DNA from: Gammaproteobacteria bacterium
GTDB lineage: Bacteria > Pseudomonadota > Gammaproteobacteria > Steroidobacterales > Steroidobacteraceae
DNA: 64,000 nucleotides
NCBI GenBank assembly: GCA_025359565.1
Contig: JANYFY010000020.1
Location: 1 to 64,000, forward strand
Direction of reading: 5' to 3'
Shown: positions 1 through 64,000 of the stretch, piece after piece
Layout: each line of letters opens with the position of its first letter
How positions within the stretch are numbered: position 1 is the stretch's first letter
Translations under genes and position numbers: made by a program
The notes under the pieces: generated by a model
What the model saw: the letters and a program-made list of their open reading frames with translations, nothing else
Told to the model about the DNA's origin: nothing
The model's database searches: none

Positions 1-397
1 TTTTAGTCCTGAGAACTGCATTTGTGGCGCGGACGATCGTCGCATTCCAGTAGATACCAAACGACGCTGAGGTTGCTATGGCCGCCAGGCTTCTGCGTAC
101 TGCTGCCTCGTCACTAAGCTTTCCGGCGCGACCGGTTGATGCGAACCAAGCGGCACCATTAGCGGGATCTACTCGTTGGAGTTGTACAGCGAGTGGCATT
201 GGATCGCAAGACTCGACCAAAGTACAGGCGCTGATATTTAACCAGATCAGATCGCCACGTTCGGGTGCGGCGGCAATCGCCCGTGAGAGAAGTGCCAAAC
301 GTTCTGCCGGGGCACCCGGCCAATGACCCAACAGAGCGGCGGCTGCAAGGGAGTCGGCATCTCCGGCAGCTAGCAACGCCGTTGTCGTGCGTTGCAT
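1..397 (-). CDS. hypothetical helical protein, C-terminus outside window
   Basis: An open frame runs from an ATG at 397 off the left edge, giving 132 residues without a stop. The translation starts MQRTTTALLAAGDADSLAAA and is alanine- and leucine-rich. It contains WLNISACTLVESC and VDPANGAAWFA, spaced as in TPR-like helical repeats of uncharacterised exported proteins in Xanthomonadales relatives. A stop lies eight codons upstream of the ATG, so the N-terminus is short and lacks a signal peptide unless an upstream frameshift has removed one. It follows rluF on the same strand after 47 bp. No function can be assigned. That this is the coding frame is inferred from its sensible composition compared with the overlapping frames. 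Confidence 0.55.
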   Translation of the reverse strand, partial: MQRTTTALLAAGDADSLAAAALLGHWPGAPAERLALLSRAIAAAPERGDLIWLNISACTLVESCDPMPLAVQLQRVDPANGAAWFASTGRAGKLSDEAAVRRSLAAIATSASFGIYWNATIVRATNAVLRTK

Positions 398-444
398 ACT
401 TCGCTCGAGCGCGGCTAACTACTCTAACCTCTTCAAGACTTTGC

Positions 445-1167
445 CTAGCGCGGTAGCAACCCCGCAAGCTCCTCGACGGTTAAATTGCGCCACTTACCCA
501 AGCCCAACGCGCCCAAGTGAATATTCATAATGCGTACGCGCTGCAAGCGCTGTGCGCGGTAGCCCAACGCCGAACACATGCGGCGAATTTGACGATTAAG
601 GCCCTGAGTCAAAATAATCCGAAAACTCGAATGAGTCACGCGCACGACCCGACACGGCTTGGTGAGCACCCCCATGATTTTCACACCGCTTTCCAACATC
701 TCCAAACCCAGATCGGTGATGGGTCGATCCACGGTGACCACATATTCCTTTTCATGGTTATTTTCCGCCCTGAGTATCTCGTTAACGATATCGCCGTTAT
801 TGGTTAATAAAATCAATCCTTCCGAGTCTTTATCCAAGCGGCCCACAGGGAAAATACGCTCCGAATGTCCTACCAGATCAATAATATTACCCTCGACATG
901 GGTTTCAGTTGTGCACGTAATACCGACCGGTTTATTCAGCGCGAGATAAATTTTTTGCGATACGTAAGTCAGCGATTTGCCGTCGACGCACACTTCATCA
1001 CTCTCGCCCACTTGGGTCCCCAAAATCGCAAGCACGCCATTACACGTTACGCGCCCCGCTTCGATCCATTGATCGGCCTCGCGACGCGAACACATGCCAG
1101 TCTCGCTAATGTATTTATTCAATCGCATGGTTGCTGGTGGATTGCAGGTTGGCGCATTGCCGGGCAT
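445..1167 (-). CDS. rluF: 23S rRNA pseudouridine synthase, RluF type
   Basis: The product isomerises uridine to pseudouridine in 23S rRNA (position 2604 in the E. coli family member). Residues 14-60 form an S4 RNA-binding domain (MRLNKYISETGMCSRREADQ). The catalytic loop GRLDKDSEG holds the conserved Asp, and LTQGLNRQIRRMCSALGY and the RTRIMN-like RVRIMN segment fit RluF rather than RluB or RluE. The E. coli protein carries a basic C-terminal tail that is missing here, so this is the compact form. The ATG at 1167 directly follows the stop of the upstream hydrolase. The ATG at 1128 matches the family N-terminus better, and neither has a strong Shine-Dalgarno sequence. Family assignment is firm and the exact start is not. 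Confidence 0.93.
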   Translation of the reverse strand: MPGNAPTCNPPATMRLNKYISETGMCSRREADQWIEAGRVTCNGVLAILGTQVGESDEVCVDGKSLTYVSQKIYLALNKPVGITCTTETHVEGNIIDLVGHSERIFPVGRLDKDSEGLILLTNNGDIVNEILRAENNHEKEYVVTVDRPITDLGLEMLESGVKIMGVLTKPCRVVRVTHSSFRIILTQGLNRQIRRMCSALGYRAQRLQRVRIMNIHLGALGLGKWRNLTVEELAGLLPR

Positions 1168-1695
1168 TCATTGTGGGCGGTTCAAGAATTCACGAATCAG
1201 TTTTACCTGGGTGCCGATATCCTCACCGTTCACTTGCAGTACCCAATGCTCATGTTTGAGCACTGTACTCGCAGCGTTGCCTGACAGTACCAAGCGCCGC
1301 ACGAGTTCCGGACGCAGTTCGGATAATAGGCGCAGCACTTCGATGCCTTCGTCCAATCCCAGCAGATCAATTCGGCGTAAACGTAGATTGCCGACAAAAT
1401 CCAATACCGCCGTAGCGGCCTCCGCCACGGTCGATTGCGGCGAAGGATCCGACTCGCCATATCCGGGTAAATCGGGCGCATACACTGAACGCTCTGCTGC
1501 CAACCCCTGCAGAATGGGCTCGAAACTACGGCCTGAACCTCGCTTCGCGTGCAGACACACCAGCGTGACCTGGTCATCAAATCCTCCCGTTCCCGGAAAT
1601 GCGGTACGCACATGCAATTGACCAAACTGACAATCAAAGTACGCACGCCGTGTGCGCACGGCACTAGCGGACGATGCGGATAAAGGGACTTTCAC
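1168..1695 (-). CDS. shortened alpha/beta hydrolase with Asp at nucleophile elbow
   Basis: The 175-residue protein keeps the N-terminal half of an alpha/beta hydrolase: strand VTLVCLHA, the oxyanion-hole region, and DLPGYGESD near residue 80. At the nucleophile elbow it reads LLGLDEG, so the usual Ser of GxSxG is Asp (about residue 115). After LVLSGNAAS it jumps to a short tail containing LKHEHW and a final helix like that of family C-termini, so the cap and the acid-bearing region appear to be missing. The GTG at 1695 is preferred because GGAGG lies seven bases upstream; the track of in-frame sequence continues to a TTG without an RBS. It is translationally adjacent to rluF (TGA-ATG). Catalytic activity is doubtful. 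Confidence 0.75.
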   Translation of the reverse strand: MKVPLSASSASAVRTRRAYFDCQFGQLHVRTAFPGTGGFDDQVTLVCLHAKRGSGRSFEPILQGLAAERSVYAPDLPGYGESDPSPQSTVAEAATAVLDFVGNLRLRRIDLLGLDEGIEVLRLLSELRPELVRRLVLSGNAASTVLKHEHWVLQVNGEDIGTQVKLIREFLNRPQ

Positions 1696-1714
1696 TGGCC
1701 AACCTCCTACCAAA

Positions 1715-1732
1715 TGTAGTTTTAATACTACA
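1715..1732. promoter_or_regulatory. palindrome TGTAGT-N6-ACTACA, candidate operator
   Basis: Perfect 6-bp arms separated by TTTAAT lie 19 bp upstream of the GTG start of the hydrolase and about 13 bp upstream of its GGAGG. The surroundings are AT-rich. Size and placement suit a TetR- or GntR-type dimer overlapping a promoter of the hydrolase-rluF unit. No regulator gene is adjacent. Confidence 0.45.
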
Positions 1733-1876
1733 GATAATTTCGATCTTTTAAGAATATAGCTAGCATATTAGTAGCCTTAGGCGCAAAGTGTTGCTCAGAC
1801 GCAAAGGGTGGGATAAGAAGACTGACCATCACAGCGGCGCTCAACGAACGCTGCGTGATACGGCATGGGGACCTCT

Positions 1877-1901
1877 AAAAGCCGGGCTAAGCCCGGCTTT
1901 T
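1877..1901 (-). terminator. rho-independent terminator, bidirectional
   Basis: A stem GCCGGGC/GCCCGGC with a 3-nt loop is flanked by A4 on one side and T5 on the other, so it can terminate in both directions. It lies about 50 bp beyond the stop of the minus-strand lipoprotein gene ending at 1948 and probably terminates it. No plus-strand gene precedes it. Confidence 0.85.
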
Positions 1902-1947
1902 TCTTTAAGCGCACGCATTCGTTACGACACGCACTTACTAAGCACGC

Positions 1948-2628
1948 TCACGATCCACGATCCCATACCCGCGATAGTGTAAACCCGCCCATTCGCTCGC
2001 CAAAAACCACAGTTTCCACCAAGCGCGTACCATCCGCCGACAGCCGATAGCGCTGCTGTAAAATCGGATGCCCAGAATCTGAACCATTCGCTTCCACTAA
2101 TAGAGTCTTTCCGACCCAACCACATGCCAACGCCCGATCGACATTCTCTGACGCTCGATGCGGATCATTGACAGACTTGTTGGAGTGCGCACGCCCTATG
2201 AGAGGGCCCTGGCAAACGCGCTTGGCCTCATCCGACACCAAGGTGACCCTCGCATCGACTTGCGTAATATCCAGATTTTTACCGGGCCAGCGCAATGCCG
2301 CACTCATAACAGCAATCGGCGGCATTGGAGCTGAACGCTCTAGTGCACGGGGGTCCGCATTGTCCGCTCGCCCCCCGCGACCGCGCCGCCCACGGCCGCC
2401 TTGGCCACCATTAGGATCGTTTGCAGTTTCGCTGGTCGCACCAATCTGTTTTCTAAGCAATCCAAACATGAGTTGCTGGGGGTCATCGCTGTCGGCCACA
2501 TTCAAAATCCAATGGCCGTTGAAATCCACACTGCCCGGCAATACCTCGGGTGGCTCGGGCGGGGTCGCGCAGCCTGCAAGCACGCTGAGGCCTAGCAAAC
2601 ACGAGCTCAAATTGACTAGTCTTCGCAC
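1948..2628 (-). CDS. putative lipoprotein, unknown function
   Basis: This 226-residue protein has a type II signal peptide ending in the lipobox LAGC, followed by ATPPEPPEVLPG, so it is probably an outer-membrane or periplasmic lipoprotein. A domain starting FNGHWILNVADSDDPQQL precedes a low-complexity Gly/Arg segment (GGQGGRGRRGRGGR), and the C-terminal half contains RYRLSADGTRLVETV, a beta-rich pattern. I do not recognise the family. The start chosen is the GTG at 2628, six bases after GAGG; a TTG at 2640 and a GTG at 2631 are alternatives. An inverted repeat overlaps the 5' leader. It is followed by a strong terminator, so it is probably monocistronic. Confidence 0.75.
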   Translation of the reverse strand: MRRLVNLSSCLLGLSVLAGCATPPEPPEVLPGSVDFNGHWILNVADSDDPQQLMFGLLRKQIGATSETANDPNGGQGGRGRRGRGGRADNADPRALERSAPMPPIAVMSAALRWPGKNLDITQVDARVTLVSDEAKRVCQGPLIGRAHSNKSVNDPHRASENVDRALACGWVGKTLLVEANGSDSGHPILQQRYRLSADGTRLVETVVFGERMGGFTLSRVWDRGS

Positions 2629-2638
2629 CACACACCTC

Positions 2639-2654
2639 AAGATTTCAAAATCTT
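2639..2654. promoter_or_regulatory. inverted repeat AAGATTT-N2-AAATCTT at leader of lipoprotein gene
   Basis: Perfect 7-bp arms with a 2-bp spacer lie immediately upstream of the GAGG of the lipoprotein gene. Placement suggests a protein-binding operator. The 2-nt loop makes an RNA hairpin unlikely. No partner regulator is visible. Confidence 0.35.
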
Positions 2655-2698
2655 AAGGCACTAGAATACTCGTCGCGGGTCCTGCGCGCACAGCGAGA

Positions 2699-3193
2699 TC
2701 AACGTAGCCGGAGCCCTGCCTCATCCTCACGGCACACTTTTATCCTGCCAGTCACAGGTTGGAAACTCACTCTGACAGCTTCAGCACGGCGCAGTATTTG
2801 GCTGCCGCAAATAGTTCGATCGTCCGCAAAATCCGCCTTAATCAAGTCCACTAGGGAGGCGCTTGGCGCATCGGTGGCAAGGGGCGGCAGAGCATGTGCA
2901 ATGATACGCGCCTGCACTTCATCGCGTTTATTTCCGTTTCCCAACACGGCTCTTTTAAATCGGTCCAACACGCTCAACACCGAGCTTAAGGCATTATCAG
3001 TCGCATCCGACAGACGGCCGCTGTCGCCCAAAAAACGTAGGTGCAATAGCCCTCCAATCGCGCGACCCTCATCGTGTAAACAAATCGCCAACGCGCCGTG
3101 CAGCAGAGCGATCAACATAATGGGCTCGGCCGACACTTCGAAAGTGTCGGGTGCGACCAATACTGGGTTTTGTGGGACTATCACCCTCATCAT
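2699..3193 (-). CDS. CheD-like protein lacking the catalytic cysteine
   Basis: CheD deamidates glutamines of chemoreceptors with a Cys-His pair. This 164-residue protein aligns by eye: LLHGALAICLHDEGRAIGG fits the CheD block LGSCVAVCLYD...GG, and the C-terminal AVRVSFQPVTGRIKV fits the CheD strand ending in TGRVxV. His51 (LLHLRFLG) is kept, but the nucleophilic Cys is Ala34. No chemotaxis genes lie nearby, and the next gene, on the opposite strand, is cysI. It may be a non-enzymatic receptor-binding or structural relative. The ATG at 3193 lacks a good RBS and a start a few codons later is possible. The fold assignment is moderate. Confidence 0.6.
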   Translation of the reverse strand: MMRVIVPQNPVLVAPDTFEVSAEPIMLIALLHGALAICLHDEGRAIGGLLHLRFLGDSGRLSDATDNALSSVLSVLDRFKRAVLGNGNKRDEVQARIIAHALPPLATDAPSASLVDLIKADFADDRTICGSQILRRAEAVRVSFQPVTGRIKVCREDEAGLRLR

Positions 3194-3315
3194 GCTGCAT
3201 CAATTGGCCGCTTCACACTGCCGAGCCAATCACGGTTTTGACGTTAGAATAGCCATGAGCTCATGCCCGGTGGTTATTGGAGATGACCTCAAGTTAGCCT
3301 TAAAATCATGAAGTT

Positions 3316-5013
3316 ATGTATCAATACAATGCCATAGATCAACGATTGGTCGACGAACGCGTTGCACAATTCCGGGATCAGACCCGCCGTTTTTTAGACG
3401 GCCGCTTAAGCGAGGAAGAATTTCGACATTTGCGCCTGCGCAATGGCCTGTACATCCAAACTCACGCGCCGATGTTGCGCGTAGCCATTCCCTATGGATT
3501 ATTGTCAGCGCGCCAATTGCGCGCGTTAGCGCATATCGCGAGGGTTTACGATCGCGGTTACGGGCACTTCACGACTCGCCAAAATATTCAGTACAACTGG
3601 CCTAAACTTGAGGAAGTACCCGATATTCTCGCTGAACTTGCAGCCGTAGAAATGCACGCCATTCAAACCAGCGGAAATTGTATCCGCAACACGACGTCCG
3701 ATCATCTCGCGGGGGTAACGCCCAACGAATTGGAAGATCCGCGGCCTTGGTGCGAAATCATTCGCCAATGGTCAAGTTTTCATCCTGAATTTACTTATCT
3801 TCCCCGCAAATTCAAAATCGCGGTGACCGGGGCGCCGCAAGATCGTGCTGCTACGCTAGTACACGATATCGGCGTGCACATTGTGCGGGGGCCTTGCGGC
3901 GAACCCGGCTTTGAAATACTTGCGGGCGGCGGGCTGGGTCGCACTCCTATCATCGGCCAAGTGGTCCGCGCATTTTTACCACGCGAACACTTGCTCTCGT
4001 ATCTTGAAGCAATCTTAAGGGTCTACAATCTCGAGGGCCGACGCGATAATCTCACTAAAGCACGTATCAAAATTCTGGTTCGTTCACTTGGCATTGACGA
4101 ATTTACGCGCCGCGTTGAACGAGAGTGGGCGTTGATTTGCGACCCGCAAACGGCTAGCGCAAAGTCGGGCGACTCAAAATCGGGCGACTCAAGTTTGCGC
4201 ATTGACGAGGCCATGATCGCGCGCATGCGTGATTTCTTTAAAGCTCCCGCGTATCGACCATTGCATGACAGCGAACCCGCCGTTAACCAAGTGACTGCTT
4301 TTCGTGCTTGGTATCGCTACAACACGGTCGCACATAAAATCGCCGGCTATCGCGCCGTGTATCTTTCCCTTAAGAAACCCCACATTGCGCCAGGCGACGC
4401 GACCGCCGATCAAATGGAGGCTATCGCAAATTTAGCCGATCGTTATAGTTTTGGCGAGGTCCGCGTCACGCACACGCAGAATTTATTACTTGCCGATGTC
4501 GAACAACAAGACACTCTTGAGCTTTGGCGAGCGCTCGATGCGCTGGGACTTGCGACTCCCAATATTGGCACCCTCACCGATATGATTTGTTGCCCCGGGT
4601 TAGATTTTTGTAGCCTCGCCAACGCCGGTTCCATCGATGTCGCGCATCAAATTAACGAGCGCTTCGATGACTACGACTATATCTACGATCTAGGGGAACT
4701 CGACATCAAGATGTCGGGCTGCATGAATGCCTGCGGCCATCACCATGTCGGTAATATTGGCATTCTCGGCGTCGATAAAGGCGGCCAAGAATGGTACCAA
4801 ATCACTATTGGCGGATCAGCCGGCGCTGATGCATCACTGGGTACCGTTATTGGTCCCTCAGTTGCCAAGGCCGCCGTCCCCGAAACCATCGCACAGCTGC
4901 TGAGTGTGTATATCGAACAACGACAGGCCGACGAACGTTTTCTCGACACCGTACGCCGACTGGGCGTCAAGCCCTTCAAGGAAAGAGTGTATGCCACGCC
5001 TATTGCTGCGTGA
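3316..5013 (+). CDS. cysI: nitrite/sulfite reductase haemoprotein (CysI-like)
   Basis: This enzyme reduces sulfite to sulfide (or nitrite to ammonia) with six electrons, using sirohaem and a [4Fe-4S] cluster in the cytoplasm. The 565-residue protein has the tandem NIR_SIR architecture: an N-terminal ferredoxin-like half (GHFTTRQNIQYNWPKLEE, TSGNCIRNTT) and a C-terminal half with the cluster and sirohaem ligands Cys426-X5-Cys432 (CCPGLDFC) and Cys469-X3-Cys473 (SGCMNACG). A 15-bp in-frame tandem duplication (4162-4191) encodes KSGDSKSGDS in the inter-domain linker. The gene overlaps DUF934 by 23 bp, the usual partner in proteobacterial sulfate assimilation; cysH, the usual third member, is not here. 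Sulfite is the likelier substrate. Confidence 0.93.
   Translation: MYQYNAIDQRLVDERVAQFRDQTRRFLDGRLSEEEFRHLRLRNGLYIQTHAPMLRVAIPYGLLSARQLRALAHIARVYDRGYGHFTTRQNIQYNWPKLEEVPDILAELAAVEMHAIQTSGNCIRNTTSDHLAGVTPNELEDPRPWCEIIRQWSSFHPEFTYLPRKFKIAVTGAPQDRAATLVHDIGVHIVRGPCGEPGFEILAGGGLGRTPIIGQVVRAFLPREHLLSYLEAILRVYNLEGRRDNLTKARIKILVRSLGIDEFTRRVEREWALICDPQTASAKSGDSKSGDSSLRIDEAMIARMRDFFKAPAYRPLHDSEPAVNQVTAFRAWYRYNTVAHKIAGYRAVYLSLKKPHIAPGDATADQMEAIANLADRYSFGEVRVTHTQNLLLADVEQQDTLELWRALDALGLATPNIGTLTDMICCPGLDFCSLANAGSIDVAHQINERFDDYDYIYDLGELDIKMSGCMNACGHHHVGNIGILGVDKGGQEWYQITIGGSAGADASLGTVIGPSVAKAAVPETIAQLLSVYIEQRQADERFLDTVRRLGVKPFKERVYATPIAA
4162..4191 (+). repeat. 15-bp in-frame tandem duplication in cysI
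   Basis: Two copies of a 15-bp unit (AAGTCGGGCGACTCA, then AAATCGGGCGACTCA, one mismatch) encode two five-residue repeats (KSGDS) in the linker between the two halves of the reductase. The reading frame is kept. Confidence 0.9.
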
Positions 5014-5509
5014 CCGCGTCGTCGTTAACGACGACTGGCAATATGGGGAAGAAGCCGCAGCTAGCGTCGCGAGCGCTGACGCGAGCGCCCCCGCCTCCCT
5101 TACAGCGCTGATCATTCCTTTCGAGCAATGGCTCAACGAACGCGACCGCTGGATCACCCACAGCGGCCCGTTAGGCGTGGTACTCGCACCCGCTCACCGA
5201 GTCGAACAGCTCGCTCCCGATCTTGCGCATTTTGCCCTCATCGGCGCACATTTTACCGGTCCCAGCGAAGGTCGCGGTTACACGCAAGCGCGGCAACTGC
5301 GCGAACAATGGCGTTTTAACGGCGAGCTGCGAGCTACTGGCCATGTGCGCCAAGACCAAGTTTTTTTTATGGCACGTTGCGGCTTCAATAGTTTTGAACT
5401 ACCGGAGCAAGAACTTAAGGCCGCGCTTGCCGCGCTGGATATTTTTTCGGCGGCGTACCAAACTGCAAACGATACGGGACTCAAGGCACGACTAGGGCCG
5501 GCCCGGTGA
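4991..5509 (+). CDS. DUF934 protein, sulfite-reduction partner
   Basis: The 172-residue product starts MPRLLLRDRVVVNDDW. It carries the DUF934 core: LGVVLAPAHRVEQLAPDLAHFALIG, then GRGYTQARQLREQWRF, and RCGFNSFELPEQE near the C-terminus. DUF934 proteins sit next to CysI in many proteobacteria and are thought to help electron delivery or assembly, but the biochemical role is unproven. The ATG at 4991 overlaps the 3' end of cysI by 23 bp behind AAGGAAAG, and the stop overlaps the GTG of the next gene (GTGA). This arrangement indicates translational coupling through all three genes. A longer in-frame start at 4904 would extend the overlap and is not supported by family length. Confidence 0.88.
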   Translation: MPRLLLRDRVVVNDDWQYGEEAAASVASADASAPASLTALIIPFEQWLNERDRWITHSGPLGVVLAPAHRVEQLAPDLAHFALIGAHFTGPSEGRGYTQARQLREQWRFNGELRATGHVRQDQVFFMARCGFNSFELPEQELKAALAALDIFSAAYQTANDTGLKARLGPAR

Positions 5510-6021
5510 GTCTTTATTTCAGGCTAATTTGGTTAATCATTACCGCGAGAAAGCGACCTTCAGTCCCGGCCCTCGGACCGAGTCGAGTGACACTAATCGT
5601 GCTGCCCAATGATCTAGATGCTCTTGGGCATATGAACAATGGTCGATTTCTATCGGTCATGGACCTCGGCCGAGTCGATCTATTGATACGCTCAGGGTTC
5701 TACGCCGTGGCGCGTAAGCGCGGCTGGTTTCCCCTGGTAGGTCGTGTCTCGATTGAGTACCGAAAACCGCTATTACCGTGGCAGCGTTATACCATCGAAA
5801 CCACCACCATCGGTTGGGACGATCGTTGGTTCTACATACAACAAGTTTTTCTTTTACAGAACGAAGTCGCCGCCGTCGCGGGCGTGAAAGCGATGATCAG
5901 AAGTCCGCAAGGTGCCATATCCCCTGCCGACGCCCTCCTCGCCGTGGGAGGGCCAACAACCTCACCCGAAATTCCCGCAAGTTGGGCGCATCTGCGCGAG
6001 CGGCTCAGCGTTACGAATTAG
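5506..6021 (+). CDS. acyl-CoA thioesterase, 4HBT (hotdog) family
   Basis: The 171-residue hotdog-fold protein resembles the THEM6/YbgC-like group. It has VLPNDLDALGHMNNGRFLSV, the family signature with the catalytic Asp and the HMNN turn, and the central strand RVSIEYRKPLLPWQRYTIE. The probable reaction is hydrolysis of an acyl-CoA thioester, substrate unknown. The first residues (LYFRLIWLIITARK) are hydrophobic and may anchor the protein at the membrane, as in THEM6 relatives. It starts with GTG inside the GTGA overlap with DUF934, so it is co-translated with the sulfite-reductase genes although no metabolic link is evident. Downstream lies a decayed peptidase gene. Confidence 0.85.
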   Translation: MSLYFRLIWLIITARKRPSVPALGPSRVTLIVLPNDLDALGHMNNGRFLSVMDLGRVDLLIRSGFYAVARKRGWFPLVGRVSIEYRKPLLPWQRYTIETTTIGWDDRWFYIQQVFLLQNEVAAVAGVKAMIRSPQGAISPADALLAVGGPTTSPEIPASWAHLRERLSVTN

Positions 6022-6028
6022 GTGCATC

Positions 6029-6840
6029 GATGCACAAAAATACCTTGAAACTGTGTTGGCGGGTGGCCATGGTGGCCCTTCTTTTTGGTATCTAGGTACC
6101 GTGTGGTGGCAAACCCGCAGCGGCTGCTGACGATGCGCGGCATGCCACGGAGCTCAAACTGGCCACAGCACTCAAGCAAGTCTTAAGCCCACGAATCCAG
6201 GCTGACATCGCCGCACTAGTAGGCTTCGGCACACGCTCGACACTTTCCGCCTAGGATGCCGCTGCAATCGCTTCGGGGCGCGGAATTGGCGCGGCGCGCG
6301 ATGGGATCAAGGCTCAGTTTGAAAAATACTCGGAAGACTGTGGCGGATGCCTTGACGTAAAGATTGATGCATTCACTCAAGCGGCTACCCCAAGAATTAC
6401 GCACCCCACCCGCATTTCCAACGTGTACGCAATACTCCGGGGTACCGACCCCGTGGCGGCAAAGCGCATCGTTGTCGTGACCGGGCATTATGATTGTCGC
6501 AACAGCGATAACTTCGATACGGAACACGATGCGCCGGGTGCCAACGACGATGCCAGCGGTGTCACCGTGAGTCTCGAGTGCGCGCGAACAGCATTGGAAT
6601 ATTGTCGCAGTGCTCAACAACGACATTGTCGGTGGCAATCGTGTCCTTGAGCAAGATCCTAGCGTGGTGCGCGTGTTTTCCGAGGGTGCGCCGAGCGCAA
6701 CGTCGCACGGTGCGAGCGGTAGGCGAGCATGGATTGCGCAGTCTTGCAGTGGTTCCGGAACCCAAACCCTGCCCGTTAGCCGCAAATCGACGCAAGCGAT
6801 TCGGTCCCGGCGCTGGCCCCTTGATATGTACGGATATTAG
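6029..6840 (+). pseudogene. M28 zinc aminopeptidase remnant
   Basis: The stretch is readable as a peptidase of the M28 family only across several frames. It starts with a signal-like MHKNTLKLCWRVAMVALL that meets a stop, continues as ATALKQVLSPRIQADIAAL...FGTRSTLSA, and has an in-frame TAG at 6252. It then reads RGIGAARDGI and VVVTGHYDCRNSDN...DAPGANDDASGV, the metal-binding GHYDSR and GANDDASG blocks. After LECAR about 80 codons are missing and the frame changes to IVAVLNNDIVGGN and SVVRVFSEG. The C-terminal third is absent. Stops, a deletion and frame changes make it a pseudogene; it cannot give an active enzyme. Confidence 0.85.
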
Positions 6841-6844
6841 CAAT

Positions 6845-6872
6845 ATTATCTTGATGAGATAATTTAGATAAT
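6845..6872. promoter_or_regulatory. ATTATCT/AGATAAT repeat cluster upstream of AAA ATPase
   Basis: ATTATCT-N5-AGATAAT forms a perfect inverted repeat, and a third AGATAAT follows after 2 bp in direct orientation. The cluster lies 10 bp upstream of the ATG at 6883. This looks like an operator with three half-sites; autoregulation through the C-terminal winged helix of the ATPase is possible but unproven. Confidence 0.5.
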
Positions 6873-6882
6873 TTGTGTATAT

Positions 6883-8076
6883 ATGGACCCCATCCTCAAC
6901 CCTTTTTCGCCCGGTGCCGGCACGCCTCCACCCGAACTTGCGGGTCGTGAAGAGCTTCGTGCGCTGGTGCGAATATCCCTACAAAGACTTCGCTTGGGCC
7001 GTTACAGTAAAAGCATCCTGATGATCGGTCTGCGGGGGGTGGGGAAAACAGTTCTCCTAGATCGCATGCGGGACGATGCCGAAGCTTCGGGCATCCATAC
7101 CATGAGGATCGAGGCACCAGAAGGCCGCTCTCTACCAGCACTTCTGGCTCCACAAATTCGCCAAGCTCTTCTGAGACTGTCGCGAAACGAGCAGGCGCGC
7201 GAGCTGGGACATCGTGCGTTGCGTGCTTTAAGCGGCTTCGCCAAAGCTCTGAAGTTCACATATGCCGATATCGAGGTAGGACTGGATTTCGATTCTGAAG
7301 CCGGCCTTGCTGACAACGGCGACCTTGAACACGATTTGCAAGCACTCCTAGAAGTGGTGGGACTCGCTGCTCAAAAAGGCGGCACTTCAATTGTCATGTT
7401 TATCGATGAACTCCAATACGTTAAGGAGATCGAACTCGCCGCGCTCATTACCGCTCTTCATCGTGCAGCTCAACGACAGTTACCCGTGACGCTCGTTGGA
7501 GCAGGGCTTCCGCAATTGCGCGGTCGCATGGGGCGCGCCAAGTCTTATGCGGAACGGCTCTTTGATTTTCCGGAGATCGGCCCTCTCGATGAGATTGAAG
7601 CAAAAATCGCTCTCTCAAAACCGCTCGAAGCACTCGGCGTCAAAGCCGATCCGGATGCGCTGCGGCAGATTGTTCGAGATACCCGCGGATATCCGTATTT
7701 TATTCAGGAGTGGGGCAAGCACGCCTGGGAAGTTGCCGATCGCTCTCCCATCACGCTCAAGGATGTAGTACAAGGCTCAGTCGAAGCCATCGCCGCTTTG
7801 GATGAGAGCTTTTTTCGCGTTCGTTTCGATCGCTTAACGCCCGTCGAGAAACGCTATCTGCGGGCTATGGCGGAGATTGGCCCCGGGCCACACCGGTCGG
7901 GAGATGTGGCAGAACAGCTTGGAAGAAAAGTTTCTTCCCTCGGCCCCACCCGCAATCAGCTAATTTCCAAGGGAATGATTTGGAGTCCCAGTCATGGCGA
8001 CACGGCTTTCACGGTGCCGTTGTTCGACGAATTCATGCGCCGCATTTTGCCGGGGACAGATTGGCGCGACAGCTAA
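6883..8076 (+). CDS. solitary AAA ATPase with C-terminal winged helix
   Basis: This 397-residue STAND/AAA_16-like ATPase starts DPILNPFSPGAGTPPPELAGREEL, with the REEL motif typical of the group. Walker A is GLRGVGKT (residues 49-56), Walker B is VMFIDEL (about 174-180), and a sensor-like LPVTLVGAGLPQL follows. After DTRGYPYFIQEWG, the C-terminal region (LTPVEKRYLRAMAE...GDVAEQLGRKVSSL) reads as a winged helix, suggesting DNA or partner binding. No RBS is obvious, and an inverted-repeat cluster covers the leader. It has no operon partner: a peptidase pseudogene precedes it and 390 bp of apparently empty sequence follow. Function is unknown; regulation, plasmid-like maintenance or defence are possible. 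Confidence 0.85.
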   Translation: MDPILNPFSPGAGTPPPELAGREELRALVRISLQRLRLGRYSKSILMIGLRGVGKTVLLDRMRDDAEASGIHTMRIEAPEGRSLPALLAPQIRQALLRLSRNEQARELGHRALRALSGFAKALKFTYADIEVGLDFDSEAGLADNGDLEHDLQALLEVVGLAAQKGGTSIVMFIDELQYVKEIELAALITALHRAAQRQLPVTLVGAGLPQLRGRMGRAKSYAERLFDFPEIGPLDEIEAKIALSKPLEALGVKADPDALRQIVRDTRGYPYFIQEWGKHAWEVADRSPITLKDVVQGSVEAIAALDESFFRVRFDRLTPVEKRYLRAMAEIGPGPHRSGDVAEQLGRKVSSLGPTRNQLISKGMIWSPSHGDTAFTVPLFDEFMRRILPGTDWRDS

Positions 8077-8463
8077 ACCAAAGTTTTTCTGCGCCTACAC
8101 TCAATAGTGGCAAGATGGTGGCACCGCGGTAGTGGGTGTCAGATGCTACCAATCGGGCAATCCCGATGAACCGCACTCTTTGCGGCACCTGCGCACCAGG
8201 CAGATGGAACGGTATAAGCAAAGTCCACGGTCGATCTCTTTCTCAAGCATCGGGTGCATGACGATTCTGTGGCGCGCTAAATGACGAGTATCAGACATAT
8301 GTTGGCGGTCTTGGGCCCGGTTTGGAGTCATTCAAATGAACGGTCGGCCAACAGCGGCAGTTTATAGTAGTGATGTAAACGCCCGTTACCTGACATTCGC
8401 GGCTTGCGGTGGGTCAACTACGGTATTATTTACCGAAGGTTAAACCACGGAAGGGTTCGTCTC
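8077..8463. other. intergenic region with no recognised gene
   Basis: I found no convincing coding frame, RNA gene or terminator here. The last 30 bp hold the GGAAGG ribosome-binding site of the next gene. Short frames on both strands have no recognisable domain. The sequence may be decayed like its surroundings. Confidence 0.5.
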
Positions 8464-8952
8464 TTGAAACGTATTTTATTCCTAGGATCGCTATTAGCAC
8501 TTTCCTCCGCCGTCTCTATTGCAAACTCGGATACGCGCGAAGGTCTGATTAGCCAGATCGTATCTCAGTACGTCGCAACAACGATGTTCGCCACCGATTC
8601 GCCGGTGGTGAGTTCGATGTTACAACCGGCAATGACGGCAAACCCCGGCGTTTCGACGGAGACTTGGCAAAGCGTGAAAACGGAAACAGCCGCAGCGGTG
8701 ACGAAAATGTTAACCGACAAAGGCAGCACAATGGATGTGCTCATTCGGAGTTCGTTAGACTCGCTTTCCGACAAAGAGATGAAAGTTCTGAGTCAGGTGC
8801 TAAGCGAACCTTCATATAAAAAGTTTCAGGCTGCGATGTCGGGACCGGCCGCACAGCAACAGCTACAAGCGGGGATGGCCAAAGCTGGCATGCAGTTAGG
8901 GGCATTGATCAATACTGTCCTTGCCAGTCACCATCTAAACGAAGTGCACTAG
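8464..8952 (+). CDS. exported protein, DUF2059-like
   Basis: The product is 162 residues with a signal peptide (KRILFLGSLLALSSAVSIANS) and a helical body. SLSDKEMKVLSQVLSEPSYKKFQAAM resembles the DUF2059 pattern of periplasmic proteins (a 'helix, x-SP.GxKF, helix' arrangement), but the match is by layout only. The TTG at 8464 is chosen because GGAAGG precedes it at suitable distance and the signal peptide starts there; an ATG at 8404 would add 20 unsuited residues. The next lipoprotein gene starts 18 bp downstream, so the two are probably co-transcribed. Function unknown. Confidence 0.7.
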   Translation: MKRILFLGSLLALSSAVSIANSDTREGLISQIVSQYVATTMFATDSPVVSSMLQPAMTANPGVSTETWQSVKTETAAAVTKMLTDKGSTMDVLIRSSLDSLSDKEMKVLSQVLSEPSYKKFQAAMSGPAAQQQLQAGMAKAGMQLGALINTVLASHHLNEVH

Positions 8953-8970
8953 AGCGGACAAGGAACGCAA

Positions 8971-9324
8971 ATGCGAACCTCAATCTGCAAGGTAGGGGCA
9001 GGAAAATACCATCCAAACACAGTGTCGCGCTTATTTTCTGTGGTTGTCGGGACTGCATGCCTTGGCGCGTGTTATTTCGCGAATCAACCAGCATTCGAAT
9101 CATCTGTGAAAAAGAAGGTTTCTATCGGTATGCCGATGGCGACCGCCACGAAGAACCTAGAAGCGATAGGTCTCACTTGTAGTGCGGGCAACCCTGCGGA
9201 TTGTTCGCGAGTTCGCCAGCGCCTCTGGCCGTCAAGCTGTATTGAACGAGTGAATATATCGGTGTCTAACAACAATACCGTCGAGCAGTTGGATATTCGT
9301 CCAATATTGTGCGCAGGATTGTGA
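8971..9324 (+). CDS. small putative lipoprotein
   Basis: This 117-residue protein has an N-terminal hydrophobic stretch ending in a lipobox, CLGAC with Cys34, so it may be a lipoprotein. The body contains VSIGMPMATATKNLEAIGLTC, reminiscent of the 'G-M-...-A...L...G..C' layout of SmpA/OmlA-like domains, followed by PADCSRVRQRLWPSSCIERVNI with paired cysteines. It starts at an ATG behind GGAACG. It closely follows the DUF2059-like gene. I do not recognise a named family and the function is unknown. Confidence 0.7.
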   Translation: MRTSICKVGAGKYHPNTVSRLFSVVVGTACLGACYFANQPAFESSVKKKVSIGMPMATATKNLEAIGLTCSAGNPADCSRVRQRLWPSSCIERVNISVSNNNTVEQLDIRPILCAGL

Positions 9325-9627
9325 CGGCAATTCCAAAAAGAAACCGTCTGCCGTGAAGCGGTCGTTCCCAGCAGGCAGCACGGGGTCGGATTGCGGCATC
9401 GGTGTACGAGCCGCGGGTGGCATCTGCGCCGCAACCCTCAGCTCGATTTATGGGTCAATAGCGTAATTAGGCCTATATTCAAACATTGCCGGTCACTTCT
9501 GGGTCCGCGCCGGCCTTGATTGCAGAAGTTAACTGTCCAAACGGTCGAGTCTTGCTGCAGCAGGCTGCTCCAAAGCTGACACTCGCGAGAGGCAGGTCAG
9601 GGTCAAGAACAGGCGTAGCACGCTGCA
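9325..9627. other. intergenic stretch, nothing recognised
   Basis: No supported gene or signal was found. It is followed by two short gene remnants on the minus strand, so it is probably part of the same decayed segment. Confidence 0.5.
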
Positions 9628-9765
9628 TCAAGGATATTTGACGCGCTTGCCTTCAAACTGAGCGGGAGTGACGGGACCAGCGGTTAAGTTGCCGGCGGCG
9701 GCGTACGAGCGCACGGTTTCCATGCCGGTATAGGAAGAGACCGAGCCGAAGAAATTCGCTCAATT
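9628..9765 (-). pseudogene. C-terminal gene fragment of unknown family
   Basis: One minus-strand frame reads NFFGSVSSYTGMETVRSYAA followed by AGNLTAGPVTPAQFEGKRVKYP and a stop. The composition is protein-like, but stops lie directly upstream in this frame. A start-like ATGAAAAAA occurs in another frame just before it. I read it as the last ~45 codons of a truncated gene. The family is not recognised. Confidence 0.45.
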
Positions 9766-9993
9766 TTTTCATCGGTGTTCAATCTCCATTGATGCTTTGT
9801 AGCGCAGACCAGATCCTACCCTGAAAAACATCAGGTGTAACTTCCGTCAGCTGCCACTCGCGATAAGTCAACCAAGTGGCGCTCCTTTGTTGTGGAGGGA
9901 CTGCCGGTTCAATAGGGGCGCCCGGAAGCCGTCATTGGTGGGCAATCGCAGAGGGTCACGACGGGCGATTCGCTGATGCGTCCACGAGCTACC

Positions 9994-10130
9994 TTATCGG
10001 ATGCGCAGGTCCAATTGCTCGGTTATGACGAGCGTGTGAGCCTCGCTAGCAGACTCGAAGATGAAGGTGCCAGGTTTCACGTTACCGTACTCGAGTGACT
10101 GCTCCACAACGCCACTCTGCGGCGTATTCC
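9994..10130 (-). pseudogene. cupin-domain gene remnant
   Basis: The minus-strand frame gives GVVEQSLEYGNVKPGTFIFE followed by SASEAHTLVI and ends LDLRIR-stop. Cupins such as the 2,4'-dihydroxyacetophenone dioxygenase family contain the same order, PGxxxFE..GExHTLVV, around the metal-binding His. The upstream half and the remaining ligands are missing, so it is a fragment. It lies just downstream of the GNAT gene on the same strand. Confidence 0.5.
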
Positions 10131-10141
10131 CACAGCATCGA

Positions 10142-10645
10142 TCAGATGTGCTCCATAAATCCTGGATTTGCCAAAACCACAGACGTCTCAATTTGCCGCG
10201 CGGGTATGGTCCAATAAGAATTTAGCAGAGCGACTTTTTGATCGGGTGACACCAGAACGAAGCCATGGCGTTGATAGAATTGGACTGCCCATGTAGCAGC
10301 CGCCCAGGTCCCTACCAGCATACGTCGCGTAGTCAGTGAGCGAATATGCGCGATGAGCGCCGCACCTACCCCGTGGCGCTGGCTCCCTGGGCGGACGTAG
10401 GCGTGTCGAATGAGATCGACATCGCGAACGGGCTGGATACCCATCACCCCTACTACTCCGGCGTCGCTCTCATAGGCCCAAAAGGCTACCCCCAAAGAAA
10501 TTTCTAAATCGAGATCGTGTGCGCCCATATAGGGATCGTGCCATCGATCCGCAGGTATTACACCGCGGTACGCTTCTGCCGCGGCATTAATAATTTCGGC
10601 AATTATTTCGCGGTCGTTCCCACAACAAGGTCGAATTGTGTACAT
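10142..10645 (-). CDS. GNAT family N-acetyltransferase
   Basis: The 167-residue product transfers an acetyl group from acetyl-CoA to an unknown amine. It has the GNAT order: YTIRPCCGNDREIIAEIIN at the N-terminus, then AFWAYESDAGVVGVMGI (strands 2-4), and RHAYVRPGSQRHGVGAALI, the acetyl-CoA pyrophosphate loop (Q/R-x-x-G-x-G/A variant RHGVGA). FYQRHGFVLV is the usual C-terminal motif. The ATG at 10645 behind GGGAGT is preferred. A longer in-frame start at 10684 lies inside a copy of a 26-bp direct repeat and so is probably an artefact of that duplication. It follows the hybrid kinase gene on the same strand, separated by an AraC remnant. Confidence 0.88.
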   Translation of the reverse strand: MYTIRPCCGNDREIIAEIINAAAEAYRGVIPADRWHDPYMGAHDLDLEISLGVAFWAYESDAGVVGVMGIQPVRDVDLIRHAYVRPGSQRHGVGAALIAHIRSLTTRRMLVGTWAAATWAVQFYQRHGFVLVSPDQKVALLNSYWTIPARQIETSVVLANPGFMEHI

Positions 10646-10665
10646 CGAAGCTACTCCCATTCTGC

Positions 10666-10691
10666 AAAGTGCCGAGTCTGCCATGTCGCAG
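10666..10691. repeat. 26-bp direct repeat, copy 1
   Basis: AAAGTGCCGAGTCTGCCATG plus TCGCAG recurs at 10818-10843 with one mismatch. The two copies bracket the AraC remnant. The second copy encodes the last residues (CDMADSVL) of the hybrid kinase. Confidence 0.85.
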
Positions 10692-10722
10692 TCCCGGCGA
10701 TCTTGAACAAAATTGCAGCGTT

Positions 10723-10815
10723 CTATGCTCTGCGCGAACCGTACCGCGCGGGTGTAACCCCAAACTGGCGGACAAATGCTCGAGTCAGGTGACTTTGGTC
10801 AGAAAATCCGGCGGA
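10723..10815 (-). pseudogene. AraC/XylS regulator C-terminal remnant
   Basis: The minus-strand frame reads AGFSDQSHLTRAFVRQFGVT followed by PARYGSRRA and a stop. This is the second helix-turn-helix of the AraC family (consensus GF.DQSHLTR.F...FG.TP..YR). Only about 30 codons remain, fused directly behind the stop codon of the hybrid kinase gene. The DNA is enclosed by a 26-bp direct repeat, so the fragment probably arrived by a duplication or recombination event. Confidence 0.8.
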
Positions 10816-13419
10816 CTAAAGTACCGAGTCTGCCATGTCGCAGCCTCCTGCTACCTCGCGCAGGGCTGTTTGCACGCGGCCGTATTCCTGTCTTGCGGCA
10901 CCTACCAGCGCGGCAGCGGTGTCTAAGCTGCCGCTGCGACCCAATGCTTCTATGGCGGCACACTGGGTGGCCAATAGACTTGCCCCCATATTGAAACTAC
11001 TCGACTTTAAGCCGTGCGCTGCCCTCCAGAGAGCGACGCTGTCAGACGCCTCTAAGGCAGATGACATTTGCGTGAGGCGATTCGGTGAATCCACCAAGTA
11101 TAAAGTCGTCAATTTTCGCATCAATTCTGGATCTAGACTCTGAATCGATGCAATGACTTTGGAATCCAAACAAGTCTGTGCCTGGCGCGGGATGGGTGAT
11201 GAGCGAATCCAGCGTCGTACTATCGTATAGAGCGCAGCCTGGGTGTAAGGTTTAGGTAAGTAATCATCCATGCCCGCTAACAAGCATCGATCACGATCGC
11301 CCGACATTGCATTGGCGGTAATAGCCACAATAGGCACGCGGTCGGTCATAGACTGAGTGCGTTCGTAGTCTCTAATGAGGCGAGTCGCCTCAAATCCATC
11401 CATGTTCGCCATGTGGCAATCCATGAGCACAAGATCGAAAGGGCGCTCCTTGACGGCAACGACCGCCTCAAGGCCGTCGGCGACCACGGTGGTTTGAACG
11501 CCAATTTGGCTTAACATGGCCACGGCTAACTCTTGGTTGACCGGATTATCCTCGGCTATCAGTATGTGCCCCGAGACGGACTCATGATGTGGGTCAGATT
11601 GATGCCCGACAACCGTACTCGTTCGTGCATCCCCTTGCGCCGCCGACTCTTCCCCGAATAGGACGCTCTCAATGGCGTTTAATAAATCCGCCCGCCGCGC
11701 CGGTTTGGTCAAATAGCATTTGATATCGTGACCCCGACGAAAAGATTCATCGTCAGTGAGGGTAACCGAACTGAGCATAATCAGATTAGTAACGGATAGA
11801 CTCGAATCCGCTTTAATGGCTCTAGCCAAACTCACGCCATCCATTTGCGGCATATGCTGATCCAAGATGGCTAAGGCAAAAGGCTTACCCATTTCCAATG
11901 CAGCGGCTAATAACGTTAATGCCTCGGCACCATTCTCGCAGCCCACACAATGGATGTTCCACTCGGTTAACTGCGCTTGCAGAATCTCACGATTCAGTGC
12001 GCTGTCGTCGACGACCAATATCGCTAAATCACGTAATTTTTTCGACACATCGAGAACGCTTCGAGCCGAGGCATCTTGCTTATCAAACATGACCTCAATC
12101 GCAAAAGTAGATCCTTGCTTGAGGTGACTTTGAACGCTAATGGTGCCCTTCATGAGCGACACTAACTGCTTCACGATGGCCAGGCCAAGACCGGTGCCAC
12201 CAAACTGTCGAGTCGTCGACGTGTCGGCCTGAGAAAATGCGTCAAATATTTTTTCTTTATTCTCCTCGCTCATCCCTATACCGGTGTCTTGGACCTCAAT
12301 CCGTAACATGGCCTCGTGGTGATCTTCGCGAAGTAACGAAACTGTTACCGAAATATGTCCTTGACGAGTAAATTTGACCGCATTGCCCAACAGGTTGGTG
12401 AATATTTGCCGCAACCTAACCGGATCGCCTCGCAATGCGATGGGGAGATCGCCGGGAATTCGGCAGGCCAGCTCCAGACCTTTTGTTTGGGCCGCGTGAG
12501 CGAATATGCTACATACATCTTCAATTATTTGTCGCAAATCGAAATTGATCCGCTCTAACTCGACCTTGCCAGCCTCAATCTTCGAAAAATCGAGAATATT
12601 ATTAATGATCTCCAGCAACTGTTCGCCAGATTGGTAGACAGAGTCAACGAAACGTCGCTGTGTATCGGTCAGCATGGTGCTGCGTAGCAACTCAGTCATC
12701 CCAAGTACGCCATTCATCGGAGTGCGTATTTCATGGCTCATGGTGGCCAAAAATTCACTCTTGATGCGACTTGCAGCTTCGGCGCGATCGCGCTCACGGC
12801 GCAAGCGGGCGCGCAGCGAGGTGATAAATCCGCCCATAACTGAAAACCAACATAACACAGCCGCCAATAAAATTAGATTCATGACCTCGAGTCGTAGGTC
12901 GAATTCGGCCGGGTAATTCATTCTACGTAAGGCGATGACAAAACCTGCGGATAGTATGATGACCAAGCTCAACCTCAATAAAACGGCCGTTCCGAATTGC
13001 AGTACGCCGAACAGGAACGACACCATATAAATAAGGAAAAATGCTGATCGCGCGCTGCCAGAGAAATACAACAAACAACTAGTGGCAATCACGGAAGCCA
13101 GAATTTGCGGTAGCGTCAAACTGGGATTCGCAAACCGCATGTTCAGACCCGTGCGAAACATAATTAGGAAACAGACGCTTATAGAGCTGATCAAGGCACT
13201 CATGCCAATCAATACCGGCGCTGTAATGTGACCAAATAGCCAGCCCGTAAATATTAGTAAAATAACAAAAAGGGAGCTTACCGCACCCATAAGATGACGC
13301 ATCATGCGAACGCGCTGTAGGTGGTCGATTGGTTGATCTCGAAACAACCAATTTACTAATTCTGCTAACTTGCGTTCGGCTCTACTCGCACGAGTATTGG
13401 GAACTTCTTGTACTTTCAT
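10816..13419 (-). CDS. hybrid sensor histidine kinase, HisKA-HATPase-REC-REC-Hpt
   Basis: The 867-residue inner-membrane kinase resembles BarA in layout. Residues ~45-200 hold several hydrophobic segments with no large periplasmic loop. The HisKA H-box is [15 protein letters not shown] with phospho-accepting His229, followed by HATPase_c ([25 protein letters not shown]). REC1 starts near 465 ([23 protein letters not shown]) and REC2 near 618 ([24 protein letters not shown]). The C-terminal Hpt domain carries AAHGLKSSS with His near 800, so a full phosphorelay can run within one protein. The signal is unknown. It is divergent from a REC-PAS-GGDEF-EAL gene that may be its output. The last codons lie in a 26-bp direct repeat. 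Confidence 0.95.
10818..10843. repeat. 26-bp direct repeat, copy 2
   Basis: Matches copy 1 at 10666-10691 except for one base. It spans the 3' end of the hybrid kinase gene. A duplication this long is beyond ordinary transposon target-site size. Confidence 0.85.
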
Positions 13420-13624
13420 GCATTAAATCTCTAGAACAGAAATGTAAATCTATCCAAAAAATGTCAACCCGGCGCGGACATAACGCACGCTAAGCGCATT
13501 CGAAAGTTAAGCCGGTCCAGATTATGTTAAAAATATGGATCCAATCCCAAACTGGTCTAAGCGTCACAGCAGCCCGTCCAAAATGGTGCAACATACTCAA
13601 TATTCGAGCACATGACTTTTTGAA

Positions 13625-14437
13625 GTGAACGTGGAAAAAGCAAACATATTGGTCGCGGATGATGATCTAACGACGTTAGTGCTGATGCGGGCGACGCTTG
13701 AGCGCGGTGGCTATGTTGTAGACACAGTAGAGAACGGCATTGCAGCTATGCGTCAGTTTCGTGCTGGCCAATATGATTTGGTGATGCTGGACATTGATAT
13801 GCCCGATATCAGTGGGCTGGAAGTGTGCAAGGAATTGCGTCACCTCGCTGGGCAGGCGTTACCGATCGTCATGGTCACTGGGATGGATGCATGGGTTTCG
13901 GTGGATGCAGCCTATCGGGCGGGCGCTACCGATTTCCTCGCGAAACCTATCAATTGGGCCTTAATTGAGCATCGCGTAAAATATTTGCTGCGTAGCTATC
14001 AGAATTTTTTAGATCTTACAGCCGCCGAGGAACGCAACGCAGCCATCATTCGCGCGTTGCCGGACCTTTTGTTTGAAGTTGATGAACATGGACGATATGT
14101 CGTTTATCACCCGCCGCGCTCTGATCAACAAATGTCTCCGACTGATAGCCCAGTTGGCAAATCAATCTATGAAGTATTGCCGAAGGATGCAGCCACGATT
14201 TGCGCGGACGCCATGCGCGAAGCGGCTCTGCACGGCTTGTCGGTCGGCAGGGAAATTAACATCCGGACCATGAAGGGTCCTTTTTGGTATGAATTGTCGG
14301 TATCACCAAAAACCAAAGCTTCTATAAGTGGTAAGAGTGTCGGTCAAAATAATGAACAGACTTTTATCATCTTGGCGCGCGACATCACCGCTCGTCGAGC
14401 TGCCGAAGAACCGGATTCGGCACTTAGCCTACTTTGA
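13625..14437 (+). CDS. REC-PAS part of a split cyclic-di-GMP regulator
   Basis: This 270-residue frame contains a response-regulator receiver domain (ILVADDDLTTLVLM, phospho-acceptor Asp56 in VMLDIDMPD, Lys in FLAKPIN) followed by a PAS domain (AIIRALPDLLFEVDEHGRYV, ending FIILARDITARRAAEE). After AEE the frame runs into the unrelated PDSALSLL and a stop. The following frame resumes as IRHLAYFDALTGLPNR, the standard continuation of AEEQ-IRHLAYFDALTGLPNR, so one extra base near 14411-14414 (CCGG for a three-base codon) splits a REC-PAS-GGDEF-EAL protein. The GTG at 13625 (or 13631) is the likely start; no clear RBS. Divergent from the hybrid kinase, its probable phosphodonor. Confidence 0.85.
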   Translation: MNVEKANILVADDDLTTLVLMRATLERGGYVVDTVENGIAAMRQFRAGQYDLVMLDIDMPDISGLEVCKELRHLAGQALPIVMVTGMDAWVSVDAAYRAGATDFLAKPINWALIEHRVKYLLRSYQNFLDLTAAEERNAAIIRALPDLLFEVDEHGRYVVYHPPRSDQQMSPTDSPVGKSIYEVLPKDAATICADAMREAALHGLSVGREINIRTMKGPFWYELSVSPKTKASISGKSVGQNNEQTFIILARDITARRAAEEPDSALSLL

Positions 14438-15779
14438 TGCGCTGACGGGTCTGCCCAACCGCGAACATTTTCACGAAAAAATAGAGCGTGCCATTGCGTC
14501 CGCCGAGCAGGGGCACGGCAAGGTCGCATTATTTTGCATCGATTTGGATAATTTTAAACGCATTAATGACACCCTCGGACATGGGATCGGAGATGTGCTT
14601 TTGCAATCGGTCGCTGCCAGACTGCGCGCCGCGCTGCATGAGCGCTCTGATTATGTATTGTCACGGTTCGGCGGTGACGAATTCATGATGTTAATACCCG
14701 ACGTGTCGGGATCAGCTGAGGCAAAAGACTTCGTCGAACGCGTAGTTCGGGCGGTAAGTGCACCCATGAAATTGCAGCAGCACGATGTTTTAGTAACACC
14801 GAGTGTGGGCATTGCAATCTATCCAGATAGTGGAAAAAATGCCGATACTTTATTTAAAAATGCCGATCTGGCGATGTTTTTTTCCAAGCGGCAGGGTCCC
14901 GGGATTAGTACGCTATTTGATCTAGCGATGAATACATCAGCCTTGAAGCGACTGACCATTGAGGAAAATCTTCGAAACGCCGTTTCGAACGGCGAATTGA
15001 CGCTCGTGTTTCAGCCACAGTTCAATTTGAATAACGGATGTCTGGACGGTTTAGAAGCACTGTTACGGTGGCGAAGCATTGAATTAGAAATGGTGCCGGT
15101 AGCGGAATTTATTCAGGTCGCTGAAGAATCCGGATTAATTTTCTCAATCGGTGAATGGGTGTTACGTGCCGCCTGTAGTCAGGCGAAGGCGTGGCTCGAC
15201 GCAGGTATGCTGCTAAAGCGCATGGCGGTCAATGTATCGGGAAGACAGCTGTCGCAACGTCAGTTCCCAACTTTGGTCAGGGATATACTACGTGAGACAG
15301 GTCTGCCAGCAGCGGTACTCGAGATCGAAATTACCGAGACGGCCATAATGGACAATGATACTTGGAGCAACCAGGTATTGGCAGAGCTGCGAGCGATTGG
15401 TGTCGCTATCGCGATTGACGATTTCGGCACGGGTTTTTCCAGTTTCAGTCGGCTGCGTGAATTCCCAATTGATCGACTCAAGATCGATCGCTCGTTTATT
15501 TGCAATGCACACAATTCGAGCGATGACCGTGCCATTGTCGTAGCCATCATCGCGATGGCAAAAACGCTGCAAATTGAGGTGGTAGCGGAAGGTGTTGAGG
15601 AAATCGCACAAATGATGCTGCTGCAAGACGAAGAATGTACCTCGGCGCAGGGCTACCTGCTCGGCATGCCACTACCGGCTTCGGAGACTTTGCAATTGCT
15701 CAATCGAATTCGGCTCAGTAGCGATAGTTCACGATCCCAGAGGCTGCTACGGCTAGTGTTGCCAAGTGCGGTCGCTTAG
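14328..15779 (+). CDS. GGDEF-EAL part of the split regulator
   Basis: This frame carries an intact GGDEF domain (DALTGLPNR, DLDNFKRINDTLGH, FGGDEF) and an intact EAL domain (LVFQPQFNLNNG, GLEALLRW, ITETAIMDN, IDDFGTGFSS, DRLKIDRSF, VVAEGVEE). Both active-site signatures look functional: GGDEF is synthesis- or GTP-sensing-competent and EAL hydrolyses cyclic di-GMP. The first ~25 residues before IRHLAYFD are out-of-frame PAS sequence, so real translation must enter by frameshift or from an internal ATG such as 14352. If the extra base is genuine, the GGDEF-EAL half has lost phosphorylation control by the receiver domain. A sequencing or assembly error is an equally plausible explanation. Confidence 0.88.
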   Translation: MVRVSVKIMNRLLSSWRATSPLVELPKNRIRHLAYFDALTGLPNREHFHEKIERAIASAEQGHGKVALFCIDLDNFKRINDTLGHGIGDVLLQSVAARLRAALHERSDYVLSRFGGDEFMMLIPDVSGSAEAKDFVERVVRAVSAPMKLQQHDVLVTPSVGIAIYPDSGKNADTLFKNADLAMFFSKRQGPGISTLFDLAMNTSALKRLTIEENLRNAVSNGELTLVFQPQFNLNNGCLDGLEALLRWRSIELEMVPVAEFIQVAEESGLIFSIGEWVLRAACSQAKAWLDAGMLLKRMAVNVSGRQLSQRQFPTLVRDILRETGLPAAVLEIEITETAIMDNDTWSNQVLAELRAIGVAIAIDDFGTGFSSFSRLREFPIDRLKIDRSFICNAHNSSDDRAIVVAIIAMAKTLQIEVVAEGVEEIAQMMLLQDEECTSAQGYLLGMPLPASETLQLLNRIRLSSDSSRSQRLLRLVLPSAVA

Positions 15780-15896
15780 CACTCGCGTCGGTTTGCACTC
15801 ATATTTTCCGTTAGGATTTAATGGTAAAATTTGAAGTGGTACGCCGCTGGTCCGCATGCTAGCGTAGGCGCAGCGCAAATTAGGGGGTGGTATTGC

Positions 15897-16024
15897 ATGC
15901 GTATAGATTCCACTAAGTCGATTTCGCGGCGGCGATTATTGACCATGATTGGATTGAGCGCCGGTAGCACGAAGATGTACCAGGCGATGCAAAGTCTCGG
16001 CTTTGCAGCTGAAACTAGGTACTT
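15897..16024 (+). pseudogene. flavin amine oxidase N-terminal remnant
   Basis: The frame from the ATG at 15897 gives a twin-arginine leader, SISRRRLLTMIGLSAGSTKM followed by YQAMQSLGFAAE. The same leader begins flavin monoamine oxidases that go on to a GAGxxG FAD site. Here that continuation is missing after AAETRYL and the sequence runs into a PIN-domain tail. It is a deletion remnant just upstream of an aminotransferase-permease pair, which suggests that the oxidase once belonged to that amine pathway. Confidence 0.65.
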
Positions 16025-16225
16025 AAGGATTTCGAGCGGCTACTGCCTGAACTCGCAATCGACGATGGTGTCTGGAGTGCTGCCTTTGATCTGGCACGGC
16101 GTGCCCGTTCCGCCGGTATCTTGGTCCCGGCGGCTAACATGTTGATCGCTGCCTGCGCCCGACACCACGAAGTCGAACTCGAACACGCTGACTCGGATTT
16201 CTTGCAACTCGAAAAGCTTTACTAA
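16025..16225 (+). pseudogene. VapC-type PIN toxin C-terminal remnant
   Basis: The frame reads DFERLLPELAIDDGVWSAAF and goes on to LARRARSAGILVPAANMLIA followed by ACARHHEVELEHADSDF, ending at TAA. This is the last two thirds of a VapC PIN domain, with the ADxLIAA helix (here AANMLIAA, its Asp lost) and the ADSDF acid site. The N-terminal acid and any VapB antitoxin are absent. It is adjacent to the amine oxidase remnant, so a deletion joined two gene fragments. Confidence 0.72.
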
Positions 16226-16239
16226 AAAGGCGTGCTGTT

Positions 16240-17571
16240 ATGCAAAGCAGGAAATCGAGTATCGGGTCTTTGCATGAGCGCGATGCCCGAGTCATTGCCA
16301 ACATCGCACGGCTGCGGTTCTCGCCGCTGTGCCTCGTGGGAGGACGTGGCAATCACTTGATTGAAGAAGGCGGACGGTCGCTTCTCGATCTGTCGGCCTC
16401 ATTCGGGCCCGCCATTGCAGGCTACAGTCATCCGGCAATCATCGCAGCGGTGACCAGGGCGTGTGCGAGTATGGCAGGCACCGGTTTGTTATCGCATCCG
16501 AATGAAAATGCCGTCGCGCTCGCCGAGGATTTATTGCGACTCACACCGGGTGGCGGTGATCGACGGGTGTGGTTCGGACATTCCGGTTCGGATGCTAATG
16601 ATTGCGCGCTGCGTGTAGTCCAAGCGGCAACCGGCCGATCACGTTTTATTTCCTTTATCGGTTCCTATCACGGCAATTTGTCGGGATCGATGAGCATCAG
16701 TGGGCACCCCGCAATGACCCATACTTTACCACGCGCGGGATTGGTGTTGCTCCCCTACCCAGACCCCTATCGTTGCGCCTTCAGCGCAGACGATGTTCTA
16801 AGATTGCTGGATTTTCAATTTGCCACGAGCTGTCCGCCGCATCAGGTCGCGGCTATTTTCATCGAGCCACTCATGGCGGACGGCGGCCTGATCGTCCCAC
16901 CGCCAGGGTTTCTCTTAGCTATTCAACAGCGCTGCCGACGACACGGGATCCAGGTCATTGTCGATGAAGTGAAAGTGGGTCTCGCGCGCAGCGGCGCAAT
17001 ACATTGTTTCCAACACGAAGGCTTAGAGCCTGATCTAATAGTTTTCGGCAAAGCGCTGGGCGGTGGGCTACCTCTCTCAGCGGTGATCGGACCCAAACAC
17101 ATTATGGATCATGCGCCGGCCTTTGCCTTGCAGACCACTGCAGGTAACCCGATCGCAACGGCTGCCGGTCGCGCGGTGCTGCAAATCATTGCCGACGAAG
17201 GATTAGTTGAGCGGGCGAATCGTGTGGGTGGGATTTTGGCGAAGGGAATGCGCGCTTTGGGTGCAAAGCATTCTATTGTGGGTGAAGTACGTGGCCGCGG
17301 CCTTGCTGTGGGGGTGGATCTGGTGACTGATCGGGTGACACGCGAAGCGGTGCCGGTGATGACCACGGCGAAAGTGATTTATCGTGCTTATCAGCTTGGA
17401 GCGGTGTTTTTTTATGTCGGCATGCGTGGCAATGTGCTGGAATTGACACCACCGCTGACCTTGAGCGCAGCCGAGGCTGAGGAAGGCATCGCGATCATCG
17501 ATCAGTCTCTGGCTGATGTGAGCAACGGTCTGGTATCCGATGCCGACGTAGCGCCCTTTATGATGTGGTGA
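16240..17571 (+). CDS. class III aminotransferase (PLP)
   Basis: This 443-residue class III aminotransferase moves an amino group from a terminal amine (omega-amino acid, diamine or similar) to a keto acid. PLP-site features are GSDANDCALRVVQAATGR (phosphate-binding GS-AN), SYHGNLSG, VIVDEV with the conserved Asp, and VFGKALGGGLPLSAV with Schiff-base Lys271. The substrate is not readable from sequence. The ATG at 16240 follows a purine-rich AAAAAGG. A permease gene starts 13 bp downstream behind AGGAG, so the two are an operon. Residues of a flavin amine oxidase gene lie just upstream, consistent with amine or polyamine catabolism. Alternative: GABA or putrescine aminotransferase. Confidence 0.88.
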   Translation: MQSRKSSIGSLHERDARVIANIARLRFSPLCLVGGRGNHLIEEGGRSLLDLSASFGPAIAGYSHPAIIAAVTRACASMAGTGLLSHPNENAVALAEDLLRLTPGGGDRRVWFGHSGSDANDCALRVVQAATGRSRFISFIGSYHGNLSGSMSISGHPAMTHTLPRAGLVLLPYPDPYRCAFSADDVLRLLDFQFATSCPPHQVAAIFIEPLMADGGLIVPPPGFLLAIQQRCRRHGIQVIVDEVKVGLARSGAIHCFQHEGLEPDLIVFGKALGGGLPLSAVIGPKHIMDHAPAFALQTTAGNPIATAAGRAVLQIIADEGLVERANRVGGILAKGMRALGAKHSIVGEVRGRGLAVGVDLVTDRVTREAVPVMTTAKVIYRAYQLGAVFFYVGMRGNVLELTPPLTLSAAEAEEGIAIIDQSLADVSNGLVSDADVAPFMMW

Positions 17572-17584
17572 GACTAGGAGTTCT

Positions 17585-18949
17585 ATGGGAAATTTGGTCG
17601 CGCGCTTGAGTTTGCCAGAAGCCATTGGATTGTCCCTGTCCATTACTTCTCCGACCGTCACGGCTGCTTTTAATATCGCGCTAGTGGTGCAATACGCGGG
17701 CCCGGCGGCACCGCTGACATTTGCCATTGGCATGGTCGCGATGGTGTTGGTAGCGCTTTCCTTCATTGCCTTTACCCACCGGGTTGCGCACGCCGGATCG
17801 GCGTATGCCTATATTGCGCACACGTTCGGGCGACGAGCGGGCTTCGTGGCCGGCAGCGCTTTGCTGTTGACCTATATTGGTTTTACAACAGGATTTGCGG
17901 CGTTGGTCGGTAGCTTTACCAGCGCAGCGCTGAGTGGTTTTTCTATTGACATCGGCGCGGGATGGATCGCTATTGCAAGCGCCTCAGTGCTGTTGGCCTG
18001 GTGGCTGGCCTATCGGGACATGAAGCTCGCCGGGCGACTCATGTTGGGATTAGAAGCCGCGGCGATATTCGCGATAGTCGGATTGTGTTTCAGCATTCTG
18101 CGCAATGTTCACCCGGGTGCCTCACAAATCATAGCCAGTTTTAAGCCGTCCGCGAATTATCACGGATGGTCAGGTTTGGGCTTCGGCATGGTGTTCAGCA
18201 TCTTAAGTTTTGGCGGATTCGAGGGAGCGGCGACCCTTGGCGAAGAAACTATCAACCCTCGGCGTAACATTCCAATCGCGTTGCTCAGCACGGTCATTGG
18301 CTCAGGTATATTTTTCGTGTTCGTCGCTTACTGCGAAGTCATTGGTTTCGGGCCAGATGGCATCAAGGATCTGGCCAAATCCCAGGCGCCGCTGAATGAT
18401 CTAGCCCTTCACTATGCCTCGCCACGTTTGGCGATAGCACTCGATCTGGCCGCCGCCGCCAGTTGTTTTTCCGGCATGATCGGCGGTATCTCCGCGGCGG
18501 GGCGAATTCTCTTTGCGTTATCGCGCGGTGGACTTTCGCCTAGGCTCGCCAAGGTGCATGAAGTACACGGCACCCCCGCGCTGTCGGTCACCGTAGCCGC
18601 TATTTTGATTGCCGTTCCATTTCTGTTGTGGGCACCCTTTGCCGGTTCAGGCAATTACTACAGCTATACGAGCACCATCGGTGTGCTTGCGCTGATTCTG
18701 ATCTATATTGCGGTTGGCGCGGCGGAAACGCTTGAAGCCTGGCGCGAGCACAAGCCGTGGTGGTCCGTGGCCTGTTTTTTCGGTCCGATTGTGTTGCTCG
18801 TAGTCCTTTACTGCAACCTATATCCAGTGCCCGCGTATCCCAACAATCTTTGGCCGTATGTGGCATTCGCGTGGGTGATCAGTGCATGGATATTGATTCG
18901 ACTACGGCCTAGCGTGAGTGGCGTAGCGCCGAGTGTAAGTGTGCTGTAG
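17585..18949 (+). CDS. APC family amino-acid/polyamine permease
   Basis: The 454-residue integral membrane protein has about 12 hydrophobic segments and the APC signatures LPEAIGLSLSITSPTVTAAF (helix 1 with the unwound G-S region), SAYAYIAHTFGRRAGFVAG and SILSFGGFEGAATLGEETINPRRNIP. It probably imports the amine or amino acid used by the upstream aminotransferase, with proton or exchange coupling. The RBS GGAG lies 7 bp before the ATG at 17585. A weak hairpin followed by six T overlaps its 3' end. A second aminotransferase-APC pair occurs on the other strand at 48.8-51.6 kb. Substrate specificity is inferred from context only. Confidence 0.88.
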   Translation: MGNLVARLSLPEAIGLSLSITSPTVTAAFNIALVVQYAGPAAPLTFAIGMVAMVLVALSFIAFTHRVAHAGSAYAYIAHTFGRRAGFVAGSALLLTYIGFTTGFAALVGSFTSAALSGFSIDIGAGWIAIASASVLLAWWLAYRDMKLAGRLMLGLEAAAIFAIVGLCFSILRNVHPGASQIIASFKPSANYHGWSGLGFGMVFSILSFGGFEGAATLGEETINPRRNIPIALLSTVIGSGIFFVFVAYCEVIGFGPDGIKDLAKSQAPLNDLALHYASPRLAIALDLAAAASCFSGMIGGISAAGRILFALSRGGLSPRLAKVHEVHGTPALSVTVAAILIAVPFLLWAPFAGSGNYYSYTSTIGVLALILIYIAVGAAETLEAWREHKPWWSVACFFGPIVLLVVLYCNLYPVPAYPNNLWPYVAFAWVISAWILIRLRPSVSGVAPSVSVL

Positions 18950-18964
18950 GAAACACTATTTTTT
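18938..18964 (+). terminator. weak rho-independent terminator after APC gene
   Basis: AGTGT and ACACT (5 bp, loop of 10) followed by A-T6 start inside the last codons of the permease gene. The short stem makes it a modest candidate. Confidence 0.35.
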
Positions 18965-19060
18965 CTAAGTTTTGATCAATTCACAATTCCTAGTACTACG
19001 TCACTTCTTATCGCCTGGCATTTACCTATACGATGGAGACGGCCATATAGGAAGTCAAAC

Positions 19061-19684
19061 ATGCAAGCAATGTCTGCGGGACCTCTGGTAGCTGTTAGTT
19101 CTCTAAGGGAATTTTTCCGTGATGCCTTTCACGCGGCCGGTGTTCACCAACGCCTCGATATTGGCGAACAAGTTGAACAATATATTGTTAACTTGCTCAC
19201 GGTCTTCTCGCGTGCCGAGGCTTTATACGAACCCACACCATCCGGTCCAAAAATCAAACCGTTAGCGCATATGTTGGCTGAGGCTATGGATGCACCCACT
19301 AAAATCGCACGCCAGCGCAGCCTACAACGATTGGGAGATGTATCACTATTTATTGCCGGATTTTTTCCACGCAGTTTCGCGCGTTGCTTGATCGACGTCG
19401 ACTATCACATTGCTATGGGCGGCGGCGCTTACGGATCGCTCGCCGATACTATGCAGCGTTCTGGCCCTTGTATAGCAGCGGTCTACGCCGAATTGGCCAA
19501 GAAATTTCAGAAATTGGTTGATGCGCTCAACGAAGTGAGCGAAATGTCGTATTGTCACACCGACATCGACATTTTACGTCAATATGAAATTTGGCTGAAA
19601 ACTGGCAGCAAAAGATCACTTGGAATATTGGCAACACTCGGCATACAACCGGTCCACCAAGCTGGCTCGCGGCATCAGCATTGA
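19061..19684 (+). CDS. conserved hypothetical protein, first of a pair
   Basis: The 207-residue cytoplasmic protein is helical with no signal or membrane segment. It starts MQAMSAGPLVAVSSLREFF and includes KIARQRSLQRLGDVSLFIAG followed by FFPRSFARCLIDVDYHIAMG and GAYGSLADTM. Those motifs suggest a conserved fold, but I do not recognise a named family. The stop overlaps a TTG and sits 5 bp before the ATG of the next gene, so the two are translationally linked and probably work together. Upstream 111 bp may hold the promoter. Function unknown. Confidence 0.75.
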   Translation: MQAMSAGPLVAVSSLREFFRDAFHAAGVHQRLDIGEQVEQYIVNLLTVFSRAEALYEPTPSGPKIKPLAHMLAEAMDAPTKIARQRSLQRLGDVSLFIAGFFPRSFARCLIDVDYHIAMGGGAYGSLADTMQRSGPCIAAVYAELAKKFQKLVDALNEVSEMSYCHTDIDILRQYEIWLKTGSKRSLGILATLGIQPVHQAGSRHQH

Positions 19685-19689
19685 AAACC

Positions 19690-20343
19690 ATGGTATTGCA
19701 AGGCCTTCAGTCATTGCTCGCGCGGCTTTATGATATTAATTTAGACCACAATGTGCACGATTTCTTGCTAACGGATCGTCGCGTATTAATGGAATTAAAG
19801 AGCAATGACTCTCAAGATGCGTGCGACGAAGAATTGTTGTTAGCAGAAACTGCAGACGGAGTCGGTGTGACCCTATACCTCGATAAGAGGTTGTTGCGAC
19901 GACTTGAACAGGGAAATCCTCTTAGAACCCTGACGGAAAAGAATCTATCGGACTATTGTGCCGCCCTGGAAGGAGTTAGCCATTTTGTCTATTCGACCTG
20001 GCGACTAAATAGCGATGCGCCGGTTTCATTGCTTGAGTTAGAAACTCAAGCCGAGGTGGATAAATTTGCCGCTACGGTCTTTTTGGTAGCAGGTCAACAG
20101 GGCGGAGAGTATCCCCGTCACGTTCATGCAAGACTTTTTGACCGAGTACGATTTGACGAGCGACTTGACCCCGAGCAATTTCACCGCTATCGCACGGCTC
20201 ATCGTTGCGCAGCCCGTTACTGTCAAGACCTGGAGCGCCGATTCGTAAAACGCGGGCAGTTGCATATCGAAGCGTTGTTGCGTGAACTGCGGAAATTTTA
20301 CCGCTTGGGATGCACAGCGAAGTTGCGTTACGCAGCGGCTTGA
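19690..20343 (+). CDS. conserved hypothetical protein, second of a pair
   Basis: This 217-residue soluble protein begins MVLQGLQSLLARLYDINLDH followed by NVHDFLLTDRRVL. Later blocks are EELLLAETADGVGVTLYLDK, the acidic ALEGVSHFVYSTWRLNSDAP, and RYCQDLERRFVKRGQLHIEA. It looks like an intact, well-conserved protein of unknown function; it is compatible with a regulatory or cell-cycle-type helper, but nothing identifies a reaction. Start is taken as ATG 19690; TTG at 19681 overlapping the previous stop (TTGA) is an alternative. It is convergent with the TonB receptor gene. Confidence 0.75.
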   Translation: MVLQGLQSLLARLYDINLDHNVHDFLLTDRRVLMELKSNDSQDACDEELLLAETADGVGVTLYLDKRLLRRLEQGNPLRTLTEKNLSDYCAALEGVSHFVYSTWRLNSDAPVSLLELETQAEVDKFAATVFLVAGQQGGEYPRHVHARLFDRVRFDERLDPEQFHRYRTAHRCAARYCQDLERRFVKRGQLHIEALLRELRKFYRLGCTAKLRYAAA

Positions 20344-20370
20344 CGCGCCGCCGTCGTAACACGCTTCGCC

Positions 20371-22761
20371 TTAGAACTTATAGTTGATTTGCATACCGAC
20401 GGTGCGTGGCTGGTTGGTTGCATAGCGTACTAACTGCGGAATATTAAATTGAAAACTGGTGTTATTGGCTGACGTTAACGCAACCTTGTTGGTGAGATTA
20501 TCGACAAACAAATTAGCCGACCAATTATCGTGAGCGAGGTTAACCCGCACGTTAGCAATGCTATAAGAAGGTAAGTGATAATCGAAATAATAGGCTACAT
20601 CGTGTGATGTGCCCGTGTAGGAGTCATCCAGACGAGCCGTGAGGTAGTAATCATTCATGATTGTCGTCGAGTAGATCACAGCGAGACTTGCCGTATCTTT
20701 AACAACGTTCATGATTGGCACGGTGCAGTTCGTCTTAGCGGCACACGCAGGCGTACCAGCGGGTGTTGAGACGCCATTAGTTAGGTATTGGACATAGGCA
20801 TCGTTGGGATGCGTGATTTTAGAGTCCGTCCAAGCGCCAGTGAAAGTAACCGTCCAGGAGTCAGACAGCTTGGCATTGACTTCGATTTCAGGGCCAAAAG
20901 CACGACCATTACCGGCATTATTGTAGTACTGATATCCGCAGGTCAGGGTGAATACTTGCTGAACTCCGTTCCATTTTATGTAATAAAGATCGCTGTTGAT
21001 TGTGAGCCAATTGCCGAAGGCCTTCGCCTTCTCGCCCACCTCATAATTCCAAACTGAATCGGGACCGAATGAAAGTGCACCAGGCGTACAGAAGGGATAT
21101 TGCTCTTTTGGCGGAAGAATCTGATTTGCGCCGCCAGGACGGAACCCTTTGGCAACGGCCGCATATATGTTTAGTGCTTTGCTTGGCTCATAAGATAAGT
21201 TTATGCGAGGATTAAAGCCTTTGTCAGAGGCCGTGGTCACTTGAGGCACCACCGAATCACGCGAGAAATAGGGCCCGTCTAGCCCCCAGGACGATTCGTG
21301 CTGCACACTGTTATATTTGTACCAGCGCAGCCCAGCAGCAAGCTTCCACTGATCCGTAATGGCATACGAACCATCCGCAAATAAAGCGGTTTGTTTTACG
21401 GTGTAAGGATTATAAGACGTAAAATAGGATCCATCTGGAATATAAGGCACTACACCCGCGGCGTTAGTAATAGCGCCTAGCTGGGTTTGAGTGGCGACCG
21501 CCGGATTGCTGCTTTCTTCCTGCCAGACGGAGTTAAGACTACTGTAAAATGCGCCAGCGACCCAATGTAGCGGGCCACCCTCATGCGAGGTCAAGCGAAT
21601 TTCCTGAGTAAACTGTCGTGACGGGTCTACTTCCGAATAAGGCACCGCGACAAACAGGCCGGGAATTTGATTGGTCAAATAGAGGGACGTTGAGGCATCT
21701 TGGGTTTGCCAACTAAGTCGATCGAAATACGAGCTTGCGCTCGTAAGATCCGCGAACCCTAAGTTTGCGTTCAAGGTCAGCCCATAGATATGCACATCGT
21801 CGTGCACACCTTCACGGAACGAAAACGCCGAATAGTGCGCGTTGTAGACAGGACCAGGATCAGCAGTACCGCTAGGTGTACTATCCAGTAGATCGTAGCC
21901 GCCAAGCGCCATGTGTTGGGTCATCGCTGTAGCAAGAATGGAAAAATCATCATTCGGCTGAAACAATAGAATTGCGCGACCACTTGTTAGCCTTTCATCG
22001 TTTGCCTTTCGGATGACACTCTGCACAGGCGTATGCGCTAAATCGCCCAATGGGGCGCCGATTGTAGCGGGAAACGCTGCGCCCAAGTTTACTTGGTCAA
22101 TCCAACCACTACGATGCAGATCGCTCGCGACAAAGCGCAGAGCCAGTGTCTGACCAATGGGCAAGTTCAGCATTAAATCGCCGCTGTAGTTACCGCCGCC
22201 TCCTGAAGTATTTGATAGCGCCCCCCTCACCGAACCCTCAAAAGTGTTTAACTTGGGTTTATTAGTGATGACCTTAATCGTTCCGCCCATCGATCCAGAA
22301 CCGTACAAGGTCCCTTGCGGTCCGCGCAAAACTTCCACTCGCTCGACATCATATAGATTGGGATCGATCACGACCTTACCGGATTGCGACAAGGCCGGAG
22401 GCGACAGCGGGATTTCGTCCAAATAGAAACCCACAGTGGGGGCGGCACCCCCGTTCGACGCCAGACCACGGGCCTCGTATTCTGTGAGTCCAGGCCCTGC
22501 AGAGCGCATTGATAATCCAGGAACGTCGTGCGCCAGCGTCTCAATGGTAGTAATACCCGCCGCAGCCAATTGATCACCGCTTAACGCGGAAATACTAATC
22601 GGCGTATCTTGAATAGTCGACTTAAACTTTTCAGCGGTAACAACGATCTCGGCAAGACCGTTATCTGCAGACGCAGGCGGCAGTGCGTCGGCAGCCGCAG
22701 CCCCTTGAGCGAAGCACAGAGCGGACACAAGGCCGGCACATATTAATTTGATGATTCGCAT
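20371..22761 (-). CDS. TonB-dependent outer-membrane receptor
   Basis: The 796-residue receptor imports a ligand across the outer membrane with energy from TonB. A signal peptide (MRIIKLICAGLVSALCFAQG) is followed by a TonB box-like AEIVVTAEKFK, a plug domain (LPGLS-like VPGLSMRSAGPG, RGPQGTLYGSGSMGGTIKVI) and a beta-barrel ending in QPRTVGMQINYKF with the terminal aromatic needed for barrel insertion. The ATG at 22761 behind AAGGGTGGG is preferred to an upstream in-frame start at 22824. It lies 135 bp downstream of the amine-dehydrogenase and cytochrome genes on the same strand, so it may supply their substrate. Ligand unknown. Confidence 0.92.
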   Translation of the reverse strand: MRIIKLICAGLVSALCFAQGAAAADALPPASADNGLAEIVVTAEKFKSTIQDTPISISALSGDQLAAAGITTIETLAHDVPGLSMRSAGPGLTEYEARGLASNGGAAPTVGFYLDEIPLSPPALSQSGKVVIDPNLYDVERVEVLRGPQGTLYGSGSMGGTIKVITNKPKLNTFEGSVRGALSNTSGGGGNYSGDLMLNLPIGQTLALRFVASDLHRSGWIDQVNLGAAFPATIGAPLGDLAHTPVQSVIRKANDERLTSGRAILLFQPNDDFSILATAMTQHMALGGYDLLDSTPSGTADPGPVYNAHYSAFSFREGVHDDVHIYGLTLNANLGFADLTSASSYFDRLSWQTQDASTSLYLTNQIPGLFVAVPYSEVDPSRQFTQEIRLTSHEGGPLHWVAGAFYSSLNSVWQEESSNPAVATQTQLGAITNAAGVVPYIPDGSYFTSYNPYTVKQTALFADGSYAITDQWKLAAGLRWYKYNSVQHESSWGLDGPYFSRDSVVPQVTTASDKGFNPRINLSYEPSKALNIYAAVAKGFRPGGANQILPPKEQYPFCTPGALSFGPDSVWNYEVGEKAKAFGNWLTINSDLYYIKWNGVQQVFTLTCGYQYYNNAGNGRAFGPEIEVNAKLSDSWTVTFTGAWTDSKITHPNDAYVQYLTNGVSTPAGTPACAAKTNCTVPIMNVVKDTASLAVIYSTTIMNDYYLTARLDDSYTGTSHDVAYYFDYHLPSYSIANVRVNLAHDNWSANLFVDNLTNKVALTSANNTSFQFNIPQLVRYATNQPRTVGMQINYKF

Positions 22762-22896
22762 TGACCCACCCTTAATTATTATCATCGAAATAGAACCAAC
22801 AAGAACATAGCATAAGTCTCCCACTAGCGCTCATCTGTGGTTGCATAAGCACCACAGTGTTAGTTATAAGGAACCCTTAAGGGCCGAGACCTACGC

Positions 22897-23286
22897 TTAT
22901 TTCGAATCATCCAAACCACTGATGTAGACGGCCAAATTCTCAATATCTGCATCACTAAGATTCTTAGCGGTTTCGGCCATCAACGCCGCATACGTACCGG
23001 TACGACGCCCGTTTTTATAGGCTTGGAGTGCGTTCACTATATATTTGCGATTCTGCCCGGCAATCTTCGGGTACTCTGGAAGCGCGCCAGATCGACCGTC
23101 TCCGCCATGACACGGCGCACAGACTCCAAATTTTAACTGGCCCTGATCCTGGCTTGGTGGGGCAACCGAGTTGGCAGCGACAACCTTAACTCCAACGTAC
23201 GCAGACGCAACGACTAAACAGAAAAAAATAGTCCCCGATCGCCCCAACGCGAACGTCTTCGCTTGCGCTTTTTGCATCGTATTCAT
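22897..23286 (-). CDS. monohaem c-type cytochrome (c553-like)
   Basis: The 129-residue periplasmic cytochrome has an N-terminal export/anchor segment (GTIFFCLVVASAYVGVKVVA) and one haem site CAPCHGGDGRSG. ALPEYPKIAGQNRKYIVNAL and the C-terminal NLAVYISGL helix are typical of cytochrome c553/class I; the axial Met is probably in TYAALMAETAKNLSD. Its ATG overlaps the stop of the preceding cytochrome gene by 4 bp (ATGA). In the amine dehydrogenase context it is a plausible electron acceptor that carries electrons to the terminal oxidase; the aromatic amine cluster of Alcaligenes faecalis also has a small monohaem cytochrome gene after the light chain. The exact partner is inferred. Confidence 0.88.
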   Translation of the reverse strand: MNTMQKAQAKTFALGRSGTIFFCLVVASAYVGVKVVAANSVAPPSQDQGQLKFGVCAPCHGGDGRSGALPEYPKIAGQNRKYIVNALQAYKNGRRTGTYAALMAETAKNLSDADIENLAVYISGLDDSK

Positions 23287-23768
23287 GGTGACCACTCGAG
23301 AACAGTTGCACTAGGGATGAGGCCCGCGGCTAACATCGATTCAATCAATTCTTTGCGCCGGATACGTGGCGTGATTGAAACTTGCCGCAACACAGCCACT
23401 TCCGCACCTGTATAGTCCTTAAAATCAGCTGGGAGTTGTTTGGCACTATAAAGCTTAAGTAACCAATTGAGCATAGCCGCAAGGTCCGCGTCGCTGATGG
23501 CGGACATCGCAACGCCCGGAACCTGGGCAATATAGGCGCGTCCCTCGGCACTTCGTGCGTAATAGCCGATGCGGTTGACCAACGTAGGGAATTCGGCGGA
23601 TGATCTCCCTGAATGCCCGTGGCAAGCAGCGCAGTTGAGAGCATACAACGTGGCCGACTTAGAAAAATGCACTACGTGCGTTCGCGTCTGTGCACTTACA
23701 GGAGTTACGCCCACTAACAATAGGATCAGAAGTCCAAGCTGCCCAGCGGTCAGGTAGTTGCCAGACAC
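23283..23768 (-). CDS. monohaem c-type cytochrome
   Basis: The 161-residue product has a hydrophobic signal (LGLLILLLVGVTPVSAQT) and one haem motif CAACHGHSGRSSAEFP. GVAMSAISDADLAAMLNWLL is the C-terminal c-type helix, with a candidate axial Met. The remaining 40 residues (YTGAEVAVLRQVSITPRIRR) extend beyond the haem domain and are not recognised. The GTG at 23768, 4 bp after the light-chain stop, is preferred; upstream in-frame residues would overlap the light-chain gene. It is located directly after the TTQ light chain, where aau clusters carry a monohaem cytochrome, so it may receive electrons from the quinone. It is not a dihaem MauG. Confidence 0.83.
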   Translation of the reverse strand: MSGNYLTAGQLGLLILLLVGVTPVSAQTRTHVVHFSKSATLYALNCAACHGHSGRSSAEFPTLVNRIGYYARSAEGRAYIAQVPGVAMSAISDADLAAMLNWLLKLYSAKQLPADFKDYTGAEVAVLRQVSITPRIRRKELIESMLAAGLIPSATVLEWSP

Positions 23769-23772
23769 GGCT

Positions 23773-24312
23773 TTAGTTGGCCAAACCCACCAAGGCGGCG
23801 CTGGAACAGTGGTACACCATACTCGATGACCCAAAACACCAAATGATGTCGTTATTTAATTGTGGTCTATAGCTCGGCATATCTCCTTCCTGTCCAAGAC
23901 AAGCACAACGTCCACAAGAGTCAGTGCCACAACAATCCCGGTAGGCAATAAGATAAGTTTTTCGATCGTCTGGATTGATGCACGAGCCGATCCAAGAGGT
24001 AGGTGATGGAGTAGTTCCAGGCGGACAAGTGCTGGGCCCTCCGCCGCAACACGCGCACAGGTAACCATCACTGGCACAATAGCGCCAATAATTGCATTGT
24101 GCAGGATCCTTGGTCTGCGCCGTTCTTGCAAATCGCGAACTCAATTCGGCCGCCTGAGCGCGCCGATACACCGGAAGCAATGGTAAAGCGACAGTAGCTA
24201 CCATCATCCTCCCCAGCGTTGCAACCATTGATCGCCTTGAAATGCGCTGCGCGCTCCAGCGCGAACTGGATTCAAAAAAACAATCAAACACATTCTTTGA
24301 TACAAACTTCAT
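23773..24312 (-). CDS. mauA: TTQ amine dehydrogenase light chain
   Basis: The small subunit carries the tryptophan tryptophylquinone cofactor that oxidises primary amines to aldehydes in the periplasm. The 179-residue precursor has a twin-arginine-type leader (ISRRSMVATLGRMM). The mature part has 14 cysteines for the dense disulfide network (CNYWRYCASDGYLCACCGGG, DCCGTDSCGRCAC). The two TTQ tryptophans are Trp107 (SPTSWIG) and Trp158 (NNDIIWCFG), 51 residues apart as in methylamine dehydrogenase (57 and 108). The catalytic-region aspartates correspond to Asp82 and Asp126. All key residues are present, so the enzyme should mature if oxidised. Methylamine and aromatic amine types cannot be separated with certainty. 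Confidence 0.95.
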   Translation of the reverse strand: MKFVSKNVFDCFFESSSRWSAQRISRRSMVATLGRMMVATVALPLLPVYRRAQAAELSSRFARTAQTKDPAQCNYWRYCASDGYLCACCGGGPSTCPPGTTPSPTSWIGSCINPDDRKTYLIAYRDCCGTDSCGRCACLGQEGDMPSYRPQLNNDIIWCFGSSSMVYHCSSAALVGLAN

Positions 24313-24923
24313 GACAGAGATTCCCCCTGCAATGCACCGCGGACTTTAAGGTAAGCCTGAATCGATCCGTACCCGATTTCTTCGGCAACCACCAAACTCT
24401 CCAGATGTTCACGCGAATTGACCAACCCTTTAGCGCGGATAATGCCATCCCGGTCAATTAACACTGCATACGGCAATTTTCCCACTTGGAATGCCATTCC
24501 GATTTCGGGACCCAACACATAGGGCAACGCCTGCAAACCTTCCGCATCGATCATTTTCAGCTGCTCGTCGCGCTCGCCATCACCCACCAAAATGACAGCC
24601 AGGTTTTCTCTTTTTGAAAAAGACTTAGCAATCGGCAGTAATTTTTTACATACCGGACAATTTGGGGACACAAACATCAACAAAGTAGTTCGATGAGCGA
24701 GACTCGGACCCCCGATTTCAACCACTTGATTGGACATTGATTTAACGGTTATTTTAGGGGCTGCTTCACCCACCTCCGGTCCATGATCGCTAACCATTGC
24801 TCCCATAGGCGCCAATCGTTCATGCAAAATACCGATTTGACGCGTCAACCCATATACCATCACTCCGAGCACCAGGAGGAGCACCGAATGCAGCGCGAGC
24901 GCGTAGGGAAGAATCGCGCTCAT
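24309..24923 (-). CDS. mauD: MauD-type thioredoxin-like disulfide protein
   Basis: MauD is a membrane-anchored thioredoxin-like protein required for correct disulfide formation in the light chain. The 204-residue product has an N-terminal transmembrane helix (YALALHSVLLLVLGVMVYGL), then a periplasmic domain with the active site NCPVCKKLL (CPVC) and the cis-Pro loop GKLPYAVLID. The ATG at 24923 overlaps the mauE stop (ATGA) and the stop overlaps the light-chain ATG, so the order E-D-A is translationally coupled as in known mau and aau clusters. Longer upstream frames overlap mauE and are not supported. Confidence 0.92.
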   Translation of the reverse strand: MSAILPYALALHSVLLLVLGVMVYGLTRQIGILHERLAPMGAMVSDHGPEVGEAAPKITVKSMSNQVVEIGGPSLAHRTTLLMFVSPNCPVCKKLLPIAKSFSKRENLAVILVGDGERDEQLKMIDAEGLQALPYVLGPEIGMAFQVGKLPYAVLIDRDGIIRAKGLVNSREHLESLVVAEEIGYGSIQAYLKVRGALQGESLS

Positions 24924-25432
24924 GCGAAGCTCCGCGGTTGAAATAGCAGGCCCACCGACAAGTAACAAAAAAACAGGGTCCACGCCGCCGACCCCGCCAA
25001 CACCCATTCCATGGGCGAGTGCATTGTGATGCCGCCGGCCGCTAGTAACCAGGCACAGATCATCAAAATTAAATTCCGGGTCAAAATAGCCTTACTGATA
25101 GGCTGCTTAAGATCAGACTTAAAGCAACCACAATCGATTTGTCGGCGCCCGCGATAAAAATTAATTGCTAGCGCTACGCCAAAAATCGCGAACAAAAAAC
25201 CAGCAAAGAACGCCGCCCAAGGACGAGTCACCTTAATCAACAATCCCATAGCTACACTCGCCTCTAGAAAAGGCAAAATAAAAGATACTGGGGTAATTAA
25301 AACTTGCGGCAATACTCGAAAATTTTGCACAACACCCGGCAACTCACTCCACGCTAGAAATTTGGCGGTGGCGGCGACGCAGAAAATTATTGCAATCCAA
25401 AGAGCGAACGTAGCATTAAACAGGGAGTTCAT
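24920..25432 (-). CDS. mauE: MauE-type membrane protein
   Basis: This 170-residue inner-membrane protein has about four or five hydrophobic helices (FALWIAIIFCVAATAKFLAW, AAFFAGFLFAIFGVALAINF, LILMICAWLLAAGG). Between helices lies RGRRQIDCGCF with a CxC pair, the conserved cysteines of MauE and DoxX-related proteins. MauE works with MauD in light-chain disulfide formation or transport. It starts 6 bp after the heavy-chain stop and overlaps mauD by 4 bp. Context makes the assignment firm. Confidence 0.9.
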   Translation of the reverse strand: MNSLFNATFALWIAIIFCVAATAKFLAWSELPGVVQNFRVLPQVLITPVSFILPFLEASVAMGLLIKVTRPWAAFFAGFLFAIFGVALAINFYRGRRQIDCGCFKSDLKQPISKAILTRNLILMICAWLLAAGGITMHSPMEWVLAGSAAWTLFFCYLSVGLLFQPRSFA

Positions 25433-25438
25433 ATGCCT

Positions 25439-26629
25439 CTACTCTCCAGGAACCGTCAGAACTTGTGGCGTAAACCCTAAATTATTGAGTCGACTTCGCA
25501 CCGCACCCGACGCGTTGTAGGTAATTATTTCCGGAGCACCGTCGGCAATGGTATACAACAACGGCGAATCATCCTGACTGACTGCAACTGATTGTGCAGG
25601 CTTAATTAGTTTTACTTTACGCAAGCGCTTTTGAGCTTGCACGTCATATACCCACACTTCTGTACCCGAATCTTTATGCGTCCACTCATGCCCGCGATGC
25701 ATAAGCACATAAAGTTGCTGGCTGGGTCCGTGAAAATGGCTCAACTGCCAGCCGCCTGGTCTCCATCCCGACTGTCGTTCCGAATCGCTGGTCAACGACC
25801 AGGGTGCCTGTTTTTTTGCAATCGCACCCGAAAGATCTAAGGGAACTACACGGCCGGAATAGGCTATTAGGTATAGCATTTGATGATGCTTATCCCAGGC
25901 CGAGTGTTCGAATACCGGATCGTTTTCAGCGTCAAAGATTTTCTTAACGCGCTCAATACTGGCCTTTAGCTTTTCATCAAAAGTCACTGTAGCCACCGAC
26001 CCATCGGCGCACAAAGTCGTAAATTGATTCGGCGATTGCGGGAATATTAACCCACACCCAGGGATATCAATTTCTCCGACATACTTGCGTAATTTCAAAT
26101 CCACAACGCTCACTGAGGTTCTGGGCGCGAGATTATAGGAAAGGCCGTAGCGCCCGTCTGGCGTTACGCCGAAATTATACTTCTTGGTTACTATCAACAA
26201 ACGTCCATTGGGCAACAAGATATCATCAAGCACGTTCAAGGTACTTGCATCACGAATCACTAAATAGTCTTTTCGTGTGCCGCGCGTGTGCTTCTCGAAA
26301 TAAGTATCCGCACCATAAATTTCAGTGCCGTCGGGAGCTATGGCGAAATTTGACCAATAGCCTTGACTAAACATGCCCTCAAGCGTGCCTTGCTCTCCAT
26401 CCACGACATAGGTTTTACCCGCTTCGGCGGCGGGAAACGCGGTATCTAATACGAATAAACGGCGCGCATGCATCGCGGACAACTTGGCTGTCACATGCGA
26501 CTCCGCTACTTCGAGCTTTGCACCCGCATCGAGATCATCTTTTTCTTGCGCGATCGCGATTGACGGTAGAGTAGAGAGTGCACAGAGGCTAAACGCTACC
26601 CACCCCAACGCTCGCAATCCTGAACTCAT
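25439..26629 (-). CDS. mauB: TTQ amine dehydrogenase heavy chain
   Basis: The 396-residue periplasmic large subunit has a signal peptide (SLCALSTLPSIAIAQ) and a seven-bladed beta-propeller. Recurring blade motifs are visible, e.g. GYWSNFAIAPDGTEIYGADT, NFGVTPDGRYGLSYNL, and WDKHHQMLYLIAYSGRVVPL. GRLLIVTKKYNFGVTPDGR and SVAVSQDDSPLLYTI occupy the conserved positions of MauB/AauB. It forms an alpha2beta2 enzyme with the light chain and shapes the substrate channel. The length is close to that of known heavy chains. Its start overlaps the glyoxalase stop (ATGA). It may belong to the aromatic amine type because mauF and mauG are absent from this cluster. Confidence 0.93.
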   Translation of the reverse strand: MSSGLRALGWVAFSLCALSTLPSIAIAQEKDDLDAGAKLEVAESHVTAKLSAMHARRLFVLDTAFPAAEAGKTYVVDGEQGTLEGMFSQGYWSNFAIAPDGTEIYGADTYFEKHTRGTRKDYLVIRDASTLNVLDDILLPNGRLLIVTKKYNFGVTPDGRYGLSYNLAPRTSVSVVDLKLRKYVGEIDIPGCGLIFPQSPNQFTTLCADGSVATVTFDEKLKASIERVKKIFDAENDPVFEHSAWDKHHQMLYLIAYSGRVVPLDLSGAIAKKQAPWSLTSDSERQSGWRPGGWQLSHFHGPSQQLYVLMHRGHEWTHKDSGTEVWVYDVQAQKRLRKVKLIKPAQSVAVSQDDSPLLYTIADGAPEIITYNASGAVRSRLNNLGFTPQVLTVPGE

Positions 26630-27165
26630 ACGTGGCCCAGCGCCTTTAGTCGGTCCGGTTCGATGATTTCAATCCAGTATCCATCGGGATCTTTTATGAA
26701 TGCCACGTCCTTCATTTTTCCTTGCTCCGGTCGTTTCACAAACGCTACCGCATGACGATCAAACCAAGCTGTAGCCGCATCCAGATCAGGCACCGAGATA
26801 CAAATATGACCAAAGCCCTGCGGCTGCGCATTGCCATCATGATATTTAAATGCAGGATCCTTCTCAGAGCCCCAATTGTGAGTGAGCTCTAAGACGCCGG
26901 CTTGGGAAAACGTCCAGGCGGTCCGTTCGCCGGGGTCATCGGGTGGTAAATTTGCTACCGACAAGCACGCCAGAAAATACAGCGAGAACTTCATTTCCGG
27001 AAAATCAAGCTTGCGCAACAGCCTCAACCCCAACACTCGCGTGTAAAAATCTAATGCAATCGTAGGATCTTTCACCCGTAGCATGGAGTGATTAAACACA
27101 AATCCCGCGGTTTCCCGTGGGGCTTCAGGGCAGACACCCGGATAAATTTCGGTGGTAAACGTCAT
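26626..27165 (-). CDS. gloA: lactoylglutathione lyase (glyoxalase I)
   Basis: The 179-residue VOC protein converts the hemithioacetal of methylglyoxal and glutathione to S-lactoylglutathione. The eukaryotic-like long form is recognisable: NHSMLRVKDPTIALDFYTRV, KLDFPEMKFSLYFLA, VLELTHNWGSEKDP, YHDGNAQPQGFGHICISVPD and DVAFIKDPDGYWIEII. Metal ligands are at His26, Glu in ELTHNW, His in GFGHI and Glu in YWIEI. The gene overlaps mauB by 4 bp and follows the NCS1 permease by 31 bp, so it is embedded in the amine-dehydrogenase operon. It probably detoxifies reactive aldehydes that arise during amine oxidation, though methylglyoxal itself is not the expected product. Confidence 0.92.
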   Translation of the reverse strand: MTFTTEIYPGVCPEAPRETAGFVFNHSMLRVKDPTIALDFYTRVLGLRLLRKLDFPEMKFSLYFLACLSVANLPPDDPGERTAWTFSQAGVLELTHNWGSEKDPAFKYHDGNAQPQGFGHICISVPDLDAATAWFDRHAVAFVKRPEQGKMKDVAFIKDPDGYWIEIIEPDRLKALGHV

Positions 27166-27196
27166 GGGCTTATCATGGCCCGACGATCACCAATGG

Positions 27197-28582
27197 TCAA
27201 TCAAGCATGCGTTCACTGTTTAGAATCGCCGCAGCCTCCGATTGGGGGTCGAAAGATCGGGACAGCAAAAAGTACAAAAGCGCTGCAACGAATAGACCCA
27301 CCAACCAACCGATATCAACGCCGCCGAGCGCGCGGGCTGCCGGCCCCGTATAGAAATCCGGCATCACTATAAATGGCAGCGATAGCAAAAAACCGCCTGC
27401 ATAAGCGATAAGTCCGCGCGGGGCCCAGGCTCCGTATATTCCGTGAGGCGTAAATAGGTCTGTGATCGCGTAGCGTCCGTGCCTTACAAAAAAATAATCT
27501 ACGAGGTTAATGGAGCTCCAAGGCACTAGTAAATATAACATCATGGTTAACACGGCAAACACTAAGGCAATAGAGTTTTCAGTAACGGAAAAAGTGATAG
27601 CGATGCCAACCGCAGTAAGCATTGCGATCGCGACGACTCGCAAACGCAACGACGGTGGTGCCTCGGACAAGGAATTAAGACCGGTGACCACCGTAAGCAT
27701 GCCGCAATAAGCGTTCAAGCCCATAGTCGCCACTAACACGGTAACAGCGGATAGAGCTAAAACAACACCAAATCCTGGGTAAATCGCATTGCCCGCCGTG
27801 AAGAGCGCCAATAACCCGTCGGTGGCTCCTAGTCGCGTCGCCAGCCAGGCGCCCAGGATAATCAGCCAAATCGCCGATGAAGCCGCGCCTAAAAATACTG
27901 AGGCAATAATGGCGCTAGGCCGAGTACTGCGCGGCAAATAGCGCGAGTAATCGGACACCGAGGGCGCGTAAGTCAGGTTGTAACTGGCGCTTGCCGCAAA
28001 CTGGGCTATAAACGCTACCCAGGTGAATCCCCCGACAGTCAAATGTAGGGCCGGTACGCGGTGCGTCACTATCGCTAAACTCAGAATCACATACAACGGC
28101 AAGCATGCAACGAAGCACCATCGAAAAACGCGGTGTAGCCAATCGTGGCCGTAAACGGCTAACAGTCCTCCGCTACCCAGCGCTACGATTGAAACCCACT
28201 TTTCATTCCAACTGAGAATGCTTTTCAAACCATGTGCGATTAGCACGCTATCAGCTACATTAAAGCCGATGAAAGTAAACAGCGTTCCAATCAACACTAG
28301 AATCACACCGCGAAAGCCGAATTGAGCACGCGACTGAATCATCTGAGGCAAACCCAACTGAGGACCCTGAGATGCATGGAAAGCCGCGAAGATCGTGCCA
28401 AACAAAATACCCAAGATACCGGCCAACGCGGTGTAACCGAAGCTTAAACCCATGCTCGGACCTACAAATCCAATGGCAACAGTAAAGAAGTGAAAGTTTC
28501 CGACAAACCAAAACGGCACCTGATCAATTACGCGGCCGTGACGCTCGTGCGCTGCCACGTAGTCAATAGATTTAGTTTCCAT
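27197..28582 (-). CDS. NCS1 family cytosine/purine-type permease
   Basis: The 461-residue transporter has 12 hydrophobic segments and NCS1 features: DQVPFWFVGNFHFFTVAIGF at helix 1, QMIQSRAQFGFRGVILVLIG (the conserved 'R.qFG..G' motif), ASYNLTYAPSVSDYSRYLPR at helix 6, and a late NLVDYFFVRHGRYAITDLF. It imports nucleobases, hydantoins, vitamins or related nitrogen compounds with a cation. Location between a nitrilase-family enzyme and the amine-dehydrogenase genes suggests a nitrogen-containing substrate for this operon. The real ligand is unknown. Start at ATG 28582, 10 bp after the nitrilase stop. Confidence 0.9.
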   Translation of the reverse strand: METKSIDYVAAHERHGRVIDQVPFWFVGNFHFFTVAIGFVGPSMGLSFGYTALAGILGILFGTIFAAFHASQGPQLGLPQMIQSRAQFGFRGVILVLIGTLFTFIGFNVADSVLIAHGLKSILSWNEKWVSIVALGSGGLLAVYGHDWLHRVFRWCFVACLPLYVILSLAIVTHRVPALHLTVGGFTWVAFIAQFAASASYNLTYAPSVSDYSRYLPRSTRPSAIIASVFLGAASSAIWLIILGAWLATRLGATDGLLALFTAGNAIYPGFGVVLALSAVTVLVATMGLNAYCGMLTVVTGLNSLSEAPPSLRLRVVAIAMLTAVGIAITFSVTENSIALVFAVLTMMLYLLVPWSSINLVDYFFVRHGRYAITDLFTPHGIYGAWAPRGLIAYAGGFLLSLPFIVMPDFYTGPAARALGGVDIGWLVGLFVAALLYFLLSRSFDPQSEAAAILNSERMLD

Positions 28583-28592
28583 TCGAAATAAG

Positions 28593-29390
28593 CTACTGAC
28601 TCGACATAGGCGTGTATAGCTCGCATCGCCGATCTGTCAGGAAGGGATTGGCATCCGCCGCCGCTAAACGCGCAGGCTTACTAATCTGTGCGACCAATAG
28701 CGCATCGCTGATCCCGGCTTTCGCAAGCGGCTGGCCATCCATGCCTGCAAGCACGGAGCGCCCTAAAAAACGCATGCCATTTTCGATACCTGTATGATTA
28801 CAATAGGCAATATACAGTTGATTCTCATAGGCCCGCGCGGGAACCAGAATATCCGGCACGGTGGCGAATTCCGTCGATAGCGCCGTCGGCACCAAAATCA
28901 GATCAGCTCCCCGTAGTGCAAGACTGCGTACATTCTCGGGAAACTCAACGTCATAACAGATCAATAGACCTATCTTAAAACCGTCCAAATCGAACGGCAT
29001 TTCGAGCTGCGCTCCAGCCTGATAGGCGGCACGCTCGTCGGGACCCCATAAATGTGTTTTACGATAGTTCGCGAGGCTCAACCCGTCCGGACCCAGAACT
29101 TGCACAGAATTAAAAACCTGGCCACTGGCATCACGCTCAGCGTAACCGTAGGCAATAGCCAGCTGGTGCTGCCGCGCCATTGCACCGATTCGGAGCGCCG
29201 AAGGACCCTCACGCGTCTCGGCCAGAACCCCAGCGGCAGCGCCTATGTTATAGCCACATAGCCAGCATTCTGGACACAGTAATAGGGATGCACCCGCAGC
29301 CGCAGTCGCCTTAGCCGTACTCTGCAAGGCCAGCAAATTGGCTTCCTTGTCGGCAGGAAAACCTTCACACTGCCATAGCGCTATTTTCAT
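28593..29390 (-). CDS. carbon-nitrogen hydrolase (nitrilase/amidase superfamily)
   Basis: The 265-residue protein cleaves a non-peptide C-N bond (amide, carbamoyl or nitrile). The catalytic triad is visible: Glu41 (CPECWLCGYN), Lys111 (YRKTHLWGPDE) and Cys145 (LLICYDVEFPE). VPTALSTEFATVPDILVPAR and AYENQLYIAYCNHTG are the usual strands. It begins the presumed operon with an ATG at 29390 and precedes the NCS1 permease by 10 bp. Substrate could be an N-carbamoyl or aliphatic amide imported by the permease; R-amidase-like enzymes and ureidopropionase relatives are alternatives. Upstream 286 bp to the subtilase gene, on the opposite strand, should hold both promoters. Confidence 0.9.
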   Translation of the reverse strand: MKIALWQCEGFPADKEANLLALQSTAKATAAAGASLLLCPECWLCGYNIGAAAGVLAETREGPSALRIGAMARQHQLAIAYGYAERDASGQVFNSVQVLGPDGLSLANYRKTHLWGPDERAAYQAGAQLEMPFDLDGFKIGLLICYDVEFPENVRSLALRGADLILVPTALSTEFATVPDILVPARAYENQLYIAYCNHTGIENGMRFLGRSVLAGMDGQPLAKAGISDALLVAQISKPARLAAADANPFLTDRRCELYTPMSSQ

Positions 29391-29676
29391 GATACTTAAA
29401 AGTCCTCGCTTGCTACCGCGATCAGTCTAGCGCTAACTTGCTTGCAAAGACCACCGCCGCGACAGCGTTCCACCGCTCCGTGTACTGCGCCATGAACATC
29501 GGGTGGCGGTCAAGCCGTGGTCCCTGCCGTTTAACAGCCGCATTATGTGATCCACAGCCCATTTTTACGCCAATCCGCTGCAGAGCGACCCCCCTCAGCC
29601 ACTTTGCGCGCTTGGTTTAATGCACTCACCCCAGAATAACTACTGGGCCGTTTACAACCGAAAAGGGTGATTGCCA

Positions 29677-31428
29677 ATGGACACGACTAAGACCGGATTG
29701 CGAGCATGCACGCTACTAGGCGCATTGGCGACTATTTTTGCCACTGCCGCCACCACCGCTGCCGCCGCTACCGCCGCTACCGTCAACTCCACCGCTGCCG
29801 CTGCAACGACTGCAGCCCCGCTAACAAATTACATCGTCGAATCGCACGCCGACCTGAATGTGGCGAATGCGGTGCGCGCTGTCGGCGGCCGTGTCACCCA
29901 CAATCTCCCCATTGTAAACGGAGTATCGGCACAACTTTCAGCAAAGCAAGCCGCACGCTTACGCACCCATGGGAACCTCCAGCTGTTTACCGATGCCCCA
30001 TTAGCCACTCAATCAATCGCGACCACGGCCGCACCAGCGACCGCCGCGGTGAGCACGGTGCTCGATTTCTACCAACGAAAAATGCTAGGGGTGAGTCAAC
30101 TAGCGTCACAAGGAATTAACGGCAATGGTGTATTGGTCGCCGTCGTCGACAGCGGCCTTTTGCAGAACAGCAACGGTGTGGCGCACGATCTAAATGGCAA
30201 TTACCGAATCGCCGCTCAGTACGATGCAATTAACAACATCTTGAACGATCCCGCTCATCCTTGTCTAAACACGCCGTGCGCTAACGATAGTTATGGTCAC
30301 GGCACACACATAGCGGCTTTAATCTCAAGCTCAACTTATCGGAATACCGCCGGTGAACCAGAAGGTATCGCTCCAGGGGTACGAGTAATTAACGTCAAAG
30401 CTTTCGATGGCACGGGAACCGGAACGTACGCGACTGTGCTTAACGGTTTGAATTGGATATACAACAATCGCAGTACCTACGGCAACATCCGCATCGTTAA
30501 TATGTCCTTTGGTGCTGCACCGCAGTCTTTTTATTGGAACGACCCGATAGACCAAGCCGTGATGAAGCTTTGGCAGGTAGGCATCGTGGTTGTCACATCA
30601 GCAGGTAACTTTGGCCCGAAACCCCAAACCATCGCGGTACCCGGTAACACACCCTATGTGATCACCGTAGGAGCGATGACCGATAATTTCACCCCCAATG
30701 ATCCCACTGACGATGGCGTGACGTCATTCTCATCTGCGGGACCAACCTACGAGGGTTTTGTCAAACCCGATGTCGTCGCACCTGGCGGTCACCTCTCCGC
30801 CCTCATGAAAAAAGGTGATCAATTACTGGCGACCGCCTACCCACAGTTCGCCTCAACGGTATCTAATCAGTTCATTATGTCTGGCACTTCGCAGTCCGCC
30901 GCAATCACCTCGGGCGTCGTAGCGTTGATGTTGCAAGCCAACCCATTCTTAACTCCTGACCAAGTGAAGTGCCGACTGCTCGCGACCGCCGACGCGGCCA
31001 TGGGCAAGAATGGCAAGGCCTCCTATACTATTTTTCAGCAAGGAGCCGGTCGCATCAATGCGTACGCTGCGGTGTATAGCCAGCAGTCGAATTGCGCCAA
31101 CCAGGGGCTGAATATCGCTGCCGACCTTGCGGGTAGCCAGCATTTCGGCGGACCCGTGCGACAGAATCGCACCACGGGTGCTTTCTACACCGTGGATGGC
31201 AGTGGTAACACCCAAAACACCGATGGCTATCTTTGGAATCAGTCTTACACCAAAACCCAAGGGTATTTATGGAATAACGGATATTTATGGAACAACGGTT
31301 ACCTATGGAACAATGGGTATCTTTGGAACAACGGATACTTGTGGAATAACGGATATCTCTGGAATCAGAATACTGTAGCTCCTGCCTCATCGAAGGCTGG
31401 AATGGAGTCATGGAACGCCCAGGAATGA
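29677..31428 (+). CDS. secreted subtilisin-like serine peptidase with GYLWNN repeats
   Basis: The 583-residue protein is an exported S8 peptidase. An Ala/Thr-rich leader ends near residue 45 and an inhibitor-like prodomain (LTNYIVESHADLNVANAVRA, GGRVTHNLPIVNGVSAQLSA) precedes the catalytic domain. The triad is Asp158 (VVDSGL), His208 (YGHGTHIAAL) and Ser405 (MSGTSQSAA). The C-terminal region is a run of eight hexapeptides, mostly GYLWNN, at 31225-31368, after which it ends in SSKAGMESWNAQE. The ATG at 29677 is favoured (AAGGGTGA spacing); TTG 29671 is an alternative. Function of the aromatic/Asn repeats is unknown, perhaps wall or substrate attachment. Single gene, divergent from the nitrilase operon. 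Confidence 0.9.
   Translation: MDTTKTGLRACTLLGALATIFATAATTAAAATAATVNSTAAAATTAAPLTNYIVESHADLNVANAVRAVGGRVTHNLPIVNGVSAQLSAKQAARLRTHGNLQLFTDAPLATQSIATTAAPATAAVSTVLDFYQRKMLGVSQLASQGINGNGVLVAVVDSGLLQNSNGVAHDLNGNYRIAAQYDAINNILNDPAHPCLNTPCANDSYGHGTHIAALISSSTYRNTAGEPEGIAPGVRVINVKAFDGTGTGTYATVLNGLNWIYNNRSTYGNIRIVNMSFGAAPQSFYWNDPIDQAVMKLWQVGIVVVTSAGNFGPKPQTIAVPGNTPYVITVGAMTDNFTPNDPTDDGVTSFSSAGPTYEGFVKPDVVAPGGHLSALMKKGDQLLATAYPQFASTVSNQFIMSGTSQSAAITSGVVALMLQANPFLTPDQVKCRLLATADAAMGKNGKASYTIFQQGAGRINAYAAVYSQQSNCANQGLNIAADLAGSQHFGGPVRQNRTTGAFYTVDGSGNTQNTDGYLWNQSYTKTQGYLWNNGYLWNNGYLWNNGYLWNNGYLWNNGYLWNQNTVAPASSKAGMESWNAQE
31225..31368 (+). repeat. 18-bp tandem repeat encoding GYLWNN
   Basis: Eight 18-bp units in frame: GYLWNQ, a diverged SYTKTQ, five GYLWNN and a final GYLWNQ. 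Synonymous changes between units (TATTTA, TACCTA, TATCTT, TACTTG) show protein-level selection after expansion. Confidence 0.97.
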
Positions 31429-31453
31429 GCGGAACGCCCAGGAATGAGCGTTC
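31412..31453 (+). repeat. 19-bp perfect tandem duplication with hairpin at subtilase 3' end
   Basis: GGAACGCCCAGGAATGAGC occurs twice in tandem (31412-31430, 31431-31449) across the stop codon. The second copy can pair GGAACGC with GCGTTCC (31447-31453) around a 10-nt loop. There is no T-run, so a terminator role is uncertain. Confidence 0.75.
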
Positions 31454-31467
31454 CAGTCTTCGGATCG

Positions 31468-31722
31468 CTATGGACAATACACCGCTGGAACCTTAAGCGA
31501 GCCTGGAATGGGAAATGTGTACCAGCCGCCATAAGCGCTTGACGGGATTTCGTCAGTAAACCATTGCAGTAACGCTAACTGCTGCAAGTGATAAGTGACC
31601 CCGGCGCGCGTCACCGCAAAAGTCGGAAAATCGGCATACGTAGGTCCATTGCCCTGAGGATCGCTCGACGGTGGACGAGAAGTGTGGAAACGAATGCGCA
31701 CGATCCTCATTCGGTTGAACAT
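31468..31722 (-). CDS. small ORF or gene remnant, unknown
   Basis: The 84-residue frame reads GPTYADFPTFAVTRAGVTYH followed by LQQLALLQWFTDEIPSSAYG and ends in FPIPGSLKVPAVYCP. The composition looks like the C-terminal end of a secreted or periplasmic protein; the N-terminal part (MFNRMRIVRIRF) looks random. It could be a small real gene downstream of the M20 peptidase or a truncated fragment of a larger gene. No family recognised and no clear RBS. Confidence 0.35.
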   Translation of the reverse strand: MFNRMRIVRIRFHTSRPPSSDPQGNGPTYADFPTFAVTRAGVTYHLQQLALLQWFTDEIPSSAYGGWYTFPIPGSLKVPAVYCP

Positions 31723-31731
31723 TCAATACCC

Positions 31732-33150
31732 CTAATGCTGCTGCGCATAGATTTTGACCAACTGATAAAGAAACTCGCGCCCTTTCAACAGTGAGTCCAC
31801 CGACACATACTCATTCAGACCATGAATATTGCCAAGATCTGCGCCCAGAAATATAGGCTCAAACCCATAGGTCGGTATTCCCACCGCATTGAGGAATTGG
31901 CCATCGGTGGCCCCAGGCTGCAAAATCGGCAGCACCGGCACTTCATGGTAGAACTGCGCGGTAAGTTTTTCAATTGGCTCCATTATTGCGCGGGTCAGCG
32001 GGGGTGGCGGCGAACTCGGTCCGCGCGTCTCCAACGTTGTCACCCGAACCTCCCGATCAGCGACCAACTCTTCTAGTTTAGCGCGCACTGCCTCCTGTGC
32101 TACTCCTGGGAAAATTCGGCAATTAATATTCGCGCGAGCACGTTGCGGCAACGCATTGGTGGCATGCCCCGCACTTAGCATCGTTGCGACGCAAGTCGTA
32201 CGCAAAGTCGCGTTCCAAGTCGAATTCTGATTAGAGACCTTGGCTATTGCCGCAAAATCGGCCGGGTCACTCACTAACTTATTCATTGCGGCGGCGATGT
32301 CTCGATGACTCTTGCGGGCTTCAATTTTCGCCATCCCCAAAAAATACGCGCGGTTACCATCGGTAAACTGGGCCGGAAACTCATACGGTTCAATTCGTTT
32401 CAACGCTCCCGCCAAATGATAGATCGCATTGTCTTTTTGAGGTCGAGAGCTATGCCCACCGGGATTAGTCACTTCCAGTTGAAAATTCTGCGACATTTTC
32501 TCACCCGCCTGAATTTCCATTGCAACCCGTTGACCCTCGGCATCAAGCTCACCCCCAGCCCCTTCATTCAAAGCGAATTCTGCGTCGATGAGTTCACGCT
32601 TATTCGTCGACAGCCATTGCGCACCATCTAAAGCCCCCGATGTCTCCTCACCACAGGTCAACGCCAGTTTGATCGTGCGCCGAGGCTGAAATTTCTCTTG
32701 ACGCAGACGTACCAGAGTGTCGACCCAGATCGCTGCCTGAGCCTTATCGTCGAGCGCGCCTCGCGCATAAAAATTGCCGTTTTCTTCAATAAGGGTAAAA
32801 GGATCTCGGACCCAATCCTCCCGCTTGGCCTCCACTACATCTAAATGCGCAAGCAGCAACATCGGCTTGCGCGTGGCATTCTTCGCGGGAAAAATCGCGA
32901 CCAATCCACCCTCTAAAGGATGATCGGGTGCCGCAAATAAATTTAAATTTTCGGTCTCGAAACCGGCCGCTTTCAGTCGCGTCGCCATCCGTTCAGCAGC
33001 CAAGGTACAACTCCCCACCGACAGAGTGGTGTTAGTCTCCACCAATTCTTTATACAGCTCTCGAAACTGTTTTTCTCCAGGTCCCGCATCCGCGCCGACT
33101 TGACCTGTCCATAGCAATCCAATCATTACCACACGGTGATATCGATTCAC
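31732..33150 (-). CDS. M20 family metallopeptidase, exported
   Basis: This 472-residue protein is a dizinc carboxypeptidase or aminoacylase of the M20/M25/M40 family with a signal-like N-terminus (VVMIGLLWTGQVGADA). Metal and catalytic motifs are LLLAHLDVVEAKREDW (His-Asp), ARGALDDKAQAA (bridging Asp), LALTCGEETSGALDG (catalytic Glu pair) and NEGAGG. The dimerisation domain includes NPGGHSSRPQKDNA, and the C-terminal ligand is His in LGNIHGLNEY. It probably hydrolyses small peptides or N-acyl amino acids. It overlaps the upstream MFS gene by 4 bp (ATGA), so the transporter and peptidase are coupled with the DUF938 gene. Confidence 0.93.
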   Translation of the reverse strand: MNRYHRVVMIGLLWTGQVGADAGPGEKQFRELYKELVETNTTLSVGSCTLAAERMATRLKAAGFETENLNLFAAPDHPLEGGLVAIFPAKNATRKPMLLLAHLDVVEAKREDWVRDPFTLIEENGNFYARGALDDKAQAAIWVDTLVRLRQEKFQPRRTIKLALTCGEETSGALDGAQWLSTNKRELIDAEFALNEGAGGELDAEGQRVAMEIQAGEKMSQNFQLEVTNPGGHSSRPQKDNAIYHLAGALKRIEPYEFPAQFTDGNRAYFLGMAKIEARKSHRDIAAAMNKLVSDPADFAAIAKVSNQNSTWNATLRTTCVATMLSAGHATNALPQRARANINCRIFPGVAQEAVRAKLEELVADREVRVTTLETRGPSSPPPPLTRAIMEPIEKLTAQFYHEVPVLPILQPGATDGQFLNAVGIPTYGFEPIFLGADLGNIHGLNEYVSVDSLLKGREFLYQLVKIYAQQH

Positions 33151-34403
33151 GCCACACCCCCTAGAAGATTACTGCGCCTGACCCGCCGCACGTTGAAAGC
33201 ACTGAAAATCAAAACGCCCTGCACCAAGGCCAGACCCAGAAAGATCGCACGGTATTGGTGATGATCCATGAGTGCGCCAAAAAATAACGGCGCGATTGCC
33301 TGACCAATATCTAAACCCGAGTACACCACGCCGTAAACACGACCGCTAGAATTCTCCGGTGTAGATTTTTTCACCAGTAAATCACGCGACGGGCTAGCCA
33401 CACCCGAAGCACACCCCATCACCCCAAACAGAACGGGCACCATAATCGGAACCACATGACCCACGCCTAAAATTAACGCCAACATCATGGCCACACTGAA
33501 CGCTGCGCCGACCACCCTTTCACATCGTGCCGGGTCCGACGCCAAAAAACCACCCAGCACCATACCACCCGCACTGGACACCATATACGCCGTTAAACAA
33601 ATTGCCGATAAGGCGTAAGGCACGCCATGCAATTGACCCGCCGCGTTGGGTGCAAACGCCTGAATCACGCTCAGCACCACGGCGTACAACAAGAAAAACC
33701 AAAAACACATCCAAACGGCCGGAATTTTCAAGAAATCCAGACTGCCACTCAAACCACCGGCTGATCCATTGCGCAACTCTCGGGGCGCGGACCGTGGCAA
33801 TGCGAAATGCTCACGTGATGGTATCAGTACTAATAGCACGGCCAGACCCAAACCACCCGCCACCATCAGTGCCACCCGCCAACCATACGTTAACGTCAAC
33901 GGCACCAACAACACCGGTGCCAGAGCCCACCCCAATGTACCTGTGATGCCATGCGTGCTGTATGCATGACCCAAGCGCGCGGTGCTGATTTTTTTGTTCA
34001 GCAATGTGTAGTCCACCGGGTGAAACACTCCATTCCCCACCCCCGCCATCGCCGCAAAGCCCGCAAGCATCCAATAGCTTGTGCTAATGGAATAGCCAAA
34101 GGTTGCCACACACAGCAGACCCAATCCCATAAACAGAATAGGACGCGGTCCAACCCTATCCACCCAAAAACCTGAAATTGCTTGCACAGAGCAAGAAACC
34201 GTAAAAAATATAGTCATTAAAAATCCCAGTTGAGCATAGCCCACATGGAATGTCTCCTTCAACCACGGAAACAGCGGCGGAAGCAATAGTTGACAGAAAT
34301 GACTCACAAAATGCGCGACGCCCACGAGTCCCATCAGTCGTGCGTCATCCTGCCAAGGCTTCCCCTCGCGTACCACCCCATTATTCAGCGACGAAGGGTT
34401 CAT
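33147..34403 (-). CDS. MFS transporter
   Basis: The 418-residue protein has 12 predicted membrane helices with the MFS motif GFWVDRVGPRPILFMGLGLL after helix 2 (motif A variant), GVGNGVFHPVDYTLLNKKIS and GTLGWALAPVLLVPLTL. It resembles the Fsr/NarK-like or sugar-phosphate-type MFS families in the FHPVDYTLL segment, but substrate is unclear. It overlaps the M20 peptidase and DUF938 genes by 4 bp on each side, a three-gene translationally coupled unit (34400-35032 DUF938, this gene, M20). It may export or import the peptide-related substrate of the peptidase. Confidence 0.9.
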   Translation of the reverse strand: MNPSSLNNGVVREGKPWQDDARLMGLVGVAHFVSHFCQLLLPPLFPWLKETFHVGYAQLGFLMTIFFTVSCSVQAISGFWVDRVGPRPILFMGLGLLCVATFGYSISTSYWMLAGFAAMAGVGNGVFHPVDYTLLNKKISTARLGHAYSTHGITGTLGWALAPVLLVPLTLTYGWRVALMVAGGLGLAVLLVLIPSREHFALPRSAPRELRNGSAGGLSGSLDFLKIPAVWMCFWFFLLYAVVLSVIQAFAPNAAGQLHGVPYALSAICLTAYMVSSAGGMVLGGFLASDPARCERVVGAAFSVAMMLALILGVGHVVPIMVPVLFGVMGCASGVASPSRDLLVKKSTPENSSGRVYGVVYSGLDIGQAIAPLFFGALMDHHQYRAIFLGLALVQGVLIFSAFNVRRVRRSNLLGGVA

Positions 34404-35032
34404 GCCGCCATCCCAAACACCAACAACAAATTATTAGCCGGCATTTCGTAGCGCGCCCGCAGCCCTAATCCCTCTCGCTTAGCCTCCCGCTCCACATCAT
34501 GCAGCCAGCGCAGACCCCAAGCCGAATTACGCAGGCGCAGTTCCCCATCAAAGCCTACATTACCGGGCGCCGTGGATACACCCTCTTCTAAATAGGGCCC
34601 ATAAGTAATCAACACTCCCTCCTCGTTAAGCCGCAGCGCACAGCCCTGCATCAGCGCAGCGCAAGTCTCCCACGCAGAGATATGCAACATGTTCGCGCAG
34701 TAAACCGCGTCAAGCGCACCATACACATCACGTGATCCAGAGCGCCCATCCGCGGGTAACCAAGGCGGCTGCAACACATTTAATAACAGCGGCACGCGCA
34801 CATTTTTTAACCCCACGGTGTTTGCGGCAATACCCACCAGCGCCGATTTATCCGCATCCGTAGGCTGCCACACCCAGCCCGATAGCGCCGCCGCAAAACA
34901 CGCCAAATGCTGCCCCGTGCCCGAAGCCACCTCAAGCGCCCGCCCACGCGCCGGTAAAATCTGACGTAACCGCTCCAAAATGGGAAATTTATTGCGCTCA
35001 GCGGCAGGACTGAACGGTGTATCGGACGTCAT
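34400..35032 (-). CDS. DUF938 SAM-dependent methyltransferase
   Basis: The 210-residue protein is a class I methyltransferase of the DUF938 group. SAM motif I is LEVASGTGQHLACFAAAL (ExxxGxGxH), followed by WQPTDADKSAL and the DUF938-specific DAVYCANMLHISAWETCAAL. GVLITYGPYLEEG and NNLLLVFGMA complete the family pattern. The methyl acceptor is unknown. It starts 18 bp from the divergent ATG of the next MFS gene, so promoters must lie in this gap or within coding sequence. First gene of the DUF938-MFS-M20 unit. Confidence 0.9.
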   Translation of the reverse strand: MTSDTPFSPAAERNKFPILERLRQILPARGRALEVASGTGQHLACFAAALSGWVWQPTDADKSALVGIAANTVGLKNVRVPLLLNVLQPPWLPADGRSGSRDVYGALDAVYCANMLHISAWETCAALMQGCALRLNEEGVLITYGPYLEEGVSTAPGNVGFDGELRLRNSAWGLRWLHDVEREAKREGLGLRARYEMPANNLLLVFGMAA

Positions 35033-35050
35033 AGGCGTAATCTTAGCGCA

Positions 35051-36274
35051 ATGAACTTACCTACACTGTTTGTAATGATATCCATGGTCATCGACTCCAT
35101 TGGCTTCGGACTTATCTTACCCGTCGCGCCCCGACTCATAATGCAACTGACCGGCAGCGACCTTAACCAAGCTGCGCCGATCGCCGGATATTTAATGGTG
35201 ACCTACGCGATCATGCAATTTTTATTCGCTCCAGTGCTAGGTGCCTTGAGCGATCACTTTGGTCGCCGGCCAGTGCTACTAGCGTCCATGGCGGCACTTA
35301 CCATCGACTATTTGCTGATGAGTATCGCACCCACTATCGCCTGGCTTTTCATAGGCCGCCTGATCGCGGGAGTAGCGGGCGCCACCTATCCGACCGCCAA
35401 CGCCGTCATCAGCGATGTGCATGAACCGGATCAACGCGCCCGTTACTTCGGCATGATGGGTGCGGCCTGGGGCATTGGGTTCATTGCAGGACCTGCCTTA
35501 GGCGGGCTATTGGCCGGTTTCTCCACACGCACCCCGTTTTATGCGGCAGCGGCATTCGCGAGCATCAATTTCTTATTAGGCGTTATCGTATTTCCCGAGA
35601 CTCTGTCTACCACACTCAGACGACCTATATCCATCGCGCGCGCCCATCTCATCGGTGCCGTCTCCGAGCTCCGTCAATATAAAGGGTTAGTCCTATTATT
35701 GGTCGTAGTCTTTCTCTATCAAATCGCCCACGACGCGCTACCCGCCACTTGGTCCTTCTACACGATGCGGCAATTCTCTTGGACACCGCAACAAATTGGC
35801 CTATCACTCGCGCTCGTAGGAGTTACGACCGCCCTCGTACAGGGAGCCCTAATCGGCCCCATCATCCACAAAATCGGCGAAGCGAACGCAGCACGTGTAG
35901 GTTTCGTTGTAGGAATTTTGTCTATGACAGGCTACGCCTTTGCCACGACGAACTGGATGGTCTACCTACTGATTTGCTTCGGCGCTTTCTTCGGACTGGC
36001 TATGCCCTCTATGCAAAGTATGATGAGCCGACAAGTCCCCGCCAACGCACAAGGTGAACTCCAGGGCGCCATCACCGGCTTCCAAAGCGTCAGCGCTATT
36101 ATCGCACCTTTTGTGATGACCCAGCTCTTCCACTGGGCCACCAGGCCTCAGACGGGTCACGGGTTCCCCGGTGCACCGATGTTACTAGGGGCCATAATGC
36201 TCACCGCTTCTGGCTTACTGTTTGCGCTCGCAATGCGAAGAATACGACTCGGAATTGGCGCACCCACATCCTAA
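35051..36274 (+). CDS. TetA-like MFS efflux transporter
   Basis: The 407-residue transporter belongs to the TCR/Tet drug-proton antiporter group: FVMISMVIDSIGFGLILPV at helix 1, motif A GALSDHFGRRPVLLASM after helix 2, and GRLIAGVAGATYPTANAVIS at helix 4 with motif B-like sequence. GAAWGIGFIAGPALGGLLAG is the motif C region of exporters. Tetracycline resistance is not implied; close relatives export many hydrophobic compounds. The ATG at 35051 lies 18 bp from the divergent DUF938 start. A decayed SDR gene follows on the opposite strand. Confidence 0.92.
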   Translation: MNLPTLFVMISMVIDSIGFGLILPVAPRLIMQLTGSDLNQAAPIAGYLMVTYAIMQFLFAPVLGALSDHFGRRPVLLASMAALTIDYLLMSIAPTIAWLFIGRLIAGVAGATYPTANAVISDVHEPDQRARYFGMMGAAWGIGFIAGPALGGLLAGFSTRTPFYAAAAFASINFLLGVIVFPETLSTTLRRPISIARAHLIGAVSELRQYKGLVLLLVVVFLYQIAHDALPATWSFYTMRQFSWTPQQIGLSLALVGVTTALVQGALIGPIIHKIGEANAARVGFVVGILSMTGYAFATTNWMVYLLICFGAFFGLAMPSMQSMMSRQVPANAQGELQGAITGFQSVSAIIAPFVMTQLFHWATRPQTGHGFPGAPMLLGAIMLTASGLLFALAMRRIRLGIGAPTS

Positions 36275-36288
36275 ATCGCTTGTGCGCG

Positions 36289-36475
36289 TCAGTTCCGGCC
36301 ACCGTTGGCTCGTAGCACTTGACCGTCAATCCACGCGCCAATTCCTTTAGACGCTACGCTTTTCTACTCGTACGCCAAGTCGGTCCCGATAGGGTGTCGG
36401 TACGGCGCCGCACATAGCTTTGATGCCGAATGCGGCGGCCCACACCTTGGACCGCACCCGTTAGGACTATGGTTT
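36289..36475 (-). pseudogene. short-chain dehydrogenase remnant
   Basis: Two ends of an SDR gene remain on the minus strand: FKTIVLTGAVQGVGRRI, matching the TGxxxGxG cofactor motif (one residue changed), and ASKGIGAWIDGQVLRANGGR followed by a stop, matching the SDR C-terminus 'IDGQVLRANGG'. About 200 codons between them, including the YxxxK active site, are missing. The rest of the fragment is out of frame. Confidence 0.7.
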
Positions 36476-36543
36476 TAAACTTTAGTGTCTTTCCGAGTCA
36501 GGCAATATGTGATTATACGTCTCAACATATACTTAGCGGATAA

Positions 36544-39500
36544 TTGTCATTGTTAAAAAACAACGATCAACTGTGGTGGGAGGGCGTACTCGATCGCGAG
36601 TATGCGATCAAAGCCGCGCTGACTCCGCTGCCTGGCGAATATGATTTAAATTTCACGGTCCAGCAATCCGGCGAGCCATCGTATGTATTAAAGGTAATGC
36701 GGATTGACTGCAATCCTTCGTTAGTGGACATGCAATGTGCAGCACTTAAGTATATTCACCAGCAAGATTCCAGTATTCCGGTGCCTCAAATAGTCAACTC
36801 CCTGCACGAAAATCCTTTCGTCGAGGCCCTTGATTCAAACGGCCAAAAGAGGCTGCTATGGCTAATCAGCATGCTGCCAGGCAAGCTCTATGGAAATGTG
36901 ACGGCGCACCCGCTGACCTTGGTCCGACAGATTGGCGAAAATCTAGCGCGACTGGATCGAGCACTCTCGGGATTTCATCACCCCGGCACGGCCCGTGATC
37001 TTAAGTGGGATCTGCGCAAGTCTGCTTGGATAGGGGGTCATCTCGCGCTCATTGACGGCTTAAAACGGCAACAATTCGTCGCGGGAATCACCAACTCATT
37101 TGTGAACGAAGTAACGGTGCGGCTTGCTCGCCTACCGTGTACCGCGATTCACAATGACCTTAATGATTACAATATTTTAGTACACGGTGACAACCCGTTT
37201 GACCTCAACTTATCCGGGATCATTGATTTTGGCGATCTTATTTCAGCACCGATTGTCTGCGATATTGCAATTGCCGCCGCTTATGCCGTTCTCGGACAGC
37301 ATCAACCGATTGCCGCCTTGGCGTCGCTGGTTGCGGGTTACAATTCTGTTCACCCCCTCAGTGATGAAGAATTACAACTGATCTATCCCCTCGTATTAAC
37401 GCGACTTGCCGTCAGCGTTACTAACTCTGCCATTATGAAGCGCGAACGACCGGATGATCCTTATGTCACTATATCGGAACAACCCGCATGGGATTTTCTT
37501 GACCAGGCAACGCGTTATGCACCTGATTGGGTAGCAGCGAGTTTACGCGTCGCTTGCGGTCGAAGTGGGGGCAACTGTGCCGATATTCTGAAGTGGATCA
37601 CTGCCCATCGAGGCCAATTCGCACCCGTTCTCCATCAACCGTTGACCGATGTCCAAGTGGTTGATCTAAGTGCGGCCAACAGCGCCATCCCTCGTGATCC
37701 CTTGCAATTTAATATTAGCGATCTCACAAAAGCGGTATCAGACGCGTTAGAGGGGCGTGAGATTGGCATCGGTCGCTACGCAGAACCGCGGCTAATTTAT
37801 ACCAGTGTGGAATTTCGCGACGGCGAGCATCCCGCCTCACCGAGGCGCACCGTTCACCTCGGCGTTGATTTATTTTGCCCCGCGGGTACCGCGGTTCACG
37901 CGCCCTGGGGTGGGATTATTCATGCCGTCGATGTTCGCTCTGCAGCCCTTGACTACGGCGGCGTCGTAGTCATTGAGCACCAGACCGAATCAGGCGCGGC
38001 GTTCTACACTCTATATGGCCATCTTGCGCATGATGTTGTGCAACGGCTGTTACCGGGCCAAGGAATTGCAAGCGGTGAGGTCATAGCGCACTTGGGTACT
38101 CCCGAAGAAAATGGGGGTTGGACGCCTCATCTGCATTTCCAGCTGGGTCTTACCGACCTCGGGCGTGGCACTGATTGGCCCGGTGTGTGCGATCCTAATG
38201 AGCTTGCGGCCTGGACTGCACTTTTCCCCAACCCAGCCGCGCTACTGAATCTTGATGACGGGAAAATCGCGGGAACCCCGGTCTCGACCGCTACGCTTTT
38301 GACGCAGCGGCAAGCGAAATTCGCCCATAATCTAAGACTGTCGTATCGTGCGCCCCTTAACCTGGTGCGCGGTTGGCGACACTATCTATTTGATCAAGAC
38401 GGCCGCTGCTACCTGGACGCCTACAATAATGTGCCGCATGTGGGGCATTGCCATCCTCGCTTGACCGCTGTCGCTCTGCGTCAAATGCGCAAACTTAATA
38501 CCAATACCCGCTATCTAAGCGCTACCCAGATTGACTACGCCAACGCGTTGACGGCCAAACTGCCGAAGAGTCTGCAGGTCTGTTTTTTTGCAAATTCAGG
38601 TAGCGAGGCTAATGAGTTAGCCCTACGGTTAGCGCGTGCTCACACAGGACATGTGGACACCATTGTTTTGAAATCCGGCTACCACGGCAATACCAATACT
38701 GCGGTCGACATTAGCGAATACAAATTCACTGGCCCCGGTGGTGGAGGGGCACCGGATTGGGTCCACGTAGTTCCCATGGCTGATGGTTATCGCGGTCCTT
38801 ACAAACATACCGATCCGAATAGTGGTCCAAAATACGCAAAATTCATCGCCAACACTATTGACCAAATTCAGCAGAGGGGTCGCAAACTAGCGGCCTTTAT
38901 CTGTGAAACGTTTCCGAGTGTCGGTGGCCAGATCATTCCACCGAAGGGGTATTTGCACGCTGCATATGAAGCAGTTAGAGCTGCAGGCGCTCTATGCATT
39001 GCCGACGAAGTGCAGACGGGGCTTGGCCGCATCGGCAGCCACTACTGGGCCTTTGAAACACAAGCGGTGGTTCCGGATATTGTTGTTCTGGGTAAACCCA
39101 TCGGCAACGGATACCCTTTAAGTGCCGTCATTACGACACGCGAAATCGCGGCATCGTTCGACAATGGTATGGAATTCTTCAGCACTTTTGGCGGTAGCAC
39201 TCTGTCTTGTGCCGTGGGTCTTGAGGTGTTAAAAATTGTTGAGGACGAAGATTTACAACAAAACGCCTATGCCGTTGGCGAGCACTTACTCGCAGGCTTA
39301 AAAACCTTACAACATGAACACCGCATTATCGGCGAAGCACGCGGCCTAGGGCTTTTTCTAGGCGTCGAATTAGTCACAGATCAAGCGACCTTGGAACCTG
39401 CTACCCAAGCTGCGAAGTACATAGTCAATCGCCTGCGTGAGACCCAAATACTGATTGGCAGCGACGGCACCTTCGACAATGTACTAAAAATCCGCCCCCC

Positions 39501-39606
39501 GTTAACGTTCACGCAGACAGACGCATCATACTTACTGGATCGGCTCGACGGAATCCTGCGTGAAGAGCCTTGTCAAAGATGCTACGCCCCGGAGATCGTG
39601 CAATGA
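36544..39606 (+). CDS. kinase-M23-class III aminotransferase triple fusion
   Basis: The 1020-residue protein has three recognisable domains. Residues ~20-330 form an APH-type kinase ([15 protein letters not shown] with Asp205; IIDFGDL). Residues ~415-560 form a LytM/M23 domain with both zinc-ligand motifs, H438xxxD442 (HLGVDLF) and H529xH531 (HLHFQ). Residues ~590-1020 form a class III PLP enzyme ([26 protein letters not shown], Lys851 in [12 protein letters not shown]). The kinase resembles hydroxylysine kinase and the PLP part resembles AGXT2-like phospho-lyases, so phosphorylation then Pi/NH3 elimination of an amino alcohol is plausible. Start TTG 36544 lacks a good RBS and could be wrong. 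It is coupled to the acylase gene (ATGA). Confidence 0.88.
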
Positions 39607-41807
39607 AAGCCTGGTTGATCGCGCTCTTATTTCTTGACGTTGCGCATGCCGCCACAGCGACGGTCAACGGCCAGGCGGGCCGCTGGCAACAACACGCGGC
39701 GCAGGTCAACATCGTGCGCGACAACTGGGGCATCGCCCATGTCTACGGGAGGTCGGACGCGGATACCGTGTTCGGCGCGATCTACGCGCAGGCTGAAGAT
39801 GACTTCAACCGCATCGAGCGTAATTATCTGAACGCTCTGGGCTGGCTGGCGCAGGCGGATGGGGAATCTGCCCTTTACAACGATCTGCGCACCCGACTCT
39901 TTGTCGATACCGCTCGCTTGCAACGGCTCTATGCCACAAGTCCCCTCTGGCTTAAGCGCCTGATGGATGCCTGGGGGGATGGGCTCAATTATTATCTGTT
40001 CAAGCACCCCGAAGTTCAACCCAGGGTCATCCATCATTTCGAACCCTGGATGGCGCTGTCCTTTACTGAAGGCAGCATTGGCGGGGATATCGAGAACGTG
40101 GATCTGAGCAAGCTGCGTGAGTTTTACCCGCCTGCAGCCCTACCTGCAGCGCTACCTGCAGCGCGGCCAGCGGCTGCGCCTATGTCCGTGGCACCGAAGC
40201 CCGCAGCACCAAAACCCGCGCCGGGTGGCTCCAACGGCTTCGCTATAGCACCGAGCCGCAGCGACTCGGGCCACGCGCTGCTGTGGATCAATCCGCACAC
40301 CTCGTACTATTTCCGCTCCGAGCTGCAGATGGTCAGCCAGCAGGGGTTAAACGTCTACGGCGCTGCAACCTGGGGGCAGTTCTTCATCTACCAGGGATTC
40401 AATTCGCACAATGGCTGGATGCACACCTCCTACGGCGGTGATGCGATCGATGAATATGCCGAAACCATCGTCAATAAAGCGGGTCGGCTTTATTACCGAT
40501 ATGGTGCGCAACTGCGAGCGCTGAAAGTCGCGCACCTCGCCATCCCCTTCAGCCAAAACGGCAGGCGGGTGTCCCGCAACTTCACCGTGTATCACAGCCA
40601 ACACGGACCAATCATCCGCGCCGCAAACGGCAAGTGGATCGCGATCAGATTGTTGCAGGATCCGGTGCCGGCGCTGGAGCAATCGTACCTGCGCACGAAG
40701 ACCACTGACTATGCCTCGTTTCGCAAGACCCAGGATTTGCGCACCGACACCTCGAACAACACCGTCTATGCCGATGCCGACGGCACCATCGCCTATTTTC
40801 ACGGCAACTTTATCCCCCGACGCAATCCGAAATTTGATTTCACCCGGCCGGTCGACGGCAGCAACCCGGCAACCGAATGGCAGGGGGCGCACGCAATCGA
40901 AGACACCATCACGCTGTTCAATCCCGGCAACGGCTGGATAATGAACACCAACAACTGGCCGTTTTCCGCAGCGGGAGACGCGAGCCCCAAGCGCGAAAAT
41001 TATCCGGTCTACATGTGGACCAAGGGAGAAAATCCGCGCGGCGTTCATGCCGTCGAGATGCTGCAGGACATTCACAACGTGACCCTAGACAGCTTAATCG
41101 CCACCGCCTACGACGGCCACCTGACCGCTTTCGAGGTACTGCTGCCGCCCTTGTTTACGGCCTTCGACGCACTGGCCGCAGACGATCCGCGGCGCCCCGC
41201 TCTCGAGGGAGCGATCAGTCGCTTGCGTGGGTGGGATCGACGCACCTCGAAGGATTCCGTGCCCACCTCGGTCGCGATCTACTGGGGCCAAACCCTGGTG
41301 GAGCGCAAAGGTCCGCAAGCACGCAATGCTGACGAACCGGTCTATGACTACCTAGTGGGGCGAGTGAGCGATGCCGAGCGGATCGATGCACTGAGCGCGG
41401 CGCTCGACACCTTGCAGCGCGACTTCGGTCGATGGCAAGTGCCATGGGGCGAGATCAACCGCTTCCAACGGCTTAACGACGACATCGTGCAGCCTTTCGA
41501 TGATGCCAAACCCAGTTTGCCCGTGGGCTTCGCACCTTCGCAATGGGGCGCCCTGGCGTCGTTCGACGAGTCCAAACCGCGTACTACCCGGAAGATCTAC
41601 GGCTCAGTGGGCAACAGCTTCGTCGCGGCAGTAGAATTCGGCCCAACGATTCATGCCAAAGCCATCATGAGCGGTGGTGAAAGCGGTGATCCCAAATCAC
41701 CCCATTTCACCGACCAGGCCCTGATGTTCAGTGAAGGAAAATTTCGCGATGTGCTGTTCTATCCGGACGACGTGCAGGCGCATAAAGAGCGCAGCTATCA
41801 TCCGTGA
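39603..41807 (+). CDS. penicillin-acylase-family Ntn hydrolase
   Basis: The 734-residue periplasmic precursor has a signal peptide ([17 protein letters not shown]). It self-cleaves to expose an N-terminal nucleophile, here Ser210 of GGSNGFAIAPSRSDSGHALL. NIVRDNWGIAHVYGRSDADT and GAIYAQAEDDFNRIERNYLN are N-terminal alpha-chain motifs. Before the nucleophile lies a Pro/Ala-rich repeat-bearing spacer (PAALPAALPAARPAAAP). The family hydrolyses amides such as penicillins, acyl-homoserine lactones or N-acyl amino acids. The ATG at 39603 overlaps the stop of the triple fusion (ATGA) and has GGAG upstream, so a common function is likely: deacylation releases an amine that the kinase-lyase could use. 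Substrate unknown. Confidence 0.92.
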   Translation: MKAWLIALLFLDVAHAATATVNGQAGRWQQHAAQVNIVRDNWGIAHVYGRSDADTVFGAIYAQAEDDFNRIERNYLNALGWLAQADGESALYNDLRTRLFVDTARLQRLYATSPLWLKRLMDAWGDGLNYYLFKHPEVQPRVIHHFEPWMALSFTEGSIGGDIENVDLSKLREFYPPAALPAALPAARPAAAPMSVAPKPAAPKPAPGGSNGFAIAPSRSDSGHALLWINPHTSYYFRSELQMVSQQGLNVYGAATWGQFFIYQGFNSHNGWMHTSYGGDAIDEYAETIVNKAGRLYYRYGAQLRALKVAHLAIPFSQNGRRVSRNFTVYHSQHGPIIRAANGKWIAIRLLQDPVPALEQSYLRTKTTDYASFRKTQDLRTDTSNNTVYADADGTIAYFHGNFIPRRNPKFDFTRPVDGSNPATEWQGAHAIEDTITLFNPGNGWIMNTNNWPFSAAGDASPKRENYPVYMWTKGENPRGVHAVEMLQDIHNVTLDSLIATAYDGHLTAFEVLLPPLFTAFDALAADDPRRPALEGAISRLRGWDRRTSKDSVPTSVAIYWGQTLVERKGPQARNADEPVYDYLVGRVSDAERIDALSAALDTLQRDFGRWQVPWGEINRFQRLNDDIVQPFDDAKPSLPVGFAPSQWGALASFDESKPRTTRKIYGSVGNSFVAAVEFGPTIHAKAIMSGGESGDPKSPHFTDQALMFSEGKFRDVLFYPDDVQAHKERSYHP
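40131..40170 (+). repeat. 12-bp tandem repeat in acylase spacer
   Basis: Three imperfect 12-bp units (CCTGCAGCCCTA-like) encode PAAL PAAL PAAR in the spacer just before the nucleophile Ser. The units differ by one or two bases and keep the frame. Confidence 0.8.
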
Positions 41808-41968
41808 ACGCACGACGACGAACTTCCCCCCAAGCATCTGATTGTATCTTACTGGTCAGATCTGGTGACTAGATCTTATTATAGGAGAGCACTGGCCGAC
41901 TTGCTCCAGGCAGTGCACAAGATGGGTGTTCAACGGTTCGAGACGAAGTAATACTCCGTATTATAATC

Positions 41969-42631
41969 TTAAAAAGGCACAATTCCGCTCGAGCCCACGC
42001 CAAAAATACGATCGCCGCGTAAGGCCTTGATTGCGAAACCTCCGGTAAAAAATCCAAACGACGGCAATATTAAACCCGTCGGTTTTTGCCAGAAAATAGG
42101 CACCCGTAAGGTGCTCTTTCCGAGGCTTCGGAGCCTTACAACGGGATGGATATGTCCGCTCACGGTAAACAGCTCGCCGCCAATGGGTCGCGCGCACGTC
42201 GCGTCGTGAATAAAACAAAACGGCGAATCGACATATTCCGATTGCCACCAATGGATGGGTGGCAATTTCGTCGCGTGAAGATCGTGATTGCCGGCGACTA
42301 CATGAATGTCGAGAAATGTAGCCAATTCCTCAACCCACATTTGAAGGTCGTGTGCCTCCACGGTGCCGCCGGGCAACGGTGCATGAAGAAAATCGCCCAG
42401 AACTATTAACCGGCGAGCCTGCAATGAGGTCACTAGTTGAGTGAGTCTTTGGCGATCCGCATCGTCCGCGCCCTTCGGCACCGCAATCCCGTGCCTCCCA
42501 AAATGACTAGTTTTTCCAAAATGGGTGTCCGCCACTATTACTGTGCGGCGGTCCGGCCAGATCAGCGCGCGCTCCGGATGAAGTATCAGGGTTTCGCCGT
42601 GAATCAACAACGACACGGTAGTTTCGGTCAT
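41969..42631 (-). CDS. pdeM: metallophosphoesterase PdeM, ligase-associated
   Basis: The 220-residue calcineurin-like phosphoesterase shows all metal motifs: VADTHFGKTSHFG (DxH), VLGDFLHAP (GDxxH), VVAGNHDLHATK (GNHD) and VSGHIHPVVRL (GHxH). It matches the PdeM family linked to DNA damage response helicases. The ATG at 42631 overlaps the stop of the helicase by 4 bp (ATGA), so they are co-translated. Longer in-frame starts up to 42769 would lie inside the helicase gene. The usual partners, an ATP-dependent DNA ligase and an MBL-fold exonuclease, are not next to it. Confidence 0.92.
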   Translation of the reverse strand: MTETTVSLLIHGETLILHPERALIWPDRRTVIVADTHFGKTSHFGRHGIAVPKGADDADRQRLTQLVTSLQARRLIVLGDFLHAPLPGGTVEAHDLQMWVEELATFLDIHVVAGNHDLHATKLPPIHWWQSEYVDSPFCFIHDATCARPIGGELFTVSGHIHPVVRLRSLGKSTLRVPIFWQKPTGLILPSFGFFTGGFAIKALRGDRIFGVGSSGIVPF

Positions 42632-45072
42632 CGAGCCAAGCGCTCCAGTTTTTTCGCTTCGCGCTCGACCCGCTTCTGCCAGGTCTCCGTTGAGAGAGTT
42701 TGGGTTTGTAGACGTTCCGCCCACAGCGGAAAAGCTAACGGAGTGTAGCGCCCCGGTCTCGCGATACACAGAACTTGCGCCGCGATTCTTGTTAAAGACT
42801 CAGATAGAGCTCGGTGGTCGAGCTGACCTTCGAGGACCTCGCGACGCGACTGCTCCAGTAACAAATTGCCAGCATCGTATCGCTCCAATACATCGAACAT
42901 AAGACCACTGGAGGTTTGTAACTGCCGAGCTGTTTTGCTCTGCCGCGGAGTTCCCGAATCCACCAATCCAGCAATTCGGGCGATATCCCGAAACTGGCGA
43001 CGAGCAAGATCTGATACGTTGACGCTCGCGAGCAAGTCGGCGAGCAGATCGGTAGGACTAAGCCATCGGCGCAGGTGAGTTTCGCTGATCTCAAACCGCT
43101 CCTCGCATAACAGTTCAAAACCATATTCATTGGTGGTTATACAAAATGTCCGCGGATGGTCGCGCGCCGCCCGCAGCGCCATTAAAGAGCCAATGCCTTC
43201 GTTGATAAATCGACCTTGAAAAGGGAACGCAAATAAATGAAACCCTTCGCGATTTTCGAGAACTTCAACCAGTAAGCGCTCAGGTGTAGGCATTACAGAC
43301 CATTGAGTTTGCAAATCAAGCAACGGCCGCAGCACACCGAACTCTGGATCTATTGCCGCTCCTTTTGCATATCGGCTTAACGCTTCAAGAAGTTCGGATC
43401 CAAGGGAAGCGGAGAGCGGCAAGCGAGTTCCCTGCCATCGAGGAACAAAGCGAGTAGAAGTAGCCGCGACGCGAACGTAAGCTATACAGTCGCGTACCCT
43501 CACCAGTTTTAAGGCTCGACCCCCGAAGATAAAAACGTCGTTGGGCCGCAACCGTCCAATAAAAGACTCCTCGACTTGACCCAACGTGCCGCCCTTCATC
43601 CATTTCAACGCAATGGAAACATTGCTCGTGATCGTACCGACGTTTTGCCGGTGACGCCGAATAAGATCCGCAGCGTGAACGACAAACCGAGAGTCCACTA
43701 AGCTCACGCGGCGGAACTGGGGATAACCTTGCAGTGCCGAACCCCCACGAGTGATGAAGTCCAGAACCCAGGCCCACTGGACATCGGAAATGCGCTCGAA
43801 CGCATGAGTGCTCCTTACCTCCGCGAGAGCCTCGGTTGCCTCGAAACCACCGCCTATCGCCAATGTCACTAAGTGCTGAGCTAATACGTCTAACGCAAGT
43901 GTCATGCCCGTGCGCGGTTCTAAATTCATTTGCATGATTGCATGTCGCGCGGCCACGCACTCTAGTAGCTCCAGTGCAAGCGTAGGAACAATGGTCGCGC
44001 GGCTCACCTCTCCCGGCTTGTGACCGCTTCGACCCGCTCGCTGTAAGAGCCGGGCGACCCCTTTTGGGCTGCCTATCTGCAGCACTTGCTCGACGGGCGG
44101 GAAATCCACGCCCAAATCAAGCGACGATGTACAAACGACACAGCGCAAATTTCCCGCTTTCAAGCCTTCTTCGACGCGTCGCCGGATTTTCGCGTCAATC
44201 GATCCATGGTGTATCGCTGTACTGGTAAGCCAATCAAGCCGAGCGGTAATGATCGCTTGATACCAAAGCTCCGCTTGCGACCGCGTGTTGGTGAACACTA
44301 ATGTCGTCCCTGCTCGATCGAGACGCTCGAGAACTTGCGGCAACATTTTTAGGCCTAGGTGGCCCGCCCAGGGAAAACGTTCGATCGACTCAGGCAAGAG
44401 GGAATCGATTTCGTAGCGCTTGGATAAGGGCGCGCGAATCAATCGCCCCTTCATGCTAGGCCCTAGGAGCACACGCATCGCGCCACCAAGATCAGGGAGT
44501 GTTGCGGACAGCCCCCATATACGCAGTCGAGGATTCACCGCTCGTAGCCTTGCAGCGACCAGCTCCATCTGCACACCACGCTTGGTGCCTAAAAACTCGT
44601 GCCACTCGTCAACTATGAGCGCCTGCACATTTGAGAAAGCCTGTGCGGCACCGGATTGAGTCAATAGTAAAGAAAGACTTTCCGGGGTCGTGATCAGCGC
44701 ATGGGGCGGTCGAGTTTTTTGTCGTGCGCGCTTAGCTGAACTGGTATCGCCGGTACGCTGCTCTACTCTCCACGCGGAGCCGAGCGATTGCAGAGGCTCT
44801 ATTAATGCGCGTTCCAGATCGCGCGCCAATGCTCGCAGGGGGGTCACCCACACCACTCGAATACCAGGCGGACCTTTGTCTTCTTCAGTATCGAGCACAG
44901 GACCGAGCCATGCCGCCATCGTCTTGCCGGTTCCCGTCGCAGCATTGAGCAGGCCCGACTGCCCCGCCCAGTAAGCGGCCCACGTTTCCTCTTGAAACTG
45001 AAAAGGAACTTGGCCGCGCGCCGAGAAACACGCACGCGCACGGTTCAATCGATCATCGTTCTCAGACCCCAT
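42628..45072 (-). CDS. Lhr-like DEXH helicase, ligase-associated DNA damage response
   Basis: The 814-residue SF2 helicase starts with FQFQEETWAAYWAGQSGLLN and Walker A NAATGTGKTMAAW. Motif Ia TPLRALARDLERAL, motif II VDEWHEF (DEXH-type variant DEWH), SATLPDL (motif III), SSLDLGVDFPPVEQVLQIGS and QRAGRSGHKPGE (motif VI) are all present. The C-terminal half is the Lhr-core extension (RFEISETHLRRWLSPTDLLA). The ATG at 45072 is preferred to a GTG at 45102. It overlaps pdeM by 4 bp. In known clusters the helicase, PdeM, a ligase and an exonuclease act in DNA repair; here two partners are missing. Confidence 0.93.
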   Translation of the reverse strand: MGSENDDRLNRARACFSARGQVPFQFQEETWAAYWAGQSGLLNAATGTGKTMAAWLGPVLDTEEDKGPPGIRVVWVTPLRALARDLERALIEPLQSLGSAWRVEQRTGDTSSAKRARQKTRPPHALITTPESLSLLLTQSGAAQAFSNVQALIVDEWHEFLGTKRGVQMELVAARLRAVNPRLRIWGLSATLPDLGGAMRVLLGPSMKGRLIRAPLSKRYEIDSLLPESIERFPWAGHLGLKMLPQVLERLDRAGTTLVFTNTRSQAELWYQAIITARLDWLTSTAIHHGSIDAKIRRRVEEGLKAGNLRCVVCTSSLDLGVDFPPVEQVLQIGSPKGVARLLQRAGRSGHKPGEVSRATIVPTLALELLECVAARHAIMQMNLEPRTGMTLALDVLAQHLVTLAIGGGFEATEALAEVRSTHAFERISDVQWAWVLDFITRGGSALQGYPQFRRVSLVDSRFVVHAADLIRRHRQNVGTITSNVSIALKWMKGGTLGQVEESFIGRLRPNDVFIFGGRALKLVRVRDCIAYVRVAATSTRFVPRWQGTRLPLSASLGSELLEALSRYAKGAAIDPEFGVLRPLLDLQTQWSVMPTPERLLVEVLENREGFHLFAFPFQGRFINEGIGSLMALRAARDHPRTFCITTNEYGFELLCEERFEISETHLRRWLSPTDLLADLLASVNVSDLARRQFRDIARIAGLVDSGTPRQSKTARQLQTSSGLMFDVLERYDAGNLLLEQSRREVLEGQLDHRALSESLTRIAAQVLCIARPGRYTPLAFPLWAERLQTQTLSTETWQKRVEREAKKLERLAR

Positions 45073-45246
45073 CGAGTGCAGATTACCATGGTCCGCTATC
45101 ACTTAAGTGTCAACCAAAGTACCGAAGTAGCCGTGCCAGACAATGCCTACGACCCATGGCACTAAAAACTGTTTGTATTCAAGTAACGTTTCATCATCGA
45201 AAAAATCAAAGCAAAATGCTAATCTTGAAATTTCGTCCTGGCCTTT

Positions 45247-46458
45247 ATGAAAGTAAAATTACCCGCGCTGCCCACTGCGGCCAATCGCATCCGGGCCTTA
45301 GAAAAGCGCCGCACTCTGAAAATGGCGGGATCCGCTCACGCCTATGTACGTGGCAGCACCTTGCAGTTTTATCAGTGGCTCAAGGAGCGTGGCGATCGCG
45401 CGGTACCCCAAGGACCCCCGGTGTGGATCTGTGGCGACTGCCATGCGGGAAATCTAGGTCCCCTGGCAGCACCTGATGGAAAAGTTCACGTCCAAATTCG
45501 CGATCTCGACCAAACTGTCGTGGGCAACCCGAATCATGACCTCATTCGCCTGGCATTGTCCCTCGCCTCCGCGGCGCGCGGATCGAACCTTCCGGGCGTC
45601 GCCACGGCTCACATGCTAGAACAAATGATGATTGGTTATCAGCGAGCGTTTAAGCGACCCCGAGCGCAGAATATCATTGAAAGCGATAAGCCCGACTGTA
45701 TCAAAGTTGTGATGCGCAAGGCGATGTCGCGCACTTGGAAGCATTTGGCGCGCGAGCGCCTCAAGGATTTAAAGCCGAACATACCCCGTGGCGAGCGATT
45801 CTGGCCACTCGCGAAAGCTGAAAATGCAGCAATTCACTCACTCTTCGCCGAGGAGGATGTGCGCAAACTGGTGACTTCGCTTAGATCTCGACCGGACGGT
45901 GCCACGATTGAAGTGATAGATTCGGCTTATTGGATGAAAGGCTGTAGCTCATTAGGACGACTGCGCTTTGCAATTCTGGTGAATGTGAGCAACGGAAAAT
46001 CCAAGGAAGATGATTTTTGTTTGATTGACATTAAAGAAGCGACGTCGGCGGCTGCACCGCGTGCCCCTAACGCTCAGATGCCCAAAGACCATGCAAAACG
46101 CGTGGTCGAAGGAGCGAAACATTTGTCGCCGGCTTTGGGTGATCGCATGATGGCGGCGAAACTGCTGAATCGACCAGTAGTTGTCCGTGAACTGATGCCG
46201 CAGGATTTGAAACTTCAGATCGATTCGCTGAATCACGAGGAAGCGATCAACTCCGCCCGATATTTAGCCGAAGTAGTAGGCAAAGCACACGCCCGACAAA
46301 TGGATGCGCCGACTCGACGCGAGTTTACGGCGGCGTTCAAAAAGCGCCGAGCGCAGCGGCTCGACGCGCCCTCGTGGCTATGGTCCAGCGTTGTGGAATT
46401 GGCCGCCGCACATGAAGCTGCGTATCTCGAGCATTGCCGACTCTACGCGCTTGCCTAA
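45247..46458 (+). CDS. DUF2252 protein
   Basis: The 403-residue protein is a member of DUF2252: GSAHAYVRGSTLQFYQWLKE, VWICGDCHAGNLGPLAA with a kinase-like HxGN element, VQIRDLDQTVVGNPNHDLIR, and GCSSLGRLRFAILVNVSN. The pattern resembles aminoglycoside/choline kinase-like folds (GDCHAGN in place of HGDLHxxN and DLD in place of DFD), but activity is unknown. The ATG at 45247 is weakly supported; an upstream in-frame stop limits alternatives. It is a single gene divergent from the helicase. No obvious partner. Confidence 0.85.
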   Translation: MKVKLPALPTAANRIRALEKRRTLKMAGSAHAYVRGSTLQFYQWLKERGDRAVPQGPPVWICGDCHAGNLGPLAAPDGKVHVQIRDLDQTVVGNPNHDLIRLALSLASAARGSNLPGVATAHMLEQMMIGYQRAFKRPRAQNIIESDKPDCIKVVMRKAMSRTWKHLARERLKDLKPNIPRGERFWPLAKAENAAIHSLFAEEDVRKLVTSLRSRPDGATIEVIDSAYWMKGCSSLGRLRFAILVNVSNGKSKEDDFCLIDIKEATSAAAPRAPNAQMPKDHAKRVVEGAKHLSPALGDRMMAAKLLNRPVVVRELMPQDLKLQIDSLNHEEAINSARYLAEVVGKAHARQMDAPTRREFTAAFKKRRAQRLDAPSWLWSSVVELAAAHEAAYLEHCRLYALA

Positions 46459-46582
46459 AGAAAACTAAACACTCAATCGCTCAGTGCCTTCAACTAATAT
46501 GCTCGGTGAGCGCTGGTCACTTGAGCAAAAAACTCAGAAGCCCGAGTAACTAGCCGACGTGTTTCGCCAACGCGTCGCGCAA

Positions 46583-46675
46583 CTACTTCAGCGCTTTGCA
46601 ATTCGGCGCGTGCTTGAGCGCCTCGTCGTACTTCGCGAGCGCCTCGACCTCTGGCTTCTCGTTTTCTTCCCTCAC
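46583..46675 (-). pseudogene. TPR-like gene tail remnant
   Basis: The minus strand reads EENEKPEVEALAKYDEALKH then APNCKALK and a TAG, with LRDALAKHV continuing after the stop. The pattern is the final TPR helix pair of a larger protein. It is short and flanked by no start. Low confidence. Confidence 0.35.
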
Positions 46676-46721
46676 AATCCCACCGAGCTATCCTGCTGCC
46701 GTCCTCGTCTCTGTCTTCTTG

Positions 46722-47285
46722 TTATTCGGTAACAGTCGGTTCGATTTTAAATCCACGAAACTCTGCTTCGAATCCGGCTCGCTCAGGAGAGCAGCACATC
46801 ATCCCTACTTGAGTAATGTCCTTGAATGGGAAACTTGCCATTCGTGCAAGTCGCATTTTTCCCTGGTTCAGACGATATTGAATACTGATCGTCTGACCGA
46901 TTCGCAGCAGATTAATGCCCAGATCCACATCCTGCGGAGCATCGAGCAGGGGAATCAGGGACCAGTCCGAGCGCTGATTGGTTACGACCACACAAAAATG
47001 CATGAGGTTGTCAGTGAACTCGACACCGGCTTTGACCCAGTGCTCCGAATCGTGCCGGAGCATCAAACCGGCCTGGTCGTACAAGGTGGTATACGCTCCC
47101 TTGACACGCAACTCAGCCGAAAAGTCGCCGCGGACCTCTCGGTAGCGGAAATGCCCGGAGTCACGCACGAATCCATAGTGAGTGTGTCTCCAGAAATCGG
47201 TCGCAGTATTGGTTGTGACTCGAGTGACGCCCTCAGACTCGGACCAGACATCGGGTGGATTGTGCCATTGCAGGTCGGTCGTCAA
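46722..47285 (-). CDS. DUF1349 beta-sandwich protein
   Basis: The 187-residue protein belongs to DUF1349 (YesU-like, concanavalin-fold). Blocks include TDFWRHTHYGFVRDSGHFRY, AYTTLYDQAGLMLRHDSEHW, VKAGVEFTDNLMHFCVVVTN and QVGMMCCSPERAGFEAEF. Cytoplasmic: no signal peptide. DUF1349 proteins often lie in carbohydrate-use clusters and may bind or modify sugars, but activity is not known. It is the last gene of the TonB-APC-aminotransferase-xylulokinase unit, 29 bp after xylB. Confidence 0.88.
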   Translation of the reverse strand: MTTDLQWHNPPDVWSESEGVTRVTTNTATDFWRHTHYGFVRDSGHFRYREVRGDFSAELRVKGAYTTLYDQAGLMLRHDSEHWVKAGVEFTDNLMHFCVVVTNQRSDWSLIPLLDAPQDVDLGINLLRIGQTISIQYRLNQGKMRLARMASFPFKDITQVGMMCCSPERAGFEAEFRGFKIEPTVTE

Positions 47286-47314
47286 TGAGGTCTCCTTTGC
47301 TGCAAAGTCCGAAT

Positions 47315-48796
47315 CTAGTGCAAAGCCCGCACGGCAGCATATAGTCCGCGGAATTTCTCATACCGCAACTGCAACACCTCGTGCGGGACCCGGTCCACAG
47401 CAAATGTTGCCTTCGCGAGCACCCCTCGCTGTAACAATTCCCGGTCATGACCCAGCGCGAGGAAACCGAGCTTGGCCGCGCCAACGCAAGCTCCCAATTC
47501 GCCCCCCGACAAGGTATGCAGTTCCAGTCCGAGAACATTTGCCAGCAATTGACCCCAATAATCGCTGCGGGCCCCGCCTCCAACCAGCGCGCAGTTCGAC
47601 AGCGTAGCGCCGGTAGATTCGACGGCATTGACTGCGTCGCGCAACGCAAACCCTACGCCCTCGAGTACCGCATATCCCATCATCGCGACAGACGTATCAA
47701 CGCTTAAGTTCATGAACCCACCGCGCGCGCGCGGATCATTGTGCGGCGTGCGATCGCCCGATAAATACGGCAAAAACAGCGGCACATGCAATGGCGCCGG
47801 CCTGTCGAGCGGCAGCTGCTCCCGGACTAGATCGAGCAATGCCTGCTCGTTGGGCAACGACAACAACGCGGTCAACCACTGCAGACACGTCGCTCCCGAG
47901 AGAATCACACCCATGGCATACCAACGGTTGGGCAGTGAATGACACAGGCCATGCACGCCAGCGGCCGGATTGCCAACCGGTTTGTCCGTGACCGCGACCA
48001 CGCACGCGCTGGTTCCAAGCGTAATGAACGCATCGCCGGCATCGACCGCCCCGATGCCGACACCGGAAGCCGGATTGTCGGCGCCGCCCCCCGCCACGAC
48101 CACAGTCTCGCGCAGGCCGTATTCAGCCGCGACTGACGGCAAAAGGAAACCCGTTGGCTCGCTGCCTTCAACGAGCCGCGGCATCTGCCGCCGGTGCAGC
48201 CCGCTGGCCTCGATCATCGGTTCAAACCACTGGCGGTTGACCACATCCAGCCATAACGTGCCGGCCGCATCCGACATGTCGGTGACGCGCTCACCGGTGA
48301 GTTTGAGGCGCAGATAGTCCTTCGGCAGCATCACACAATCCACGGCGTCAAACGCGGCCGCCTCATGGGTCTTTAACCATAAGAGCTTCGGCGCCGTAAA
48401 CCCGGCCATTGGCAAGCTGCCGGTGATCGCTGAATAAGACGGGTGGGATCGCGCCAGATGAGCAGCTTCCGCTGACGAGCGTGAGTCGTTCCACAGAATC
48501 GCCGGGCGGATGCAGCGATCTTGACGATCCAGCAGCACCGCGCCATGCATCTGTCCGGAGAGACCGATGCAGCCAATGCGCGCAAAGGCTATAGGCTCAA
48601 CGCTGCGCAGCTGATACAAGGCCGCACCGCAGGCGCGCCACCAGTCTTCCGGGTCCTGTTCAGACCAGCCATCCCGGGGCCTGGATATTGAGAGCACGAT
48701 GCCCGCATGTGCGAGGACACTGCCCGACTCGTCCAGCAATACCGCCTTCAGCTCGGACGTCCCGAGATCGAGTCCCAACGAAACCGGGCCACTCAT
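47315..48796 (-). CDS. xylB: xylulokinase-like FGGY kinase
   Basis: The 493-residue FGGY kinase phosphorylates D-xylulose or a related ketose or polyol with ATP. SLGLDLGTSELKAVLLDESG is the N-terminal phosphate-binding segment, LSGQMHGAVLLD the xylulokinase signature with the MHG triplet, and VVAGGGADNPASGVGIGAV the catalytic Asp region. FLPYLSGDRTPHNDPRARGG and CALVGGGARSDYWGQLLANV complete the fold. It is 9 bp from the aminotransferase stop. The usual xylA and xylose transporter are absent; instead an aminotransferase and APC permease accompany it, so a sugar-amine or amino polyol is a possible substrate. Confidence 0.92.
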   Translation of the reverse strand: MSGPVSLGLDLGTSELKAVLLDESGSVLAHAGIVLSISRPRDGWSEQDPEDWWRACGAALYQLRSVEPIAFARIGCIGLSGQMHGAVLLDRQDRCIRPAILWNDSRSSAEAAHLARSHPSYSAITGSLPMAGFTAPKLLWLKTHEAAAFDAVDCVMLPKDYLRLKLTGERVTDMSDAAGTLWLDVVNRQWFEPMIEASGLHRRQMPRLVEGSEPTGFLLPSVAAEYGLRETVVVAGGGADNPASGVGIGAVDAGDAFITLGTSACVVAVTDKPVGNPAAGVHGLCHSLPNRWYAMGVILSGATCLQWLTALLSLPNEQALLDLVREQLPLDRPAPLHVPLFLPYLSGDRTPHNDPRARGGFMNLSVDTSVAMMGYAVLEGVGFALRDAVNAVESTGATLSNCALVGGGARSDYWGQLLANVLGLELHTLSGGELGACVGAAKLGFLALGHDRELLQRGVLAKATFAVDRVPHEVLQLRYEKFRGLYAAVRALH

Positions 48797-48805
48797 AGCG
48801 GCAGT

Positions 48806-50167
48806 TTAGTACGAACCTGATGCCTCGATCTCGCCGAGCACTTCGTCAAACACATCCAGCGCTGTCTTCATCTGCGCGCGGGTCACATCGAGCGGAGGCT
48901 TGATTTTAATCAGATTGCCGAGTCCCGCGTACCGACTCTCACCCAGCAGCACACCTTTCTGCGCAGCACGCCGATACACCTCGGAGGCGGCCGCCGCGGT
49001 GGGCTCCTTCGTAACGCGGTCCTTGACGAGTTCCACTGAGCAGAACAGCCCGGGTCCCCTGACGTCTCCGATCAACTTGCGGCGTTCGGCCATTTTGAGC
49101 AGCCGCTCAGTGGCATAAGCACCCATGTCGTGAGCGTTCTGGCACAGCTTGTCGCCGATAATCGCATCGATGGTCGCAAGCGAAGCCGCCAACGCTACGG
49201 GGAAGGATCCGAACGTCAAGCCATCTTCACCAGCCGAAAAACCGGTCAGACGCTCGCTGGCCATGATGCCGGCGAGCGGAAATCCACCGCCGATGCCCTT
49301 GCCGAAGGTCATGATGTCGGGCACGACACCATAGAGGTCCGCTGCGAACATACGTCCTGTCCGGCCAAAGCCTGACTGAATCTCATCCCATATCAGTACG
49401 ATGTCGTAGCGGTTGCAGATCTCGCGAACCCCGGTCAGAAATGACTTTGGCAGCACCACATGCCCACCGTTGCCAAGAATCGGCTCGAGCATGATCGCGG
49501 CAACGCCGCCATCGACGCCCTTGTTAATCATATCCTCGAGGAGCTGCAGGCAAAGCTGCGAATCCGCCTCGACCGTCAGGCCCTTGCGCGGCCTGTACGG
49601 ATCCGGGTGCGGAACGCGCGTAAATCGCGGCTGAATAGCCAGGAATGGGCTGTTCGGATGGGGCCAGCTCGCCGCGAGCGTCGTCAGCGAACGGCCGTGA
49701 TAGCCATCCTGGAGCACGATCAAGCTTTGGCGCCCGAAGCGATTCTTGAAGGCCAGCTTAATCGCCATCTCGGCAGCGAGACTTCCATGCAGACAGAAAC
49801 CAAAACGATTCAGATCACCCGGAGAGATTTCCCGCAGCTTGGCGGCCAACTCCAGCAATGGGATCGAGTTGAAATTGGGCCGCACGTGCGTAATCTCATG
49901 GAGTTGCGCGATCGCCGCCTTGACCACACGCGGGTCATTTGCGCCCAAGTTGTTCGACCACGCCTGCGACGTGAAGTCCAGGTACTCCCGGCCATGGTCA
50001 TCCCAGACGCTGCAACCCTTGGCGCGAACCAGCATGATCTTTGATAGGTCACCCTCGATCGGGTCATGTATTAGCGAGCGCCTACCGAGTTCCATTGTCG
50101 CCTGATTGTTTGGTTTGTTCAAAGCATGATCAATCATATTAATTCCAGCGGTTTTATTGAAGTTCAC
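48806..50167 (-). CDS. class III aminotransferase (PLP)
   Basis: The 453-residue protein has all class III landmarks: HGSLAAEMAIKLAFKNRFGR (phosphate loop, with GSLAAE for the usual GSEAxE), DGYHGRSLTTLA, VLIWDEIQSGFGRTG with Asp, and TFGKGIGGGFPLAGIMAS with Schiff-base Lys290. C-terminal GNLIKIKPPLDVTRAQ is normal. The substrate is not readable; it pairs with an APC permease 67 bp upstream and a kinase 9 bp downstream. The GTG at 50167 starts an AT-rich leader; ATG 50137 is an alternative. It is the second aminotransferase-APC pair of the window, diverged from the pair at 16-19 kb. Confidence 0.88.
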   Translation of the reverse strand: MNFNKTAGINMIDHALNKPNNQATMELGRRSLIHDPIEGDLSKIMLVRAKGCSVWDDHGREYLDFTSQAWSNNLGANDPRVVKAAIAQLHEITHVRPNFNSIPLLELAAKLREISPGDLNRFGFCLHGSLAAEMAIKLAFKNRFGRQSLIVLQDGYHGRSLTTLAASWPHPNSPFLAIQPRFTRVPHPDPYRPRKGLTVEADSQLCLQLLEDMINKGVDGGVAAIMLEPILGNGGHVVLPKSFLTGVREICNRYDIVLIWDEIQSGFGRTGRMFAADLYGVVPDIMTFGKGIGGGFPLAGIMASERLTGFSAGEDGLTFGSFPVALAASLATIDAIIGDKLCQNAHDMGAYATERLLKMAERRKLIGDVRGPGLFCSVELVKDRVTKEPTAAAASEVYRRAAQKGVLLGESRYAGLGNLIKIKPPLDVTRAQMKTALDVFDEVLGEIEASGSY

Positions 50168-50234
50168 GCGATTATCAGCGGCCTTCAGGGTGACAACAAG
50201 GACGAGTGTTGAAACGATTCATCGTCAATATTTA

Positions 50235-51626
50235 TCAATCCACATGATTGGGTGAAAGTTCGAACACCGCGAGGCTGCGGCGGAATCCGCGCGTCCTCCA
50301 CGCAGCGAACGCGATGCCGATCACCATCCAGCCGAGGCCGAATAACAACGCGCGATAGCTGAGGTTCCACCACAAAACCAGACAAATCACGAATCCCGCC
50401 AGCGGCAACAGCAAATTGATGATCCGCTTCTTCGGCGCGCGCACGTAATAGCGGATCAGCGCCGCCGCGTTCACTCCCATAAACGAGACCAATGCACCGA
50501 AATTGACGAGATTTGCCGCGAGCTCATAGCCGGTCGCTTCGCCGGATACCGCCGGCAGCACGAGTCCACCGACTAGCAGCAGGCCACCGACCAACATGAC
50601 ATTGTTGCGTGGGATGTGCGATTTTGGGTGAACGGCACCGAAGAACGCACGTGGCAGCGCGCCGGATCGGCCCATGCCGTACAAAAGCCGCGCCACCGCG
50701 AGTTGCGCGGCGACCGCGATCGCAAACAGGGCGATCATCAACGTGACGCCAACGATCACGAACAATGGCGCCCAGGCACGTTGCGCAGCAAAGGTAAACG
50801 CCGTGTCCTGGTCGGGAAAATGCTCGACACCAGGCCACACCAGTTGCGCCGCGTAAACCTCAACGACCGAGAGGATGCCTACGATGACGCAGGTCATGAT
50901 GGTCGCGAGCAAGATGTGCCGACGCGGATTTTTACACTCCTCGGAGAGTGTCGAGATTCCATCGAAACCAATATAAGTGAGCATCGCGAGTGAAGTGCCG
51001 CCAAGAAAAGCCCGCAATGTCCAAGTCGACGGGTCATAGAACGGCCGCGTAAAAAAGCCCGCCTCGGCGTGCGGTTGACTCAGCACATAGTGTGTAGCCG
51101 CGGTCAGGAAGATTACGATCACGACACCGATAGTCGCGCCCATCACGACATTGACTCGTGCCGAGAACTTAATGCCATGAATCGTCAGCGCCGTGATGAG
51201 TCCGGCGAAAACGGCTACCCACACCCAATAGGGGATCAGGGGTCCATACACATGGGCCTGTTGGCTGATCCAAATCACACTGCAAAGCGGGTTCAGCAGG
51301 TAGTCCATCACCATGCCCCATCCAGCGAGATAACCGAGCAGCGGGTTGATCTCCTGACCCACATACGCGAAAGCGGAGCCGGCCGTCGGGTAGGCATTTG
51401 CCATGCGGCCGTAGCTGATTGCGGTCGGCAGCATCGCAAACAGCGCTACGAGCACCGTGAGCGCGGCGTGCCCATGGCCGCGCAGAATAAGCACGCCGTA
51501 AAATGGCGCCGGAGAAATGGGACATACGATGATGACGCCGTACAGCACCAGGTCCCAGAGACCGAGTGCCCTTAAGAGCCGCGGCGGCTTGGTTGCAGGT
51601 CCGGCCGCCATCACAGATTCAGTCAC
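50235..51626 (-). CDS. APC family amino-acid permease
   Basis: The 463-residue membrane protein has 12 hydrophobic segments and APC blocks: LGLWDLVLYGVIIVCPISPA in helix 1, ANAYPTAGSAFAYVGQEINP, GWGMVMDYLLNPLCSVIWIS and YIGFDGISTLSEECKNPRRH, the conserved 'GF-G...l.EE.KNP.R' turn. It should import the amine or amino acid used by the aminotransferase. It lies 9 bp after the TonB receptor stop and 67 bp before the aminotransferase. Together they form a presumed operon. Confidence 0.9.
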   Translation of the reverse strand: MTESVMAAGPATKPPRLLRALGLWDLVLYGVIIVCPISPAPFYGVLILRGHGHAALTVLVALFAMLPTAISYGRMANAYPTAGSAFAYVGQEINPLLGYLAGWGMVMDYLLNPLCSVIWISQQAHVYGPLIPYWVWVAVFAGLITALTIHGIKFSARVNVVMGATIGVVIVIFLTAATHYVLSQPHAEAGFFTRPFYDPSTWTLRAFLGGTSLAMLTYIGFDGISTLSEECKNPRRHILLATIMTCVIVGILSVVEVYAAQLVWPGVEHFPDQDTAFTFAAQRAWAPLFVIVGVTLMIALFAIAVAAQLAVARLLYGMGRSGALPRAFFGAVHPKSHIPRNNVMLVGGLLLVGGLVLPAVSGEATGYELAANLVNFGALVSFMGVNAAALIRYYVRAPKKRIINLLLPLAGFVICLVLWWNLSYRALLFGLGWMVIGIAFAAWRTRGFRRSLAVFELSPNHVD

Positions 51627-51635
51627 TCCAGGTCT

Positions 51636-53933
51636 CTAGAAAGCGTAGTTCGCCGTCACCCCAACGGTGCGCGGACGGAATGTGCCGTAGGTGATTTTCT
51701 CAGCGGTTGCCTGCCCATAGCTGTCAAGCAACGGATGGCTGTTGAACACATTGTTGCAAAACAGACTGAGATCGAGCTTATCCTTCGACCATCCCAGACG
51801 GGCATTGAACAAATTCGTCGCCGGATCCGGCACATACTGCGGCGTATAATTCGGCGAAGTTTTAATCTGATTCAGGAACGGACCGGGGTTATGACTATGG
51901 TACTGATACTCGAGCCGCATGTGCGCCTTCTGATCACCCGCCAACGGGATCTCGTAGTTGGCCGCGGTGTTGATGTCCCAGGGTGAATGGACAAACGGCA
52001 GGTAGCCAACTTGGTCGCCATCCTGCAATAGAACGTGGCCTTGGCCGTCGTAAACGGTTGAAGTGTATTTCGCATCAGCGTAGGCGACCGACAGGTCAAT
52101 ACGAACATGCTCAAACGGTATCGCCTGCATAGCGATATCGAACCCGTTGCTGACGGCACCACCCCCATTAAACGTATAGCTAATGCCGCAGGCCGGTTGT
52201 CCCAGCTGCTGAATATTGGACCACACAATATGGAAGAGACTCGAGTCGATCGCGAGGCGCCCATCAAACAGTTTATTCTTGGCGCCAATTTCGTAGTTCC
52301 ATACATAATCGGCCGTATAGGTCTTAGGCACCGCCGAATAGTCGCAGATCGGCGGCAGCGGATCGTTGCCGCCACCGATGCGGAAGCCCTTGCTAGCCGA
52401 CGCATAGAATAAGTTGTCCGGGTCAAGCTGATAAGAAATCGCCAAGCGCGGCGTGGTCGGCGTCTGACTGAGCTCAATCTGGGCATAGGCGGGAACCGCA
52501 TCGAGCGCACCAGTGCCGTTGGTATTGGCCTGGGCGGTTTTGACCTTGGCGACGCGTATCCCCAGCGTTCCGATCCATTGTTGCGTGAAGTGAAAGTCGC
52601 CCTGAGCGAAGGCAGCCAGTTGATCATCGACGACAGTCTGCAACGTATAGAAGATCTCGCGGCCGCTCGGGTCGAGTGCATGTGAGAACTGTAACTGGTA
52701 GTCGGTCTGGTTGCGGTGATCGTCGAACACTCCGGCAACCCAGGTGAAAAACGCATCCTTCTTGTTCGACGTCAACCGCACCTCCTCGGTAAAGGCATGC
52801 ACCGAAGTTCCGGTAAACAGCGGCGACACATCAGCTTGAGATGCCGCGTAGGTGGGGTCGAGCGGATTGCCGTACCCGCAGAGTTGTGCGGGACTCGGGC
52901 AGACATTCACCAATTCGATAGCGCCCAGCAGTCCGCTTAGGTCACTGGTGAGGTCGGCGGTGCGATGGGTATACGAGGCCACAGCGGTCAGATCGGCGAA
53001 CGACAAATGCGCTTCGACCTTGATCGCAGGGACAATCAACCGGTCCACAGAATTCTCCGGCAACAAGGTGACACTGTTGAACTGCCCGGCCGACGGATTC
53101 GAGAAACTCGGATCGAACCGGCCGTTGTCCGCAACGTGAGCCTCCTGATATAACAGAGAGGGCGTCACCAGCACACCGTCGGCTACCTGGATGCCGAGGG
53201 CCAGCTTCGTGGCAAAGTTGCGGCTCTGGTTGGTGTTGCGCGCAATAACGTCGCCGTTCCATGGCTGGATTCGGTCCGCATAGCCGCCATCGTGGCGCTC
53301 CCAGACGCTGGCGCGAAAACCGACCACATTGTCGATAATCGGTCCGCCGGCCGCCGCCCCCGCCTCATAGCTAAGGCTCCCATTCTGGGTCGAAGCGACC
53401 TCGGCATGGGAATAGCCGCTAAATTGGGTCAGGCTGGGCTGATTAGAGATGAAGCGCACATTGCCCATTTCGGAGCCGGAGCCGAACAGCGTTCCCTGTG
53501 GCCCGCGTAGCACCTCGATGCGGTTCAGATCAAATAGCACCGGGTAGGGATTCCCGACGTTGCCGTCGGAGGAAAGCCGACTCTGTATCGGCGTATCGTC
53601 GGCGTAGAGACCGACAGTGGAGGCACCAAACAGGGAATCCAGGCCGCGGATCGAGACTAGTGAGAGCGTCGCCGCATAACCATCACGCTGAAATTGCACT
53701 CCTGGAGTCACGGAAGCGATATCCTCGATGCCCTTGATTGCGCCTGCGGCGATGTCAGCTTGGGACATGGCCGCGATACTGACCGGCACGCGAGACAGCG
53801 ATTCCTCGCGCCGCGTTGCGGTAACGACGATCTCCTCAAGCTTGCTTGAAGCGTCGATCGGAGTTTCCTCGGCGACTGCCACGCCAACGCCCATTACCAA
53901 TTCCAGCGCGGACAGTAAAAAGATAGTTCTCAT
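51636..53933 (-). CDS. TonB-dependent outer-membrane receptor
   Basis: The 765-residue receptor has a signal peptide (IFLLSALELVMGVGVAVAE), TonB box LEEIVVTATRREESL, plug (VPVSIAAMSQADIAAG, RGPQGTLFGSGSEMGNVRFI) and a barrel ending FRPRTVGVTANYAF with the terminal Phe. It is the first gene of the five-gene catabolic unit and is divergent from a LysR regulator with putative operator half-sites in the 95-bp gap. It likely imports the pathway substrate, probably too large or hydrophobic for porins. It differs clearly from the receptor at 20 kb. Confidence 0.92.
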   Translation of the reverse strand: MRTIFLLSALELVMGVGVAVAEETPIDASSKLEEIVVTATRREESLSRVPVSIAAMSQADIAAGAIKGIEDIASVTPGVQFQRDGYAATLSLVSIRGLDSLFGASTVGLYADDTPIQSRLSSDGNVGNPYPVLFDLNRIEVLRGPQGTLFGSGSEMGNVRFISNQPSLTQFSGYSHAEVASTQNGSLSYEAGAAAGGPIIDNVVGFRASVWERHDGGYADRIQPWNGDVIARNTNQSRNFATKLALGIQVADGVLVTPSLLYQEAHVADNGRFDPSFSNPSAGQFNSVTLLPENSVDRLIVPAIKVEAHLSFADLTAVASYTHRTADLTSDLSGLLGAIELVNVCPSPAQLCGYGNPLDPTYAASQADVSPLFTGTSVHAFTEEVRLTSNKKDAFFTWVAGVFDDHRNQTDYQLQFSHALDPSGREIFYTLQTVVDDQLAAFAQGDFHFTQQWIGTLGIRVAKVKTAQANTNGTGALDAVPAYAQIELSQTPTTPRLAISYQLDPDNLFYASASKGFRIGGGNDPLPPICDYSAVPKTYTADYVWNYEIGAKNKLFDGRLAIDSSLFHIVWSNIQQLGQPACGISYTFNGGGAVSNGFDIAMQAIPFEHVRIDLSVAYADAKYTSTVYDGQGHVLLQDGDQVGYLPFVHSPWDINTAANYEIPLAGDQKAHMRLEYQYHSHNPGPFLNQIKTSPNYTPQYVPDPATNLFNARLGWSKDKLDLSLFCNNVFNSHPLLDSYGQATAEKITYGTFRPRTVGVTANYAF

Positions 53934-53963
53934 CGGCTCTCCCGGATTGGCTGGTCAACGGGG

Positions 53964-54002
53964 ACGATTATCGGTGCTAAATCGTTCACAATACGGACGA
54001 TT
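53964..54002. promoter_or_regulatory. LysR-type operator: three AATCGT/ACGATT half-sites
   Basis: Half-sites ACGATT (53964-53969), AATCGT (53980-53985) and ACGATT (53997-54002) lie in the gap between the divergent TonB and LysR genes. The last pair gives AATCGT-N11-ACGATT, the T-N11-A form expected for LysR regulators, and the first pair also forms an inverted repeat with 10 bp between arms. A likely binding region for the neighbouring regulator. Confidence 0.65.
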
Positions 54003-54028
54003 AGCTGAAGGATTGATCCAAACCACTT

Positions 54029-54976
54029 ATGAATATCCAGTTCCGCCACATTAGGTCGTTCATCGCGGTTGCGAGCGAGGGAAACTTTGCGCGCGCGGCA
54101 ACGCGACTGCATGTCTCTCAGCCGGCACTGTCGCAAACCATCATCCAATTCGAGCAAGCCATCGGATTCCCGGTGTTCGTACGCACGACGCGCAGCGTCG
54201 TGCTGACCGCGGCGGGACAACAAGTGCTTGCGCAAACGCTGAAGTTCGAGAAGGCCATCGACCTATTCGTCGGGGAGCTGCATACGATCCGCTCGGCGCT
54301 AAAGGATACGTTGCGCGTTGGATTCATGATCGGCACGGCCGTGCAATTCCTTCCCGCGATCGTGCGCGAGTTTGAGAAACTACGGCCGAATACGCAGCTG
54401 CAGCTCGAGGAATTCAATTTCTCGGATCCCAGTGCGGGTCTGCGCGACGGCAAGGTCGATTGCGCGATCATCCGGCCACCCATCGACGTCGACGACATCG
54501 AGATTGTGGAATTCGCGCGCGAAAAATGTGTCGTGTGCCTGCCAAGCGAACATCGCCTGAATAGCGCAACCTCGGTCTCCCTTGCGGACATCCTAGACGA
54601 ACCGATCATCGCGGCGCCCAGCCACGGCACCTGGCGAGACTACTGGCTCGCAACCGAGCACCGGCATGGGCGCCCTGCCAAGGTCAGCTTCGAGGTCGCC
54701 ACAGTCGAATCAGAACTGCAGGCGGTCGCCTCGGGCAAAGGAATCAGCATTACCTCGGAGAGCACGGGCCATTACTATGCGCGGCCCGGCGTTGTATTCA
54801 GACCCATCGATGACATGCCCGAGTGCGTGATGGCGGTCGGCTTTCGGCGTACGCCGAATACTCGGGTCGCCGACTTCATCGAGGTCGCAAAGCTCGTGGC
54901 GGGCAAAATGGTCACGCCGGAGCCTATAGCCACTCGCGCTCGCCCAGCAGCCAAGGACAGAAATGCTAGTCCCTAA
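54029..54976 (+). CDS. LysR-family transcriptional regulator
   Basis: The 315-residue regulator has an N-terminal winged HTH (HIRSFIAVASEGNFARAATR, LHVSQPALSQTIIQFEQAIG) and a C-terminal substrate-binding domain (DTLRVGFMIGTAVQFLPAIV, LQAVASGKGISITSES). It is divergent from the TonB-APC-aminotransferase-xylB-DUF1349 unit and very likely controls it through the half-sites in the intergenic gap. The effector is probably the pathway substrate or an intermediate. The ATG at 54029 lies close to the TonB gene, 95 bp apart. Activation or repression cannot be told. Confidence 0.93.
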   Translation: MNIQFRHIRSFIAVASEGNFARAATRLHVSQPALSQTIIQFEQAIGFPVFVRTTRSVVLTAAGQQVLAQTLKFEKAIDLFVGELHTIRSALKDTLRVGFMIGTAVQFLPAIVREFEKLRPNTQLQLEEFNFSDPSAGLRDGKVDCAIIRPPIDVDDIEIVEFAREKCVVCLPSEHRLNSATSVSLADILDEPIIAAPSHGTWRDYWLATEHRHGRPAKVSFEVATVESELQAVASGKGISITSESTGHYYARPGVVFRPIDDMPECVMAVGFRRTPNTRVADFIEVAKLVAGKMVTPEPIATRARPAAKDRNASP

Positions 54977-55232
54977 CGTGCAGCACCGGACACCAAACGC
55001 TGGCGGCCAGCAAGAGCGTCGCGCAACCATACGCTGCTGTTTTTGGCTGCGGCAGCTACCCAGCGAACGGTAGCGCACCCTGCCGTCTAGCGCAGCGAAG
55101 GAATTTTGAGTTAGCATACCCGCTAACTGTGCGAAGGCGTACAGATTAGGTCTACACGACCATGTAAATTCGCAAAATGCGCGCTTTGCGCCAGAGACTT
55201 TTAATCAGTCCGCTTTTTTAAGGAGTTCCCAA

Positions 55233-55670
55233 ATGCGTTCACTAAGAAAACCGGTATTTCAAACATCGATGACTGCCCTACTACTAATCGGGGTATTCAG
55301 TCTGAGCAGTTTTGCGACCCTAGCGGCATCGCCTTCGGTCAAGCTCATGGGTTCTCAAGAGGTGCCGCCGGTGGCGACCGCGGCATCCGGGATCAGCAAT
55401 ATCACGGTTGCGGCCGACATGACCGTATCCGGCGACATAGAGACCACCGGGATCGATGGCACCATGGCTCATATTCATTTGGGCGCCGTTGGAGTGAATG
55501 GTCCTGTTGTGGTGACTTTGGATAAGGTGTCAGCGACGCGTTGGTCGGTTGCCGCGGATACTAAGCTAACTGCGGCCCAATACCAAAGCTACAAGGCTGG
55601 TGAACTCTACGTAAATGTTCATAGTAACGCACACAAGAGCGGTGAGATTCGCGTGCAATTGGCACCCTAG
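55233..55670 (+). CDS. exported CHRD-domain protein
   Basis: The 145-residue protein has a signal peptide (LLLIGVFSLSSFATLAASPS) followed by one CHRD domain: KLMGSQEVPPVATAASGISN, GDIETTGIDGTMAHIHLGAV, GPVVVTLDKVSATRWSVAAD and LYVNVHSNAHKSGEIRVQLA. CHRD domains (from chordin) form beta-rich modules of unknown bacterial role, perhaps metal-linked through the conserved His residues (AHIH, NVHS). The RBS AAGGAGTT is ideal. Upstream 256 bp after the LysR gene show no other gene and should hold the promoter. Single gene. Confidence 0.92.
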   Translation: MRSLRKPVFQTSMTALLLIGVFSLSSFATLAASPSVKLMGSQEVPPVATAASGISNITVAADMTVSGDIETTGIDGTMAHIHLGAVGVNGPVVVTLDKVSATRWSVAADTKLTAAQYQSYKAGELYVNVHSNAHKSGEIRVQLAP

Positions 55671-55726
55671 ACCGGAGGCGTTCCCCTTAAAAATTATATC
55701 GAGTCATTGCCATTCACACGCTTCAG

Positions 55727-55993
55727 TTATCGCAATTGACTATCCTTACTCCCCCGCCGGTTGTAACCACTGAATCGCGCGGCGTCGCGATCACGCGAAT
55801 CCTGGCAAGTAATGCACAATCGCACACTGGCTATTGCGTCGCGACGAGCTCGCGGAATCTCGTTGCCGCATTCTTCGCAGTGCGTCAGACCCGGACCCTG
55901 CGGTAACTGGTTGCGTACACGACTAATCGCATCTTTGACCGTGGCGTCAATCTGCTCTTGCACCGCACCTTCTTTTGCCCAGCCTGTCGCCAT
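55727..55993 (-). CDS. DksA/TraR C4-type zinc-finger protein (YbiI-like)
   Basis: The 88-residue protein contains CEECGNEIPRARRDAIASVR followed by LCITCQDSRDR: CxxC...CxxC, the zinc finger of the DksA/TraR family. Short members lack the long coiled coil, so transcription-factor activity on RNA polymerase is uncertain. The start ATG at 55993 follows AGGTGA. It is 7 bp downstream of the agmatinase stop and belongs to the comM-agmatinase-zinc finger unit. The lack of two DksA coiled-coil Asp residues cannot be assessed because the segment is absent. Confidence 0.9.
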   Translation of the reverse strand: MATGWAKEGAVQEQIDATVKDAISRVRNQLPQGPGLTHCEECGNEIPRARRDAIASVRLCITCQDSRDRDAARFSGYNRRGSKDSQLR

Positions 55994-56000
55994 ACTTCAC

Positions 56001-56951
56001 CTAAGACTTGTGATACTTAACACCCGGCAGCACACACAGCAACTCAAACAATAAATTTGCACCGAGCAGCGCCGTATTGCCTGACAAATCATAAGGGGGT
56101 GAGACTTCAACCAAATCAGCGCCGACAATGTTTAACCCTCGGCATCCGCGAATTATCTCTAATCCTTGACGGCCCGTAAGCCCGCCAATCTCTGGCGTAC
56201 CCGTACCCGGCGCCACCGACGGATCCAACCCGTCGATGTCGAAGGTCACGTAGGTCTTATGAGTACCGATCGCAGCGCGAATCGAAGCCATCAAAGGCGC
56301 AAGTGAACGATCCCAACATTCCTCAGCGGTCACCACCGTAAAACCTTTACTCCGCGACCAATTAAAATCATCCGGTGAATAGCCGGTGCCCCTTAGACCG
56401 ATTTGATAGGTCAGTTTGGGATTGATGAGGTTCTCGTCAAAGGCCCGCCGAAAAGTCGTACCATGCGCAATTTTCTCACCAAACATCGTATCGTTGACAT
56501 CCGCGTGGGCGTCAACATGCACCAACGCCACCGGTCCGTGCTTCTTAGCAATCGCCTGCAATACCGGATAGGTCACCGTATGATCGCCACCGATTCCGAG
56601 TGGAATAACATCGTTCTTGAGCAACAACTCATAGGCAATCCGAATTCGATCGACACTATCGACAATACTAAAAGTGTTAACGGCGATATCGCCCAGATCA
56701 GCGACCTGGAGGCTCTCGAAAGGCGCCGCACCGGTACCCAAATTAAACGGCCGTAACAGACAGGACTCCGCCCGAATCTCCCGCGGGCCGTGTCGCGCGC
56801 CGGCGCGATTGGAAGTTCCGATATCGAGCGGCATCCCCACAAAACACGCGTTAAGACCGGCACTGGAATTCGCTGACGGCAAGCGCATCATCGTGGCGAC
56901 TCCCGCGAACCGCGGCATTTCATCGCCGCCCAAAGGTTGATGGTACTTCAT
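56001..56951 (-). CDS. speB: agmatinase / ureohydrolase
   Basis: The 316-residue ureohydrolase probably hydrolyses agmatine to putrescine and urea. Manganese and catalytic motifs are IGGDHTVTYP, VHVDAHADVND and TFDIDGLDPSVAPGTGTPE. GPREIRAES and HGTTFRRA fit agmatinase or guanidinobutyrase. The ATG at 56951 overlaps the comM stop by 4 bp (ATGA); an upstream in-frame start at 56999 would lie inside comM. Guanidinobutyrase activity is an alternative, since the two are not separable by eye. It supports the amine and polyamine theme of the window. Confidence 0.9.
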   Translation of the reverse strand: MKYHQPLGGDEMPRFAGVATMMRLPSANSSAGLNACFVGMPLDIGTSNRAGARHGPREIRAESCLLRPFNLGTGAAPFESLQVADLGDIAVNTFSIVDSVDRIRIAYELLLKNDVIPLGIGGDHTVTYPVLQAIAKKHGPVALVHVDAHADVNDTMFGEKIAHGTTFRRAFDENLINPKLTYQIGLRGTGYSPDDFNWSRSKGFTVVTAEECWDRSLAPLMASIRAAIGTHKTYVTFDIDGLDPSVAPGTGTPEIGGLTGRQGLEIIRGCRGLNIVGADLVEVSPPYDLSGNTALLGANLLFELLCVLPGVKYHKS

Positions 56952-58477
56952 GCGGTTATTGTACCTCGATCTAGCCCACGCAATTGCACCGCCTCGCAAG
57001 CATCCGCCTTACGAATATCCCGCGCACCGGCCAAATCTGCGCACGTGCGCGCGAGTTTTAACACGCGCGTATAGGCGCGCGCCGACAGCCCCAGGCGCGC
57101 GATCGCAAGGCGCAGTAACGCTTTTGATGCGACGTCCAGAATACAAATTTTTTCGATCTCGGCGTTGCTTAGCCGCGCGTTAACCTTGCCTTGACGCTCA
57201 AGCTGAATGCTTCTTGCCGCCGCAACGCGCATCGCGACACACGCCGAGTTTTCAGCAACTTCCACCGCATCATTCATTAAGTGTGCAACCGGCAAGGCAC
57301 TGAGTTCAACGTGAATATCGATGCGATCAATCAACGGCCCTGAAATACGATTGCGATAGCGCTGAATCAACTCGGCACTACAGCGGCAGCGACCGTGCGG
57401 ATCGCCGGCGTAGCCGCAGGCACACGGATTCATCGCGGCGACGAGCTGAAATTGCGCGGGAAATTCACATACCTGTTTAGCCCGTGAAAGAATCACAACA
57501 CCGCTTTCCAAAGGTTCGCGCAGCGCTTCTAGCGCATTGCGTGCGAATTCCGGCAGCTCATCGAGAAATAATACTCCACGGTGTGCTAGCGATAATTCGC
57601 CGGGTTTTAATAAACTCCCGATGAGCGCAGCAACCGAGGCGGTATGCTGGGGGTTACGAAACGGCCGGCGACTTCCCGATGCCGGTCGCTTACCGGCTAA
57701 TGACTGCAGGCTTGCAACCTCCAACCATTCACGAGGACTCAAGGGTGGCAGCAACCCCGGTAAACACTGCGCCAGCAGTGTCTTCCCCGCACCCGGTGGC
57801 CCCAACATCAGCAAACCGTGCTCACCTGCGGCGGCGATCTCCAGAGCACGCTTCGCACCAAATTGTCCCCGCACATCGGCTAAGTCCAGATGAGGGGAAC
57901 TTGCGACGGGGTCAATGCTTGATGGATTGGCAGTGCAATAAGCCGCAACGCGCGGTAACGGCGTACCTCCTTTTAGTGCGTCGCACACTTGCAAGAGGTG
58001 GCTGGCCAACTTGAGCTGGCGGCTCGCCACCCAGCGCGCTTCAAGTCCATTCGCAGCAGGCAATATCAGTTCGCTACCGGACTGTGCGCCGGCTATTAAA
58101 GCCGGCAGTAATTGAGAGGTTTCGCGCAGTTCACCGCTCAAAGATAGCTCGCCGTAAAACTCTCTCTTGGCTAACGACGTTTGCGGTATTTGCCGGCTTG
58201 CTGCCAAAATGCCGACGGCGATGGGTAAATCGAAACGGCCGCCTTCCTTACGCAAGTCAACCGGTGACAAATTCACCGTAATACGTCCGCTCGGAAATTC
58301 AAAACCCGAAGTGACTAATGCGGAACGCACTCGCTCCTTGCTCTCGCGCACCACCGCCTCGGGTAACCCCACCATTGCAAAGGTCGGTAACCCTGTCCCT
58401 AGATGCACCTCGACTCGCACCAGCGGGGCCGCGAGTCCGGCAGGTGCGCGACTAAGGACTGTGCTAATGGGATACAT
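56948..58477 (-). CDS. comM: ComM/YifB Mg-chelatase-like AAA ATPase
   Basis: The 509-residue protein is the ComM helicase that promotes branch migration during natural transformation. An N-terminal LonC-like segment (VEVHLGTGLPTFAMVGLPEA, VRSALVTSGFEFPSGRITVN) precedes an AAA+ domain with Walker A MLGPPGAGKTLLAQ and Walker B FLDELPEFAR. The zinc finger CACGYAGDPHGRCRC and the C-terminal RAYTRVLKLARTCADLAGAR are typical. It starts at 58477 and overlaps the agmatinase gene. Presence hints at competence, but no other competence gene is in the window. Confidence 0.95.
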   Translation of the reverse strand: MYPISTVLSRAPAGLAAPLVRVEVHLGTGLPTFAMVGLPEAVVRESKERVRSALVTSGFEFPSGRITVNLSPVDLRKEGGRFDLPIAVGILAASRQIPQTSLAKREFYGELSLSGELRETSQLLPALIAGAQSGSELILPAANGLEARWVASRQLKLASHLLQVCDALKGGTPLPRVAAYCTANPSSIDPVASSPHLDLADVRGQFGAKRALEIAAAGEHGLLMLGPPGAGKTLLAQCLPGLLPPLSPREWLEVASLQSLAGKRPASGSRRPFRNPQHTASVAALIGSLLKPGELSLAHRGVLFLDELPEFARNALEALREPLESGVVILSRAKQVCEFPAQFQLVAAMNPCACGYAGDPHGRCRCSAELIQRYRNRISGPLIDRIDIHVELSALPVAHLMNDAVEVAENSACVAMRVAAARSIQLERQGKVNARLSNAEIEKICILDVASKALLRLAIARLGLSARAYTRVLKLARTCADLAGARDIRKADACEAVQLRGLDRGTITA

Positions 58478-58514
58478 ATAGCGTAGCGCCTGGCCTACAC
58501 CTTAGGCTTTGCTA

Positions 58515-58766
58515 TTAACCTAGTCTGGCTTCAATCTCTTTTAAACGCGTTTCCATATCTTTAAGCCTCACCTGCGCTTTCGCGAGCAGAGCGGCTTGCA
58601 CGTCAAATTCCTGGCGAGCAACTAAATCCAGCTTCACCAGTTGGGATTGCAACACCGCTTTAAAGTTGCCCTCAAGATCGCGGCCAAAGCTGCGCACTGA
58701 CGGGGGCACCGAATCGGCCAGCCGCCGCGCTAAATCATCCAGCACCTGGGCATTGATAAAATTCAT
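58515..58766 (-). CDS. ubiK: ubiquinone biosynthesis accessory factor UbiK
   Basis: The 83-residue protein MNFINAQVLDDLARRLADSV continues to SVRSFGRDLEGNFKAVLQSQ and LARQEFDVQAALLAKAQVRL, a YqiC/UbiK coiled-coil that helps ubiquinone assembly with UbiJ. The C-terminal DMETRLKEIEARLG is a heptad coiled coil. The RBS AAGGAG lies 6 bp from the ATG at 58766. Divergent from glnK. Confidence 0.93.
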   Translation of the reverse strand: MNFINAQVLDDLARRLADSVPPSVRSFGRDLEGNFKAVLQSQLVKLDLVARQEFDVQAALLAKAQVRLKDMETRLKEIEARLG

Positions 58767-58879
58767 CACAATCTCCTTAACGTGTTCGATGGAACGCGCC
58801 CCTCAATAGCAGAGGGCAATATTACTAGGAATAAATTATTGAGACACCCGGATTAAATGCTGTATGCGTCGATAAATGC

Positions 58880-59122
58880 ATGACTCAGATTACCGCCCTC
58901 CTACGGCCTTATCAATTGGACGATGTGCGCATTGCGGTAGCTGACCTCGGCATTCAAGACTTTGGAGCATCTCGCGCCGACCACTCCAGCCAACTCCCCC
59001 CGTTGGCGCGACATCCCACCGGCATGGGTCCCGTCACAAGGACCCTGCCGTTTTTATCGTGCTGCATTGCACAATTGCGCACCTCGAGAAGCTTTGCGCC
59101 AACCCAAGGCGCACGCTGCTAG
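58880..59122 (+). pseudogene. degenerate P-II N-terminal fragment
   Basis: The first 28 codons (MTQITALLRPYQLDDVRIAV followed by ADLGIQDF) mirror the N-terminus of GlnK just downstream ([20 protein letters not shown]). After ASRADHSS the sequence shows no P-II pattern; a T-loop is not recognisable and the frame runs into an unrelated tail. It is probably the remnant of a tandem copy or of a divergent P-II gene. Low confidence that it is expressed. Confidence 0.5.
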
Positions 59123-59130
59123 ACTATTAA

Positions 59131-59511
<381 letters not shown>

Positions 59512-59530
59512 TTTTGCAGCGGGGTAGCCC

Positions 59531-59995
59531 ATGAAACGCATTCTACTATGTCTAACTTTAGTGGCCTGGTCAGGCATGTCCTCGGCCGTTGTGTATAAAT
59601 GGGTCGATAGTCAAGGCAAAACGATGTACGGAGATCATCCACCCGATGGCGTACGCGCCGAACTGGTGGAACTCTACAACGGCCGTGGAGCGCACTCGGC
59701 GTCGACGCCTACACGACCCGCGACCAGCAACGCACCCAGTAACAAGGGCGCGGCGCTCACGCCTCCTGGCGCAGCCGAATCCAGCACTCAGAAAACGGTG
59801 CAAGAGGATGTTGCCGCCGCACGCGACAAACAATGCACGGACGCGCAGGCACGTTATAAAACTCTCATTGAGGGACGACGCCTATACAAAACCGGCGAGA
59901 ACGGCGAACGTCAATACATGACCGCCGAGGAGATTGATTCCGAACGCCTCAACGCCAAACGCGAACTCGACGCCGTTTGCAATAGCACGACTTAG
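59531..59995 (+). CDS. exported DUF4124 protein
   Basis: The 154-residue periplasmic protein has a signal peptide (LLCLTLVAWSGMSSAVV) and a DUF4124 domain (YKWVDSQGKTMYGDHPPDGV). A Thr/Ser/Pro/Ala-rich linker (STPTRPATSNAPSNKGAALT) leads to a charged C-terminus (ERQYMTAEEIDSERLNAKRE). DUF4124 is widespread in Gammaproteobacteria as part of peptidoglycan- or protein-interacting proteins of unclear role. It lies 19 bp after glnK and 3 bp before the dehydrogenase gene. Confidence 0.9.
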   Translation: MKRILLCLTLVAWSGMSSAVVYKWVDSQGKTMYGDHPPDGVRAELVELYNGRGAHSASTPTRPATSNAPSNKGAALTPPGAAESSTQKTVQEDVAAARDKQCTDAQARYKTLIEGRRLYKTGENGERQYMTAEEIDSERLNAKRELDAVCNSTT

Positions 59996-59998
59996 ATA

Positions 59999-60847
59999 AT
60001 GATTGGCTTTGTCGGACTCGGCGCCATGGGCACACACATGGCGCGCAACTTACACCGTGCCGGATTACTCACCGGGGTATGGAATCGCACCACCGATAAG
60101 GCCACCGCCTTCAGCCAAGAACTCCATTGCAGTTCCTTCGCGACTCTCTCGGACCTCGCTGCGCAGGTTGATACTATTATTATTTGCGTGTCAGCCGACC
60201 AGGACCTGCGTAGCGTGATTGCAGGCCTCGCGCCCGGGCTACGCCCCCAGAGTTTAGTGATCGATTGCTCCACGGTAAGTGCGGTCACCGCACGCGCTAT
60301 TGCCACTGATTTGGCCGGTAAAAATATTGGCTTTCTCGACTGTCCGGTCAGCGGTGGCGTCGAAGGTGCAAAGAACGCCACATTGGCGATCATGGTCGGT
60401 GGCGATGCGGCGCAATTTTCACGCGCGCTGCCGCTATTAGTAAAGATGGGTCGCACGGTTACCCATTTCGGTGCCAGTGGTGCCGGACAGGCCGCGAAGG
60501 CCACTAACCAAATTATGTGTGCGGGCATCATTCAAGTAGTCGCCGAAGCGATGGCATTCGCCCGCGCCGAAGGATTGCCGCTCGACAAACTCATCGACAC
60601 GTTGGGCAAAGGCGCGGGTTCGAGCTGGTATTTTGTGAATCGCGCACCTTTTATGGCTAAGGAGCATTATCCGGCGGGTTTTAAAGTGCGCTTGCACGAC
60701 AAAGATTTGAAAATCTGCCGCGACATGGCGGCAGCGCATGGCATGCATCTTCCCGTCGTCGAGTCCACGCTGCAACAATACGCCGAACTCCTATCGCAAG
60801 GTTTTGGCGATGAGGATATTTCAGCTATTTTCCGGCTCAAGTCTTAA
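59999..60847 (+). CDS. NAD(P)-dependent beta-hydroxyacid dehydrogenase
   Basis: The 282-residue protein is in the 3-hydroxyisobutyrate dehydrogenase family. The Rossmann motif is GFVGLGAMGTHMARNLHRAG, the substrate/family signature DCPVSGGVEGAKNATLAIMV, and the catalytic Lys is in GQAAKATNQIM. Reduction or oxidation of a short-chain beta-hydroxyacid (3-hydroxyisobutyrate, tartronate semialdehyde or succinic semialdehyde) is plausible. Located between DUF4124 and hemC with 3 and 34 bp gaps. Specific substrate unknown. Confidence 0.92.
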   Translation: MIGFVGLGAMGTHMARNLHRAGLLTGVWNRTTDKATAFSQELHCSSFATLSDLAAQVDTIIICVSADQDLRSVIAGLAPGLRPQSLVIDCSTVSAVTARAIATDLAGKNIGFLDCPVSGGVEGAKNATLAIMVGGDAAQFSRALPLLVKMGRTVTHFGASGAGQAAKATNQIMCAGIIQVVAEAMAFARAEGLPLDKLIDTLGKGAGSSWYFVNRAPFMAKEHYPAGFKVRLHDKDLKICRDMAAAHGMHLPVVESTLQQYAELLSQGFGDEDISAIFRLKS

Positions 60848-60881
60848 CGTTTTTAAATACCCACCAATTTTCCGACCGTCC

Positions 60882-61829
60882 ATGAATAGGCCTGCTTTAA
60901 GAATCGCGACTCGTAAAAGCCCGCTGGCTTTATGGCAGGCGGAACATGTGTCGTCCTTGCTCCGTCAAGCATACCCAGGTCTTGTAGTTGAACTCGTACC
61001 CCTGTCGACCAAGGGCGATCTCATCCAGGATCGCAGTTTGGCGGCCATCGGTGGCAAAGGTCTTTTCATCAAAGAACTGGAAGTCGCGATTGAAGCGGGA
61101 CATGCCGATATGGCTGTGCATTCGATGAAAGATGTGCCCGGCGAATTACCGGAAGGTTTTATGATCGGTGCAGTCCTACCGCGAGTCGATCCCCGCGACG
61201 CGTTGATTATGCGAGAGGGCGGAACGCTTAATGATTTGCCGAAAGGCGCACGGGTGGGCACCTCTAGTTTACGCCGCCAAGCGCAATTGCTCGCGGTCCG
61301 ACCCGATTTAAATATTCAAGCACTGCGCGGAAATGTCGATACTCGCTTGGGGCGTCTCGACAAGGGCGAGCTAGAGGCTATCGTACTCGCGTGCGCGGGG
61401 TTAATTCGTCTCGGCTGGGAGTCGCGCATAACTGCGCGCCTCGATTCTAAGGTGTGCTTATCCGCCGTGAGCCAAGGGATCATCGGGATTGAATGCCGCG
61501 CCGATGATGCGGCCACGTTGCACGCCTTACAGCCACTCAATCATTCGGCCACTCGTTCCGCCATGGATGCCGAGCGGGCGTTTTCCGGCTATTTGGGCGG
61601 AAGCTGCCAATCGCCAATTGCCGCGTATGCAGAGATAACCCAAGGGCAATTGTCCGAAAAACAATTGACGCTGCAAGGCCTCGTGGCTGAACCCGACGGT
61701 TCCCGCTTACTACGCGACTCTCTGGTGGGCTCCGCCAAAGATCCCCTGGCCTTAGGCGTAGCACTCGCCAAGCGCGTATTCGCAGCCGGTGCAGGGCCGC
61801 TCCTGGAGCGACTGCGCCACGTGCAGTGA
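60882..61829 (+). CDS. hemC: hydroxymethylbilane synthase
   Basis: HemC polymerises four porphobilinogens into hydroxymethylbilane for tetrapyrrole synthesis. The 315-residue enzyme has RIATRKSPLALWQAEHVSSL, DRSLAAIGGKGLFIKELEVA, MAVHSMKDVPGELPEGF (catalytic Asp in the MKD loop), RVGTSSLRRQAQLLAVRPDL and the cofactor-binding Cys242 (YLGGSCQSP). The ATG at 60882 gives standard length; the longer upstream frame overlaps the preceding gene. The stop overlaps hemD (GTGA), as usual. Confidence 0.97.
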   Translation: MNRPALRIATRKSPLALWQAEHVSSLLRQAYPGLVVELVPLSTKGDLIQDRSLAAIGGKGLFIKELEVAIEAGHADMAVHSMKDVPGELPEGFMIGAVLPRVDPRDALIMREGGTLNDLPKGARVGTSSLRRQAQLLAVRPDLNIQALRGNVDTRLGRLDKGELEAIVLACAGLIRLGWESRITARLDSKVCLSAVSQGIIGIECRADDAATLHALQPLNHSATRSAMDAERAFSGYLGGSCQSPIAAYAEITQGQLSEKQLTLQGLVAEPDGSRLLRDSLVGSAKDPLALGVALAKRVFAAGAGPLLERLRHVQ

Positions 61830-62698
61830 CATTGCCCGGCCCAGTGAAATTGTCCCGCCCAGTGAAATTGCGACTTCTGAAGGTCGGGGTCTTGGTCACG
61901 CGGCCAGAGGCCCAAGCGACGGCTCTATGCGAACTACTCGAAGCCCAAGGGGCTAAAACTTATCGCTTGCCGGCTTTTGAAATTAAACCCCTGAGCGTCA
62001 CCTCGTCACAGAGCGCCATGCTTAGTGCGCCCAGCGCGTTCAGCCCGCTCAGTGCGCCTAGTGCGCTCAACGATCTCGCACGCTTCGACTTAGTTATTTT
62101 TACCAGTAGCAATGCTGTGAAATTCGGCGCCCACTTGCTGCCCCCCGCGTACCCACAGAAATCCGCTATCGCCCGCACGATGAAGGTCGCAGCCCTGGGA
62201 CCTGCGACTGCGCGTGCACTCGCGGATAGGGGCATTCACCCCAGCATTCAATCTCAGGGCCCGTATGATTCAGAAGGCTTACTCGCTCATCCTGAAATCG
62301 CGCAACTCAAATCTGCAAAAATATTAATTATCAAAGGTCGAGGTGGCCGCGAACTTCTCGCTCAAGAATTGCAAGCGCGCGGCTCGCAAGTGGAAACTGC
62401 CGAAGTGTATCAACGGGTAAATGCAACACCCGACGAGGCCGCCCTCAACACTGTGCTGGAAAACTTTTCTACTCACGCCATTCAAGTCGTTATTGCCAAT
62501 AGTCTTGAAACCGTAAAGGCGCTTTTGCAATTTGCAACCCCCTCTCTAGCACTCGCGTTCAACGCAGTGCATTGGTTAGTCCCCAGTCAACGCGTGGCCG
62601 ACGGGGCTCGTGAACTGGGGCTACAAGCGCCGCTAATAGTGGCAGCGTCCGCTGAAGATCACGCCTTAGTTGCCGCGATCATTTTATGGCGCTCTTGA
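61826..62698 (+). CDS. hemD: uroporphyrinogen-III synthase
   Basis: HemD closes hydroxymethylbilane to uroporphyrinogen III. The 290-residue protein has the two-lobe pattern: VGVLVTRPEAQATALCELLE, RFDLVIFTSSNAVKFGAHLL, MKVAALGPATARALADRGIH, YDSEGLLAHPEIAQLKSAKI and KILIIKGRGGRELLAQELQA. Starts are ambiguous: GTG 61826 (overlapping the hemC stop) and two further in-frame GTGs at 61844 and 61862 created by an 18-bp tandem duplication. A second duplication encodes LSAPSA repeats inside the first lobe. The 3' end overlaps the opposing reductase gene by 40 bp. Homology starts at LLKVGVLV, so the extra N-terminal residues are probably non-essential. Confidence 0.93.
   Translation: MTLPGPVKLSRPVKLRLLKVGVLVTRPEAQATALCELLEAQGAKTYRLPAFEIKPLSVTSSQSAMLSAPSAFSPLSAPSALNDLARFDLVIFTSSNAVKFGAHLLPPAYPQKSAIARTMKVAALGPATARALADRGIHPSIQSQGPYDSEGLLAHPEIAQLKSAKILIIKGRGGRELLAQELQARGSQVETAEVYQRVNATPDEAALNTVLENFSTHAIQVVIANSLETVKALLQFATPSLALAFNAVHWLVPSQRVADGARELGLQAPLIVAASAEDHALVAAIILWRS
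61831..61866 (+). repeat. 18-bp tandem duplication at hemD start
   Basis: ATTGCCCGGCCCAGTGAA and ATTGTCCCGCCCAGTGAA are consecutive 18-bp units (two mismatches), each with an in-frame GTG. They add six residues and duplicate a potential start codon. Confidence 0.9.
62021..62068 (+). repeat. LSAPSA-encoding repeat inside hemD
   Basis: Two near-identical blocks (encoding LSAPSAF and LSAPSAL) are separated by SP in the first lobe, between the FEIKPLSV strand and the LARFDLVIF strand. An in-frame duplication in an otherwise conserved enzyme. Confidence 0.75.
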
Positions 62699-63705
62699 GT
62701 ATCGGGCGCATAATCAAATGAATCAAAAAATAACCGGCTAGTCGCTACGCCGCGTTTCCGAAACTCGCGCTGGACGGCTTCAATCATGGCCGGCGGACCA
62801 CTCGCATAGACATCATAGTCTGCAAGATTCGGCGTACCGCCTATGGCCGCTTCGTGCACCCACCCGGTAAGCCCAGTCCAAGTGGGTGGGGCTTCCGATA
62901 AAACCGGCGCATATCGCAAGGTGACCGCCCGCCGCGCAAGATCCAGGAGATCCTCGTGCGCGTAAAGATCGTGTTCACTGCGCACTCCCCAATACAAAGT
63001 CATATCGCGCGGCAAACCCTGCTTGATGACATGACGCAAAATACTGTAGAGCGGCGCCAAGCCGGTGCCACCGCCGATTAACAGCATAGGTCGCGCGTGC
63101 GCGTCGGCCGGCCTGTATTTGAATTGGCCCAGCGGCCCTTCAATGGTCAGTAAGGTGCTGTGGGTGTGCTGAGCGAATAACTGTTCCGTAAATTCGCCAC
63201 CTGCGACTTTGCGCACATGTAACTCCAAGACGCGCGACTCGTGCGGCGGGGAGGCAATCGAAAAACTACGCCGCCTCCCGCCAGCAAGCATGACATCGAT
63301 ATATTGACCTGCGGTAAACTGGAATGACTCCGCTGCCGGCAATTTGAGAAATATCGCCATGACGTCATGCGATAAAATTGCGGTGCGCTCTATACGGCAG
63401 GGAAGACGTTTGATTTGCAGCTCATCGGCTAATCCTACCGAGTAAGTTTCAAGCTTAAGATCCGAAAGCGCGCGTGCTTGGCATAACAACACCATCCCTT
63501 CGGCCACTTCTGCGTCAGATAACCCCAATGGTTTACCATTCGGATAACAAATTTCACCCTGTAAAAGACGCGCACGACAAGAACCGCAATTGCCTCCCTT
63601 ACAGCTATGCGGCAAATTAAGACCTGCATGCAAAGCACCCTCCAAGACGCATTGGTCGGAGGTAACGCTGAAACTACGGTCGGGGTTCGTTAAACTGATA
63701 CGCAC
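62659..63705 (-). CDS. ferredoxin-type NAD(P)H reductase (2Fe-2S + FAD + NAD)
   Basis: The 348-residue electron-transfer protein is a single-chain reductase like CDP-6-deoxy-L-threo-D-glycero-4-hexulose-3-dehydrase reductase or phenol-hydroxylase reductase. The N-terminal 2Fe-2S domain has CKGGNCGSCRARL and LLCQA (Cys ligands CX4CX2C...C). The FAD part is RRRSFSIASPP (RxxSxxS), and the NAD part IGGGTGLAPLYSIL and CYG-like YASGPPAMIEAV. The start is the GTG at 63705, 25 bp from the opposing ATG. Its stop lies 40 bp inside hemD on the opposite strand. It may supply electrons to a haem- or iron-dependent oxygenase, partner unknown. Confidence 0.92.
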   Translation of the reverse strand: MRISLTNPDRSFSVTSDQCVLEGALHAGLNLPHSCKGGNCGSCRARLLQGEICYPNGKPLGLSDAEVAEGMVLLCQARALSDLKLETYSVGLADELQIKRLPCRIERTAILSHDVMAIFLKLPAAESFQFTAGQYIDVMLAGGRRRSFSIASPPHESRVLELHVRKVAGGEFTEQLFAQHTHSTLLTIEGPLGQFKYRPADAHARPMLLIGGGTGLAPLYSILRHVIKQGLPRDMTLYWGVRSEHDLYAHEDLLDLARRAVTLRYAPVLSEAPPTWTGLTGWVHEAAIGGTPNLADYDVYASGPPAMIEAVQREFRKRGVATSRLFFDSFDYAPDTQERHKMIAATKA

Positions 63706-63715
63706 GATATATTCT

Positions 63716-63728
63716 TAAGGTTACCTTA
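63716..63728. promoter_or_regulatory. palindrome TAAGG-TTA-CCTTA between divergent starts
   Basis: A 13-bp perfect palindrome fills half of the 25-bp gap between the divergent GTG (63705) and ATG (63731). On the plus strand its AAGG serves as a Shine-Dalgarno for the downstream gene, and by symmetry TAAGG also occurs on the other strand. It may be RBS sharing or a small operator. Confidence 0.5.
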
Positions 63729-63730
63729 GC

Positions 63731-64000
63731 ATGCGCCCAGTATCGATCATGGGTTGTGGATACACCGGACTGCGGTTAGCACGGCGATTTCAAGCCATGG
63801 GCGCTTCTGTCACCGGTTTTGCCACTCGCCCAGAAAGTCTTTCGGCTATAAGCGCGGCAGGGGTCAGCGCCCATGCGTTAAATCTAGAAACCCCGCTCCA
63901 GGGCCCAAAGCTAGATTTTACCGGACATTTAATCTATTACTCGGTACCTCCCGGCACCAATACGCAGCCCGGCGCCAATACGCAGCCCGGCGCAAGCACC
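63731..64000 (+). CDS. Rossmann-fold NAD(P)-binding protein, partial
   Basis: The open frame runs off the right edge (90 codons). It begins MRPVSIMGCGYTGLRLARRF followed by QAMGASVTGFATRPESLSAI, a Rossmann GxGxxG variant (GCGYTG) of the NAD-dependent epimerase/YeeZ group. LIYYSVPPGTNTQPGANTQP contains an 18-bp tandem duplication (63950-63985). The catalytic part lies outside the window. The gap to the divergent reductase gene is only 25 bp. Confidence 0.8.
   Translation, partial: MRPVSIMGCGYTGLRLARRFQAMGASVTGFATRPESLSAISAAGVSAHALNLETPLQGPKLDFTGHLIYYSVPPGTNTQPGANTQPGAST
63950..63985 (+). repeat. 18-bp tandem duplication (PGTNTQ/PGANTQ)
   Basis: Consecutive 18-bp units starting CCCGGC encode PGTNTQ and PGANTQ, with a third partial unit at the window edge (PGAST). 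The unit lies inside a loop after the second Rossmann strands. Confidence 0.85.

Follow-up and report, generated by a model that had tools for sequence, protein, structure and literature searches.

S8 subtilases with a hexad-repeat tail are linked in the genome to Reg_prop sensor genes

Bacteroidetes hybrid two-component sensors carry Reg_prop/Y_Y_Y double propellers (PMC3243724). Their domain order, Reg_prop, Y_Y_Y, a transmembrane segment (TM) and HisKA/HATPase/REC, is repeated in the kinase-type genes that we find next to a family of tailed S8 subtilases, and in both settings the sensor gene sits beside a degradative enzyme. Unlike in the Bacteroidetes systems, the neighbor here is a tailed protease rather than a glycan locus, and the output is REC-Hpt together with REC-GGDEF-EAL, or GGDEF directly. 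The same sensor architecture is known from Gammaproteobacteria, in GdpX2 and GdpX3 of Xanthomonas oryzae (Reg_prop-Y_Y_Y-GGDEF; PMC6637768) and in the HtsH hybrid kinases of Lysobacter (PMC8463545); the accessible portions of these two reports mention no tailed subtilase partner, and the former, in its accessible portion, lists the function of Reg_prop double-propeller sensor domains outside Bacteroidetes as unknown. On the protease side, the nearest solved structure to the subtilase studied here is 3afg (phmmer E=7e-43), a subtilisin-like serine protease that shares its catalytic domain, Asp-His-Ser order, motifs and possession of a C-terminal extension, but that aligns only to residues 65-472, leaving the hexad tail and the WxxE cap without a counterpart. 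PorZ is a propeller protein that works with the peptidase-like PorU at the envelope as a component of Bacteroidetes secretion. This pairing resembles the one described here, and as far as the accessible record of PorZ goes it has neither a kinase nor a GGDEF output, so we treat the likeness as a lead. What is already known, then, is the S8 family and the sensor architectures (PMC3243724, PMC6637768, PMC8463545); what is new is the hexad tail and its linkage to sensors, and the main new fact is the genomic linkage of tailed subtilases to Reg_prop sensor genes. Our searches of the literature and profile databases returned no description of either, no occurrence of the motif strings, no paper tying subtilases to Reg_prop operons and, in keeping with the preliminary description, nothing relevant to the motif's function; because most subscription journals lie outside the scope of these searches, this absence is not proof of novelty.

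The window, by which we mean the whole 64,000-nucleotide stretch of DNA analyzed, contains one such subtilase gene with the following features:

29677..31428, + strand: S8 subtilase gene, an open reading frame of 583 amino acids from the ATG at 29677
29677..29769, + strand: signal-peptide-like N-terminus, MDTTKTGLRACTLLGALATIFATAATTAAAA, read by eye from the sequence, end approximate
29830..29988, + strand: putative inhibitor-I9-like propeptide region, residues ~52-104 (the 3afg alignment starts at residue 65)
30121..31011, + strand: subtilase catalytic domain (Pfam, residues 149-445)
31090..31224, + strand: conserved linker, CANQGLNIAADLAG..HFGGP...FY, with invariant columns in alignment A3
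31225..31368, + strand: hexad tail of eight in-register units, GYLWNQ, SYTKTQ, five GYLWNN and GYLWNQ
31369..31425, + strand: C-terminal cap, NTVAPASSKAGMESWNAQE, the window's form of the family ending W-V-x-x-E

Membership of this protein in peptidase family S8 is secure, as PF00082 matches residues 149-445 at E=2.6e-44 with 152.1 bits, above the curated cut-off of 21.8. The catalytic triad is intact (D158 in DSG, H208 in GHGTH, S405 in GTSQS) and invariant in alignment A2; proteolytic activity is predicted. Identity as a T7SS mycosin (TIGR03921) was rejected, the protein scoring 111.1 bits against an NCBIfam cut-off of 278.75. The subtilase is apparently secreted, judging by its N-terminus; an in-frame TTG at 29671 is a possible alternative start. 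An Ala/Thr-rich stretch of low complexity at 29746-29823 (TRF period 9/18) directly follows the signal-peptide-like start and probably links it to the propeptide, for which Pfam reported no match to I9 itself. The linker ahead of the tail has invariant columns C2 A3 N4 G6 L7, A11-G15 and H18-G21 in A3 and is found in most tailed relatives too, and behind the tail follow 19 residues closing with ESWNAQE. The stop codon is spanned at 31412-31450 by a perfect tandem duplication of 19 bp (GGAACGCCCAGGAATGAGC, 2.1 copies), such that the cap's WNAQE-stop is copied downstream, out of use.

The tail itself spans 144 bp, or eight 18-bp in-frame units, at exactly the position at the subtilase C-terminus where the preliminary description had placed it. 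Trp is present in 7/8 hexads, with a run of six Trp at a spacing of 6 after the catalytic domain; the second unit, SYTKTQ, has kept the register and its Tyr and lost the motif and Trp. TRF calls the array at 31264-31364 (period 18, 5.6 copies, 79% matches). Among the five GYLWNN units, pairwise codon identity at positions with synonyms is 34%, against a random expectation of 40.5 +/- 7.2% drawn from the gene's own codon usage, and the seven Trp units differ pairwise by a mean of 17.5%, 0% and 55.6% at the first, second and third codon positions, respectively. Synonymous variation among the units is therefore real and close to saturated. Since the codons are as different as random draws and the hexads are near-identical as protein, the residues are under selection, as had been proposed from the single gene, and the units are not recent copies. 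Two further 18-bp tandem repeats are called by TRF in the window, at 61824-61871 and 63950-63993.

Searches for tailed S8 proteins within the organism's own phylum place such tails on subtilases of many genomes of the same order and of a few elsewhere in the class, with about 4-13 Trp units in a row. The repeat is thus neither unique to this genome nor neutral in its substitutions, the two observations that would have spoken against the preliminary description, and the repeat number, which it had proposed to compare between strains, does vary among the relatives. Each protein has its own uniform unit type, and the types vary from protein to protein (GYTWSQ, GYLWSD, GYVWAD/NYVWAD, GLLWND, AFMWDE, AYLWFD). 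In 426 Trp units, whose Trp is fixed by the mode of collection, Gly occupies position 1 in 86%, Tyr position 2 in 77%, Leu/Thr position 3 in 73%, Ser/Thr/Asn position 5 in 84% and Asp/Gln/Asn position 6 in 81%. Of the 461 Trp-Trp gaps, 360 measure exactly 6 and 408 (89%) a multiple of 6; gaps of 12 and 18 residues are in-register hexads without Trp. Within 52 arrays, mean amino-acid identity is 0.84 and mean codon identity 0.57 versus 0.46 expected; the arrays of L006, L015 and L078 show recent unit duplication, and those of the window, L031 and L076 are fully saturated. The tail is a clean case in which residues stay constant within an array while their codons diverge to saturation, and in which lineages differ in unit type. 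Codon sharing between adjacent units falls below the random level in L047, L031 and similar arrays (0.24 vs 0.56; 0.20 vs 0.50), possibly through selection against slippage. The tail of L025 alternates strictly between Trp hexads and Trp-less GGVNAN-type hexads (GYIWTD/GGVNAN), a 12-residue double unit, and in L034 a masked base near subtilase residue 436, in the tail region of a metagenome contig, leaves the last unit unreadable.

The 54 tailed subtilases fall together within the S8 tree. Mapping presence or absence of the tail onto an 89-row catalytic-domain tree takes just two label changes if L025, which has a tail with alternating Trp, is scored as tailless, and tailed S8s in the sample have essentially one origin. 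The window protein (row L052_0) is the sister of L004 inside a 49-row tailed clade (SH-aLRT 99), and we suggest that the hexad tail marks one clade of secreted S8 subtilases. A second tailed branch (L028, L030, L031, L032, L177) has GYLWSD/AYLWSD units, is often present as tandem paralogues and lacks the W-V-x-x-E ending in those members whose C-terminus is complete. No tailed relative was confirmed in phages and viral contigs, which held only untailed or distant subtilases, and plasmids held subtilases of <60% identity only, none covering 80% of the query. GHVWHL repeats in Burkholderia H74 proved spurious, since they are out of frame with the longest open reading frame at that place (904 aa), and class- and phylum-level tail-HMM matches L041-L043 and L048-L050 are low-complexity or frame-shifted readings rather than subtilases.

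An ending of type [WD][VNLI]xx[EQ] (cap W-V-x-x-E) follows the tail in 33/53 tailed proteins. A repeat bracketed by a conserved linker and a C-terminal W-x-x-E cap could simply stabilize the mature protease or help to secrete it, with no ligand of its own, much as the beta-rich C-terminal domains of other subtilases do. The flexible copy number would agree with such a structural role, as would the group of L004, the window's nearest relative, whose eight hexads are degenerate and conserved in length (GYIWNK TTATNA GFVLNQ GYVWNK SATWNA GTLFNQ GYVWNK GYVWNK). Yet the tailless S8s of the same genomes manage without a tail, and both homogenization within a protein and lineage-specific unit types exceed what a generic cap needs, so we regard this role as unlikely.

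The genomic setting of the tailed genes was absent from the preliminary description and is visible only in relatives. Clustering of the genes around tailed relatives, done with no prior assumption, brought out one gene family that is found at 27 of the examined loci. By Pfam, the recurring neighbors encode Reg_prop + Y_Y_Y + HisKA + HATPase + REC + Hpt or Reg_prop + Y_Y_Y + GGDEF, and a further recurring gene for a REC/PAS-GGDEF-EAL protein is usually present beside the sensor gene. A Reg_prop propeller-sensor gene lies within 5 kb of 27/38 tailed S8 genes (L084, with a degenerate tail, counted among them) versus 1/42 tailless S8 genes (Fisher 1.8e-11), a value that overstates independence because the tailed S8s are one clade and the genomes are related. 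The control comprised 42 S8 genes of relatives and the window's own genome under the same test and, being taken from the best 30-plus family matches of 24 genomes, is a sample rather than a census. The usual order is the S8 gene, a ~1500-aa Reg_prop/Y_Y_Y/HisKA/HATPase/REC/Hpt gene and a ~715-aa REC-GGDEF-EAL gene, all on one strand and a few bases apart; the alternative is S8 followed by Reg_prop-GGDEF. In 4/7 sensors scanned, a hydrophobic transmembrane segment directly follows Y_Y_Y (~790-856), which would place the propeller outside the cytoplasm. The sensor neighbor is missing in 11/38 tailed genes, the window's included, some of them at contig ends; the GYLWSD branch (L028-L032), for which, as for L177, no adjacent Reg_prop gene was found, and extra paralogues in G044, G057 and G750 also have no sensor neighbor.

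The association extends to whole genomes. A relative of the window subtilase at E<=1e-20 is present in 16/60 related genomes, and Reg_prop, at any level, in 16/16 of these versus 10/44 of the rest (Fisher 3.6e-8, in genomes that are related). Sensors similar to the window genome's own (E<=1e-60) occur in at least 3 of the 44 genomes without a subtilase relative, a lower bound from a search that scored at most 12 candidates per genome. Within the window's genus, subtilase and similar sensor are found in the same six genomes (G003, G009, G010, G013, G014, G018). Conceivably, the block was simply inherited in one clade with no functional partnership, the tail being a low-cost repeat kept by slippage, and the essentially single origin of tailed S8s in the sample is what this account would expect. 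Against it, the arrangement extends to further families of the class (L104, L105), its microsynteny surviving at 43-51% protein identity across families. Co-occurrence is not explained by adjacency alone, since the sensors found in G000, G040, G044 and G057 are located apart from the subtilases, and saturated codons with fixed residues exclude slippage alone. Such hitch-hiking is already disfavored, and we consider it highly improbable.

The window gene is itself an orphan. Its neighbors, an amidohydrolase/nitrilase-like gene on one side and one for an M20-type peptidase on the other (names that rest on sequence reading), both lie on the opposite strand, and there is no adjacent sensor gene on the same strand that would form an S8 - Reg_prop - GGDEF/EAL operon. 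Its own genome has two Reg_prop-GGDEF genes on contig C20. One of these (C20:70944-74261) overlaps by one base with a PAS-GGDEF-EAL gene behind it, and its product is the ortholog and sister (SH-aLRT 99) of the sensor that is S8-linked in G034. G034 also carries the window protein's closest subtilase (53%). The simplest reading is that the window subtilase moved away from its sensor.

With tailed genes usually beside sensor genes, and co-occurring with them in 16/16 sampled genomes, the tailed protease appears to belong to a sensing system not described before. We tentatively propose that the tail is a conserved beta-type repeat of this S8 clade and that the protease works outside the cytoplasm as the partner of a Reg_prop sensor and a GGDEF-EAL protein, setting phosphorelay or c-di-GMP output. 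The Reg_prop + Y_Y_Y sensor, a hybrid histidine kinase or GGDEF protein, would set that output together with the GGDEF-EAL protein, and protease and sensor would meet in the envelope and affect one signal. The protease could, for example, cut or present something that the propeller reads, or its proteolytic state could itself be sensed. Stacking of the hexads, each a YxW strand with an N/D/Q-G turn, may build a regular aromatic surface by which the protease docks on the sensor or is retained at the envelope; the two genes are no longer neighbors in the window's organism, and there the partners would act in trans. That protease and sensor are functional partners in the envelope is fairly likely, and a beta-type docking or retention element is a plausible role for the tail. 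The tailed family is a testable candidate for the input of Reg_prop sensors, or for a component that prepares that input.

Matrix production is commonly governed by c-di-GMP. The c-di-GMP genes might do no more than co-regulate matrix and protease, with rows of Trp and Tyr holding the protease on exopolysaccharide, cell wall or outer membrane. A fixed Trp, a mostly conserved Tyr, small polar residues and a variable copy number would suit such an avidity binder, and Reg_prop sensors in Bacteroides recognize oligosaccharides (PMC3243724). The tail has no Pfam match to a carbohydrate- or cell-wall-binding family, however, and glycan binding alone leaves the tight propeller-sensor linkage unexplained; on balance we doubt it.

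The beta stack and the cell-wall or polysaccharide binding suggested in the preliminary description are putative. AF2, given a shallow alignment, reached a mean pLDDT of 35.5 for the whole protein (4 sequences) and 48.6 for the C-terminal 112 residues (36 and 49 when rounded), and the YLWN strands parted by NG turns that it drew twice have a pLDDT too low to rely on. The parts that stand are selection on the protein, relatives with variable copy number and the lack of a described function. A mixed tail query found no match in the PDB at E<=10. The left-handed beta-helix hexapeptide repeat, [LIV]-[GAED]-x2-[STAV]-x, was rejected for a unit that reads G-Y-[LT]-W-[STN]-[DQN] with fixed Trp, and a Pfam scan of the window protein and tails returned no hexapeptide family. 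Mimicry of propeller strands, suggested by GxLW in both tail and Reg_prop, had no Pfam support (nine tails, no PF07494 match at E<=10) and was left as a short-motif coincidence. Completion of a missing propeller blade was likewise set aside, as motif counts are alike, mostly 10-14 in linked sensors and 12 and 15 in unlinked ones.

Multi-copy pheromone precursors have units that are uniform within a protein and different between proteins. The tails share this pattern, and the linked gene encodes an envelope sensor, which raises the idea of a multi-copy peptide-signal precursor, from which the subtilase itself or some sister protease would cut identical hexapeptides for the linked propeller to read. 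In one version the protease would carry its own signal, the subtilase freeing its tail hexapeptides as a lineage-specific cue that sets c-di-GMP, which strikes us as a long shot. Core and propeller distances correlate (r=0.71), in favor of the proposed partnership of protease and sensor, and a first partial Mantel test gave tail/propeller covariation at p=0.02, a signal that was gone with the cytoplasmic part as an added control; with core and cytoplasmic part controlled, tail-unit and propeller distances correlate at 0.18 (p=0.07) overall and 0.09 (p=0.22) in the kinase type. These values give no clear sign that tail type specifically follows the propeller, which counts against the main proposal as well. 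Trp is also fixed across the clade, we found no precedent for Reg_prop reading peptides, and Trp-less units keep the six-residue register, which suits a fold at least as well. A precursor of either kind is very unlikely. For the proposed beta-type repeat, unit identity with saturated codons and Trp spacings that are multiples of 6 in 408/461 cases fit a periodic fold.
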